Shown here piece by piece: positions 1 through 46,326 of a stretch of DNA of 46,326 bases (position 1 is its first letter; each line of letters opens with the position of its first letter). The translations under genes and the position numbers were made by a program. This DNA is from an uncultured Pseudomonadota bacterium (GTDB taxonomy: Bacteria > Pseudomonadota > Alphaproteobacteria > Rs-D84): assembly GCA_900313105.1 (NCBI GenBank), contig OMPY01000005.1, positions 1 to 46,326 on the forward strand, given 5' to 3'. A model generated the notes under the pieces. That model saw nothing but the letters and a program-made list of their open reading frames with translations. It had not been told where the DNA came from and did no database searches.

Positions 1-18
1 TTGCATTCAGGGGTAAGT

Positions 19-60
19 TTGTCATCCTGAACTTGTTTCTTGTCATCCTGAACTTGTTTC
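19..60 (+). repeat. tandem duplication of a 21-bp unit
   Basis: Two identical 21-bp copies lie head to tail at 19-39 and 40-60, each containing GTCATCCTGAACTTG. The second runs straight into the palindromic repeat at 65-96. No open reading frame with a ribosome binding site covers it, so it reads as part of a dispersed intergenic repeat cut by the window edge. Confidence 0.75.
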
Positions 61-64
61 AGGA

Positions 65-96
65 CCCTATGGCGGACCAAGCCCGCCATGACAAAA
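65..96 (-). repeat. dispersed palindromic repeat, copy 1
   Basis: A 32-bp stretch is repeated exactly, in opposite orientation, at 2661-2692. Its core forms a hairpin with ATGGCGG pairing with CCGCCAT. A T-rich edge on one side would let it act as a weak terminator. The two copies bracket the first 2.6 kb of the window, but nothing between them looks like a transposase. Confidence 0.8.
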
Positions 97-201
97 AAAG
101 CAATTGTGCGTCACACATTATCATTACAGGCTTAGTCTTGAATCTGGAACCACAACAACACAATCGTCCACACCCCAGTAAACACAAGAGTCTAGACATT
201 T

Positions 202-267
202 GTATTGACAATTGTAAATACATTGGTATAGTGCCTTGTGGATACAACAGTATTGAACATTGTATAG
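202..267 (+). promoter_or_regulatory. promoter with operator-like palindromes ahead of the RHH/DinD-like cassette
   Basis: A strong sigma-70-type promoter is visible: TTGACA at 205-210, a 16-bp spacer, and TATAGT at 227-232. A nearly perfect 20-bp palindrome (202-221, GTATT..ACAATTGT..AATAC) covers the -35 box. A related GTATTGA..ATTGTATA copy lies downstream at 250-266. Repeated palindromes over a promoter are the usual operator layout of ribbon-helix-helix regulators that repress their own operon. The next gene encodes such a protein, so autoregulation is a reasonable inference. Confidence 0.6.
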
Positions 268-278
268 GATAAAATCTT

Positions 279-506
279 ATGCCAAATGTGATGCAGCAAC
301 TCTTTGTGATGAACATCGAATCCCTGCTTCGGGAATATGCGGCATACCGCGCCTTTAATAAATCAGATGCGGTTATAAATATGCGAATTCCACGTCCGAT
401 ATTGGACAAATTAAAAGAACTTGCGGACACACATCACGTTCCGTATCAATCACTTATTTCATCGGTCCTGTTTTCGATTGCAAACACGGACGAAGACAAG
501 GGGTAA
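279..506 (+). CDS. small ribbon-helix-helix-like (CopG-type) regulator or antitoxin
   Basis: This 75-residue protein has a C-terminal half (about residues 34-66) with the pattern of a ribbon-helix-helix DNA-binding domain: a short strand, INMRIPRPILDKLKELA, followed by a helix with VPYQSLISSVLF. That wording is typical of CopG-type antitoxins whose DNA-binding strand is followed by 'PYQ.LI'. AGGAT at 266-270 is correctly spaced for the ATG at 279. The next gene starts six bases after the stop, and its Shine-Dalgarno sequence overlaps this stop, so the two are co-translated. The promoter carries palindromes this protein could bind. Family assignment rests on pattern only. Confidence 0.6.
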   Translation: MPNVMQQLFVMNIESLLREYAAYRAFNKSDAVINMRIPRPILDKLKELADTHHVPYQSLISSVLFSIANTDEDKG

Positions 507-512
507 AAGAAA

Positions 513-1421
513 ATGCAAGATTATTCATATCAAAATATTTTCGACACACTAAATTCCACAAAACAAACAAAATCGATTGCGCGTGAATATATAACCCCAT
601 CTTTGTGGCCAAAGAAAATACCAAATCAAACAACCACCGCAAATACCGGAACTGATGTTTGGTTGTTAACCGATGTCCTTGGGACCGTAAAAAATTTGGA
701 AATAAAAGATTATCAGAGCAGTTCCACCATCGGAAACATTCTACGCGAATACGCGCCGGCGAACATGTTACCAAATCAAAAATTTGAACTTGTTGATAAC
801 CATATGCACATAATCAAAGTTACTGATGAAAGCATGACGGCGGAAATATCCCGCTATGCCGCATGGGCGATTATGAAAGAAATCGGAAAACACAACAACA
901 CAACTTTTCACCAAGAATATTTTATATATCCAAAACAAGATTTAACCACCATCGTTGCCCGCGTTAATGAAATATCACGAATTGATGCCCGCGAAAAAGT
1001 CAAAACATACAAGAAAAAAATCGACGGCATCCTTGGCACTCTTATAAACCAAAATTATCAATTTGGAAAATTTTATCTTTTGCTATACAATTGGTTATTT
1101 CCAAGAGAATATAATTCTACAAATGACGATTTACCAAATTATTCCCATATTACAGATTATATGAACCACAAATTATTACCACTATACGCAAATGCTTTGG
1201 AAAACATAGTTAACCGATACAACAATTTACGAAATAAAACATATAACAACCTTTATACAATCTCACAAAATGAAATGCTCTCTATTCGCAAGCACTTTGC
1301 CGATGCACACGATTCACCGAAACAAAACCTTTCTTTTACGCCAGTAAAAAATGTTATTGCCGACCATGAAAAACGCGAACAAACATTTATAAATAAACAC
1401 ATTCATGAAAAAGTAAGGTAA
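513..1421 (+). CDS. DinD-like / BRO-type protein, partner of the upstream regulator
   Basis: This 302-residue protein is not confidently assigned. Read by eye it is collinear with E. coli DinD: a BRO-N-like start (VWLLTDVLGT), then ISRYAAWAIM against LSRYACYLVV, EYFI against TYFA, RIDAREKVKTYKKKI against the charged helix of DinD, and ITDYMNHKLLPLY against ILDHMGSTELAAN. DinD is a DNA-damage-inducible protein reported to act on RecA filaments, and related KilA/BRO proteins are common in phages. Low GC and high Asn/Lys/Ile set it apart from its neighbours and suggest recent acquisition. With the regulator upstream it could be the effector of a two-gene defence or toxin-type module, or a phage remnant. 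Confidence 0.45.
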   Translation: MQDYSYQNIFDTLNSTKQTKSIAREYITPSLWPKKIPNQTTTANTGTDVWLLTDVLGTVKNLEIKDYQSSSTIGNILREYAPANMLPNQKFELVDNHMHIIKVTDESMTAEISRYAAWAIMKEIGKHNNTTFHQEYFIYPKQDLTTIVARVNEISRIDAREKVKTYKKKIDGILGTLINQNYQFGKFYLLLYNWLFPREYNSTNDDLPNYSHITDYMNHKLLPLYANALENIVNRYNNLRNKTYNNLYTISQNEMLSIRKHFADAHDSPKQNLSFTPVKNVIADHEKREQTFINKHIHEKVR

Positions 1422-1425
1422 AAAA

Positions 1426-1456
1426 ACGGCGCAAACGCGCCGTTGAATTTTTTTTG
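1426..1456. terminator. bidirectional Rho-independent terminator
   Basis: A 7-bp perfect stem, ACGGCGC (1426-1432) with GCGCCGT (1437-1443) and loop AAAC, has an A run before it and a T run after it. It lies between the convergent DinD-like gene and the VirB2-like gene and can serve both. Confidence 0.85.
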
Positions 1457-1465
1457 TTTGTGGCT

Positions 1466-1813
1466 TTATCCAAGTGCTTTGACGACACAACCAAAGTATT
1501 CAGAGCCTGCCTTGGATCCAACAAATTGCAAAATAAGACCAACACCGAACAAAACAAAGAACCCAACAAACATGCCGATACCTTTGTCCTTCAAATCATC
1601 TTTTTTAACTTCACCTTTCTGAATCCATCCCCATGCCCAATCCATCAATATGAACGCAGCACCAATAAACGCAAGTGTCCGCAATGTTTGGATCACAGGT
1701 TTCAAACTTTCAATCAATTTACAGGCACCATCGTTGTCCGCCGCGAACGCCGGCAAATTCGCCATAACAAAAGTTGACACAATCAAAAAATACTTTGAAA
1801 TTTTACTTTTCAT
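1466..1813 (-). CDS. VirB2/TrbC-like small secreted membrane protein
   Basis: The 115-residue product starts with a clear signal peptide, cleaved near ANLPAFA, residues 1-24. It has two hydrophobic segments, about 44-64 (TLRTLAFIGAAFILMDWAWG) and 79-99 (IGMFVGFFVLFGVGLILQF). The polar loop between them, KGEVKKDDLKD, should be cytoplasmic. This is the size and topology of VirB2/TrbC pilin subunits of type IV secretion systems. No other type IV secretion gene is in view, so the role is open. AAGGAGA lies just upstream of the ATG. It could equally be an unrelated two-helix envelope protein. Confidence 0.5.
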   Translation of the reverse strand: MKSKISKYFLIVSTFVMANLPAFAADNDGACKLIESLKPVIQTLRTLAFIGAAFILMDWAWGWIQKGEVKKDDLKDKGIGMFVGFFVLFGVGLILQFVGSKAGSEYFGCVVKALG

Positions 1814-1879
1814 ACTAAATCTCCTTTTCTCCTACAATTTTATCACAAAACGAACAAGGTTTCAAATAAAAAAGTAGAA

Positions 1880-2075
1880 AGTGCTAGTAGATAGTGTAAG
1901 TGGTTAGTGAACCACACCCCGCTGGGTGGACATCACCCGCAAAATTTGAAAAATTTTGTGGGGCCCGATACCCGACACCTCTCTCTAGAGGAGAACTTTG
2001 CTTTCTGGAACTATTACGCAATTATGGATTGATTCCAGAGAATTTACTAACCACTAATCACTAACACTAACCACT
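1880..2075. repeat. intergenic repeat element bounded by inverted TTAGTG-rich ends
   Basis: The left edge (1884-1913) is a run of AGTG/TTAGTG words. The right edge (2046-2076) carries the same words on the other strand (ACTAACCACTAATCACTAA). Between them sit the hairpin at 1932-1970 and fragments such as CTCTCTAGAGGAGAACT that resemble pieces at 8640-8770. No reading frame is supported here. It looks like a decayed MITE-like element or mosaic of several short repeats. Confidence 0.55.
1932..1970 (-). repeat. TATCGGGCCCCAC hairpin repeat, copy B
   Basis: On the minus strand the unit reads TATCGGGCCCCAC, then a stem CAAAATTT / AAATTTTG with a short loop, then GGGTGAT. The flanks match the copy at 10855-10897 almost exactly, while the stem sequence differs and is still paired. 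Confidence 0.7.
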
Positions 2076-2103
2076 AAAAAAACACCGCCCGGGGTGGGCG
2101 GTG
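2076..2103 (-). terminator. terminator of the 2124-2519 lipoprotein gene
   Basis: An 8-bp stem, CACCGCCC (2083-2090) with GGGCGGTG (2096-2103), is followed on the minus strand by a run of seven T residues. It lies 20 bases after the stop of the lipoprotein gene. Confidence 0.85.
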
Positions 2104-2123
2104 CAACCAACAACAAACAAAAC

Positions 2124-2519
2124 TTATTTTGCGGTCAACGCGAAAAACTGACCTGAAACCGGAACCAATTCCGCCTTGCATTCACAGCACGGCTTTTCAA
2201 CCGGTTTTGTCACCGCAACGGGTTTCGGCTTACGATTTGCAACCGTCGCCGGCGCCAAGACATGACGTTTGTTACGATCCATACGACCCGCATTATCACG
2301 TGCAAACAAATCTTCGCAACGGGTATTTTTATAAACGATACGGTTTTCGTCATCGAATTCTTCGACCTTTTCTGAAAATTGTTCTTCCGAAGATTCTTCC
2401 GAATAATACACACAATTATCACCGCGTTGGACATAGCGCACGCCACCACGATAATAATCATAGTATGAACAACCCGTAATCACACCGGCCACAATCATAA
2501 AAGACAAAATTTTTTGCAT
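2124..2519 (-). CDS. small putative lipoprotein
   Basis: I place the start at the ATG whose complement is at 2517-2519, preceded by GGAAAG, giving 131 residues. Upstream in-frame codons lack a ribosome binding site. The N-terminus MQKILSFMIVAGVITGC is a lipoprotein signal with lipobox ITGC, so the mature protein should be anchored by Cys17. The mature part is rich in Tyr and Glu near the N-terminus. It has a Pro/Lys spacer (RKPKPVAVTKPVEKP) and a CCEC motif near the C-terminus. It is a single gene with its own terminator. I recognise no family. It is likely an envelope protein. Confidence 0.7.
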   Translation of the reverse strand: MQKILSFMIVAGVITGCSYYDYYRGGVRYVQRGDNCVYYSEESSEEQFSEKVEEFDDENRIVYKNTRCEDLFARDNAGRMDRNKRHVLAPATVANRKPKPVAVTKPVEKPCCECKAELVPVSGQFFALTAK

Positions 2520-2958
2520 TTTCTTTCCTTTGTTTGTTAAATCTCTCCGGCCCCCGATTCGTTCAAGCGTATTGTTGCACAACCATCCGCCATGTCAATG
2601 ATTTTTTAGTGAGCAGGGATTAGTAAAAAAAGAAAGGAACACAATCCAACCCTTTTTTACTTTTGTCATGGCGGGCTTGGTCCGCCATAGGGCATAAAAT
2701 TTCTGTGACGAATAATGCGAAATTATTGCGAAATAGTCATCACAACTGCCTAGCCCTATTGCGGCCTGCGCCGCAATAACAAGAAAAAAACTGAATGTAC
2801 ACAAACACCAAGCCAGGGCAAAGCCCTGGCGCAGTCTCGGCGTAGCGTTTATCACACGAAGTTTTAACGAAGTGTGATAGCGAAGACGGATTACCACTAA
2901 CAAAAACATCTTGCATAAAAACAAAATCTGCTCTACCGTTTATGGCGAGGGAACTTTC
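2520..2958. repeat. non-coding stretch filled with palindromic repeats
   Basis: This 439-bp gap before fba contains four repeats and no convincing gene. They are the exact inverted copy of 65-96 at 2661-2692, a 9-bp-stem hairpin TATTGCGGC/GCCGCAATA at 2757-2778, GCCAGGGC/GCCCTGGC at 2812-2830, and a longer hairpin at 2834-2887. In the last, TATCACAC pairs with GTGTGATA and GTCT with AGAC around GCGTAGCG and GCGAAG words. The short minus-strand frames here are repeat sequence without ribosome binding sites. Confidence 0.7.
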
Positions 2959-3906
2959 ATGTTTTACGAAAAATTTGGTCTTGTGAATACGGCGGAAATG
3001 TTCGCACACGCGATGGCGCATCGGTACGCAATCGGCGCGTTTAATTTCTATAACATGGAAACACTTGTCGCGATATCCACCGCCGCACGCGAAACAAATT
3101 CACCAATTATATTGGCGGTATCCGAATCGGCGTTGGAATATATGGGCGACGATATGCTAATGTCGATGATTTCCGGGCTAAAATTATCAACAAATGAAAG
3201 GGTTGCATTGCACCTTGATCACGGACATTCGTTTGAATCATGCGCCCGCGCGATTGACATTGGTTTTTCAAGCGTCATGATTGACGCAAGTGCATTACCG
3301 TTCCAAGAAAACATTGCGCTTTCCGCACGCGTTGCCGAATACGCACACGCCCGCGATGTCACGGTCGAAGCGGAAATTGGTATAATCGGCGGCCACGAAG
3401 ATAAAAATACGCATGCCGCAAATCAACTTTACACCAACCCAAATGACGCAATTGAATTTGTTGCACGCACAAATGTCGATTCGCTTGCCATCGCAATTGG
3501 CACATCACACGGTGCGTATAAACGCCGGTCCGATTCGGAACAATTGCGATTCGATATCCTGCGCGAAATTGCATATCGATTACCGAATTTCCCGCTTGTT
3601 TTGCATGGCGCATCAAGTGTTCCAAAATTACTTGTCGATACAATAAATGAAAACGGTGGCAACCTGAACACGGCGCGCGGCATTCCAACCGACCAATTAC
3701 GCCAGGCGATTTTGATGGGCATTTGCAAAATAAATGTAGACACCGATTCGCGCCTTGCATTCACCGCCGGCGTACGTTTGGAAATGTCCGAAAACCCAAA
3801 TGAATTTAATCCACGTAAATATCTGGGCCTTGGGACCAGCGCGGTTTATGAAAATACAATCAATGAAATTACAAACATTATGGATTCGACTGATAGATTA
3901 CGATAA
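2959..3906 (+). CDS. fba: class II fructose-bisphosphate aldolase
   Basis: This zinc-dependent aldolase splits fructose 1,6-bisphosphate into dihydroxyacetone phosphate and glyceraldehyde 3-phosphate in glycolysis, and the reverse in gluconeogenesis. The 315-residue chain shows the class II landmarks in order: HLDHGHS (85-91; Asp87 catalytic, His88 zinc), VEAEIG (137-141), GTSHGAYK with His184, LHGASS with zinc ligand His216, and the phosphate-binding INVDTD segment. I choose the ATG at 2959 because GAGGG precedes it at the right distance. An upstream in-frame ATG at 2911 adds 16 residues without motifs. It appears monocistronic behind a repeat-rich region. The related tagatose/ketose-bisphosphate aldolases are the main alternative. 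Confidence 0.92.
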   Translation: MFYEKFGLVNTAEMFAHAMAHRYAIGAFNFYNMETLVAISTAARETNSPIILAVSESALEYMGDDMLMSMISGLKLSTNERVALHLDHGHSFESCARAIDIGFSSVMIDASALPFQENIALSARVAEYAHARDVTVEAEIGIIGGHEDKNTHAANQLYTNPNDAIEFVARTNVDSLAIAIGTSHGAYKRRSDSEQLRFDILREIAYRLPNFPLVLHGASSVPKLLVDTINENGGNLNTARGIPTDQLRQAILMGICKINVDTDSRLAFTAGVRLEMSENPNEFNPRKYLGLGTSAVYENTINEITNIMDSTDRLR

Positions 3907-3909
3907 AAT

Positions 3910-5268
3910 TTATCTGCCTTTTTTTATCGCGCACAACCCATGATTTGCCCGATAATCGTCAATTTGGCGTTCAATATCATGTGTCGGATTCAAAAGCCAT
4001 GCCGAACGTTCCTCAAAACAATCTTGATATAAATCATAATCATCGCGAAGCCCGGTCGAAAACATTTTCCAACCGTATTTATCCATTTCTTGTCTAACTT
4101 TTTGCGGTGGCATACTTATTGAATAATGCTGCTTCAACCAAGGGGACTTTGCCACAATCGTCTTGATATCCATAACCGACACCAAATTACTATGCGAGCA
4201 AGATTGTATTCCCAACATGTATTCCTTCATACGCGTTCCATACAACCCCAACTCCGACAAATTAGCATTTGCATAGTGACCAAAAATTTCATGTTTTATC
4301 GTTCCAACAACGGTATTAACATCCTGCACCCACGATTTGGCACTTGTTATTCCCCAATTTGCCGTATTGAATTTTATCTCACCATTTGCTTCATTATAAA
4401 ACCCACCTACACCTGCATACTTATTAAGATAAAGTTCAATTTTAACTGGTTTTTTTGCGTTTTTGAAAATCCCGGAATTTAATTTTCTTTCAAGCAATTT
4501 TGCAAAACGTTCATACGCATCAGGGTCTGTTTGATTGGAATCAAAATTCTTTACACAATACGTCAATTCGTCATCAGATGCCAAAATTTCCACCATTTTA
4601 TCATTTACAAATTGAACATATTTATCTTTGATAACTTTTGGCACCGCATTCCAAAGAATCTTATCTTGTTTATCGGCGACCGTCGCTAATGCATCAATGT
4701 ACAAATTATACAGATAATAATATTCATTCATTGTATCCGTCAGTTCCTGACTTGGGGCATCACCCAAATCTGCATCTTTATCTTTCAGCAAAGATACAAA
4801 ATCGATATGACCACCAAGTTTATTTGCTAATTGGTCTATTTTTTGTCTTAAACCTTCAATATACTTTGCATCATTATCATACACGGCGTCAATCTGTTGA
4901 CATATTTTCTTCTCATCATAATACATGGATGCATCATCTTCGATTGGCCGCCACAATTCAGGATGAGAATACAATATCTTTTGAAGTTCGTGTCTTTTGT
5001 GCACACGTTCAAGAAATAATTTTTTCAATTCTGGATAATTATCCACCTCTGGTAATAAATTCCCATTTTCATCTGTCAATGCGCTAAGACCGCACGATTC
5101 CATCATATTAGAAATCGGCTCACAAGAATCGCAAACAAAATGATATAAACTTTCGGCATATTGACGCAATTCATCAAGATTTTCGACATTACCCCCAGAC
5201 GTCGCAACAGCCTTTTTGTTTGCCGATGATTTCCTTGCACCAAAAATTTTTTCCCAAATTTTCTTCAT
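3910..5268 (-). CDS. unrecognised protein with an HExxxH metallopeptidase-like motif
   Basis: The 452-residue product starts at the ATG at 5268, preceded by AAGGGG. It has no signal peptide or membrane span. Residues 30-270 are mostly charged helical sequence with several Cys (VCDSCEP at 45-51). The C-terminal third contains TIKHEIFGHYAN, an H-E-x-x-x-H motif (His326, Glu327, His331), with an acidic FEERSAW segment at 418-424 that could give a third metal ligand. HExxxH occurs in a few zinc peptidase families, and a HExxGHYG-type wording occurs in domains of large phage polyvalent proteins. I cannot assign either. The protein is probably cytoplasmic with its own promoter. It is convergent with fba, three bases apart. 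Confidence 0.6.
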   Translation of the reverse strand: MKKIWEKIFGARKSSANKKAVATSGGNVENLDELRQYAESLYHFVCDSCEPISNMMESCGLSALTDENGNLLPEVDNYPELKKLFLERVHKRHELQKILYSHPELWRPIEDDASMYYDEKKICQQIDAVYDNDAKYIEGLRQKIDQLANKLGGHIDFVSLLKDKDADLGDAPSQELTDTMNEYYYLYNLYIDALATVADKQDKILWNAVPKVIKDKYVQFVNDKMVEILASDDELTYCVKNFDSNQTDPDAYERFAKLLERKLNSGIFKNAKKPVKIELYLNKYAGVGGFYNEANGEIKFNTANWGITSAKSWVQDVNTVVGTIKHEIFGHYANANLSELGLYGTRMKEYMLGIQSCSHSNLVSVMDIKTIVAKSPWLKQHYSISMPPQKVRQEMDKYGWKMFSTGLRDDYDLYQDCFEERSAWLLNPTHDIERQIDDYRANHGLCAIKKGR

Positions 5269-5291
5269 GTACAACCCCTTAACTAACCCGA

Positions 5292-5320
5292 ACAATAATA
5301 CAAAAACAAACAAATGTCAA
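5292..5320 (-). promoter_or_regulatory. promoter of the HExxxH gene
   Basis: On the minus strand TTGACA (5320-5315) is followed after 17 bp by TATTGT (5297-5292). The expected transcript start is about 15-20 bases before the AAGGGG ribosome binding site. It directly follows the efp terminator. Confidence 0.65.
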
Positions 5321-5330
5321 CAAAAAAATA

Positions 5331-5361
5331 ATAAAAAACGAACCGGCGCGACTTGCCAGTT
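5331..5361 (-). terminator. terminator downstream of efp
   Basis: AACCGGC (5341-5347) pairs with GCCAGTT (5355-5361) through one G-T pair. On the minus strand it is followed by CGTTTTTTATTATTTT. It separates the efp transcript from the HExxxH promoter. Confidence 0.7.
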
Positions 5362-5373
5362 TCACCAATCCCC

Positions 5374-5503
5374 GTTCCACGAAACCTCGGCGAAGTGGAA
5401 ACCAACACTATCTACTATAAAAATAAATTAGAATAATGCAGATGCGGGTTCTGACAACGGCGAAGTGTAGTTAAACCTACATAAGACGTTGCCAAAACCC
5501 GCA
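5374..5503 (-). other. two stem-loops in the efp 3' untranslated region
   Basis: The region between the efp stop and its terminator holds two hairpins. One pairs GTTCCAC (5374-5380) with GTGGAAAC. The other (5443-5503) is long: TGCGGGTT pairs with AACCCGCA, then CAACG with CGTTG, then TGTAG with CTACA, separated by internal loops of similar size on both sides. Both contain the word CGGCGAAGTG, which also occurs in the repeat at 2834-2887 in related form, so they may be repeat insertions rather than a functional RNA. Confidence 0.5.
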
Positions 5504-5519
5504 GATGTGTTGTTATAAT

Positions 5520-6089
5520 TTATTTTGCCCTTTCAACATATTCAAGTGTTTCTGTATTCACGACAATTTTTTCGCCCTGCTCTATGAATACAGGAACCTG
5601 AACGCGAACGCCATTATCCAAAATTGCCGGCTTGCCGCCACTGCCTGTTGCGGTTTGCCCCTTTAACGCCGGTTCGGTTTCTTCGACCGTCGCGATTACG
5701 GTCTTTGGCAAACTCATCGACACGGGTTGACCTTCGACGAAATTGGTTTTCACGGTCATTTCCGGCGCAAGGAATTTAACCTGTTCCCCAAGCGCATCAA
5801 GTGGCATTGTAAATTGTTCGTAATCATTCAGATTCATGAAATACGCATCTGTCCCATCGGAATACAAATATTGGCACTCCACATCTTCGACCATCAATTT
5901 TTCAACCTTGTCTTCGGCGCGCCAACGGTCACCGCCCTTGTTTCCTGTATCAATATCGCGCAGGTCCGCCTGAACAAACGCGCCGCCTTTGCCCGGTTTA
6001 ACCTTGGTAATTGATGTCACGGTATACCGCCGGCCATTGTGGGAAATAACCCAACCAACCCGCATATCATTTGCTGTCACAGATGCCAT
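5520..6089 (-). CDS. efp: translation elongation factor P
   Basis: EF-P binds ribosomes stalled at polyproline stretches and promotes peptide bond formation. The 189-residue length is standard. The N-terminal KOW-like domain carries the loop KPGKGGAFVQ with Lys34, the position modified in other bacteria. The two OB-type domains follow (VEDVECQYLYSDG; TVKTNFVEGQPVSMSLP). The C-terminus has GVRVQVPVFIEQGEKIVVNTETLEYVER, where most family members have the signature (KR)VPxFIxxGE(KR)IxVdT. The start is set by AAAGGAAT upstream. No epmA/epmB-type modification gene is in view. It is monocistronic, ended by the stem-loop at 5331-5361. Confidence 0.97.
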   Translation of the reverse strand: MASVTANDMRVGWVISHNGRRYTVTSITKVKPGKGGAFVQADLRDIDTGNKGGDRWRAEDKVEKLMVEDVECQYLYSDGTDAYFMNLNDYEQFTMPLDALGEQVKFLAPEMTVKTNFVEGQPVSMSLPKTVIATVEETEPALKGQTATGSGGKPAILDNGVRVQVPVFIEQGEKIVVNTETLEYVERAK

Positions 6090-6161
6090 TTTTAATTCCT
6101 TTGGTTTAATTTAACGCGACAAATAATAAAAGAATTATATAAAAAACGCAAGTTTTTTTGA

Positions 6162-6968
6162 TTAAAAACGATACATCAACCCCAACTTTACAATCGGAAA
6201 GTATTTAACCTTGTCCGCTTCGCGCTGCGCATCACGCAGTGCATCTTGTTTATCCTGTTCCAATTCATCCGGGTCAACCAACGCCCAATCAGACCCATTC
6301 CATTTAAATAAATCCCCATCCGGCACATCCAAACCTATTTTCGCAACCTTGCGCGTAAAGACAACGCCCGCATCGAAATAAATCTTAAACCCGGCAACAA
6401 GGCCCAAATCGAACCCCGTTCCAACATACGGCCCATCATATTTCCAATCCGCCATTGCCCGCGCATGAAACGCGCCGTCCGCATACCTGTATCGATTATG
6501 CCCCAGGCCGAATTCGCCGTTTTCATCACCGCCCGCAACATGCGCCGTCGCATCAAATTTCCCGCCATAGTATCCACCACTTATCCGCCACCCACCAAGG
6601 AACCAAGTATTACCAAACGGGTAAAAATCCAACATTCCGCCAAAATGTTTTGCCTCTATCTCTGCGCCATTGACCGATATGGAATCACCGATTTTTATGT
6701 TCCGGTCGTCCACCAAATGATTAATTGCCGAATTTATCCCCGAACGCACAATTTTCGTCCCGGCAAAGTCAATTCGATATCCCAACCTTTTACCCCAAAA
6801 CGATTCGGCATTTTTATTCACATACCCCGTAAAGGCGTTAAGCCCCGTTGTCGCGGAAAGCCCGACCCCGAACTGTGTTCCCGTCGGATACGCATACGCG
6901 CCAAGCGGCAAAACACACAACACAAACAAAATTTTAAAAAATTTCAGCAACGAAAAAATTCCTTTCAT
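6162..6968 (-). CDS. outer-membrane beta-barrel protein
   Basis: The start at 6968 gives 268 residues beginning with a signal peptide, MKGIFSLLKFFKILFVLCVLPLGAYA. The rest alternates polar and aromatic residues as in transmembrane beta strands (WFLGGWRISGGYYGGKF, VGTGFDLGLVAGFKIYFDAG). It ends in GLMYRF, where the terminal Phe is the usual sorting signal for the BAM machinery. Between the last strands lies an Asp/Glu/Gln-rich segment (DPDELEQDKQDALRDAQRE) that would form a long loop or plug. The ribosome binding site is weak. It is divergent from the gene at 7058. I recognise the fold type only, not a specific porin family. Confidence 0.7.
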   Translation of the reverse strand: MKGIFSLLKFFKILFVLCVLPLGAYAYPTGTQFGVGLSATTGLNAFTGYVNKNAESFWGKRLGYRIDFAGTKIVRSGINSAINHLVDDRNIKIGDSISVNGAEIEAKHFGGMLDFYPFGNTWFLGGWRISGGYYGGKFDATAHVAGGDENGEFGLGHNRYRYADGAFHARAMADWKYDGPYVGTGFDLGLVAGFKIYFDAGVVFTRKVAKIGLDVPDGDLFKWNGSDWALVDPDELEQDKQDALRDAQREADKVKYFPIVKLGLMYRF

Positions 6969-7044
6969 AATAAAAATAAAATAATCCCCAAAAAATATCA
7001 ACATTGAATTTCACTTTCATCTTTTTTTTAGGGTTAATTTATGA

Positions 7045-7050
7045 TATAAT
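7045..7050 (+). promoter_or_regulatory. -10 box of a probably leaderless gene
   Basis: A perfect TATAAT ends seven bases before the ATG at 7058, so transcription should start at or next to the start codon. No ribosome binding site is present between them. No good -35 box is seen. Confidence 0.6.
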
Positions 7051-7057
7051 TCAAAAC

Positions 7058-8542
7058 ATGAGAAAAAGAATTTTTATTTTACCATTACTGTTGTGTGCGG
7101 CCGCAATCGGCGGGGCGCGCGCATCTGAAAGCGAATATGAATGGGACGATGCAACAATAACATACGACCCGGCCGCCGATGCTGTCGCCACTGGTGGCAC
7201 CGCAATTTATAGTGATGAACAAACAACCGTCTATATCGACACACCCGATTCGGGCAACGCCGGCGCATCGGTTGTGGAACAAACGTCCGATACTGGGCGC
7301 GTTGAAATCAATCGCGGCAACGGATATTCAATTGTCGCAACCAACACCGATGGTCAACAAAGTGTTCAAATAAATCACGGCGACCTTACATTAAACACGC
7401 CACGCGGCAAAACGAATCGCACAATGGCAACGAATCGCGCCACGGGTTATTCTGCGGCAAACTTGACGCCGATGCGCAACGCAAAATTGCTTTCGATAAA
7501 GCCGGCACCGATTGACAATCGCCCACCGGTTTGGGACGGCACGAACGGAAACTATCAACCGACGGCGCATGTCAAAACCGTTGATTGGCGCAACGGCGTT
7601 CCGATTTGGGACGATTCGATTTCTGATTACCGGACCAAGGATTTTCGCGATTGGATGTTAAAGCGTTTGCCGGAACTTTATATCCGCGATTCAGACGACA
7701 CGGAATTGGTGACACTTTATAACGAAACGGTCGAAGATATCAACGCAACCAACGCGCGTATCGAAGAATTACTTGGTAATAAAGAAACCACATCGGTCAC
7801 CACAACCGATATTCAAACATGCGACCGTGATCCGGATATTGCAATGACAACGACATTCCGCACGCCTTGCAACGAACGCTATACGGCCCAGGATTTAACA
7901 ATTCCTGTTCAAAACGCGTTTGGCGCCGGCGTTATTGGCATTGATGACGGTTGCCCATTTGAAACGGAAACCGAATGCAACATTTGGCGGCGCAAACCCG
8001 TTATTCGTGAAACCGTTTCCCCGCGCAGTCCGCAAATCCGCGCCATAAATATGTCGGAAATTATTTTCACCGTGAACCAAACCGGCGATTTGGATGCAAA
8101 TTCTGTGGCGGCGGCGCCGTTATTGGAACGCTATAAAATGTTGATGCGTTCGGCGGCGGCGTGTTGCACCGAAGGTATGAAGTATTCGTTAAAACAGGCC
8201 GGCGCGTCGGACGGATTGATTTATAAATTTTTGGCGGACGATGCAAATTTCTATAACATCGGCGGTCGTTGTTTAATGATGTCGGACGCGGAAATCGATG
8301 AAAAGTATTCCGGCACCGCAACGGCGGCAACAATCGCGGACGTCCGCAACGGATGCCTGTGCCGCGGGCGGCAATGGTTTACCGCGATGCTGGCACCATT
8401 TGTAGATTTGTGGAATATGAGTCCAGAATTCGAAGCATCACCGTTTTATTGGACATACATTGACGGACTGCAACGCGAAGTGACGGTCGCAATCAATGAC
8501 GATGTTCAAAATGTTTTGGATCAAATCGCCACCTGTCCATAG
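7058..8542 (+). CDS. Cys-rich secreted protein of unknown function
   Basis: I recognise no family in this 494-residue protein. It has a signal peptide, MRKRIFILPLLLCAAAIGGARA, so the mature protein begins near residue 23. The first 150 residues are Ala/Thr/Asp/Asn-rich and low in hydrophobic residues, like an exported linker. The middle carries WRNGVPIWDDSISDYRTKDFRDWMLKRLPELY. The C-terminal 250 residues contain about ten Cys in pairs or clusters (TPCNERY, ECNIW, AACCTEGM, GCLCRG), suggesting disulfides in the periplasm or outside. The ATG at 7058 follows a TATAAT by seven bases, so I choose it over the upstream in-frame ATG at 7004. Downstream is a repeat array without a clear terminator. 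Confidence 0.7.
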   Translation: MRKRIFILPLLLCAAAIGGARASESEYEWDDATITYDPAADAVATGGTAIYSDEQTTVYIDTPDSGNAGASVVEQTSDTGRVEINRGNGYSIVATNTDGQQSVQINHGDLTLNTPRGKTNRTMATNRATGYSAANLTPMRNAKLLSIKPAPIDNRPPVWDGTNGNYQPTAHVKTVDWRNGVPIWDDSISDYRTKDFRDWMLKRLPELYIRDSDDTELVTLYNETVEDINATNARIEELLGNKETTSVTTTDIQTCDRDPDIAMTTTFRTPCNERYTAQDLTIPVQNAFGAGVIGIDDGCPFETETECNIWRRKPVIRETVSPRSPQIRAINMSEIIFTVNQTGDLDANSVAAAPLLERYKMLMRSAAACCTEGMKYSLKQAGASDGLIYKFLADDANFYNIGGRCLMMSDAEIDEKYSGTATAATIADVRNGCLCRGRQWFTAMLAPFVDLWNMSPEFEASPFYWTYIDGLQREVTVAINDDVQNVLDQIATCP

Positions 8543-8819
8543 ATAGTGGAAAGTGCAAGTCCCGCCTACGCCAAGGCTACGGCGAGGCAGGGGTTAGTGA
8601 GTAGTGGTTTTTAATATTTTTATAATTACAAAATTATTCCAGAGAGCAGAGTTCCCCTCCTGTGGAGGGGTGCCTAGTGGAACTGGGCGGGGTGGTTAGA
8701 AAATATGAAATAAATAACGAATACTCTAACCACCTCCCCCTTCGGGTACTCCTCCAATGGAGGAGAACTCGCCCCGCGCAGTTCGCGGTGCGAAATCCCC
8801 TTCGCCAGCGAAGGGGAAC
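8543..8819. repeat. mosaic of palindromic repeats
   Basis: This stretch before the next terminator holds no supported gene. It contains CCTACGCC...GGCTACGGCGAGGCAGG (8566-8590), TTAGTGAGTAGTGG words shared with 1880-2076, and CCCCTCCTGTGGAGGGG (8654-8670). It also has an inverted GTGGTTAG/CTAACCAC pair around an AT-rich core, CTCCTCCAATGGAGGAG, and CCCCTTCGCCAGCGAAGGGG (8798-8817). The last is related to the hairpin after rpsT at 27201-27221. Short frames across it are repeat sequence. Confidence 0.7.
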
Positions 8820-8850
8820 TAAAAAAACGGTTGCATTTCGCAACCGTTTT
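8820..8850 (-). terminator. terminator of the TVTSQKYV operon
   Basis: A 9-bp perfect stem, AACGGTTGC (8826-8834) with GCAACCGTT (8840-8848), is followed on the minus strand by a T run. It lies about 30 bases after the stop at 8879. Confidence 0.85.
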
Positions 8851-8878
8851 TAACAACCGTCCACGCCCCCCATTAACA

Positions 8879-9892
8879 TCATTGCGCGACCCCACCGAAC
8901 ACCGCACCCCGGAACCAAGCACGGGTCCGAACGAGGCCCGCGCAGTTGTGCGCGCAGTCGAGTGCACAGACAGACGCCGAGCTGCTCGTGTTGTAGATCA
9001 CCCAGGGCGAAGCCGCAGGCGATGTTAATTTACACCAACAACGATACTCATCCGATGCCAATGTTCCACCACCCGTTTGCGACGTCCATTGGCCATTCAA
9101 CGTGGATATATCATTCGAATCACTTGCAATATATCCAGCGTTATAATACGGATCACCTTCGGGCGATTGGTCATATTTCATTGAATCCGGTGGGGTTATA
9201 TTGCTGCAAACACTGGCACCACGAACATCAAAATCCGCAAATCGCGTTATCCATTCACCCCGCCCAAGGCCGTTTAATTGCGCCCTTGTGCATTGATTGG
9301 CCGTTCCACCACCATCATTACCCGTTTGCCCGTTATTTTGGCGTTTATAACAAGATCCAATACCATTATCCTTGGTTGGTAAATTTAGTGTCGTTTGTAA
9401 TGTCGCCATCGGCGCATCGTTTATCAAAAAACCCGCCGATACTTGCGTAAATTCATTATTTACCGCACTTATTATCGCCGCGTTTACCGTGCCCGCATCC
9501 ACCAATCCATCCACAAACTTATTCGTTTGTGTATCATATATATGTCGTGAACTAATATTACCATTATTGGCCGTCGCCGTAATAACATTTGTCGCCGGTA
9601 TGTTTAACACTACATTTTGTTTATCCCATGGTTCAAATGCGTCCACCGTCATAATACCCGTATTGCCCGTTGTCACATCCGCGGCATCCATAATTACATC
9701 ACGTTCGCCCGCGGCCCCCGCCGAACCGGTATATGTCACAACCTTGTCACCATCCTTGGCCACGAACACCGCCTGTTTATCCCCCAATGTATCTTCGACA
9801 TATTTTTGTGATGTCACCGTTTTTAACGGGTCCGCGTGTGACACACCAATTATCACAACACCACAAAATATCGAATATATTATCTTTCCCAT
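8879..9892 (-). CDS. secreted TVTSQKYV-family protein, second gene of operon
   Basis: The product has 337 residues. Its signal peptide is MGKIIYSIFCGVVIIGVSHA, followed at once by DPLKTVTSQKYVEDTLGDKQ, which nearly repeats the start of its upstream neighbour. The long middle part has VTYTGSAGAAGERDV, again paralleled in the neighbour (ITYTGTVGQTGTRDV). The C-terminal 150 residues are Cys/Trp-rich (SCYKRQ, EYRCWCKL, VCALDCAHNCAGLV) and look like a disulfide-bonded extracellular domain. GGGGGTG lies just before the ATG. It follows the upstream gene by 18 bases. The repeat-like, Gly/Asn/Thr-rich body suggests a surface fibre or adhesin. I know no defined family. Confidence 0.65.
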   Translation of the reverse strand: MGKIIYSIFCGVVIIGVSHADPLKTVTSQKYVEDTLGDKQAVFVAKDGDKVVTYTGSAGAAGERDVIMDAADVTTGNTGIMTVDAFEPWDKQNVVLNIPATNVITATANNGNISSRHIYDTQTNKFVDGLVDAGTVNAAIISAVNNEFTQVSAGFLINDAPMATLQTTLNLPTKDNGIGSCYKRQNNGQTGNDGGGTANQCTRAQLNGLGRGEWITRFADFDVRGASVCSNITPPDSMKYDQSPEGDPYYNAGYIASDSNDISTLNGQWTSQTGGGTLASDEYRCWCKLTSPAASPWVIYNTSSSASVCALDCAHNCAGLVRTRAWFRGAVFGGVAQ

Positions 9893-9910
9893 TTTCACCC
9901 CCAATTGTTA

Positions 9911-10522
9911 TTATTGGTTTTCCGGCATATATGTTCCACTTAATGTATTCACACTGTATGTCAAACAATGTTCACCCGTTGGGTCCGTTTGCGCGGTATA
10001 ATTACCTTCCCACGCGTTACATGTTAAATGCGCATTAAATCCGTTCGCAATACCCGCATTCACATGTTCCGCCGCAACCAATGCACCCGTTTGACCCGAA
10101 TAAGAATTCGAATCGTTATACACATCACGCGTTCCCGTTTGCCCAACCGTACCGGTGTATGTTATAACCTTGCCATTAAGGGTGGAATTACCATCAATGC
10201 GATCTTGTTTCGCATCCAATGCCGTCTTTACCGCACCCGCCGTTATCAATTCACCTTCGTAATCGGCATCTTCAATATAATTAATAATTGGACGCGCCGT
10301 CACCGCACCATCGGCCTCGTTATTTTCACTGTTCGGATATATTACCGCATAATCACCACCCTGGGCCGACAGTTTTGTTTGCTTGGTTGCCGCAATATCG
10401 TCAACATATTTTTGACTGGTCACCGTTTTTTTCTTTGTCGCATCGTCCGTCGCAAACGATGCACATGTCATAGTAACCAAAACCGCCAAACCAACACCCG
10501 CAGTCAATATTTTGTTTCGCAT
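9911..10522 (-). CDS. secreted TVTSQKYV-family protein, first gene of operon
   Basis: The start at 10522 is preceded by a perfect AAGGAGG and gives 203 residues. A signal peptide (MRNKILTAGVGLAVLVTMTCASFA) is followed by KKKTVTSQKYVDDIAATKQ, the block shared with the downstream paralogue. Further blocks ITYTGTVGQTGTRDVY and GALVAAEHVNAGIANGFN also have counterparts there. It ends after LTCNAWEG and EHCLTYSV without the large Cys-rich domain, so it is a short version of the same architecture. The leader upstream is long and structured. Function is unknown. It is likely exported and possibly a surface protein. Confidence 0.65.
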   Translation of the reverse strand: MRNKILTAGVGLAVLVTMTCASFATDDATKKKTVTSQKYVDDIAATKQTKLSAQGGDYAVIYPNSENNEADGAVTARPIINYIEDADYEGELITAGAVKTALDAKQDRIDGNSTLNGKVITYTGTVGQTGTRDVYNDSNSYSGQTGALVAAEHVNAGIANGFNAHLTCNAWEGNYTAQTDPTGEHCLTYSVNTLSGTYMPENQ

Positions 10523-10560
10523 TTGTGCCTCCTTTCCCATTTTTTCCATTTGTTAATGCA

Positions 10561-10741
10561 ACAAAAAACCACCGAAACGACTCAAGTGGTTGGAGGTTAA
10601 CGACTATAGTACTCGGAAAATAGTGGGCTTATTCGATATATTCACCGCCCTCCAACCCATCATGGTTGGAGGTGTTTTTTGTCCCCACGGACACCGAGTA
10701 CAAATGGGTCGTTACACCCCGTCGACAGAACACCCATCGAC
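10561..10741 (-). promoter_or_regulatory. structured leader RNA, attenuator or riboswitch candidate
   Basis: Read on the minus strand, a transcript from about 10741 would fold as follows. GTACTCGG (10701-10694) pairs perfectly with CCGAGTAC (10616-10609). Inside lie TGTCC/GGACA (10693-10680) and CCTCCAACC/GGTTGGAGG (10672-10649). After the closing helix a second CCTCCAACC (10596-10588) appears. Its AACCAC part (10591-10586) pairs with GTGGTT (10572-10567), followed by six T. The single GGTTGGAGG can therefore pair with either CCTCCAACC copy, which is the arrangement of an antiterminator switch. No known riboswitch class is recognised. Confidence 0.5.
10643..10680 (+). terminator. hairpin with T run on the plus strand
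   Basis: CCTCCAACC (10649-10657) and GGTTGGAGG (10664-10672) with loop CATCAT are followed on the plus strand by TGTTTTTT. As a plus-strand signal it would be a good terminator, but no plus-strand gene ends here. Either a small plus-strand RNA exists or the T run is incidental to the minus-strand leader. Confidence 0.45.
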
Positions 10742-10747
10742 AAAGTT

Positions 10748-10777
10748 ATTTTATCAAAAATCACCGAATCGGGTCAA
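10748..10777 (-). promoter_or_regulatory. promoter of the TVTSQKYV operon leader
   Basis: On the minus strand TTGACC (10777-10772) is followed after 18 bp by TAAAAT (10753-10748). Its sequence context, including CGATTCGG in the spacer, closely resembles the dnaN promoter region at 12175-12204. It would yield an untranslated leader of about 220 nt. Confidence 0.55.
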
Positions 10778-10842
10778 GGGTATTTTGATGATTGATGCAA
10801 ATTTATATTTCTTTGCAAAATTATTTTATAGTAAAATTCCCT

Positions 10843-10958
10843 GTCATACCGCGGTATCGGGCCCCACAAAAAATGTGCAACATTTTTTGTGGGTGATTTC
10901 ACGCGGTATCTTGTGGTTTCAACTGTGACGAGGAGATACCGCCTTTCGGCGGTATGAC
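10843..10958. repeat. MITE-like element with GTCATACCGC terminal inverted repeats
   Basis: GTCATACCGC at 10843-10852 is inverted exactly at 10949-10958. GCGGTATC occurs at 10851-10858 and 10913-10920, with its complement at 10935-10942. The core contains the hairpin repeat copy A (10855-10897), CCCACAAAAAATG/CATTTTTTGTGGG. There is no reading frame of note inside. The 116-bp size, inverted ends and nested hairpin fit a non-autonomous mobile palindromic element. Confidence 0.65.
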
Positions 10959-10961
10959 GAC

Positions 10962-10987
10962 AAAAAAACGGCGCGTCCGCGCCGTTT
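10962..10987 (-). terminator. dnaN terminator
   Basis: A stem of ACGGCGC with GCGCCGT (10968-10985) and a very short loop is followed on the minus strand by seven T. It lies about 25 bases after the dnaN stop. Confidence 0.85.
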
Positions 10988-11010
10988 TAACTAACACAGA
11001 CCACTATAAC

Positions 11011-12129
11011 CTACATCCGCATTGGCATAAGAATGAACAACGCGTCCGTGTCTTTGTTCGTGGACTTGATAATCGTTGGCGAAAGCGGGTCCTGCATTTC
11101 CATTTGGAATTTTTCACCTTCGACCTGGCCCGCAACATCCATAAGGAATTTCACATTAAACGTCACCGTGAACGATGCATCACCATTATATTCGACATCT
11201 AATTCCTGGGTCGCGGTTCCGGCATCCGGACTTGACGCATTGACAACCAATTTGTTCATTGAAAAAGTCAACTGCACCGATTTCGTCTTGTCAACACTGG
11301 CCACCGAAACCAAATCGACGGCGTTAAGGAATTGCTTGCGGTCCATAATCGCGATTTTATCGTTGCCCTTTGGAATAACAACGCGATAATTCGGATATTG
11401 CGCATCAACAAGTTTACTTGTCAAAATCGCCGCCCCGATTGTAAAGCGCGCCTTGGTATCCGAAAGTTCGACATTTACATCGTCAACTGTTGCGTCTTCT
11501 AATAACTTTGACAATTCACCAATCACGCGCCGCGGCAAAATCACAGACGGCATTTCCGCAGACCCCGCCGGCGCCGGCATCGCACACAAGGCCATACGCT
11601 GGGCATCTGTCGCAACCGCGGTCAATTTGTTCGAACCGTCGTCATTTGCAATATGAAAATAAATACCGCCCAAATGATAACGCACATCATCGGTCGGAAT
11701 CGCAAACTTTGTTTGGTTAATAAGGTGCGCCAAATCCCCCGTTGTCATTTGGAACTTGGTTGTTAAATTACTGCCCGCCATGGCCGGGAAATTTTCCGCC
11801 GGCAATGTCGGCAAATGGAACACGGCGCGACCACTGGACACCACCAATGAATCACCCGATTGCTTGAACGAAATTTCGGCATCGTCCGGCAATTTGCGCA
11901 CAATGTCATACAGCATCTGAACCGGCACGGTTATTTTACCGCCCAATGTCACATCCGCCGCAACATGTTCAATCAATTCCAAATCAACATTTGTCGCAGA
12001 CAACACCAAATCGTCCGAAACATCCAACTTTACATTCATCAAAATCGGCAAAGTCGCGCGCTTTTCCACAATCGATTGCATGTGCCCCAGTGCACGAATC
12101 AAAACCTGACGAAACACAGAAAATTCCAT
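11011..12129 (-). CDS. dnaN: DNA polymerase III beta subunit (sliding clamp)
   Basis: The beta clamp is a ring-shaped dimer that tethers the replicative polymerase and recruits other repair and replication enzymes. The 372-residue length is standard. Typical segments are VEKRATLPILMNVKL near the start, ATNVDLELIE, FHLPTLPAENFP and the C-terminus ILMPMRM, which matches the family's MPMR ending. Three similar clamp domains of about 120 residues each are expected. AGGAG lies upstream of the ATG. The gene stands alone with its own promoter and terminator rather than next to dnaA, which lies about 10 kb away in the same orientation. Confidence 0.97.
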   Translation of the reverse strand: MEFSVFRQVLIRALGHMQSIVEKRATLPILMNVKLDVSDDLVLSATNVDLELIEHVAADVTLGGKITVPVQMLYDIVRKLPDDAEISFKQSGDSLVVSSGRAVFHLPTLPAENFPAMAGSNLTTKFQMTTGDLAHLINQTKFAIPTDDVRYHLGGIYFHIANDDGSNKLTAVATDAQRMALCAMPAPAGSAEMPSVILPRRVIGELSKLLEDATVDDVNVELSDTKARFTIGAAILTSKLVDAQYPNYRVVIPKGNDKIAIMDRKQFLNAVDLVSVASVDKTKSVQLTFSMNKLVVNASSPDAGTATQELDVEYNGDASFTVTFNVKFLMDVAGQVEGEKFQMEMQDPLSPTIIKSTNKDTDALFILMPMRM

Positions 12130-12174
12130 TTCACACTCCTGTTTGTTATTCCTGTTTCTACATTCCTGGGGATT

Positions 12175-12204
12175 ATTGTATCAAAAAATGCCGATTCGGT
12201 GCAA
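12175..12204 (-). promoter_or_regulatory. dnaN promoter
   Basis: On the minus strand TTGCAC (12204-12199) is followed after 18 bp by TACAAT (12180-12175). It lies in the 112-bp gap after the AsmA gene and gives a leader of about 40 nt. Confidence 0.6.
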
Positions 12205-12241
12205 GGGTAAAAGACACGCCCGCACATATTGACAAAAATTA

Positions 12242-14239
12242 TTATTTTGCGGACTTATTCAAAACACTGTTCGCCAAATCTTCGGCCGTTTCCCGCATCC
12301 ATTCGGGGTCATGACGATGCACGGCCGCACCTTTTTCAAGGGCAGTTTCACATGGATGATTATCCGCCAACCAATTTTCCAACAAATCCCCGGCAAGTAA
12401 TCCAACACCTGCACCCGCAACAAGTCCTAATCCACCCGTAATCGGCGCAAGCAACAGCCCAAGCCCCGTTGCCGAAAGCGCCTTGCCCGCGACGGCGGCA
12501 CCACTTATTTGAATATCTGGTTCCGCCATATTTCCGGTTATGGTTATTGTGTTCACAACACTGCCGGTGATTGACAACTTTATCCCGCGCACCGGCACGG
12601 TCGTAAGTGAAAGATTCAATGTTTCATCACCTAAATTTATGTCGCCCCCAAGGCGGATATTTATCGCATTTGTTTCAATGGCAACACTGTTTTTCACATC
12701 CGCCACACCATCGCGCAACATCAGATTTGCCACCGCGCCGGTTATGGTCATTTGATTATATTTTTTATCGGACGTAAACATATCTTGGATACTGTGCCGC
12801 AATGTGGTAAGGAAATCTGCACCATACATATACGAAACCAATTCGGAATGCGCATAACCCTGCGCGGTTGAATACACACGAACCGGCCCCGTTATTGTAT
12901 GCATTATGCCCGACATATCAAAACCATCGGCACGCACATATGTTTCAAAACTAAGTGGTAAATCAGATATAAAATTATTTATATTTATTTGTTTTAATAT
13001 CTGACCAACGGTAATACCACTTCCAATTCCGCCCATTTCTAAATACAAATGCCCATCCGGTTCAACCGTCCCATCAATCGCGGCCTTGATATTTCCGGCG
13101 GCAAACACAGTATTCGCATCAACGCGAACACGTCCATCGCGTGCAGTAAATTTTACCTTGAATTTATCAAGCGACAAATTGCGATAGACAATAAATTTTC
13201 CCAAATCAACATTTATCGACAATTGATTATCATACATATATTTCCCAAACAGCGGCATGTCATGAAAGACATTTAATTCACGATTTTTTGGCCGCACACC
13301 ACCGTACAGTTCCGGGAACAATTCTTTCAAATTTATTTTCTTTGATGACAAATTCAAAGTTATATCATGTTTTTTCTTTGCCCAATTTATACTGCCTGAA
13401 AATTGTATATCACTGCCCCGCACAGAAATCGATGATTTCCGCAACGTGAATTTTTTTTCGTCCAACCCACCCGAAATATCAACATGCATATCCGGCATAT
13501 TTGGAAAATCAAGATTCAGCAATTTTCCAATCGGACGAATATCCGGGATATCACCTTTGATAACAAAATCTATTGGAATCTTACTTGTCCCCTCTAATGC
13601 GACATTCGCCGTCAACGCATCACCATCTGATGAAAACGCAAAATTCACAGGATAAACTTTCCGTTCCGCATTATATTTATCAAGCGAAATAATAAACGGT
13701 ATTAAGTTAGTTTCATCTAATTTTATCCACCCACGATATTCACGCGTATCCGACGCCGCAACATAACGTATATTTATACCCGGAACTTTCTCTACGGCGG
13801 AATCCGGCGTATAGGACGATTTATCATCCGGCCCAACTTTCGGCAAAATCAATTCACCTTTGGAATTTTTATCAATATAAACATGCGCATCATTTACACG
13901 AACGCGTTGAATTGTTGGACGATTTGAAAACAGCGAAATTAAATCAAGATTCACCTCTATGGTTTCGGCCTCTAATAAATTTTTATGCTTTGCACCGGCA
14001 ACATTTGGAACGGTGACATTCCGCATCGTCACACGCGGTCGCAAAGATAATTTCCACGAAACATCGCCCATAATTTCGATTTGCAATCCCGTCGACGTCC
14101 GCAACACTTCAAGTAAATTTTTCCGCAAAACATTCATATCCATTTTCGACAGCGCCGCAACAACCGCAACAATCAACACCGCAAAGAATAAAAATATCGC
14201 ACGTGCAAAAACAAAAAATTTTCTTTTTTTCTTTGTCAT
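12242..14239 (-). CDS. AsmA-family envelope protein
   Basis: AsmA-type proteins are inner-membrane-anchored, mostly periplasmic beta-groove proteins linked to outer-membrane lipid homeostasis. The 665-residue chain has one N-terminal membrane anchor (about 9-30, FVFARAIFLFFAVLIVAVVAA). It is followed by the AsmA N-terminal pattern GLQIEIMGDVSWKLSLRPRVTMRNVTVPN. Long stretches of alternating strands come next. Near the C-terminus is the AsmA-typical block (LNLSLTTVPVRGIKLSITGSV, TGNMAEPDIQISG). A Gly/Ala/Leu-rich segment (GLGLLLAPITGGLGLVAGAGVGLLAGDLL) lies close to the end. The start follows nine bases after the upstream pseudouridine synthase stop, so both belong to one transcript beginning at the pilin gene. 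Confidence 0.85.
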   Translation of the reverse strand: MTKKKRKFFVFARAIFLFFAVLIVAVVAALSKMDMNVLRKNLLEVLRTSTGLQIEIMGDVSWKLSLRPRVTMRNVTVPNVAGAKHKNLLEAETIEVNLDLISLFSNRPTIQRVRVNDAHVYIDKNSKGELILPKVGPDDKSSYTPDSAVEKVPGINIRYVAASDTREYRGWIKLDETNLIPFIISLDKYNAERKVYPVNFAFSSDGDALTANVALEGTSKIPIDFVIKGDIPDIRPIGKLLNLDFPNMPDMHVDISGGLDEKKFTLRKSSISVRGSDIQFSGSINWAKKKHDITLNLSSKKINLKELFPELYGGVRPKNRELNVFHDMPLFGKYMYDNQLSINVDLGKFIVYRNLSLDKFKVKFTARDGRVRVDANTVFAAGNIKAAIDGTVEPDGHLYLEMGGIGSGITVGQILKQININNFISDLPLSFETYVRADGFDMSGIMHTITGPVRVYSTAQGYAHSELVSYMYGADFLTTLRHSIQDMFTSDKKYNQMTITGAVANLMLRDGVADVKNSVAIETNAINIRLGGDINLGDETLNLSLTTVPVRGIKLSITGSVVNTITITGNMAEPDIQISGAAVAGKALSATGLGLLLAPITGGLGLVAGAGVGLLAGDLLENWLADNHPCETALEKGAAVHRHDPEWMRETAEDLANSVLNKSAK

Positions 14240-14248
14240 ATTTTTACC

Positions 14249-15223
14249 CTATGGTAATTCAAATTCCAACAACTTCATAACCGCCGTCATAAAATCAGGC
14301 ACCGGCGCGCGAAAGGTCACCATACGCCCCGTGGACGGATGTTGAAATGTAATTTTATACGCGAACAAAAATAAATTATTTGTTGCAAACATAGATTCCA
14401 AACCGTCCGGCATTTTTTTATTTCGCCCATAAAGGTCATCGCCAACAATTGGCGCATTCAACACAAACGCACTATGCAGCCGCAATTGATGTGTGCGCCC
14501 GGTCTTTGGCGAAAACGCGATCCAGGTCAACGCCCCACCGACACGCGACAACACACGATATTCCGTAATCGCATGAACGGGACGCGCGCCCGTTCCATTT
14601 TCACGTTCCGGGCCATCAAACACACGGCCCTTTAATAAATAATCATCAATAATACCATGTGAATTTTTCACATCACCATTTAGCAACGCGACATATTCCT
14701 TTTTCGCACTTTTACTCTGAAAGGCACGTGACAGCACCTGTGCCGCCTTTTGATTTTTTGCAACAACCAATAAACCACTGGTTTCCCTGTCCAACCGATG
14801 CACAAGTGAAATTTTATAATACGGAAAGAGCGCCGCCGCCATTTTATCGATTGATTTTCTAATACCACTGCCCCCTTGGACGGCAAGACCGGCGGGTTTA
14901 TTAAAAACAACAATATCATCATCGTTATAAATTATCGCATGCCGCAATTTTTCCAAATCTGACAAAGAAAACTGTTCCCCAGATTCGGTCTTTTTCGGCA
15001 CTTCGGCAAATCTACGAATTGTTGGCGGGATACGAATAACATCGCCAACATGCAAAATCTCTGTTCCCTTGCAACGCGCCGAATTTACGCGCAATTGCCC
15101 CCCACGACAAAGCCGATAAAATTCACGATGCGGCATTGATGGAAAATTTCGTCCGAACCACCGCAAAAGCCTTGTTCCATCTTCCACCGCCGAAACAGTC
15201 ACGGAATCCGCCATCAGAATCAT
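14249..15223 (-). CDS. rluC: RluC/RluD-family 23S rRNA pseudouridine synthase
   Basis: This enzyme converts specific uridines of large-subunit rRNA to pseudouridine. The 324-residue protein has an N-terminal S4-like RNA-binding region (about 17-66, REFYRLCRGGQLRVNSARCKGTEILHVGDVIRIP). The catalytic domain follows with the family signature HRLDRETSGLLV (catalytic Asp145). It also has PKTGRTHQLRLH and GDDLYG, as in RluC-type enzymes. Its ATG overlaps the stop of the pilin gene (ATGA at 15220-15223), so translation is coupled. A second ATG three codons on is also possible. RluC is preferred over RluD by the whole pattern, but the exact rRNA target cannot be read from the sequence. Confidence 0.88.
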   Translation of the reverse strand: MILMADSVTVSAVEDGTRLLRWFGRNFPSMPHREFYRLCRGGQLRVNSARCKGTEILHVGDVIRIPPTIRRFAEVPKKTESGEQFSLSDLEKLRHAIIYNDDDIVVFNKPAGLAVQGGSGIRKSIDKMAAALFPYYKISLVHRLDRETSGLLVVAKNQKAAQVLSRAFQSKSAKKEYVALLNGDVKNSHGIIDDYLLKGRVFDGPERENGTGARPVHAITEYRVLSRVGGALTWIAFSPKTGRTHQLRLHSAFVLNAPIVGDDLYGRNKKMPDGLESMFATNNLFLFAYKITFQHPSTGRMVTFRAPVPDFMTAVMKLLEFELP

Positions 15224-15684
15224 TCACCATATGTTATTTTGACGACATTTTTACCGTCTTCCATACGGCAATTTCCACTTGCCCCACTCTGTTTACCATC
15301 GGTCGCCAAATACCCAACCGAATCAGACCACGCCTTGGTTATAAAATATTCGCAATCATTACGGGACAAACCATTTATCGTCACAACAAATTGCCGATAG
15401 TTTGCCGGGTCAACCGCCAATTCATACGTTCCGCCATATGGATTTTTCGGCGACATACCGATTGCACCAAATATCGTCGTGTTATCTATGTGCGAAAAAT
15501 CGTCATATTCACCAAGCAATTGGCGCACGCCGGTCACCATTTGCAACACTTCTTCGTTTACCGTATTGCGTTTTTGCGTCCGCATCGCGGTGGATATAAG
15601 CCCGATTGCGCCAACCGTCAACACACCCATGATGGCAAGCACCCCTAACATTTCAATCATTGAACGTCCAGATTCCATTTTCAT
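15220..15684 (-). CDS. type IV pilin-like protein
   Basis: This 154-residue protein has a type III (prepilin) signal: a very short leader MKMESG, then RSMIEMLGVLAIMGVLTVGAIGLI. Glu lies at position +5 after the Gly cleavage site, followed by an uninterrupted hydrophobic helix. The residue after the Gly is Arg rather than the usual Phe or Met, which is unusual. The C-terminal part has two Cys (NDCEYF and SGNCRM) that could form the pilin D-loop disulfide. It heads an operon with rluC and the AsmA gene. A type IVb secretin pair sits at 28513-31233, so this may be its pilin, though no assembly ATPase or prepilin peptidase is in view. Confidence 0.8.
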   Translation of the reverse strand: MKMESGRSMIEMLGVLAIMGVLTVGAIGLISTAMRTQKRNTVNEEVLQMVTGVRQLLGEYDDFSHIDNTTIFGAIGMSPKNPYGGTYELAVDPANYRQFVVTINGLSRNDCEYFITKAWSDSVGYLATDGKQSGASGNCRMEDGKNVVKITYGE

Positions 15685-15735
15685 TTTTCAATCCTTTATT
15701 TGCTATTTAATTTCTTTTATTTTATCATAAAAGAT

Positions 15736-17154
15736 ATGAATATTCAATTCTGTGATTTAATAAAAAATGCGCCAAATTCCCCCGGCATTTACCGCATGTA
15801 TGATGCGGACGGGAATTTGCTTTATGTTGGCAAGGCCAAAAATTTATCGAATCGGTTGCATCAATATGTCGATATTTCAAAATTGGAATTGCATAAACAG
15901 GTTATGCGCACACTTGTCGCGCGCGTCGAATGGGAAATCACACCTACGGAATCAGATGCACTTATACTTGAAGAAAAAACGATAAAAACCGAAAAACCAA
16001 AATATAACATTATGCTAACCGATGGGAAAATGTATCCCATGTTGGCACTTACCAATCACAAATACCCACGTTTATTAAAATTCCGCGGAAAAATATCCCA
16101 GCGTCGCGATGTATACGGCCCATATCCATCGGTTCACGCACTAAACGACACAATAAAAATGATTCAAAAGGTTTGTCGTATTCGAACATGCACGGATACA
16201 TTTATGAAAAATCGCGCACGTCCATGCCTGCTTTATCAAATTGGCCGATGCAGCGCACCATGCACACAAGATGTTCCGGGTTATGACGAAAATGTAAAAC
16301 TTGCACGACGGATTTTGACGGGCGATAGTGAACCAATCATAAATGAATTATCAACACAAATGAAAATATGTTCGGAAAAAATGGATTTTGAAAACGCCGC
16401 AATTTTACGCGATAAAATTTCCGCAATGACAAAAACATCAATTCGCGGTATACGCACGAATCCGGCGTATAGAGCAAATTCAGAAACCGATTGGAACAAC
16501 ACAATAATCGAAATGGAAAAATGGATTGGTAAAAAAATAACCTATGCCGGCGTGTTTGATAATTCACATTTGTTTGGAACAAATCCCGTTGGTGCGATGA
16601 TAACATTTGGCCACGACGGATTTATAAAATCTGGATATCGCCATTTCAAATTACGCGACCGCGCACGCGCCGGAAACGATATTGCGATGATGGCGGAATT
16701 TGTGGAACGCGCCGTTCAAAACAGTCCTGAAATCGATTTAATAATTGTTGATGGCGGTCGTGCCCAGTGGAACATCGCGCACCAAACCGCACCGAACATC
16801 CCAATTCTTGGCGTGACAAAGGGCGAAGTCCGAAATGGTGATGAACACTTTATAATGCCGGACGGCACGGAATATCGCGACATGCCAAAAGATTCAAAAT
16901 TATTTTTATTATTGCGCCGTGTCCGTGACGAAGCGCACCATTTCGTCATAACATATCATCGCACCACCCGTGCCAAGGCAATGACCGGTTCATGCCTTGA
17001 TGAAATCGAAGGCATTGGTCCAACGAGAAAAAAATTATTATTGAATCATTTTGGTTCCGTGCGCGCAATTATGGACGCGGACATTCAAACACTAAAACGC
17101 GTTCCGGGCCTTGGGGAAACGGCCGCAAAAAAAATATACGAACATTTTCACTAA
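15736..17154 (+). CDS. uvrC: excinuclease ABC subunit C, shortened form
   Basis: UvrC makes both incisions in nucleotide excision repair. The start at 15736 gives 472 residues against about 610 in E. coli. Present are the GIY-YIG nuclease (GIYRMYDADGNLLYVGKAKNLSNR region, 17-40), the Cys cluster CLLYQIGRCSAPC (164-176), and the UVR helix pair (about 203-238). The RNase H-like domain has Asp275 (FDNSH), Asp315, Asp339 (VDGGRAQW) and the His401/402 pair (RDEAHHF). The C-terminal helix-hairpin-helix motifs are EGIGPTRKKLL and VPGLGETAAKKI. What is missing is about 100 residues between the UVR motif and the RNase H-like domain. All catalytic residues remain, so it should be functional. Confidence 0.93.
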   Translation: MNIQFCDLIKNAPNSPGIYRMYDADGNLLYVGKAKNLSNRLHQYVDISKLELHKQVMRTLVARVEWEITPTESDALILEEKTIKTEKPKYNIMLTDGKMYPMLALTNHKYPRLLKFRGKISQRRDVYGPYPSVHALNDTIKMIQKVCRIRTCTDTFMKNRARPCLLYQIGRCSAPCTQDVPGYDENVKLARRILTGDSEPIINELSTQMKICSEKMDFENAAILRDKISAMTKTSIRGIRTNPAYRANSETDWNNTIIEMEKWIGKKITYAGVFDNSHLFGTNPVGAMITFGHDGFIKSGYRHFKLRDRARAGNDIAMMAEFVERAVQNSPEIDLIIVDGGRAQWNIAHQTAPNIPILGVTKGEVRNGDEHFIMPDGTEYRDMPKDSKLFLLLRRVRDEAHHFVITYHRTTRAKAMTGSCLDEIEGIGPTRKKLLLNHFGSVRAIMDADIQTLKRVPGLGETAAKKIYEHFH

Positions 17155-17162
17155 ATATATGC

Positions 17163-17168
17163 TATAAT
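17163..17168 (+). promoter_or_regulatory. -10 box for pgsA
   Basis: TATAAT lies 29 bases before the ATG, with AAGGAGA between them. No clear -35 box is seen. The gap after the uvrC stop is only 43 bases, so pgsA may also be read through from uvrC. Confidence 0.5.
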
Positions 17169-17197
17169 ACACACACAAAAAACCAAAGGAGATTAAA

Positions 17198-17797
17198 ATG
17201 AAATTTTTCGTAAATTTTTTATCGGCTTTTAGAATTTTTGCATCGTTTGCAATCATTGGAACATTGATGTCGGGAATGTATATGACGACACTTATATTAT
17301 TTTTAATCGCGGCACTTACCGATTTCTTTGACGGATACCTTGCACGCAAATATGATGTATGCACGAAACTTGGCGGGGTTATGGATCATATCGGTGACAA
17401 GTTATTGGTTGTGAACACATTTGTATTATTATGTATTATGATGCCGGTTTGGTTTACGGTAATTCCAATCATAATAATGATTGCGCGCGAATTGTATATC
17501 AGTGGCCTGCGCGAATTTTTGGGCACGCAAAAGATTCCTATGCCCGTTCCACACGCACGTTTTTCAATGGGAAAAATCAAAACCGCGATGCAGATGATTT
17601 CGATAACCGCGTTCCTTGCACTGTTCGCATTGGGCGCGTCCATAACCGGCGCATCAGACGGCACCGCATTGGTTTACGCAATTTACGCATTACCAAACAT
17701 TGGTATATTCGCACTTTGGTTTGCATTGGTGGCAAGTCTTTGGTCCGCGGTTTCATACACGCGTGATTTTGCACAAAAACTAAAGAAAATAAAATAA
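17198..17797 (+). CDS. pgsA: CDP-diacylglycerol-glycerol-3-phosphate 3-phosphatidyltransferase
   Basis: This membrane enzyme makes phosphatidylglycerophosphate, the precursor of phosphatidylglycerol and cardiolipin. The 199-residue protein has the CDP-alcohol phosphatidyltransferase signature D-G-x2-A-R-x8-G-x3-D-x3-D, in FFDGYLARKYDVCTKLGGVMDHIGDK. About five or six hydrophobic segments surround it. Its length suits PgsA better than phosphatidylserine synthase. The location just after uvrC matches the uvrC-pgsA order common in proteobacteria. AAGGAGA precedes the ATG. Confidence 0.92.
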   Translation: MKFFVNFLSAFRIFASFAIIGTLMSGMYMTTLILFLIAALTDFFDGYLARKYDVCTKLGGVMDHIGDKLLVVNTFVLLCIMMPVWFTVIPIIIMIARELYISGLREFLGTQKIPMPVPHARFSMGKIKTAMQMISITAFLALFALGASITGASDGTALVYAIYALPNIGIFALWFALVASLWSAVSYTRDFAQKLKKIK

Positions 17798-17805
17798 GAA
17801 AAAAC

Positions 17806-17831
17806 GCGCCAATTTTTCGGCGCATTTTTTT
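17806..17831. terminator. terminator between pgsA and dnaJ
   Basis: GCGCC (17806-17810) pairs with GGCGC (17819-17823), flanked by an A run and followed by seven T. It lies between convergent genes and can act on both. Confidence 0.65.
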
Positions 17832-17865
17832 GCTCTATACGCACATATCCGGCGTATAGGCGGAT

Positions 17866-18993
17866 TTAGAACCAGCCCTTTTTCGCACTTTTTGTTTCGG
17901 CAAATTCGGTTAAAATTTTCTTTTGTTTTTCGGTAAGTTTTGTTGGGATTACAACACCGATACTGATATACAAATCGCCAAATGATGACCCACGCCCCGT
18001 CGGCATACCATGTCCGCGCACACGTAATTTTTCGCCCACTTGCGTTCCCGCCGGCACCTTGACCGACAATTTTTTATCATCGATTGTTTCAATTTCTATT
18101 TCATCGCCCAATGCAAGTGTTGTAAACGGCAAATCGACATGCATAATCAAATTTGCCCCGTCGCGTTCAAAGCGGTTATCCGGTTTCACACGTACATCCA
18201 GGTAAAAATCACCCGCGGGCCCACCGTTCACGCCGGCTTCGCCCTGGCCCGCCAATCTTAGTCGCGCGCCGTCTTCGATTCCCGCCGGAATTTTCACATC
18301 AATCGTTCGGTTTTTGTGCACCGCACCCGTCCCATCGCATTCAGAACATTTTTTATCAATTTTATGCCCAAGTCCATTGCATTCCGGACACGGTGTTTGC
18401 ATTGCAAAGAACCCACGTTGCATATTCACATACCCCGTCCCATGACAACGCGGACAAACGGGCGCCGGTTTTCCATCCGCCGTTCCGTATCCATTACATT
18501 TTTCACATTTTACATTACTTGCAAATTTCACAGTATGCGTCTTTCCAAAATACGCATCGCGCAAACTTATCACCACTTCGTCCAGCAAGTCGCGCCCGCG
18601 TGCCTGGGCACTTTGTCCACCGCGCGCAGCCCCATCAAAACCACCGAATCCGAATCCACGCATCGCTTCGCGCAAGATATCTTCCATACCCGCGCCACCG
18701 CCCATATCAAAGTGGAACGCCCCGTTTCCAAACGGATTTCCACCCATACCGGCCGACGCACCATTTCCGCCCGCGAACGCCGCATCGCCGTACCGGTCAT
18801 ATGCCGCACGTTTTTGCGGGTCTTTTAGTATATCAAATGCGTTATTTACTTCCTTGAATTTTTCTTCGGCGGTTTTATCCCCCGGATTTTTATCAGGATG
18901 ATATTTTAAAACCAATTTATGATATGCCTTTTTAATATCGGCATCCGACGCATCGCGCGCCACACCCAAAACTTCATAAGGATTTTTATTCAT
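17866..18993 (-). CDS. dnaJ: chaperone DnaJ (Hsp40)
   Basis: DnaJ stimulates the ATPase of DnaK and delivers unfolded substrates. The 375-residue protein has all four canonical parts. These are the J domain with the HPD motif at 32-34, a Gly/Phe-rich linker (about 75-125), and four CxxCxGxG zinc repeats ([32 protein letters not shown]). The C-terminal substrate-binding domain carries [19 protein letters not shown]. No dnaK or grpE gene is next to it, in contrast to the common dnaK-dnaJ pairing. A clear Shine-Dalgarno sequence is lacking. Confidence 0.97.
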
Positions 18994-19076
18994 TTTTATA
19001 CGTCCGTATTTCTATTTAAACAAAATATAGTCCGCGTTTTAATAAAATCAAGCCCCTAAAATTCTTATTTATGGGC

Positions 19077-19103
19077 TTGCACCGAACAAAATTATGGTAT
19101 AAT
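19077..19103 (+). promoter_or_regulatory. parE promoter giving a nearly leaderless mRNA
   Basis: TTGCAC (19077-19082) and TATAAT (19098-19103) are 15 bp apart. The expected transcript start is around 19110, three bases or so before the ATG at 19113. The other in-frame ATG at 19107 lies too close to the -10 box to be transcribed. Confidence 0.6.
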
Positions 19104-19112
19104 AATATGGCT

Positions 19113-21092
19113 ATGACAGAACAAAACTCACATTCTTATGATGCATCGGATATCCAGGTACTGGAAGGATTGGAACCCGTCCGTCTGCGCCCAGGGATGT
19201 ATATTGGTGGCACGGACGAAAAGGCGTGGCACCATTTGCCGATTGAAATTATGGACAATTCGATTGACGAAGCCGTCGCCGGCTTTGCCAAGAAAATTAC
19301 CGTCCGCTTGATTGATTCAAAAACAATTGAAATTACCGACGATGGTCGCGGAATCCCGGTTGCCGAACATCCAAAGTTCCCTGGAAAATCGGCACTTGAG
19401 GTTATACTTACCACGCTGCATTCAGGCGGCAAGTTTAATAATAATGTTTATAAAACCAGTGGCGGCCTGCATGGCGTGGGCAGTGCGGTTGTCAACGCAC
19501 TATCATCCGAAATGGTTGTGACGATTGCGCGTGACGGTTACGAATGGCACCAATCTTTTTCCCGTGGCAAACCCACAACAAAAATGTCACGTGGCAATCC
19601 GTCCAAGGCGCACGGCACACGTATCCGCTTTACCATTGATGACGAAATTTTTGGCGAATCGGCGGTTTTCAAACCGATAAAAATTTACCGCATGGCACGG
19701 GCCAAGGCATTCCTTTCACGCGGTGTAAAAATTGATTGGCACTGTGCGCCCGAATTACTTACCGCCGACATGGAAATTCCGGCCGACACGACATTTTACT
19801 ATCCGAACGGGGTGGCGGATTTCTTGGATGAAAAGACCCATGACAAGCCAAAGATTTTACCGAAACTTTTTTCCGGCACCGTTGATTTTCCGGACGATTC
19901 CGGCCGTGTGGAATGGGCGTTAACCTTTTTAACCGACGAAAACGGCGCGGCATCGGACGATGGATTTTTCGCATCATATTGCAACACCATCGCAACAATT
20001 GACGGCGGCACACACGAAACCGGGTTCAAATCTGCAATCACCCGCGGGATAAAGGCGTATGGGGAAAAAGTAAATAACAAATCTGCGGCGAATATAATCG
20101 GCGAAGATGTGTTTGATTCGGTCGCGGCGATTGTTTCCGTGTTCTATAAAACACCGCAATTTTTGGGCCAGACCAAGGAAAAACTTTCCAACCCCGAAAT
20201 TGCGAAATATACTGAAAACGCGCTGCGTGACCCATGGGAAATGTTTTTGGCATCCGACCCGAAAACGGCGAACACATTACTCGAATTTATTGTCAACCTT
20301 GCCAACGCGCGTATTCGCGTGAAACAGGTCAAAGAGGTTGCACGCAAAACCCCGACCAAACGCATTCGTATGCCGGCGAAGCTTGCCGATTGTTCCAAGC
20401 ATGGCGTTGCGGGAACAGAGTTGTTTATTGTAGAGGGCGAATCGGCGGGTGGCACCGCAAAACAGGCACGCGACCGTGCAACCCAGGCGATTATGCCACT
20501 GCGCGGCAAGGTGTTAAATGTCGTATCAAATTCGGATGAAAAGTTTGGTAACAACCGCGAACTAAATGATTTAATCGATATTATCGGTGCCGGCACCGCC
20601 AAAAATTGGGACGATGCAAAATTGCGCTATGATAAAATAATCATCATGACCGATGCCGATGTCGACGGAAGTCATATTGCATCATTGTTGATGACATTCT
20701 TTTACCAATTTATGCCACAATTGATATACGGTGGACATTTGTATTTGTCTTGTCCACCATTGTATAAATTGACACACGGCACCGAATCGTTCTATATCGA
20801 TTCCGACGAAGAACTTGAAAAACTAACATCTGGGAAATATAAAAATAAAAAGGTTGAAATATCACGGTTTAAGGGGCTTGGGGAAATGATGCCGAACCAG
20901 TTAAAGGAAACAACAATGTCGCCGAAAACGCGCCGCCTGGTCCGGGTTGATTTACCCCCCCGCACGGACGAAGGCGCCGAAGACACGGAAAAAACCCGCA
21001 CGATTGTTTCGGAACTTATGGGTAAAAAACCGGAATTCCGTTTCCGCTTTATCACCGAACACGCCCAATTCGTCAAAGATTTATTTGTGTAA
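19113..21092 (+). CDS. parE: DNA topoisomerase IV subunit B
   Basis: With ParC, this ATPase subunit decatenates daughter chromosomes. The 659-residue protein has the GHKL ATPase domain: DNSIDEAVAGF with the catalytic Glu, DDGRGIPV, and GGLHGVGSAVVNALS. Then come the transducer domain with QTKEKL, the TOPRIM domain (ELFIVEGESAGGTAKQARDR; IMTDADVDGSHI), and the C-terminal PNQLKETTM segment. The opening VLEGLEPVRLRPGMYIGGTD is the wording typical of alphaproteobacterial ParE. The length also fits ParE rather than the longer GyrB. No parC is next to it. The start is chosen because the TATAAT ends nine bases upstream. Confidence 0.9.
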   Translation: MTEQNSHSYDASDIQVLEGLEPVRLRPGMYIGGTDEKAWHHLPIEIMDNSIDEAVAGFAKKITVRLIDSKTIEITDDGRGIPVAEHPKFPGKSALEVILTTLHSGGKFNNNVYKTSGGLHGVGSAVVNALSSEMVVTIARDGYEWHQSFSRGKPTTKMSRGNPSKAHGTRIRFTIDDEIFGESAVFKPIKIYRMARAKAFLSRGVKIDWHCAPELLTADMEIPADTTFYYPNGVADFLDEKTHDKPKILPKLFSGTVDFPDDSGRVEWALTFLTDENGAASDDGFFASYCNTIATIDGGTHETGFKSAITRGIKAYGEKVNNKSAANIIGEDVFDSVAAIVSVFYKTPQFLGQTKEKLSNPEIAKYTENALRDPWEMFLASDPKTANTLLEFIVNLANARIRVKQVKEVARKTPTKRIRMPAKLADCSKHGVAGTELFIVEGESAGGTAKQARDRATQAIMPLRGKVLNVVSNSDEKFGNNRELNDLIDIIGAGTAKNWDDAKLRYDKIIIMTDADVDGSHIASLLMTFFYQFMPQLIYGGHLYLSCPPLYKLTHGTESFYIDSDEELEKLTSGKYKNKKVEISRFKGLGEMMPNQLKETTMSPKTRRLVRVDLPPRTDEGAEDTEKTRTIVSELMGKKPEFRFRFITEHAQFVKDLFV

Positions 21093-21096
21093 TATA

Positions 21097-21124
21097 TTGA
21101 CACCACTTTTTTTTGCGTTATACT
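21097..21124 (+). promoter_or_regulatory. promoter of the 21165 orphan gene
   Basis: TTGACA (21097-21102) and TATACT (21119-21124) are separated by 16 bp, close to consensus. The box begins four bases after the parE stop. AAGGGGACG is the ribosome binding site downstream. Confidence 0.75.
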
Positions 21125-21164
21125 TTCACCCGTTTGCGAACAAAAAAACAAAAGGGGACGAATA

Positions 21165-21590
21165 ATGCAAAAAAACAAACCATTATACAATTGCGTATAT
21201 TATGTAAATTTACCGAAACTTAAGGAAAACCCGGCACATTGGTCTGAACACAAGGAACTGCCAATTTGCAAAATCGAAAATGGCAACGAAATAAAAACCG
21301 GCAAAACCCCAGACGAAACAATAACAACAATAGATTGCCCAAGTGTGCATGTAAAGGCAATAATAATACACTGTGCGCTGTTTAATGAAAAACACCCTTG
21401 TATAGTCCTTGAATATCAACGCCCAATCGATTCAGCCCCACAAACAAAAACATGGATGCTTCGTGTATTCCCCGATGGCGGTATTGATACCAAGAATCCA
21501 AGTCTTGACCATGAAACATTTACAGATATTCAACATCAGGTAGAGATACGGAACAGAATGTTCTATCCGAAAAACACCAAAAGAAAATAA
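21165..21590 (+). CDS. unknown protein of 141 residues
   Basis: I recognise no family. The protein has no signal peptide or membrane segment. It has four Cys spread over the first 92 residues (NCVYY, PICKI, DCPS, HCALF) plus a later Cys (HPCIVLEYQ). A compact alternating-strand centre (VKAIIIHCALF, CIVLEYQ, WMLRVFPDGG) suggests a small beta-rich cytoplasmic domain. A strong promoter, a good Shine-Dalgarno sequence and a strong terminator show that it is a real, independently expressed gene. Confidence 0.65.
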   Translation: MQKNKPLYNCVYYVNLPKLKENPAHWSEHKELPICKIENGNEIKTGKTPDETITTIDCPSVHVKAIIIHCALFNEKHPCIVLEYQRPIDSAPQTKTWMLRVFPDGGIDTKNPSLDHETFTDIQHQVEIRNRMFYPKNTKRK

Positions 21591-21616
21591 AAAATCCCGA
21601 AATTCGGGATTTTTTC
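21591..21616. terminator. strong bidirectional terminator
   Basis: A 9-bp stem, AAAATCCCG (21591-21599) with CGGGATTTT (21605-21613), is followed by T residues on both strands. It starts directly after the stop of the plus-strand gene and touches the stop of the convergent gene. Confidence 0.88.
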
Positions 21617-22605
21617 TATCGCATTCCAACGGTAAAATCATCGCCATATTCGGCAACCGCCTGACCACCGATGGCACAATATAAATCTTCGAAACCTTTC
21701 TTTAATTGATTCTTTTTAACAAGTTTACTTGTCACGATTCCGCCAACGGTCCCCAAAACAACCCCGGCAACCGAATCGGAAATCAACCGTGCGGTATTAA
21801 AGTTCCCGTTTTCATCCCGCCACACGGAAAGTTTCAAACCGTCGCGCATCCGGCTAAGGTTATAATAATGTGTATCGATATCCGTCGAACTTATCGTAAC
21901 ATCAGTGATTCCAAAATTTATGCTCGATTTATTTATAAGAACAATCGCATCTTTCAAATAATTTGTCAATGCTTCATAATCTGTCGCCCCCAATTTTTTG
22001 CCCACCTCATCGCACAAATCAAGTGCTTTACTATAATTACCCAATATCTTATCTATTTCTGTTGCTTGTTTTGGATATTCCTCTTTGGCCTTTTTCAATT
22101 TGGCGATATTATCATTTATGCCGTTAATCAATTCTTCAGTACATGTCGGGCGCTTCCACACTGGGTAAATATAAACGCTACGATATTGCCAATCATCAAT
22201 ATAATCAGGATCAAACTTCTGATTACTTGCACTTCCCGCAACCCAAGCTTTATCTTTAGCTTCGGTGCCTGATGGTAAAATGTATTTTTTCACATAATCA
22301 TAACGACGACCAGACAACGCATCATTATCATATCCATTTTCATCACCCTGACGATCAGCACTACCAATCACGACAAAATAAGCAATATTTCCACCCTCTT
22401 GCAATTGATATAACTCATCTTTCACTACATTAAAATAATCCTCACACTCCGAACTCGGGATATCTTTACCAGTTCCGAAATAAACCGCATATGGTGAATC
22501 ACTATCAAAATCAGACGGTTTTAACGCACAATCACCCAAATACTCCGCCATCGCGCCCAAACTTATTCCAAACAAAACCATAAAAAACACAAGCAATTTT
22601 TTCAT
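21616..22605 (-). CDS. secreted OmpA-like-domain protein with C-terminal glycine-zipper segment
   Basis: The 329-residue protein begins with a signal peptide (MKKLLVFFMVLFGISLGAMA). Residues about 70-155 look like an OmpA/MotB peptidoglycan-binding fold: YFVVIGSADRQGDENGYDNDALSGRRYDYVKKYI, with the family's 'G-x-A-D..G....N..LS..RR..V' pattern, followed by a strand YRSVYIYPVW. A helical, probably coiled-coil stretch follows (about 165-225). Near the end is a glycine-zipper hydrophobic segment, SVAGVVLGTVGGIVTSKLV. OmpA domains usually sit at the C-terminus, so this central position is unusual. The ATG follows GGAGCGAG. Confidence 0.6.
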   Translation of the reverse strand: MKKLLVFFMVLFGISLGAMAEYLGDCALKPSDFDSDSPYAVYFGTGKDIPSSECEDYFNVVKDELYQLQEGGNIAYFVVIGSADRQGDENGYDNDALSGRRYDYVKKYILPSGTEAKDKAWVAGSASNQKFDPDYIDDWQYRSVYIYPVWKRPTCTEELINGINDNIAKLKKAKEEYPKQATEIDKILGNYSKALDLCDEVGKKLGATDYEALTNYLKDAIVLINKSSINFGITDVTISSTDIDTHYYNLSRMRDGLKLSVWRDENGNFNTARLISDSVAGVVLGTVGGIVTSKLVKKNQLKKGFEDLYCAIGGQAVAEYGDDFTVGMR

Positions 22606-22663
22606 TCTCTCGCTCCTTACTTTTCCCTATATTCTATCACAAAAAGTGCGAAAGACAAAACGA

Positions 22664-23938
22664 TTATTTATATTCATCAATCATTTGTGAAAGTTGTGCG
22701 GACAAAACCAAATCGCCCGCCTTTAATTTTTCAATTCTATCAATTCCATACATAACGGTTGCATGGTCGCGCCCACCAACATATTGCCCGATTTCACTAA
22801 GTGACAATCCGGTTGCATTTTTAAGCACGACCATCATCATTTGACGTGCCAAAACCAACGCACGCGCACGCCCCGTTCCACAAACCGCGTCATATGACAC
22901 ACCCAATTTTTCACACATGGATTTCACAATTGCAATTGGCGAATGTGATTTTTTAAGTGTATCCGCCAAAATGCGTTCCGCGACATTTTCATCAATTGCT
23001 TCACCCATGATTTCACGGTACGCACTTATTTTATTTAACACACCCGCAATCACATGACCATCAGAAAGTATGCGCCCGGCAATCATATTTGCAACCGCCG
23101 AATCAACACCCGCGCGTTCAAACATCTTTGCACGAACCGCGCGCGATGGTGCCACGACATCCGCAACCAATCCCGATGCCAAAAGTGATTGCGCCCGATG
23201 ATCAAAACCGGTTAAATTACTTGGCGCCGCATCCGCAACCAAAACGATATTTTTACCCGCCCCGCGCAAATCAATAATCAATTGCAAGAATTCATCACAT
23301 GTCGCGCGTTTTCCGGACAAAACCTGAACATCATCCATAATAAATGTATCACAATTGCGACAGTAATCTTTGAACGCGAAAATTGTGCGGTCATGCAACG
23401 CGCGCGCAAATTCCGAAACAAATTGCGCCCCCGACATCATAATTGTGCGCCCACGCGCCGCCGAATTTATACACCGTGCAAGCAAAGATTTTCCACAGCC
23501 CGGGCCCCCATAAATAAACAGCGGTGAAAACGTTGCAGTTCCCGCCGCCATTTTTTTACACGCCGACACAACAAACGAATTTTCTTCGGACGAAACAAAG
23601 GAATCAAAATCGCCGGCATCATTTGTTGTGGCCGGCGCAGTATATGTTTGCGAATTATTGTCGTTCGCGGTTTTGACCATACGCGCGGCAACATTTGCAA
23701 CCGAAATGCGCGCCGTCAAACCATACGTGGACGCAACCGCATTTAATATATTTGAATATGTTGTTCTAACAAAATCCGCGGTAAATTGATTTGGCGCATT
23801 AAATACCAATTCAGAATCCGACACAGTTATACCCAACGGCGCAATCCACGAAGTAAAACAGGCCGCATCCATTTTGGTCGCAATACATTCGCGTATTGCA
23901 TCCACCGAAACCTGTTTGTTAAGAATTGCCACCTGCAT
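22664..23938 (-). CDS. dnaA: chromosomal replication initiator DnaA
   Basis: DnaA binds the origin and opens the duplex in its ATP form. The start at 23938 is preceded by AAGGAGA and gives 424 residues. Domain I spans about 1-75. Domain II is a short low-complexity linker (about 90-115). Domain III has Walker A GGPGCGKSLL (144-153) and Walker B FIMDDVQ. Domain IV ends with the DNA-binding signature LSLSEIGQYVGGRDHATVMYGI. The Walker A wording GPGCGKS differs from the usual GGxGLGKTHL, and the chain is shorter than the 460-500 residues common in the family. A longer frame of 32 codons upstream lacks support. Confidence 0.93.
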   Translation of the reverse strand: MQVAILNKQVSVDAIRECIATKMDAACFTSWIAPLGITVSDSELVFNAPNQFTADFVRTTYSNILNAVASTYGLTARISVANVAARMVKTANDNNSQTYTAPATTNDAGDFDSFVSSEENSFVVSACKKMAAGTATFSPLFIYGGPGCGKSLLARCINSAARGRTIMMSGAQFVSEFARALHDRTIFAFKDYCRNCDTFIMDDVQVLSGKRATCDEFLQLIIDLRGAGKNIVLVADAAPSNLTGFDHRAQSLLASGLVADVVAPSRAVRAKMFERAGVDSAVANMIAGRILSDGHVIAGVLNKISAYREIMGEAIDENVAERILADTLKKSHSPIAIVKSMCEKLGVSYDAVCGTGRARALVLARQMMMVVLKNATGLSLSEIGQYVGGRDHATVMYGIDRIEKLKAGDLVLSAQLSQMIDEYK

Positions 23939-24251
23939 GCCGTTTCTCCTTTCCTTCCTTTCAAAGAGTTTCCTGCAAAGTCCCAACGCGAAGTATGCAA
24001 AAGCCACCCGCATAAAAACGTCAAACCCAATCAACCAATTTAATTTGACGCCTTTTTATGTTCCCTACACTCTACTCTCTCGCTGATACCATTAATTTAC
24101 GAACCAACCTTTCTACGCAAAACAATTTATAAAATTGATTTTCATTTGCAACCAAATCTTCGCCAATTTTTTGAAATTTATTTTTTGACACGATTCGTTT
24201 TTACCCCTGATTTCCGCGCTTTGTATATACACTGTATAGACACAACTTTTC
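23939..24251 (-). promoter_or_regulatory. upstream region of dnaA
   Basis: This 313-bp gap between dprA and dnaA is AT-rich and holds no supported gene. On the minus strand CGTCAAA (24050-24044) pairs with TTTGACG (24025-24019) across an 18-nt loop. It is followed by TTTTTATG, which could attenuate the dnaA transcript. A TGTATATACACTGTATA stretch lies at 24223-24239. I see no convincing cluster of TTATCCACA-type DnaA boxes, so I do not call an origin. Confidence 0.35.
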
Positions 24252-25265
24252 CTATAAACGAACGTATCCATTATCTTGTTTTTCAATCAAACCCTGCAAT
24301 TCCAAAATTACGAGTTCGCGTTTAATTTCCGAAATATTTTTTCCGACAATTTCTGCCAATACAGATTCTGACAGTGGAACGGTTCCGATTTTATCCAAAA
24401 TTTCATTTTCAGATTCGGATTTTTTCAGATTTTTTTCTTTTGTTCCATCATCGGCAAAGAAATCTGATACGCCTTGGCACAAAATCGCCGCGCCCGACCG
24501 AATCAGTGAATTTGGTCCTGCGGCGCGGGAATCGGCCGGATGTGACGGCACCGCATAAACCGTACGCCCATATTCGCGGGCAAATTCGGCGGTTTTCATA
24601 CTGCCCGATTTCAAATCTGCTTCGGATAATATAAGTTTTTCACCAATTCCGGCAATGATTCGATTTCGTTGCACAAAATTTGTTCCCTTTGGCACGAATC
24701 CGATTGGCATATCACTTACCACCGCACCGCGTTCCAAAATTTCGTAATAAAGTGATTCGTTTTCAAGCGGCCAAATATAATCCACCCCACCCGCCAGCAC
24801 AGCAATAGTATTCACATTCCCACGCGCGCGCAGTGCCCCAACATGCGCCGCCGAATCGGTTCCAATTGCCATGCCCGACACAACACATATATTATGCTGG
24901 GCGAATGCGGTCGCCATATTCGCCATAAATTCCATTCCGGCCGCCGTTGCATGACGCGTTCCAACCATCGCAACCGATTCGTAACGCATTGTTTCGATAT
25001 TTCCCCGCACGGTTAAAATCGGCGGATGATTTTTCACGCGCCGCAACGCGTTCGGATAATATTCATCCGTATCAAAGACAAACTTTATATCCATACGCGT
25101 CGCCGCGTCAATTTCGCGCATAACCGCATCACGCAATTCCACCGGCGGACACAGCGATTCAATCACCGCATCCACCGACCCGAATCGGCGCAGCAATTTT
25201 TCATACGCAACCGGTCCAATCCCCGGCGATCGCAGAATCAAAAGATGTTTAAACAAATCGTCCAT
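24252..25265 (-). CDS. dprA: DNA processing protein DprA
   Basis: DprA protects incoming single-stranded DNA during transformation and loads RecA onto it. The 337-residue protein has a helical N-terminal region with a GIGPVAYEKLLRRFG helix-hairpin-helix. The Rossmann-like core shows SVAMVGTRHATAAG, CVVSGMAIGTDSAAHVGAL, FVQRNRIIAGI, SGSMKTAEFA and GPNSLIRSGA. A C-terminal winged helix (about 280-337) carries KIGTVPLSESVLAEIVGKN. I choose the ATG at 25265, nine bases after a TATAGT box, over in-frame ATGs further upstream. Its position near plsY matches a common alphaproteobacterial order. Confidence 0.93.
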   Translation of the reverse strand: MDDLFKHLLILRSPGIGPVAYEKLLRRFGSVDAVIESLCPPVELRDAVMREIDAATRMDIKFVFDTDEYYPNALRRVKNHPPILTVRGNIETMRYESVAMVGTRHATAAGMEFMANMATAFAQHNICVVSGMAIGTDSAAHVGALRARGNVNTIAVLAGGVDYIWPLENESLYYEILERGAVVSDMPIGFVPKGTNFVQRNRIIAGIGEKLILSEADLKSGSMKTAEFAREYGRTVYAVPSHPADSRAAGPNSLIRSGAAILCQGVSDFFADDGTKEKNLKKSESENEILDKIGTVPLSESVLAEIVGKNISEIKRELVILELQGLIEKQDNGYVRL

Positions 25266-25274
25266 ATCGCACAT

Positions 25275-25300
25275 ACTATACATTTTGTCACAAATCACAA
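25275..25300 (-). promoter_or_regulatory. dprA promoter, leaderless type
   Basis: On the minus strand TTGTGA (25300-25295) and TATAGT (25280-25275) are 14 bp apart. The start codon at 25265 lies nine bases after the -10 box, so the leader is at most a few nucleotides. Confidence 0.5.
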
Positions 25301-25301
25301 G

Positions 25302-25323
25302 AAAAAACACCCGATTGGGTGTT
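25302..25323 (-). terminator. terminator of the 25350 gene
   Basis: AACACCC (25306-25312) pairs with GGGTGTT (25317-25323), loop GATT, followed on the minus strand by six T. It lies between the secreted protein and the dprA promoter. Confidence 0.85.
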
Positions 25324-25349
25324 TTACATATTTATATATACGAACAACA

Positions 25350-26204
25350 CTATATAGCCAACAAATCTTCATATGCTATTTCGTCACATTTACTATACGT
25401 ACTGCCCGTATCATCTTTGTATTTTTTGCACGCATCCCGAAATTTTATCAACTCTGTCCTAAACTCATCATAACGTTTCTTATCACTTTGTTTCAAAGAC
25501 GACAATTGGGTCTTTAACAATTGGGCCTTTTGTGATTCTGACAATTTTTCGTTCTTTTGCCCTTGGACCTTGCCACCAATAAGTTTATTTCCAAACAGTT
25601 CCATCGCCCCAACACCAACCGCGGCGCCACCAACCGCACCACCAACGGTCGCCCATGTCCGGCCCGATTTTTTCGCATCCAAAATACGTTGGCGCAACAT
25701 TTCTTCATCGACCCATGAACCACAGTTTATATTATACCCCCATTGGAAATATCGACTTGGGATATCGGACATATTCACGCGCCCATCCGCAGATTTCAAA
25801 TCAACCTTTACAAAGCAAACATTGTTTTCGGGATTTTCCAAATCTTCCTGCATTGTGGCATAACTGTTCGTGTTGCTGTATTTCGATGCCCAAACAAAGG
25901 TGTTCCCTATTCCGATATTATTATTCAAACACGCGGCACGTTCCGCATCACGATTATCCTTTTCCACATCTGCCGCCGGATAAGACGGTTTTACATCGTC
26001 ATCTTTAATACTCGGCGAACGTGGTTCCGTACTAATCGACACATCCGGCATAGTAATTTGATTTTTCGATGCAACAATCGCCCGGCCCTGCGCGGGCGCA
26101 AGACGACTTGCAACCATGCTGGTTGCGCCGACGCGCGGGTCACGCAAATCCGCCATTGCCATACATGGCACGACCAAAAGCGACACGAATAACAAAGTTT
26201 TCAT
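25350..26204 (-). CDS. secreted glycine-zipper protein of unknown function
   Basis: The start at 26204 follows GGGAGA and gives 284 residues with signal peptide MKTLLFVSLLVVPCMAMA. The mature N-terminus is Arg/Ala/Pro-rich. The centre has three Cys (AACLNNN, NVCFVKVDL, NINCGSWVDEEMLRQRI). At about 180-205 there is a glycine-zipper hydrophobic segment, TWATVGGAVGGAAVGVGAMELFG. A long charged helix follows, with two Cys near the end (DACKKY and SKCDE). The layout of signal peptide, Cys-containing domain, glycine-zipper segment and helical tail parallels the OmpA-like protein at 21616-22605. I know no family. An envelope location is likely. Confidence 0.65.
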   Translation of the reverse strand: MKTLLFVSLLVVPCMAMADLRDPRVGATSMVASRLAPAQGRAIVASKNQITMPDVSISTEPRSPSIKDDDVKPSYPAADVEKDNRDAERAACLNNNIGIGNTFVWASKYSNTNSYATMQEDLENPENNVCFVKVDLKSADGRVNMSDIPSRYFQWGYNINCGSWVDEEMLRQRILDAKKSGRTWATVGGAVGGAAVGVGAMELFGNKLIGGKVQGQKNEKLSESQKAQLLKTQLSSLKQSDKKRYDEFRTELIKFRDACKKYKDDTGSTYSKCDEIAYEDLLAI

Positions 26205-26273
26205 TTGCAAAATCTCCCTCTTAACATGTGCCATTATACCACAAATTTGGTCAAAAATAAAGCGCAAATAGTT

Positions 26274-26861
26274 TTATTTCTTCCATTTCCATGTAATTTT
26301 TGATTCGGTGCCACCAACCAGGCGCCCAATGTTTTCCAAATGCCGATACAGGCAAAGCGCCGCCATCGCCAAAAACGCAAACCCAACGCCCGCCGAAATC
26401 GCGAACCCCAACACTGGTGCAAGGCAAAATACTATGATTGCCCCCAGTGACGAATACCCAAACCCCAACGCCACAATCAACCATTCAATTCCGCAAATAA
26501 TAAACATCAACGGATTGACGGCCAAAAAAATCCCAAACAGGCACGACACGCCCTTGCCCCCATGAAAACGCAACCAAACCGGGAAACAATGTCCAACCAT
26601 CGCCGCAAAACCGCACCACGCGCCAAATGTTGCACCACCAATCCAATTTCCAATCAAAACCGCCAAAAACGCCTTGGCCATATCCAACACCCACACACTG
26701 ATGGCAAGTCGCAATCCCCCCGCCCGCAGCGCGTTTGTCGCACCGGTATTACCACTGCCAACACGGCGCAAATCGCCGTAACCGAACAACCGCGCCAACA
26801 ACAAACCACACGGCACAGATCCCAACACATAGGCCACCAAAACGCCAACAACATATAACAT
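26274..26861 (-). CDS. plsY: glycerol-3-phosphate acyltransferase PlsY
   Basis: PlsY uses acyl-phosphate to acylate glycerol 3-phosphate, the first step of phospholipid synthesis. The 195-residue integral membrane protein starts with YVLGSVPCGLLLARLFG. It carries the conserved loops in order: GSGNTGATNALR (usual form GSGNPGATN), GHCFPVWLRFHGGKGVSC (usual form GKGVAT), and a third loop further on. About five hydrophobic helices are visible. AAGGA precedes the ATG. The partner plsX is not in view. It is divergent from rpsT. Confidence 0.93.
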   Translation of the reverse strand: MLYVVGVLVAYVLGSVPCGLLLARLFGYGDLRRVGSGNTGATNALRAGGLRLAISVWVLDMAKAFLAVLIGNWIGGATFGAWCGFAAMVGHCFPVWLRFHGGKGVSCLFGIFLAVNPLMFIICGIEWLIVALGFGYSSLGAIIVFCLAPVLGFAISAGVGFAFLAMAALCLYRHLENIGRLVGGTESKITWKWKK

Positions 26862-26937
26862 TGTTATTTTTCCTTGATTTTATCTTTGTTTACTATAAAA
26901 TATACCAGAAAACCAAAATAAATAAAAGGAAAATAAA

Positions 26938-27198
26938 GTGGCAAACCACAAATCATCTAAAAAAAGAGTATTGGTAACTGCAAAGAAAAACGCGGTAAAT
27001 ACCGCCCGGCGCAGTGCCGTTAAAACCGAAACCAAAAAGGCCATTCGTGCCATCGCATCTGGGGACAAGGCCGCCGCGGTCACCGCGGTGCGCAGTGCCG
27101 AAAGCAAAATGATGAAGGCCGCCGGCAAAACAATGCCCAAAAAACGCGCATCGCGCAAGGTTTCGCGTTTAACACGCGCCGCCGCAAAGTTATCATAA
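26938..27198 (+). CDS. rpsT: 30S ribosomal protein S20
   Basis: S20 is a small helical protein that binds 16S rRNA early in 30S assembly. The 86-residue sequence ANHKSSKKRVLVTAKKNAVN and its Ala/Lys-rich helices (KMMKAAGKTMPKKRASRKVSRLTRAAAK) are diagnostic. The start codon is GTG, preceded by AAAGGAAAATAAA. In many alphaproteobacteria rpsT lies next to dnaA. Here they are about 3 kb apart with dprA and plsY between. Confidence 0.96.
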   Translation: MANHKSSKKRVLVTAKKNAVNTARRSAVKTETKKAIRAIASGDKAAAVTAVRSAESKMMKAAGKTMPKKRASRKVSRLTRAAAKLS

Positions 27199-27295
27199 TC
27201 CCCTTCACCGTGTGAAGGGGTGGATGGCGAAGCCAGACTGGGTAGTTTCAGGCGTGCATTCCTGCACGCCGTTTATTCGTGACGGAAATTCTCAA
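27199..27295 (+). terminator. palindromic repeat and probable rpsT terminator
   Basis: The region holds CCCCTTCACCGTGTGAAGGGG (27202-27222), related to the hairpin at 8798-8817, then the word GGATGGCGAAGCCAGACTGGG. Next is GGCGTGCA (27251-27258) pairing with TGCACGCC (27263-27270), followed by GTTTATT. The last could terminate rpsT, although its T run is short. Confidence 0.5.
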
Positions 27296-28459
27296 CTATT
27301 TACGAATATAATCAATTAATGCAATCGGATTCACAATAACACACTTTGCTTTTTCACTATAATATCCAGTTTCCAAACCAACTTTGAAAAATTCTTCTGG
27401 CGTAATATCTGGTTTAACCTGTTTTACCAAAACATATACGCCCGCTTCAAAAGGTTTCATCCAAGACCAACCGCCATTTGCATAATGCACATAATCATTA
27501 ATGCCATTTGGCGCAGCCGTTGTCCTGTGATCCATGGGGAAACATAGTGTATTTTTTTGAATTTCTTCAGGTATATTTCTACCCGTTTGCCAATTTGTTT
27601 GGCGATAAGATTCAAAACTATCTGGATTTGATGACACAAGTCTATAAACACCATTATCACGAAGTCCGTATTCTTGCTCCAATCTTGTTGTTGACACGAA
27701 GATTCCCGCCTGTTTTGCTTTTTCTAAAGATTTGTTCCATATTTCTGGATCGCGTGACCACGAAGGTGAAGCAGATACAGATACTGCAACAATCTTTTCG
27801 TTATCTGGTAATGTCTTATTTATCTCTATAATTTTATCCAAAGCAGCAACATAATATTTTGATGTTCGACTTTTTGTTTCATCGTTTTCAAATTTGCCGT
27901 CTATTAAATCCGCGGCAAAATAATATAGTTTTGCTTTTGGTGCAACACCAACAGTTTTGCCAACTGCTATTGACGATACTGCGGCACCATGCATTTCGCC
28001 TTCAGTATTCTGGTGGTTATCAGATAAAAATTCTTGATAATACACAAGGTTATCATTATATTCCACGTGCGGCGATAATTTTGTATCTATAATCGCCATA
28101 GAAACCCCGGTTCCATCAATTCCTTGTTCGTGTAATTTTCGTATATTTAACCCAGGATTCTTATGTTTTTCCATAATGACACTTGCATCGAAAGTCGCCG
28201 GTAATTTTGAAATGTCTTTCGGGAAAATAGTTCCATTATCAAAAGATATTTGTTCGGCGGTATATTTTGATAAATCTTTATTTGCACAATTGACCGAACG
28301 AATATCTAAATCTTGTGTCTCTTCTGAAAGAGCCAATTCTTTGTTTCGCATAAAAGAATAATTTGCATAAGGTGCCAACTTTGAAATCGCCGCGCCATTA
28401 TCCGCCAAAGCCGTCGAACACCCAACAAAAAGCAACGATAACAAATTTATCTTTTTCAT
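27296..28459 (-). CDS. secreted subtilisin-like serine peptidase (S8 family)
   Basis: The 387-residue protein has an N-terminal export signal (MKKINLLSLLFVGCSTALA), cleaved after Ala19 or possibly lipidated at Cys14. A propeptide-like stretch of about 90 residues follows. The subtilase triad is visible: Asp125 in GVSMAIIDTKL, His157 in EGEMHGAAVSSIAVG, and Ser332 in GGWSWMKPFEAGVYVL, where the usual GTSMATPHVAG is replaced by a GxSWxxPxxAGVY form. It should therefore be active and act in the periplasm or outside. AAGGAGAG precedes the ATG. It is a single gene between rpsT and the pilus secretin, and processing of surface proteins is a possible role. Confidence 0.85.
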   Translation of the reverse strand: MKKINLLSLLFVGCSTALADNGAAISKLAPYANYSFMRNKELALSEETQDLDIRSVNCANKDLSKYTAEQISFDNGTIFPKDISKLPATFDASVIMEKHKNPGLNIRKLHEQGIDGTGVSMAIIDTKLSPHVEYNDNLVYYQEFLSDNHQNTEGEMHGAAVSSIAVGKTVGVAPKAKLYYFAADLIDGKFENDETKSRTSKYYVAALDKIIEINKTLPDNEKIVAVSVSASPSWSRDPEIWNKSLEKAKQAGIFVSTTRLEQEYGLRDNGVYRLVSSNPDSFESYRQTNWQTGRNIPEEIQKNTLCFPMDHRTTAAPNGINDYVHYANGGWSWMKPFEAGVYVLVKQVKPDITPEEFFKVGLETGYYSEKAKCVIVNPIALIDYIRK

Positions 28460-28482
28460 TTTCTCTCCTTTTCATATATGGG

Positions 28483-28512
28483 AAAGACCGTCGTTTGACG
28501 GTCTTTTTATTT
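28483..28512. terminator. hairpin after the secretin gene
   Basis: A perfect 10-bp stem, AAAGACCGTC (28483-28492) with GACGGTCTTT (28497-28506), carries its long T run on the plus strand. On the minus strand, where the secretin gene ends, only TTTCCC follows. It probably still serves the secretin operon and separates it from the subtilase gene. Confidence 0.6.
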
Positions 28513-30138
28513 TTAATTCAATGGGGCGCCCCAATGTTGCTGTATCGTGCGTTCCGCATCCATCGGGCTAACCAACACTTGCGGTGTCAAAATCACGACC
28601 AACACATCACGGGTTGATGCCGTTTCACGCGACCCAGACAACAACATAAAGTCCGGATCCCCAAGTCCATAGCGCATATCATTATTCGCCTGTTTTTCAA
28701 AGCCCGACACAACCAACATTTGCCCAGATTCCATGATAACTTCCTGCATGAAACTACGTTCTTCAACCTCTGGCAATTGCAGGGTCACTTCGCCAATTGT
28801 TTGACTTGACATCTTTAACAATTCGCGAACCGACATACGGAACAACAACAATATCTTTCCATTTTCCAAAATGTTCGGCAATAACTGCATCGAAAAACCT
28901 GTTTCCAAACTGTCTTGGTCCACGGTACTTGACTCGACGGTTGTAAAGTTCCGCGATTCGAACCGTTTAATATACCCGGTACTCTTGGTATTATTGACCG
29001 GCGCAACACGGTTATTACGCGTTGTCACACCAACATTGGTCACCAATGAAACCTTGCCCTGCTTTGCTAATGCCTGAACCAATGCCGTACTGCCCGCGAT
29101 ACCGGCAAGTGAACCATTATTTATTTGGTCATTGGTATACGCGCCCGGAACCGTTGCACCATTTTCCAAATGCGTCGCCCCGGTCAGGCCCGACAATTCA
29201 TTCGACAAAACCGCGATATTTATGGCACTGGCCTCTGGGGACGAGAAATTATTCTTTGGATTTGCAACAATGTTAAGCCCCGTCGCCGCATTTATCGCCG
29301 CCGCCAAATTCAAACCAAAACCCGAATCGTTTGCAATTGAAACCTGTAAAACCTTGACATCAATCGTCACCAATTGTGACAACCGTTTATTTTGCCGTGC
29401 GATATAATCACCAACACGCGCCAACACCGACGGTGGTGCGGTCACGGTTATTGTTCCCAAACTGCGCGACACGGTAAAGTTCGCATTTTCCGCCTTGCCA
29501 ATAATCGATGAAATGGTGCTTTCAACTTCGTCCCATTCTTTCAGTGTTGTTTCCAAATAAACCTGATTTCCATCATCCGTTTGTACCGACGATTGATACG
29601 ACACATCCGTTCCCAATGCGTACAATGTAAACGTCCGTGTTTCCGTTTCATAGAACACAATCGCCGTCTTATCATAATACCAGAGCAAGTCTAAATCGGT
29701 CGCAACCTGGGACAATAACCCAGACAACTTTCCGGTGTACGCAACATTCATCGTACGTTTTAATTTATCAGATGCAATCTGGCTATCAATCTTTACCGGA
29801 ATACGCGTAATAGAATTGATATTATTCGCCAACACTTGCAACGTCACAGGTTCGTTCAACAAAATTGTGACGCCGGTATCGGTTTCAAATTGTTTCGGCA
29901 AATCATTTTTATGTTCCAACAGCATCGATTTCCCACCAAGCCACACACCTTCGGACATTGAAACCGTGTCACCACTGGCAACCTTGGCACGCGGATTTTT
30001 TGCCATTTCAAAGGCATCATATACATTAACAAAATCTTTATCAACGGTGGCGGCAACCTTGGCCGAATTACGTGTCGCACAACCCGCGACCGCGACAAAA
30101 ATCAAAAGTGCAACAAAAAATTTAAACGCCTTGAACAT
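28513..30138 (-). CDS. pilN: type IVb pilus secretin (PilN-like lipoprotein)
   Basis: Secretins form the outer-membrane channel through which pili or substrates pass. The 541-residue protein is a lipoprotein (MFKAFKFFVALLIFVAVAGC, lipobox VAGC, Cys20). The N-terminal part (about 85-250) has two short secretin-N-type domains (VTILLNEPVTLQVLANNINSITRIPVKI; TLGTITVTAPPSVLARVGDYI). The C-terminal secretin core (about 330-535) includes FSMQLLPNILENGKILLLFRMSV and ends with a VLVVILTPQVL strand. This lipidated, PilN-like layout is typical of type IVb (bundle-forming, plasmid R64) systems. It lies directly after a TcpQ-like gene, a known partner. GGGAGA precedes the ATG. The gene symbol is by analogy. 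Confidence 0.82.
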   Translation of the reverse strand: MFKAFKFFVALLIFVAVAGCATRNSAKVAATVDKDFVNVYDAFEMAKNPRAKVASGDTVSMSEGVWLGGKSMLLEHKNDLPKQFETDTGVTILLNEPVTLQVLANNINSITRIPVKIDSQIASDKLKRTMNVAYTGKLSGLLSQVATDLDLLWYYDKTAIVFYETETRTFTLYALGTDVSYQSSVQTDDGNQVYLETTLKEWDEVESTISSIIGKAENANFTVSRSLGTITVTAPPSVLARVGDYIARQNKRLSQLVTIDVKVLQVSIANDSGFGLNLAAAINAATGLNIVANPKNNFSSPEASAINIAVLSNELSGLTGATHLENGATVPGAYTNDQINNGSLAGIAGSTALVQALAKQGKVSLVTNVGVTTRNNRVAPVNNTKSTGYIKRFESRNFTTVESSTVDQDSLETGFSMQLLPNILENGKILLLFRMSVRELLKMSSQTIGEVTLQLPEVEERSFMQEVIMESGQMLVVSGFEKQANNDMRYGLGDPDFMLLSGSRETASTRDVLVVILTPQVLVSPMDAERTIQQHWGAPLN

Positions 30139-30162
30139 GTGTATCTCCCTGCATTTTTATAT

Positions 30163-31233
30163 TTAATCTTCGGTTGTTGATATTACCAAAACACGATTTC
30201 CCTTGTAAAACTTGGCATACGGCACCGGCATCGCACGCCCGAAATTACGCACCACCGCGGACGCGACATCAACGAAGCGGCCTTTGAACACGGCACTGGC
30301 CTCTATCGGATATTCACGTGATGTTGTCCAAACCAAATCCCAACCTTCCTTGTCACACCAAGATTGCAAAACTTCGCGCAATGTTTGACCACTTGCCACA
30401 ACCCAAGAACGAACCTGGTCTTGCAAGCTAACCGGTGGTTCCACATCCGCCGACAAATCAACCACCATTTCCGAACCTTCGGCAACAAGAACCGTATCTT
30501 GACCCGGGGTTATATTGTTCACAACACTAACCACACCATTACTGTCAACTGTTATAACACCACCGCCGGTGACAATATCACCGTTCGCCGTTCTTTCAAC
30601 CAAACCATTACGTGCCAAATACGCATCGTACCCATCGGCATAGCGAACACATTTTTTGCGTCCACTGCGCGACACCGCCAAAACATTTCCACCATCATCT
30701 TCCAACACTTCGCGTTGCAACAACGGCATTTCCGCACCATTTACACATTCAGTGTCAAACCCGGTCGGTATCGGCATTCCGTGCAACATATTTGCGCCAC
30801 CGGACCACCCCGAACCATCACGCGCACCCATATTAAAATTATTTTCCACAACCAAATCATCCCCAACCTTGGAAACAATTTTTATATTATCAGATTGCTT
30901 CTTTTTGGAACAAACACCTTCGGCACAGGAAACGGTGGTATCCGCCTCGGACCCGATGGGCCACGCCGGAATTGCAACCGGTTGCACCGGTACGGGTTGC
31001 GGTTGATATTCAACCTGTTGGTATTCGTATGCCTGTTCCTGATAGGGCTGTTGTTCATAATAAACCTCCCTATACTGTACCGGCTGTTGATATTGTTCTG
31101 TATAATTTTCCCTATCGTCACGGTCTTCTTTATAAAACACCTCTGACGTTACAACTTGTTCCAACGCATTCGCCGCAAAGCAATAGCCAGCGGCGGTTGC
31201 AAGCATAGCAGCAATTAAAATTTTGCGAAACAT
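30163..31233 (-). CDS. TcpQ-like pilus assembly protein
   Basis: The 356-residue protein has a signal peptide (MFRKILIAAMLATAAGYCFA). A low-complexity Gln/Tyr/Pro-rich segment follows (about 42-92, ending PVPVQPVAIPAWPIG). The C-terminal domain (about 273-354) matches the TcpQ / PilL-type pattern: SWVVASGQTLREVLQSWCDKEGWDLVW, then a domain ending NRVLVI. TcpQ-type proteins help secretin assembly and stability in type IVb pili. It ends 24 bases before the secretin start, so both form one operon. AAGGAAAGGAAGG precedes the ATG. The Q/Y-rich part may be flexible and span the periplasm. Confidence 0.7.
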   Translation of the reverse strand: MFRKILIAAMLATAAGYCFAANALEQVVTSEVFYKEDRDDRENYTEQYQQPVQYREVYYEQQPYQEQAYEYQQVEYQPQPVPVQPVAIPAWPIGSEADTTVSCAEGVCSKKKQSDNIKIVSKVGDDLVVENNFNMGARDGSGWSGGANMLHGMPIPTGFDTECVNGAEMPLLQREVLEDDGGNVLAVSRSGRKKCVRYADGYDAYLARNGLVERTANGDIVTGGGVITVDSNGVVSVVNNITPGQDTVLVAEGSEMVVDLSADVEPPVSLQDQVRSWVVASGQTLREVLQSWCDKEGWDLVWTTSREYPIEASAVFKGRFVDVASAVVRNFGRAMPVPYAKFYKGNRVLVISTTED

Positions 31234-31408
31234 AAACCTTCCTTTCCTTGCATTTTTCCTTTCTTCTATTACGCATTATAACAATTTGACCGAATCTGTG
31301 CAAGACCTAAAAATGCATTTGCCAAAGGTTTTTAAAATTATTTTACATAAACCCGCGCGAATCGGAAAAAGTGTGTTATACTTTATTTATCGAAACAAAG
31401 GAAAAGAA

Positions 31409-31960
31409 ATGGATTTTACAATAATATCAATATGTTTTGGAATTTTGGGCTTTGTATGTGTAATCACAATGATAATGGTTATCATCGCGAACCGACATAT
31501 AGAGGCACTTGAAAAAAACAATTCTTATATCCAAGACATGATCATCAAAATGCAAAATACATTAAAGAATAAATCTGCAACAAACGCGGTGGCGGAACAC
31601 GCCGAAATGATATACCAAGATTTATTACAAAACCTTATTCCAATTTTGGCGGCACTGGATATAATGCCACGCAACACATCGGAACACCCATTGTGGCGAA
31701 CACTGGGCGGGCTGTTGGACGAATATGCAAAAAATCCATTTGTAATGGAAAAATTGCGGCGCGCAATAAAACTTGATTCAAATGTAAAGCGTAATGTGTC
31801 AAACTATATGTCGCGCGCCGAAAATTTATTGGAAAATCTTAACGCAACCGAACCCGACGGAATTTTGGCAACAACTTTCCTGAACGGATTGCTTGGGCAA
31901 TCACTAACCTTTTTCACCCAAGGCTATCAACTTGCAACCGCGGACACCGACATTAAATGA
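31409..31960 (+). CDS. small membrane-anchored protein of unknown function
   Basis: I choose the ATG at 31409, preceded by AAAGGAAAAG, giving 183 residues. An N-terminal hydrophobic helix (about 4-26, FTIISICFGILGFVCVITMIMVI) is followed by a soluble, mainly helical domain. That domain has no recognised motif. Its stop overlaps the sufB start (ATGA at 31957-31960), so translation is coupled and the two are in one operon. It is not a known Suf component. It could be an anchor or unrelated. TATACT lies upstream as a possible -10 box. Confidence 0.65.
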   Translation: MDFTIISICFGILGFVCVITMIMVIIANRHIEALEKNNSYIQDMIIKMQNTLKNKSATNAVAEHAEMIYQDLLQNLIPILAALDIMPRNTSEHPLWRTLGGLLDEYAKNPFVMEKLRRAIKLDSNVKRNVSNYMSRAENLLENLNATEPDGILATTFLNGLLGQSLTFFTQGYQLATADTDIK

Positions 31961-33306
31961 CGAAACTTTCACCCGAACTTGTTCGTGAAATCTCACATCG
32001 CCGCGCCGAACCGGCATGGCTTACCGAATGGCGATTGGCGGCATTTGATGCATGGCAAAAAATGACCGAACCCCACTGGGGTGAAATTGATTATGCGCCA
32101 ATCGATTACGATACATTAAATTATTATAATACCCCAACACCAATCGATAACCGCGACCTTAAAAACACATACGATAAAATGGGTTTGCCGGAATCTGAAC
32201 AACGCGCATTGCTTGGTATGGCAACCGACACCGTTATCGACAGTGAATCCGTCCACACATCATATACGGCGGAACTCGGCTCACGCGGAATAATCTTTCT
32301 ACCTTTTTCACGTGCGGTTTTGGAATACCCCGATTTAGTTCAAAAATACCTTGGGACGGTCGTTCCGCCAACCGACAATTTTTTTGCGGCACTAAATTCC
32401 GCCGTTTTTTCAGACGGCACATTTGTATATGTTCCACCGCACACCGAATGCCCAATTGACTTGGCAAGTTATTTTAGAATCGAAACTGCAAAAATCGGTC
32501 AATTTGAACGCACGCTTATCATCGCGGATACGGGCGCAAAACTTAGTTATATGGAAGGCTGCAGTGCCCCGCGCCGTCCAAACCACCAATTGCACAGTGG
32601 CGTTGTTGAAATAATTGTGGGCGACGATGCATATGTCAAATACGCAACCGTCCAAAACTGGCATGCGGGCGATGCGCCAAAACCCGGCGCATATAACAAT
32701 ACCGGAATTTTGAATTTTGTGACCAAGCGTGGCAAATGTTATAACAACGCACGCCTTGATTGGACACAGTTCGAGGTTGGTTCCGCCATGACATGGAAAT
32801 ATCCATCAACGATTTTATATGGGGACGGCGCGGCAAGTGATTTTTATTCACTAACCATAACACGCGGTGGCCAACAAAGTGACACCGGAACAAAAATGTT
32901 ACACATTGGCAACAACACGACATCTAATATATTGTCATACGGTGTTGCACTTGATTGGTCGCGCCAAACATTCCGCAGTTTGGTAAAATTTTCGGGACAC
33001 GGCGGAAAAAATGTATCAAAGTGTGACACACGAATTGTCGGCGACATGGCAACAACAAACGCACTGCCGGATATAGTTTATGAAAACACCGACAACATTC
33101 AAACGCACGAGGCATCAACCGGTTCAATTGATGCCGCGCAGTTAAATTATTTGAATATGGCGGGAATCGATACCGACACGGCAACGGCACTTATTATCGG
33201 CGCAACCGCGACACCGATACTTTCACGATTACCAATGGAATTTTTGGTTGAATCGCGACAACTTATTCAAATGGCACTTTCCAAAACCGATGGGGGAATA
33301 AAATGA
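31957..33306 (+). CDS. sufB: Fe-S cluster assembly scaffold SufB
   Basis: SufB, with SufC and usually SufD, builds Fe-S clusters. The 449-residue protein has the N-terminal region TEPHWGEIDYAPIDYDTLNYYN and the beta-helix core. It has the conserved C-terminal block SKCDTRIVGD, THEASTGSIDAAQLNYLNMAGI, with the Cys and His proposed to bind the cluster. It overlaps the genes on both sides by ATGA, upstream at 31957 and downstream at 33303, so all three are co-translated. No sufD, sufS, sufE or sufU gene is in view, unlike the usual suf operon. Assignment to SufB rather than SufD rests on length and the N-terminal wording. Confidence 0.93.
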   Translation: MTKLSPELVREISHRRAEPAWLTEWRLAAFDAWQKMTEPHWGEIDYAPIDYDTLNYYNTPTPIDNRDLKNTYDKMGLPESEQRALLGMATDTVIDSESVHTSYTAELGSRGIIFLPFSRAVLEYPDLVQKYLGTVVPPTDNFFAALNSAVFSDGTFVYVPPHTECPIDLASYFRIETAKIGQFERTLIIADTGAKLSYMEGCSAPRRPNHQLHSGVVEIIVGDDAYVKYATVQNWHAGDAPKPGAYNNTGILNFVTKRGKCYNNARLDWTQFEVGSAMTWKYPSTILYGDGAASDFYSLTITRGGQQSDTGTKMLHIGNNTTSNILSYGVALDWSRQTFRSLVKFSGHGGKNVSKCDTRIVGDMATTNALPDIVYENTDNIQTHEASTGSIDAAQLNYLNMAGIDTDTATALIIGATATPILSRLPMEFLVESRQLIQMALSKTDGGIK

Positions 33307-33983
33307 TACTTGAAATAAAAAACCTGTGCGTATCTTTTGATGGAAAAAAATTATTATCAGACATAAATATAAATGTCGAAACCGGCGCACGGCATTTAAT
33401 ACGTGGCCACAATGGTTCGGGCAAATCAACACTTGTTGGCGCAATATCCGGCGACCCAATATATAAAATAGATGCCGGCAAAATCATTTTCGACGGTCGC
33501 GACATAACAAACGAAAATGCAACATCACGCGCATTGATGGGCATATTCACCGGCACGCAAAATGTTCCTGAAATTCCGGGTTTAACAATCACCAGTTTTC
33601 TTAAACATTCTGCGTCTGCACATCATCATTTTGAATCGGGCCGCGATTTACCAATGTCTGAATTTATCGAAAGATTAGAAGAAGCGCGCGACATATTAAA
33701 CATACCACGCGAATGGTTAAATCGTTCGGTAAATGTTGGTTTTTCCGGCGGCGAAAGGAAACGCATAATGCTATTGCGATTATTGCTAACCAACCCGAAA
33801 CTTGCAATTTTGGACGAACCGGATTCCGGCGCGGACGCGGAAACGCAATCGCAAATTGCGGACGTAATAAAATCGATGCCGGACACAACCTTTATGTTCA
33901 TAAGTCACCAACAAAATTTCACAAATTTAATACACCCATCGCACACAACCACTTTATCAAATGGTAAAATTGTGATAGAATAA
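33303..33983 (+). CDS. sufC: Fe-S cluster assembly ATPase SufC
   Basis: SufC is the ABC-type ATPase of the SUF complex. The 226-residue protein has Walker A GHNGSGKST (about 35-43), the signature FSGGERKRIMLL, Walker B LAILDEPDSGAD and the H-loop ISHQQNF. It follows sufB with an ATGA overlap. The expected DEPDSGLD wording is here DEPDSGAD. The next gene, a permease, starts 25 bases later and may be in the same transcript. Confidence 0.94.
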   Translation: MILEIKNLCVSFDGKKLLSDININVETGARHLIRGHNGSGKSTLVGAISGDPIYKIDAGKIIFDGRDITNENATSRALMGIFTGTQNVPEIPGLTITSFLKHSASAHHHFESGRDLPMSEFIERLEEARDILNIPREWLNRSVNVGFSGGERKRIMLLRLLLTNPKLAILDEPDSGADAETQSQIADVIKSMPDTTFMFISHQQNFTNLIHPSHTTTLSNGKIVIE

Positions 33984-34008
33984 ATACGAACGAACAAAAG
34001 GCATACCC

Positions 34009-35046
34009 ATGAACGGACTTATTTTATTTGTTGCGGCGATATTCATACTTTGGATTGGCAGTTCGATATTTATACCATTATTGGTTGCAACATTTTTGTG
34101 GTATTTGATAAACGCAACGGCAACATATTATCGCAAACTTTTCCCCGCCTGCGACAATGGCAAATGTGCAATTTCCAAACCGTTATTTAATTTACTGTCC
34201 ACACTTTTATCCATCGCGACATTTGTTGGTTTGATATACCTTTTTGCGACACGCGTTCGCCCAATGTTTAGTGAACTGTTGGCGGCAATGCCTGGAATTC
34301 AAATAAGGTTGAACGGTCTTTGGAATTACATATCCGACACATTGGACATTGATATAACCTCTGTCGCCTTGCCCAGTATTACATCAATTGTATCCAGCAT
34401 CGGTTCATCGGTCGCGAAACTTGCGACATCGATGGGTATGGTCATTGTGTATATGATATTTATGTTTGTGGAACAAAGCACATTTCATAAAAAATTTGCC
34501 GAACTTTTCCCGAACAAAAGTCACAACAAAAAATTGCGCTATATCATACAAAGCATTGATGAAAATATGAAAAAATATCTGTTTATGAAAACACTTGTTT
34601 CCGGGATTACGGGTCTTATCTCTTATGCATGGATGTGGGTACTGGGACTTGAATTCGCGGGCGTGTGGGCGTTTGCGATATTTATCCTCAGTTATATTCC
34701 AACAATCGGTGCGATTATCGGTTGCGGTCTGCCGATACTGTTTGGCGCAATATCGGGTGCAACATTAAACGAACTTGTATTGCTTGCATTGGGGCTTATC
34801 GGATTACAGATTGTATTTGGCAACATCATCGAACCAAAACTTACGGGAAAAACATTAAACCTTTCGACACTTGCGATTTTAATAAATTTGGTATTTTGGG
34901 GCTTAATATGGGGCGTTGCGGGAATGTTTTTCAGTGTTCCATTACTTGTCGCGGTATTCATTGTCACGGCCCAGTTTGATTCCACACGTTGGATTGCGAT
35001 ATTACTTTCCACCGACGGCAAGATACCGGATAAAAGTGAAGAATAA
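34009..35046 (+). CDS. AI-2E family transporter (PerM-like permease)
   Basis: This 345-residue integral membrane protein has about seven hydrophobic helices in the arrangement of the AI-2E/PerM family. There is an N-terminal pair, a soluble middle loop (about 90-150), and a C-terminal bundle with LSYIPTIGAIIGCGLPILFGAISG and GNIIEPKLTGKTLNLSTLAIL. The last phrase is the hallmark of the family. Members have been linked to quorum signal export or to Na+/H+ exchange, so the substrate is open. Spacing suggests it can be read with sufBC. Confidence 0.85.
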   Translation: MNGLILFVAAIFILWIGSSIFIPLLVATFLWYLINATATYYRKLFPACDNGKCAISKPLFNLLSTLLSIATFVGLIYLFATRVRPMFSELLAAMPGIQIRLNGLWNYISDTLDIDITSVALPSITSIVSSIGSSVAKLATSMGMVIVYMIFMFVEQSTFHKKFAELFPNKSHNKKLRYIIQSIDENMKKYLFMKTLVSGITGLISYAWMWVLGLEFAGVWAFAIFILSYIPTIGAIIGCGLPILFGAISGATLNELVLLALGLIGLQIVFGNIIEPKLTGKTLNLSTLAILINLVFWGLIWGVAGMFFSVPLLVAVFIVTAQFDSTRWIAILLSTDGKIPDKSEE

Positions 35047-35047
35047 A

Positions 35048-35497
35048 TCAACTCCGCTTAATAAGCGCAATCGCATTTTCCAAAATAACCTTGGCGGCGA
35101 ACGAATCAAGTCGCGTTTTAATATCATGCCGGCGCACCCGCCGCCCCAAATAATCCATCGCGGTTATGGACGTCAATGCTTCATCAATAAATGCAATCGG
35201 TGTATCAACCAATTTGGAAAGTTCATCGGCAAACGCCCGCACGGCCCGCGTAGTATCCGAATCCGTTCCATCCGTCCGCAACGGCAACCCGATAATAACG
35301 CCCGCGAAACCGTCATCTTTTATCAATTTTTCGACTTTTTTCAATAAATCCAATTCATTATGTGGCAAAATCGGCGACCGCGGGAACACCAACGACCAAG
35401 ACGCATCCGAAACCGCGATACCCGTCCGGCGTGCGCCCCGATCGATTCCCAACAATCGGCCTTTTTTTTCTAATGCCTTGAAATCTGATAAAATCAT
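35048..35497 (-). CDS. ruvX: YqgF/RuvX RNase H-fold nuclease
   Basis: This protein is a putative pre-16S rRNA maturation nuclease, sometimes called Holliday junction resolvase-like. The start at 35497 follows AAAGGTGAT and gives 149 residues. It has the family features LLGIDRGARRTGIAVSD near the start, GVIIGLPLRTDGT in the centre, and PIAFIDEALTSITAMDYL towards the end. The catalytic acidic residues are the Asp of GIDRG, the Glu of DEALTS and a later Asp in TRLDSFAAKVIL. It is divergent from gatC with only 36 bp between starts. Confidence 0.9.
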   Translation of the reverse strand: MILSDFKALEKKGRLLGIDRGARRTGIAVSDASWSLVFPRSPILPHNELDLLKKVEKLIKDDGFAGVIIGLPLRTDGTDSDTTRAVRAFADELSKLVDTPIAFIDEALTSITAMDYLGRRVRRHDIKTRLDSFAAKVILENAIALIKRS

Positions 35498-35533
35498 TGT
35501 ATAATCACCTTTGACTTTAATATAGGATGTAAA

Positions 35534-35830
35534 ATGGCGTTTAGCAAGCAACAATTACAGAAATTCGCGGATTTGATAAAAATCGACATTTCCGACGAAC
35601 AACTTGAAAAAATGAATATCGATTCCGTTATCGAATGGATTGATAAATTGAAACAAATTGATACACGCGGCGTTGAACCAATGCTGTCACCCGCAAAGCA
35701 CGATTTACCACTGCGTGCGGATGTTGTGACGGACGGCGGTATTCGCGACGCAATTATGGCAAACGCACCCGACAAATCGGGCGTAAGCCGCGGATACTTT
35801 GCGGTACCAAAAGTTATGGATGGGGATTAA
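35534..35830 (+). CDS. gatC: Asp-tRNA(Asn)/Glu-tRNA(Gln) amidotransferase subunit C
   Basis: GatC stabilises the GatA-GatB amidotransferase that converts Glu-tRNA(Gln) and Asp-tRNA(Asn) into the amidated forms. The 98-residue protein has the usual helix, LADLIKIDISDEQLEKM-like N-terminus and the C-terminal motif LRADVVTDGGIRDAIMANAPDKSGVSRGYFAVPKV. AGGATGT precedes the ATG. It starts the gat cluster, but two unknown genes separate it from gatA. Confidence 0.95.
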   Translation: MAFSKQQLQKFADLIKIDISDEQLEKMNIDSVIEWIDKLKQIDTRGVEPMLSPAKHDLPLRADVVTDGGIRDAIMANAPDKSGVSRGYFAVPKVMDGD

Positions 35831-35831
35831 A

Positions 35832-36215
35832 ATGACAAGATACAGACATAGAATTATAAACAAAGTTTCCAAACCGATGCCGGTACAGTTTGCAATACGT
35901 CAATGTTCATGGAACCCTCGTGGTGAAACCGAATGGGTAAAATTTGCCAATGGCATCTCTGTGCGAACAAACCATATTACATATGATTATAGGGCATCCG
36001 CGTGCTTGCTTCATTTACAATCACAAATTATGGACTTTGGACATTATGTTTGTATTGCTTGTGACAATATCACATTCGATTGCATGTCCGCAAAGGCGAA
36101 CAAACCAACAGAAAATAAAATACAAACATGTCTGAAACGTATGCAGGCGGGCAAGTGTCCATATAAAATTTCCAGGTATTTGTTCCCGAATATCACACCC
36201 AAAAAGCACAGGTAA
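35832..36215 (+). CDS. unknown protein between gatC and gatA, 127 residues
   Basis: The ATG at 35832 is one base after the gatC stop and follows GGGGA, so it is translated from the gat transcript. The basic protein has five Cys (QCSWNP, ACLLH, CIACDN, DCMSA, TCLKRM, KCPYK region) but no standard zinc-ribbon spacing. It has Tyr/Arg-rich ends. No family is recognised. The reading frame, start signal and location show that it is a real gene. Its role in tRNA amidation is not implied by sequence. Confidence 0.6.
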   Translation: MTRYRHRIINKVSKPMPVQFAIRQCSWNPRGETEWVKFANGISVRTNHITYDYRASACLLHLQSQIMDFGHYVCIACDNITFDCMSAKANKPTENKIQTCLKRMQAGKCPYKISRYLFPNITPKKHR

Positions 36216-36232
36216 AATAAAAGGAAACAAAA

Positions 36233-36652
36233 ATGACCGATAGAAAAACAAACGTAATTTTAACAAGCAAATCAATGTCAAACGTTGGAAAACCGGCACA
36301 AATAAAATTCGGCACATTGCCACAAATGCAATTGAATAAATTATTAAAATTTGTCAATGAATATAACCCAGAGGATTTTCCGTACACTAAATGCTTTTGC
36401 AACCTGCATTTTGATACAACAATAATTCACGCAAACGGTATTCGACCGGCCCAACAATTCACCCCAAACCATCCAAGGAATAAAAAGGACGAAACGATTA
36501 TTGAAATTATTCCGGCCGCCGATGCGGAAGATCGCGATTGTGGCCTAAAGGCTGATGCTAATTGCGCGATGATTTTTCAATGCGGTCTTTGCAAATCACC
36601 CTTTATAACACACATTCGTGAACTTTTACCCACAAATGCGATTGAACATTAA
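36233..36652 (+). CDS. unknown protein between gatC and gatA, 139 residues
   Basis: AAAGGAAAC precedes the ATG. The product has no signal peptide. It has a Cys-rich profile: KCFCNLHF in the middle, and DCGLKADANC then FQCGLCKSPF near the end. The last is a CxxC that could bind metal or form a disulfide. It ends 15 bases before the gatA start. Like its neighbour it is unrecognised, and the two look like an insertion into an otherwise standard gat operon. Confidence 0.6.
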   Translation: MTDRKTNVILTSKSMSNVGKPAQIKFGTLPQMQLNKLLKFVNEYNPEDFPYTKCFCNLHFDTTIIHANGIRPAQQFTPNHPRNKKDETIIEIIPAADAEDRDCGLKADANCAMIFQCGLCKSPFITHIRELLPTNAIEH

Positions 36653-36667
36653 CCCCAGGGAAACAAA

Positions 36668-38134
36668 ATGATAGATTTAACCATTACCGAAGCATTAAAG
36701 AAATTATCAAATCGCGAAATATCTGCGACCGAACTTACGCGCGCACACCTTGGCCGCATTGAAAAATACAACCCCGAATTGAATGCATATATTACGGTCA
36801 CCGCCGAACGCGCGGTGGCGGACGCGGTGGCGGCGGACGAACGCATTAAAAACGGAAACGCGCGACCACTTGACGGGATTCCGATTGCGATGAAGGATTT
36901 ATTTGCGACACGTGGCATTCGCACAACGGCGGCGTCACGCATGCTTGAAAACTTTGTCCCAGAATATGAATCAAGCGTTTCCCAGAAATTTATTGATAGC
37001 GGGACAGTATTGCTTGGCAAATCAAATTTGGACGAATTCGCAATGGGAACATTTTCGAAAACATCGTTCTTTGGTGCACCGGTAAATCCATGGCAACGGG
37101 AACGCCGTTTAACCGCCGGCGGTTCATCGGGCGGTTCAACATCTGCCGTCGCGTCGGGTATGGCAATGGGCGCAACCGGCACGGATACGGGCGGTTCAAT
37201 ACGGTTCCCCTGCTCTATCACCGGCCTTGTCGGTATGAAGCCAACATATGGTTTATGTTCGCGTTGGGGCTGTGTTGCATTTGCATCGTCACTTGATACA
37301 CCCGGCCCAATTGCGCGAACGGTTGATGATGCGGCACTGTTATTATCCGTAATGGCGGGGCACGACCCGCGGGATTCCACAAGTGCGGATTTCAAATTAA
37401 ATATGCCCCCCCCGTTGCAACCAATTTTGGGTGACGGGAAAAAATTGCGCGTTGGTGTTATCCGCGAATTGGGCGATGTCAAAATTTCCGATGATATGAA
37501 AAACCTGTTTGAAAAAAGAATTGCGGATTTGAAATCAATCGGTGCGGAAATAATCGAAGTTTCAATTCCAAACATTTTGGATGCACTCGCCGCATATTAC
37601 ATAATCGCCCCGGCCGAGGCATCATCAAATCTTGCCCGATATGACGGTGTGCGATATGGCCTGCGTGTAGAGGGTTCCGACATTTACGACACATATAAAA
37701 AGACACGCGCCGCCGGATTCGGTGACGAAGTCAAACGCCGTATGATTATCGGCACCGCGGTTTTGTCGTCTGAATCATACGAAGTTTATTTTATGCAGGC
37801 CGCACGCGTGCGCCGCATGATTGCCGATGCGTTCAACCGCGCATTTGAAAGTTGCGATTTAATCGTTTGCCCGGCGGGCGCGGGAACGGCAAAACCATTG
37901 GATTCAGACCTAACACCGCTTGAATACTATGCATTGGATTTATTCACGGTCGCAATGAACTTGGCGGGCGTGCCGGCGGTTTCTGTGCCGGCGGGTTTGG
38001 CGACGGACGGTTTGCCATTGGGCGTGCAAGTCGTAGGTCCAATGTTTGATGATGTTCGCGTTTTACAATTGGCGCGACATATCGAACAATTCGCAAACCT
38101 CGACAACCGACCAACAAAGATAATGGGGGAATAA
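36668..38134 (+). CDS. gatA: Glu-tRNA(Gln) amidotransferase subunit A
   Basis: GatA is the glutaminase of the amidotransferase, releasing ammonia that is channelled to GatB. The 488-residue amidase has the Ser-cisSer-Lys triad: Lys76 in PIAMKDLF, the cis-Ser in GGSSGGS (about 153) and Ser177 in TDTGGSIRF. Further conserved parts are GLVGMKPTYGLCSRWG and SLDTPGPIARTVDDAA. CAGGGA precedes the ATG. The tRNA-Phe gene on the other strand begins seven bases after its stop. Confidence 0.96.
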   Translation: MIDLTITEALKKLSNREISATELTRAHLGRIEKYNPELNAYITVTAERAVADAVAADERIKNGNARPLDGIPIAMKDLFATRGIRTTAASRMLENFVPEYESSVSQKFIDSGTVLLGKSNLDEFAMGTFSKTSFFGAPVNPWQRERRLTAGGSSGGSTSAVASGMAMGATGTDTGGSIRFPCSITGLVGMKPTYGLCSRWGCVAFASSLDTPGPIARTVDDAALLLSVMAGHDPRDSTSADFKLNMPPPLQPILGDGKKLRVGVIRELGDVKISDDMKNLFEKRIADLKSIGAEIIEVSIPNILDALAAYYIIAPAEASSNLARYDGVRYGLRVEGSDIYDTYKKTRAAGFGDEVKRRMIIGTAVLSSESYEVYFMQAARVRRMIADAFNRAFESCDLIVCPAGAGTAKPLDSDLTPLEYYALDLFTVAMNLAGVPAVSVPAGLATDGLPLGVQVVGPMFDDVRVLQLARHIEQFANLDNRPTKIMGE

Positions 38135-38138
38135 AAAA

Positions 38139-38214
38139 TGGTGGCCAGAAGTGGAATCGAACCACTGACACAGGGATTTTCAGTCCCTTGCTCTACCAAC
38201 TGAGCTATCTGGCC
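38139..38214 (-). tRNA. tRNA-Phe (GAA)
   Basis: Read on the minus strand the cloverleaf is complete. GGCCAGA pairs with TCTGGCC, there is a D arm with GCTCAGTTGGTAGAGC, and an anticodon stem AGGGA/TCCCT with loop CTGAAAA (anticodon GAA). The T arm is GTGGTTCGATTCCAC. A and CCA follow at the 3' end, so CCA is encoded. It lies between gatA and gatB on the opposite strand. Confidence 0.96.
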
Positions 38215-38267
38215 ATCCGCGAGAGTTATAATAAAATACAAAAAACAAAAAAGCAAGGAAAAAGAAA

Positions 38268-39788
38268 ATGTTTACGATAAAAGGCAAAACGGGCGATTGG
38301 GAAGTGGTTGTTGGACTTGAAACCCATATAGAGGTTCTGTCCAAAAGCAAAATTTTTAGTGGCGCATCGGCGGACTATAACCCAACCGTCGCCCCCAACA
38401 CCCAGGTTTCCATGGTTGATGTCGCCATGCCGGGAATGTTGCCGGTTTTAAATGAATATTGTGTGGACCAGGCGATTAAATTCGGCCTTGGGATAAACGC
38501 CGAAATTTCGCATAAAAGTTGTTTTGCCCGTAAACAGTATTTTTATCCCGACCTGCCCCAGGGGTATCAGATTTCACAACCCGCCGACCAACCGCCGGTC
38601 GTCGGCCGTGGCTACATTGAAATTATTGGTGACGACGGGAACCCGAAAAAAATTCTGATTGAACGTGCCCATTTGGAACAGGATGCCGGGAAATTGAAAC
38701 ACGATGTCCACCCAACAAAATCTTTCGCGGATTATAACCGCACGGGTGTCGCGTTGCTTGAAATTGTCACTTTCTTGGACGTGAAAAATCCAGAAAACAA
38801 TTCCTTTATCACGTCACCCGACGAAGCGGAAAAATATCTGCGTCAAATTCGCGAAATTGCACGCGCACTTGGCGTATCCAAGGCAAATATGGAAGAAGGT
38901 TCCATGCGTGCGGACGTCAATGTATCGGTCCGTCCCGTTGGTGCAAAATATTTTAATGAACGTTGCGAAATCAAAAACATGGTATCGTTCAAATTCATAA
39001 AAACCGCCATTGAATACGAGGCACGACGTCAAATCGAAATCCTTGAAAACGGCGGAACAATTGACCGTTGCACCATGCGTTTTAACCAAGGCGACGGCAC
39101 AACAACCGTCATGCGCAGCAAAGAAGACGCATTGGATTACCGGTATTTCCCGGATCCGGATTTATTGCCGTTGATTATCACTGACGAAAGAATCGAACGC
39201 ATACGGCGCACCATGCCGGAATTGCCGGCGGCAACACGCGCGCGCTATGTTGAAAAACTTGGGCTTGCGGAATACGACGCGGCACGCCTTACCGAAACGG
39301 TTGATATATCACACTGGTTCGATGCGGCGGTCGCGGACAAAACCGAACGCGCCAAGGGCGTTGCAAATTGGATGATTTCCGAACTATTCGCGCACCCGGA
39401 AAACTATGACATAACAAATGAAAAATCGGGCGTGGTTGATGGTATGCGAATTATCACACCAACCGATTTGGCGGAATTGGTCGATATGGTCGCGGCGAAC
39501 GAAATCAACGGTAAACAGGCCAAAGACATATTTATCAAAATGCTGGACGGTACAGACGGCACGCCACGCGAAATCGCCGACAAATTCGGGATGAAGCAAA
39601 TAACCGACACATCCGCGATTGAAAAAATCGTCGACGAAGTTATCGCCAACAACGCGCCACAGGTTGAACAATATAAATCTGGCAAAACGGGATTGCTTGG
39701 GTTCTTTGTCGGCAACGTAATGAAGGCGTCCGCCGGCAAGGCAAATCCCGCGGTTGTGAATGAAATATTAAAAAAGAAATTGAACTAA
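38268..39788 (+). CDS. gatB: Glu-tRNA(Gln)/Asp-tRNA(Asn) amidotransferase subunit B
   Basis: GatB binds the mischarged tRNA and transfers the amide. The 506-residue protein has the cradle-domain signature VGLETHIEVLSKSKIFSG, PGMLPVLNE, FARKQYFYPDLPQGYQISQ and the segment EEGSMRADVNVSVRP. The helical and YqeY-like tail domain ends VGNVMKASAGKANPAVVNEILKKKL. AAGGAAAAAG precedes the ATG. It follows the antisense tRNA-Phe, so the gat transcript must run through an antisense tRNA. Confidence 0.97.
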   Translation: MFTIKGKTGDWEVVVGLETHIEVLSKSKIFSGASADYNPTVAPNTQVSMVDVAMPGMLPVLNEYCVDQAIKFGLGINAEISHKSCFARKQYFYPDLPQGYQISQPADQPPVVGRGYIEIIGDDGNPKKILIERAHLEQDAGKLKHDVHPTKSFADYNRTGVALLEIVTFLDVKNPENNSFITSPDEAEKYLRQIREIARALGVSKANMEEGSMRADVNVSVRPVGAKYFNERCEIKNMVSFKFIKTAIEYEARRQIEILENGGTIDRCTMRFNQGDGTTTVMRSKEDALDYRYFPDPDLLPLIITDERIERIRRTMPELPAATRARYVEKLGLAEYDAARLTETVDISHWFDAAVADKTERAKGVANWMISELFAHPENYDITNEKSGVVDGMRIITPTDLAELVDMVAANEINGKQAKDIFIKMLDGTDGTPREIADKFGMKQITDTSAIEKIVDEVIANNAPQVEQYKSGKTGLLGFFVGNVMKASAGKANPAVVNEILKKKLN

Positions 39789-39801
39789 AAAGGAGAACAC
39801 C

Positions 39802-39957
39802 ATGGAACAAATACAAATGCAATACGACATCATCTTTGGCCAAAGTTACATAATGGTTCCGATGCCTTGGACGGAAATCAAACCCATTAAAGTTTTAGGA
39901 CAGGTTCAGGCATTTAAAAATACGAATCAAAAATTTATCAATGCCAGAAACAAATAA
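39802..39957 (+). CDS. 51-residue protein coupled to miaB
   Basis: A short frame begins with ATG at 39802 after a perfect AAGGAGAAC. It ends with TAA at 39955-39957, whose last base is the first base of the miaB ATG (TAATG). That overlap and spacing show coupled translation. The product begins MEQIQMQYDIIFGQSYIMVP and continues MPWTEIKPIKVLGQVQAFKN before a basic C-terminus. No signal, membrane helix or family is seen. It could be a small regulator, or mainly a translational coupler between gatB and miaB. Confidence 0.6.
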   Translation: MEQIQMQYDIIFGQSYIMVPMPWTEIKPIKVLGQVQAFKNTNQKFINARNK

Positions 39958-41255
39958 TGAAAAAATACTTTATTAAAACTTTTGGTTGTCAGATGAACGT
40001 GTACGACAGTTGGCGCATCGCCGCCATGCTGAACGCGCGCGGAATGACGGCAACCAAAACTGTTGCCGACGCGGACATAATAATACTAAACACTTGTTCC
40101 GTCCGTGAAAAGGCAACAAATAAAGTATTTTCCGAACTGGGGCGCGTGCGCGATGCAAAAAAGCCGGACGCAATTTTCGGCATTGTTGGTTGTGTCGCGC
40201 GTGAGGTTGGCGCCGCCGCATTTCATCGAATCCCCGAATTAAATTTTGTTTTGGGTCCGCAAAGTTATCATCGGTTGCCAGAAATTTTATCCGACCCGGA
40301 TACAAAATTGTTGAACATTGATTTAACCGGTCTTGAAAAATTCGATGAATTGCCACAAATGACAACCGCGCCAACCGTGTCTTATATTCCAATTCAGGAA
40401 GGTTGCAATCATTGTTGTACATATTGCATTGTGCCATACACACGCGGGCGCGAAATTTCACGCGCATTCGACGATGTTATGCGTGACACGTTGCATGCGG
40501 CGAAAACCGGTGCGGTGGAAATTTGTTTCCTTGGGCAAAATGTGAACGGATATAAATACACCGATGAAAACGGCAAAATTTTCCGTCTTTCTGATTTAAT
40601 ACGCGCAACCGCAAAAATCCCAGAAATCCGCCGCATACGATTCACTTCCAGTTATCCAACCGAAATGACGGACGATTTAATTCAAATGTTTGCAACCGAA
40701 CAAAAACTGTTGCCATTTTTGAATATGCCAATTCAAAGTGGTTCGCCCGATGTGTTGCGCCGCATGAATCGTCCATACAGTTTGCACGCGTACATGGACA
40801 TCATAAACAAACTGCGCGCCGCACGTGCGGACATTCAAATTTCATCCGACTTTATCGTTGGTTTTCCCGGCGAAACAGATTCTGATTTTGAACAAACATT
40901 GGAAATCGCACGCCGCGTTCGTTATATAAATTCTTATTCATTCAAATATTCGCCCCGCCCGCATACGGCGGCGGCATTGATGCCCGACCAAATCGGTGAA
41001 AAGGTAAAACGCGAACGACTTGCGATACTTGACGGCGTACTAAACGAAATTCAACGTGAATTTAATGAAACATGTATCGGAAAAAATCTAACCTGCCTTT
41101 ACGAAGGCGCGGATAAAACCGGGCGCCACCTGCTCTATCGCACACCATATATGCAACAGTGTATCGTTGCGCGCGCGGAAAACCCAAAACAAATGGCAAA
41201 CATTGAAATCACCGCGGCGAACCGCGCATCATTGCGTGGAAAAATTGTTGACTAA
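39957..41255 (+). CDS. miaB: tRNA-2-methylthio-N6-dimethylallyladenosine synthase MiaB
   Basis: MiaB is a radical-SAM enzyme that adds a methylthio group to modified A37 in tRNAs reading UNN codons. The 432-residue protein has the N-terminal cluster Cys11, Cys47 and Cys79 (CQMNVYDS, NTCSVREKA, VGCVARE). The radical-SAM motif CNHCCTYC supplies Cys150, Cys154 and Cys157, followed by IVPYTRGRE. The C-terminal TRAM domain carries KNLTCLYEGADK. The ATG overlaps the upstream stop. tRNA-Phe encoded nearby is among the expected substrates, but that may be coincidence. Its stop overlaps the stop of the convergent autotransporter by four bases. Confidence 0.95.
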   Translation: MKKYFIKTFGCQMNVYDSWRIAAMLNARGMTATKTVADADIIILNTCSVREKATNKVFSELGRVRDAKKPDAIFGIVGCVAREVGAAAFHRIPELNFVLGPQSYHRLPEILSDPDTKLLNIDLTGLEKFDELPQMTTAPTVSYIPIQEGCNHCCTYCIVPYTRGREISRAFDDVMRDTLHAAKTGAVEICFLGQNVNGYKYTDENGKIFRLSDLIRATAKIPEIRRIRFTSSYPTEMTDDLIQMFATEQKLLPFLNMPIQSGSPDVLRRMNRPYSLHAYMDIINKLRAARADIQISSDFIVGFPGETDSDFEQTLEIARRVRYINSYSFKYSPRPHTAAALMPDQIGEKVKRERLAILDGVLNEIQREFNETCIGKNLTCLYEGADKTGRHLLYRTPYMQQCIVARAENPKQMANIEITAANRASLRGKIVD

Positions 41256-42773
41256 AATGCAAACTTTGCATCGAGTGATATTCGATACGACAAACCCAAA
41301 TCATCGTTCAAAATTCCAAACTGCAACCGCCCACCGACACCATCAACAACCGACATTATATCGGTATAAATCGAACCATAAATATCACCGTTTGTTTGAC
41401 CAACCGCACTTAGCCCGAACGCATATTTATTTCCATCAACAATCGTTTCTTTATCTATATTCACGCCAAACCGCATATTCACATCCGTATCCGAAAATCC
41501 CGCAACCCCGGCATAGTCAAACCGCGCACCAATAAACGGCGTTAAATCAAATTCATCAAGCACCCGAAACACGATTCCCCCGTCGGCAATTCCCGCCCCG
41601 GAAATTCCGTTTGGATTTTGTTTGCCACGCACGCCATCAAAAATTTCTATGTCTTTAAATTGCGCCGAAGACAACGTTCCAACCACACGTGCATAAAAAT
41701 CAGAATCTTTATACAGCGCACCAAAATTCGCACCATATACCATCGCATTAAAATTATCAATTTCGCCATCATAATTCATCCGGCCCGCATAGCCCCCAAA
41801 CTTTGCAACCAAATTTTTGGTAATGCGCCCCGCAACACCCGCGCCACCACCAAGGACGGAAAAATCACCGGAATAAATATAGAACGGTTCCGCCACAACC
41901 CCGAACGCCAAATCATGTATATGGTCGCCGAGCATAAATGTATTAAACGACCGCACCGGGTCCAACAACCGTATCGGATTTGTCCGCATTGAATTCGACA
42001 ACACATCGCGCAGCCCCGCCCGATTGCGTGCGGCGTCCAATGCGCCCAACAATTTATCGTCCGGATTTTCATCGCGCAATTCGTCCAACCAATCGCCAAG
42101 ATCGTTTTCGAAAACGATTCCGTAATTTGTCTGTCGCGCAAAGCGGGCGTATAAACGACTGCCGTCCAATTCCGCATAGGGGGCAAACATTGAATCAACA
42201 CCTATAAATTCCGCGCCACCAAAATTATCACTGGCATTGCTAAGCACTATGCCATTCAATATCGGTTGTGATTCATCCCAGTTTTCATTCCACCCACGAA
42301 TTATAAAGGCCACCGAATTCGTGGAATTTCCACCCGCCCCGGGGTTAAATTCTATGGCCGGGTGTGTATCAATCGCGCCAATATCAAGGACGACATTTGC
42401 ACCGGTCAGAACAATTTGCCCCGCACCACCCGCGGCGGCAATAACATCAGATAAATTTATGTTGTTATTTTCGTTATATATCCCCGTTTCCGGTAATAAT
42501 CTGATTTATATTTGCCGGAACACAATCTATGCATAAAATTGGATTTATTATTTCACCATAATTTTGAATCGTAACAAGAATACCCCCAGTAATAGTTATC
42601 GTTCCACCTATCACACCATGGTTTATAATAGTAGTATCTGAATCCAAAGGCCCAAAACTAATATCCCCATATGGATTACTTTCATCATATGTACTACCTA
42701 TCTCTATCGCCCACGCATCTATTGCGACAAAACATAACGCAAAATTACAAAGGAATTTTATCATATTTTTCAT
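41252..42773 (-). pseudogene. autotransporter-like protein split by a single-base frameshift
   Basis: Two frames on the minus strand together make one protein. The first (42773-42474, with an optional start at 42779) has a signal peptide (MKNMIKFLCNFALCFVAIDAWA) and a beta-helix-like passenger start (GVIGGTITITGGILVTIQNYG). It stops at GNGDI. The second continues from about 42486 in another frame (IYNENNNINLSDVIAAAGG) through a linker into a beta-barrel. That barrel shows strands such as SRLYARFARQTNYGIVFENDL and ends LSYRISLDAKFAF, with a terminal Phe. Removing one G from the GGGG run (plus strand CCCC at 42482-42485) joins them cleanly. This is either a real disruption, a phase-variable state, or an assembly error. 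Confidence 0.65.
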
Positions 42774-43026
42774 ACCCATAATTTTATCACATGGGACAAA
42801 ATTCTTAAAGTAAAAAAATTTCACCAAACCAAAATTAAATCTGGCTATCGTGTCGAACCCCAATGGGGTTCTCGTCCTCACATTAAATTGTCCGCCTTCG
42901 CCGGTGCTTAATTTCGAATGGTAAATTTTTAGTATTTAATAAATTATTTTCGATAAACGCATGGCTACGGCGCGACACTAAAAATTTTTAAGCCCGTGCT
43001 TCATTGCACGGGCTAACAAATTTTTG
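42774..43026. other. gap between the autotransporter and tRNA-Lys
   Basis: No supported gene lies here. It holds GAACCCC/GGGGTTC (about 42855-42871) and an AT-rich stretch. A strong terminator hairpin follows at 42992-43015, AGCCCGTGC pairing with GCACGGGCT. The hairpin has TAAAAATTTTT after it on the minus strand and probably ends the tRNA-Lys transcript. Confidence 0.55.
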
Positions 43027-43102
43027 TGGTGGGCGCATGGGGACTCGAACCCCAGACCCACTGATTAAGAGTCAGTTGCTCTACCAACTGAGCTATGCAC
43101 CC
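43027..43102 (-). tRNA. tRNA-Lys (CTT)
   Basis: On the minus strand GGGTGCA pairs with TGCGCCC through one G-T pair. The D arm GCTCAGTTGGTAGAGC, anticodon stem ACTGA/TCAGT with loop CTCTTAA (anticodon CTT), and T arm CTGGGGTTCGAGTCCCC are all present. Discriminator A and an encoded CCA follow. It reads AAG codons. Confidence 0.95.
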
Positions 43103-43284
43103 ATGGGTCAAAAACCTTTTATGACCCGCAAATTATATACTGTTTTTACAAAAATGCAAGTTTTTATCGCACGCCCCCAAATTTCACAAAGGTATCCATA
43201 CCTATGCAAAGTGGTGCAGGCCCATGTTATCATTATAAATGTCAACGGGTGCACAACGCGCCCAAAAAACAAAAAGGAGAAAAA

Positions 43285-43887
43285 ATGAAAAAAGTTGCTA
43301 TCCCTGTTTTGGCCGCGGTCATTGCATGTCCTGCTATGGCGGGTCAATATCATCACGAATCGTTCTGGGATTCGTTGGACCCGTATATCGCGTTGCGTGT
43401 TGGTGCGGGTTATACGAACCTGAACTATCGGTTTGACGGATACAAAGAATCACTTAGTGACCAAGAAATGCACGCCCGTGCCGCACTTGGTTTGTCTATG
43501 TGGTGCCACAGGGCGCGAACCGAAATCGAATGGTCAATGCTAACCAAATTAAAAGACGACAACAACTTTGGCGATTCCCAGGTAAATGTTGATACAAAAT
43601 TGAACACATTATTGATGAACGCATATATGGACTTTGGCGACTATGAAATTATACGTCCGTTCATCGGGCTTGGTGCCGGTGTCGCGTTCGTTGAACAGAC
43701 GCGCGATGTCGCGGGTGTTGGTTCAAACAAAAACGACCCGACAAAGTTTTCCGCGATGGGCGCACTGGGTGTGACATTTGATTGGCGCATATTTGCGGTT
43801 GACCTTGCGTTCCGCTATACCTACGCAGATGTCAATTCCGGTATTCATAATTTTGCCGGCGACATTGGCATGCGCTATATGTTCTAA
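43285..43887 (+). CDS. small outer-membrane beta-barrel protein (Opa/OmpA-barrel type)
   Basis: The start at 43285 follows AAAAAGGAG and gives 200 residues with signal peptide MKKVAIPVLAAVIACPAMA. The mature chain has the eight-strand rhythm of small surface barrels. Examples are PYIALRVGAGYTNLNYRF, an internal MHARAALGLSMWCHRARTEIEWSML, IIRPFIGLGAGVAFVEQTR, FSAMGALGVTFDWRIFAVDLAFRYTYADV, and a terminal GDIGMRYMF ending in Phe. This resembles Opa-like or Rickettsia-type surface antigens. The promoter is not clear. A strong terminator follows. Confidence 0.82.
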   Translation: MKKVAIPVLAAVIACPAMAGQYHHESFWDSLDPYIALRVGAGYTNLNYRFDGYKESLSDQEMHARAALGLSMWCHRARTEIEWSMLTKLKDDNNFGDSQVNVDTKLNTLLMNAYMDFGDYEIIRPFIGLGAGVAFVEQTRDVAGVGSNKNDPTKFSAMGALGVTFDWRIFAVDLAFRYTYADVNSGIHNFAGDIGMRYMF

Positions 43888-43911
43888 TTCGTTTGTTCAT
43901 AATGCATCGAT

Positions 43912-43937
43912 ATTCCCCGCACCCGCGGGGAATTTTT
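43912..43937 (+). terminator. terminator after the Opa-like barrel gene
   Basis: ATTCCCCGC (43912-43920) pairs with GCGGGGAAT (43925-43933), loop ACCC, followed by TTTT. Confidence 0.88.
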
Positions 43938-44014
43938 CCATAGGGAATCATACCTGACGAAAAATGAAACAAAATAGAATATAATTTTTTCGTCACAACC
44001 AAAGGGGGTAAAAA

Positions 44015-44584
44015 ATGACAAACATCTTGAAAAAAGTATCAACCGTCACATTAACACTTGCGGCGACCGCATTACTTGCGGCATGTTCCACAACTTGCGG
44101 TGGCCATCACCAAATGGACGGCGCAAAGAAACACCATCGCGAATATGGCACCCATCAACCGGTTATGGTTTACGAAGCCGAAGCCGTCGAAGTTGTCGAA
44201 ATGCAACCGATGGCGCATCACGGTATGAAGGCGCAAATGTACACACGCAACGGCAACGGTGGCACATCGCCAATGGGACACATCAAATTCAAACAGGGTG
44301 ACGATTGCGTAAAAATGATGGTTGATTTAACCGACCTGCGCCCGGGCAAAGATTACAAAATGAAAATTTATCAATGTGGCGATTGCGGCGACTTTAATTG
44401 TTGTGAATCAAAATGTATGGATTTAAATTTGCCAACAATATCTGTGGACGAACCGGGCCGTTTCACCAAGACCTATAAAATCCGCAACCTTGATTGTTCT
44501 GATTTGAAAAATGCCAAGGTTGTTTTGACACGCGACGGCGGGTACCAGGCATCCTGGGGCCAGGTTCAACCGATAACGAAATAA
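44015..44584 (+). CDS. Cys-rich lipoprotein, possibly SOD-like fold
   Basis: The 189-residue protein is a lipoprotein: MTNILKKVSTVTLTLAATALLAAC with lipobox LAAC, Cys24. The N-terminal mature part is His-rich (TCGGHHQMDGAKKHHREYGTH) and could bind metal. The C-terminal half has GHIKFKQGDDCVKMMVDLTDLRPGKDYKMKIYQCGDCGDF. Its order of strands and the 'LRPG..Y..KI' turn recall Cu,Zn superoxide dismutase, but the metal-binding His pattern (GFHIH) is replaced by YKMKIY. Cys pairs CGDC and CCESKC follow. AAGGGGG precedes the ATG, with TATAAT at 43980-43985 upstream. The SOD link is a guess. Confidence 0.6.
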   Translation: MTNILKKVSTVTLTLAATALLAACSTTCGGHHQMDGAKKHHREYGTHQPVMVYEAEAVEVVEMQPMAHHGMKAQMYTRNGNGGTSPMGHIKFKQGDDCVKMMVDLTDLRPGKDYKMKIYQCGDCGDFNCCESKCMDLNLPTISVDEPGRFTKTYKIRNLDCSDLKNAKVVLTRDGGYQASWGQVQPITK

Positions 44585-44604
44585 CATAAAACAAAAAACA
44601 TAAT

Positions 44605-44634
44605 CCGCCGAAAAAATCGGCGGTTTTATTTTTT
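44605..44634. terminator. terminator between the lipoprotein and NlpD-like genes
   Basis: CCGCCGA (44605-44611) pairs with TCGGCGG (44617-44623), loop AAAAA, followed on the plus strand by TTTTATTTTTT. The tail overlaps the stop codon of the convergent NlpD-like gene. Confidence 0.85.
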
Positions 44635-46242
44635 CAAATAATTTATCGGGTTGTGCGCCTTGGTTCCGTTGCGAATTTCAAAGTGCAATTGTGGCACCGA
44701 AACTTTACCCGTCTGACCAACGGTTCCAATTTTTTGACCAACGCTAACACGCGCGCCACGTCGCACCGACATAGAATTCAAATGTGCATAAACCGTCATC
44801 CACCCGTCACTATGTTGAATGATAATAAGGTTGCCCATACCACGAACTTCGTTCCCCGCATACGCAACAACGCCATTTTCCGCCGCGGAAACCGTCGAAT
44901 CAAACGCCGCCGATATATTGATTCCGTCGTTATACAGCCCCCCATCTTTCGCACCAAAATTCGACAAGATTTTTCCACGCACCGGCCAAGAAAACTTACT
45001 TGATGACCGCGCCGCAATTTTTGGTGTTTCCGTTTTTGCAGACGCAACTTTTTTCGTTTCAACTTTTTTCTCTGTTGTTTTTTTATCAGCGGTCTTTTTC
45101 GTTTCGGCTACTTTTTTCTGATTCGTTTTTTCCGTTGTTTTTTGCGCGGGCTTTGCTTGCGTTTTTGATTCAGATTTTGTTTGTGTCTTTGTCTGCGACT
45201 TTGTTTCTTTTTTCACATTTGTTTTCGCCTGCTCTTTTGGTTTGGTTTCTGTTTTGGGTTTTGCTTTCGCCGGTTCAACTTTCGGCGTCACATCTTTTTT
45301 TACCGGCACGCGTTCCGCCAAATCCGGCACACGCAAACTGTCACCCACGCGCAACGCAAACGGCGCGGACAAATTATTCATCACGGCCAAATCATTGACC
45401 GGCACCGCATAGCGCCGCGAAAGCGAATACAAAGTATCGCCCTTTTCAACCTTTATCGTCTTCACCGGCACACGCACATCAACTTTTTCTTTTGGCGATT
45501 CTTTTGGGGTTTCTTTTGGCACGTCTTTCGGTTTTTCTTTCACAACCGGTTCCGCTTTTGGTTCAACCTTTGGTTCCACTTTCGGTTTTATCGCGGGTTT
45601 ATTTTCAACAACCGGTTTGGGTTTTTCAATCGGCTTTTCAATTTTCAAAACATCGCCAATTCGAATCGTATATGGCGCGGCAATGTTATTTATCTTTGCA
45701 ATTTCATCAACCGTCATGTTATTCGCACGCGCAATCGCATACAGTGTATCGCCACGTTTCACCACAACGGTTCCCGCCACCGCACGCGCGGGCACAACAA
45801 TTTCATCCGGTTCGTAATCGGGAATTTCCAACACATCCGATTTGGTTTCAACCGGTGCAATTTCTTCCGATTCTTCCGCCGCATCCGGTGCAACATCAGA
45901 TTCATCCGATACATCGGTTTCATCTTTGGCATTTGGTTCCGGTTCCCGCGGCGCATCTTCGGTTTGTTCCGGCAACACATAATCATCCACCGCGGAATAG
46001 TTTATATATTCATCAACCGCCCCCGTTCCATATAAATCAGGCGACGCATACACACCATAATCCGAAACCGCCGAATTATAAATTTCCGGTTCCGTCTTTG
46101 GGTCGGCAAGTAATGTTGGATATCGCGATGAAATAAATTCCCCAACCGTATCAGGCAACGCAACAATTTTAGGTTGCAAATCGCACGACGCAACCAACGC
46201 GCCAAAAACCCAGACCGCGATAACCCGGATAAACCTTTTCAT
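44626..46242 (-). CDS. nlpD: NlpD-like lipoprotein with two LysM and a degenerate LytM (M23) domain
   Basis: NlpD-type proteins bind peptidoglycan and activate cell-separation amidases. The 538-residue chain is a lipoprotein (lipobox VASC, Cys20) with an acidic segment to about 145. LysM 1 spans 158-203 (VVKRGDTLYAIARANNMTVDE) and LysM 2 spans 262-306. A long Lys/Thr/Pro-rich linker (about 309-415) leads to a C-terminal LytM domain (427-537). In that domain the first zinc ligands His-x3-Asp are Asn438 and Asn442 (YNDGINI). The HxH motif is QLHFEIR, so only His520 remains. It is therefore unlikely to be an active endopeptidase and fits an amidase activator. The ATG follows TATAAT by six bases. 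Confidence 0.87.
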   Translation of the reverse strand: MKRFIRVIAVWVFGALVASCDLQPKIVALPDTVGEFISSRYPTLLADPKTEPEIYNSAVSDYGVYASPDLYGTGAVDEYINYSAVDDYVLPEQTEDAPREPEPNAKDETDVSDESDVAPDAAEESEEIAPVETKSDVLEIPDYEPDEIVVPARAVAGTVVVKRGDTLYAIARANNMTVDEIAKINNIAAPYTIRIGDVLKIEKPIEKPKPVVENKPAIKPKVEPKVEPKAEPVVKEKPKDVPKETPKESPKEKVDVRVPVKTIKVEKGDTLYSLSRRYAVPVNDLAVMNNLSAPFALRVGDSLRVPDLAERVPVKKDVTPKVEPAKAKPKTETKPKEQAKTNVKKETKSQTKTQTKSESKTQAKPAQKTTEKTNQKKVAETKKTADKKTTEKKVETKKVASAKTETPKIAARSSSKFSWPVRGKILSNFGAKDGGLYNDGINISAAFDSTVSAAENGVVAYAGNEVRGMGNLIIIQHSDGWMTVYAHLNSMSVRRGARVSVGQKIGTVGQTGKVSVPQLHFEIRNGTKAHNPINYLKK

Positions 46243-46248
46243 ACAACA

Positions 46249-46277
46249 ATTATATCACAAAAAATACACTATTCCAA
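46249..46277 (-). promoter_or_regulatory. nlpD promoter, leaderless type
   Basis: On the minus strand TTGGAA (46277-46272) and TATAAT (46254-46249) are 17 bp apart. The ATG follows the -10 box by six bases, leaving no room for a ribosome binding site. Confidence 0.65.
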
Positions 46278-46297
46278 AACAAAACCCCACCCCCGCC

Positions 46298-46326
46298 GGG
46301 TCCCACGAAAAACCAAAGTTTTTCGT
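46298..46326 (+). repeat. TATCGGGCCCCAC hairpin repeat, copy C (cut by window end)
   Basis: GGGTCCCACG is followed by a stem ACGAAAAAC / GTTTTTCGT with loop CAAA. The layout matches copies at 1932-1970 and 10855-10897, with a different stem sequence. The far flank lies outside the window. Confidence 0.6.

Follow-up and report, generated by a model that had tools for sequence, protein, structure and literature searches.

The C4 antisense RNA (RF01695) of phages P1, P7 and P22 is a structured RNA encoded upstream of an antirepressor gene, and it carries short segments that are complementary to a segment of the downstream leader. A second relevant family, sRNA-Xcc1 (RF02221), is annotated as a trans-acting small RNA. 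Published work presents it as an sRNA of 88 nt whose ends were mapped (PMC2996969), places it ahead of symE in integron cassettes of Xanthomonas (PMC12444791) and counts seven copies in Xylella (PMC12189769); in the literature that we searched, RF02221 is nowhere treated as a cis-acting leader or linked to antirepressors. Here, we analyzed a leader in a 46,326-nt stretch of DNA (the window) from an uncultured alphaproteobacterium, which we read as cis-acting. Like C4 RNA, it is a structured RNA with complementary segments, and its phage relatives lie upstream of antirepressor genes. Unlike in C4 RNA, a single leader of about 190 nt, closed by a terminator, holds all the complementary segments, and the C4 model had no match in the window, in the sister loci or in the diverged loci scanned. 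The leader also resembles transcription-attenuating riboswitches in its conserved, probably pseudoknotted domain, its exclusive antiterminator and terminator, its many copies per genome and its accessory regulon, but it matches no Rfam riboswitch family. Our comparisons indicate that the window leader belongs to a large superfamily of two-state leader RNAs and that it very probably acts in cis to control transcription of the genes behind it.

The preliminary description had placed a promoter, a leader of about 220 nt and a set of helices ahead of a Shine-Dalgarno sequence, with coordinates given without a strand. All of the elements it named are present in the sequence, on the minus strand, so that the leader runs opposite to the numbering (Table 1). 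The TTGACC-18-TAAAAT promoter predicts a start near 10741 and a leader of about 219 nt (about 10741-10523), and the perfect AAGGAGG is followed by an ATG at 10522. The 8-bp helix GTACTCGG/CCGAGTAC encloses both P4 (5 bp) and the 9-bp P5 (CCTCCAACC..GGTTGGAGG), and the second, 3′ copy of CCTCCAACC overlaps the AACCAC..GTGGTT hairpin with its T run. Elements that had been missed are P1, the longer helix TAACGAC/GTCGTTA (P2) and two short local hairpins. The P1 stem is kept with changed letters in two copies of the same genome (contigs C21 and C53), and the minus-strand leader folds better than its shuffles (z = -2.6). Promoter-like sites (at least 9 of 12 matches) occur upstream of 76 of 108 homologues, where shuffles predict 22%. 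The last bases of the P6 region may pair with the GYG of PA in a possible pseudoknot, for which pair 5:282 of our structure-fitted alignment reads U-A in 54 members and C-G in 38. A leader peptide (GTG AAT ATA TTG AAT AAG CCC..) was considered and rejected, as neither frame nor start codon is kept; many members have GCG or GTGATA there and lose the frame, and we therefore read this stretch as an RNA motif.

Table 1. Features of the leader and its downstream genes, in the direction of minus-strand transcription
Feature	Position in window	Strand	Basis
Sigma70-type promoter, TTGACC, 18 nt, TAAAAT	10777-10772 and 10753-10748	-	sequence
P1, 5′ hairpin GTCGA..TCGAC, about at the transcription start	10721-10741	-	sequence
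PA, short local hairpin GGGG/CCC	10705-10720	-	covaries
P2 5′ strand TAACGAC, in PA loop	10714-10708	-	P2: 99.5% of cells paired
P3 5′ strand GTACTCGG	10694-10701	-	8 pairs, double changes in all, 97% paired
P4 hairpin TGTCC-GTGG-GGACA	10680-10693	-	5 pairs, double changes in all
P5 left arm CCTCCAACC	10664-10672	-	covariation
P5 right arm GGTTGGAGG, shared switching strand	10649-10657	-	covaries with left arm and 3′ copy
P6 region, conserved GCGGTGAATATATCGAATAAGCCCA	10624-10648	-	near-invariant in sequence-only alignment (A4)
PB, local hairpin CTAT/ATAG	10604-10623	-	CTAT/ATAG to CAAT/ATTG covariation, 98.3% paired
P3 3′ strand CCGAGTAC, in PB loop	10616-10609	-	
P2 3′ strand GTCGTTA	10598-10604	-	covariation
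3′ copy CCTCCAACC, alternative partner of the switching strand	10588-10596	-	covariation
Putative intrinsic terminator AACCAC..GTGGTT + TTTT, seated on the 3′ copy	10563-10591	-	
Shine-Dalgarno AAGGAGG	10528-10534	-	sequence
First gene, 203-aa secreted TVTSQKYV protein	9911-10522	-	ORF, signal-like N-terminus
Second gene of likely operon, similar secreted protein	8879-9892	-	ORF directly downstream

The surroundings of the leader hold further repeated sequences. The upstream gene is dnaN (11011-12129), and between dnaN and the leader (10840-10985) lie repeat-like palindromes (CCCACAAAAAATGT..ACATTTTTTGTGGG and ACCGCCTTTCGGCGGT) resembling REP or MITE elements. The promoter CCCTTGACCCGATTCGGTGATTTTTGATAWAAT, whose spacer contains CCGATTCGG (10743-10777), recurs almost letter for letter before several RNAs of the same genome, and a variant of it also precedes dnaN (about 12170-12210). 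Behind the same promoter (GAATCAGATGGGAATCTGGTTCGGGGC...) stands a second repeated leader type on contigs C57, C39, C32, C10 and C35 (loci L004 to L008). By eye, the copy at L004 (positions 1-343 of the locus, minus strand) has the same architecture, with the PA loop TTTCGAA, right arm GTTGGGGTG, 3′ copy CACCCCGAC and a terminator; there is no obvious gene directly behind it, and RF02221 touches it at E 0.08.

The helices named in the preliminary description all covary strongly across homologues. In an alignment of 112 distinct homologues fitted to the structure of the covariance model (A6), 96.6% of cells are paired and the covariation score is 0.574 versus 0.154 in shuffles (0/500). These shuffles ignore shared ancestry, and the result was repeated on the sequence-only alignment A4, where 95.3% of the proposed-pair cells are standard and the score is 0.373 versus 0.156 (0/500). 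The letters of P2, P3 and P4 vary freely among members while their pairing is kept. In an unguided analysis of column pairs, P2, P3, P4 and P5 rank first, followed by the switching strand with the 3′ copy, the GYG/CRC pseudoknot pair, PB and PA; a separate count confirmed the last three (0/500 shuffles). In P2-P5 read on the minus strand, G-U cells outnumber A-C cells by 108 to 7, which identifies the minus strand as the RNA.

The central feature of the leader is that one strand has two partners. When the GGTTGGAGG strand changes, the left arm of P5 and the outside 3′ copy change too, and both partners follow the switching-strand variants GGTCAGGAGG, GGCGAGAGG, GGCAGGAAG and others. Most members combine the right arm GGTTGGAGG with the 3′ copy CCTCCAACC; a different right arm usually comes with a correspondingly changed 3′ copy (GGTCAGGAGG/CCTCCTGACC, GGCGGGAGG/CCTCCCGCC, GGCAGGAGG/CCTCCTGCC). 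Other families of the class have the combinations GGCGAGAGG/CCTCTCGCC, GGCAGGAAG/CTTCCTGCC and GCGACTGGAAG/CTTCCAGTCGC, with the 3′ arm of the terminator changing along with them, and in other families and orders the switch sequence is a different one, with the left arm, right arm, 3′ copy and terminator arm still complementing one another. The mean Watson-Crick run between switching strand and 3′ copy is 9.13, compared with 7.48 ± 0.13 when 3′ copies are permuted (maximum of 500, 7.89), and 28 cells with double changes compare with 3.9 in shuffles (0/500). G-U cells number 69 in P5 versus 12 in the alternative helix, and such partly G-U pairing of the left arm is expected if a second partner holds the right arm. 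In addition, 96 of 107 members carry a terminator-like hairpin on the 3′ copy (2.4% of shuffles). Together, the three-way matched changes and the terminator are marks of selection on two predicted, mutually exclusive folds.

These observations bear out the earlier proposal of a leader with two exclusive folds, one freeing a terminator, since both competing pairings covary. In the proposed OFF state (state 1), P2, P3, P4 and P5 would form and leave the 3′ CCTCCAACC free, and the AACCAC of this free copy would fold with GTGGTT into an intrinsic terminator. In the ON state (state 2), GGTTGGAGG would leave P5 and pair with the 3′ copy, destroying the terminator; PA and PB, with a strand of P2 and of P3, respectively, in their loops, would fit this state. 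Two exclusive, selected pairings of which one frees an intrinsic terminator are found here together with a fixed position ahead of a gene, on the same strand and behind an own promoter, and transcription attenuation is the most likely role of the leader. Comparison establishes both pairings and the terminator, as well as the promoter and the location in front of genes; it is by inference that we assign both states to living cells, take termination as the output and name the state that would require a signal. With pseudoknots left out, the nested folding energy of the window leader is -75.0 kcal/mol for state 1 versus -55.7 kcal/mol for state 2, so we would expect a signal or factor to promote read-through. 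As a common signal, c-di-GMP is unlikely, the GGDEF domain being absent in 7 of 8 genomes. GGTTGGAG is the switch sequence in 75 of 102 members. This is more similarity than an expression platform free to evolve would require, and a common factor or another RNA could recognise the sequence. The T run is absent in a few members and the terminator-like hairpin was not found in members of the type of genome G146 (another family), so the output may sometimes be translational. Behind four G146 leaders (L111, L121, L126 and L130), the start codon of several genes lies in an AGCTATG, and translational control is therefore suggested for this genome.

The genes behind the leaders point to an accessory, often secreted, set of proteins. 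Downstream ORFs start a median of 49 nt (IQR 45-57) after the 3′ copy, 106 of 118 are preceded by a Shine-Dalgarno-like motif, and by a simple hydrophobicity rule 77 of 118 (65%) have signal-peptide-like N-termini versus 36 of 148 (24%) other ORFs of the same loci. Neither protein behind the window leader has a Pfam match, and the few Pfam domains found downstream of other copies include HTH, pilin-type, outer membrane, ABC transporter, helicase and KilA-N proteins. The downstream gene class is thus wider than the TVTSQKYV proteins named in the preliminary description.

The suggested search for conservation found hundreds of copies of the element, in a constant position ahead of genes. The genome of the window (G000, 0.92 Mb) has two further copies with 80-84% identity, each ahead of a signal-peptide-like gene, and a diverged fourth. 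By blastn, 117 of 141 genomes of the genus matched, and a strict pattern scan of named genomes placed the family in Candidatus Enterousia and in related MAGs whose labels read Alphaproteobacteria or Rickettsiales. In the order of Candidatus Enterousia and its relatives, a covariance model built from 39 sequences (R1) detected the family in 177 of 201 genomes and 18 of 23 genera; full counts in five genomes are 24 in G080 (complete), 21 in G073, 52 in G177, 26 in G146 and 4 in G000. At one locus (L033, 1523-2065, minus strand), three tandem leader copies precede a single small HTH-like gene. A second model (R2) matched 26 of 385 genomes sampled from the class, in 20 genera and mostly below 2.2 Mb. 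Tuned to alphaproteobacterial members, R2 found none outside the order among 299 genomes of the phylum, and in an equal search RF02221 matched 50 of 299 sampled Pseudomonadota genomes.

The statement that the leader belongs to no known riboswitch class stands for the window, which has no Rfam match up to E 10 and so falls short of the RF02221 gathering cut-off of 53 bits, but its relatives match RF02221. A diverged alphaproteobacterial relative (L200) scores 66.2 bits, above this cut-off. Below it, RF02221 matches about a dozen R1-found copies, and a number of copies of Enterousia type score about 27-42 bits in overlapping places; in G000, G080, G073 and G177 none exceeds the cut-off (best 50.4 bits). 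The RF02221 consensus, with the helix between right arm and 3′ copy, the P6 hairpin and the PB hairpin, equals state 2 of the leader. The outer helix and PB are present and covary in the leader family, and P6 is seen in alignments with diverged members. The RF02221 model covers the 3′ half only, beginning at the switching strand; it lacks P1, PA and P2-P5, and the competing state is therefore missing from it. On this comparison, Rfam holds a truncated, differently interpreted piece of the putative two-state leader superfamily.

RF02221 also occurs in many phages, its matches in viral contigs being more numerous than those listed. The phage elements precede antirepressor-type genes, including ant of Haemophilus phage Aaphi23, ant of Escherichia phage Rac-SA53 and a KilA-N gene of Acinetobacter phage 4316. 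Among 82 downstream phage proteins we counted P22_AR_C in 19, Bro-N in 16, KilA-N in 14, ORF6N in 13, AntA in 12, P22_AR_N in 11 and Rha in 8, domains that may co-occur in one protein. The phage members share the 5′ half, with a P2 strand in the PA loop in 61 of 70 (11 expected), and 24 of 54 phage loci align to R2 along its full length (E < 0.006). The phage form differs in its P4 insert and in having antirepressors downstream, where the leaders described here precede secreted proteins. A conserved terminator-like hairpin, CGCACCCGTCAGACCATGCGGTATTTTTGTGCC, is frequent between P3 and P5 in RF02221 members outside the order (L205-L234) and suggests that the phage form has a further attenuation point.

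Three other explanations of the element were weighed. The preliminary description had offered a plus-strand small RNA ending at 10680, and a GGTTGGAGG..TTTTTT hairpin and T run that could serve as its terminator are indeed present on that strand. On the minus strand this T run corresponds to an A-rich junction, which many members do not keep intact, and the 108:7 ratio of G-U to A-C, the promoter and the Shine-Dalgarno sequence all belong to the minus strand, making a plus-strand product hardly credible. A mobile repeat scattered between unrelated genes might be suspected from the many copies per genome, ahead of different genes, and from relatives in phages and integron cassettes (PMC12444791). 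The letters of P2, P3 and P4 differ completely between copies while the pairs are kept, orientation is constant, and near-identical copies independent of gene position were not found; the fixed distance of all copies to the gene refutes such a repeat, which we regard as extremely improbable.

A mainly trans-acting RNA deserves more weight. A terminated or processed leader with free GGTTGGAGG could pair with the 3′ CCTCCAACC of other leaders or mRNAs, in the manner of C4 RNA or as proposed for sRNA-Xcc1. The phage members precede antirepressor genes as C4 RNA does, and the switch sequence is often common to copies within one genome. The RF02221 model moreover starts at the switching strand, and the family was reported as an sRNA of 88 nt whose ends were mapped (PMC2996969). 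Yet position, promoter, terminator and Shine-Dalgarno sequence tie each copy to the gene behind it, and switch-strand changes are matched inside the same molecule, so that we consider action mainly in trans unlikely.

The cis-acting two-state leader suggests that RF02221 be re-bounded and re-annotated as cis-regulatory. It also permits a broader scenario, which is a realistic but still tentative possibility: one two-state leader superfamily would control temperate-phage antirepressors across Pseudomonadota and, after domestication, would have expanded to dozens of copies in gut Alphaproteobacteria with small genomes; there, a single shared signal would switch a large share of the secreted and surface proteins, and sRNA-Xcc1 would be a terminated or processed leader that is not primarily trans-acting. 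The two-state reading would give a function to a recurring, poorly understood RNA family found ahead of phage antirepressor genes, in integron cassettes and in reduced genomes with up to about 50 copies. It would also make testable both an RNA-level signal to which phage antirepressors respond and surface switching in uncultured gut Alphaproteobacteria.
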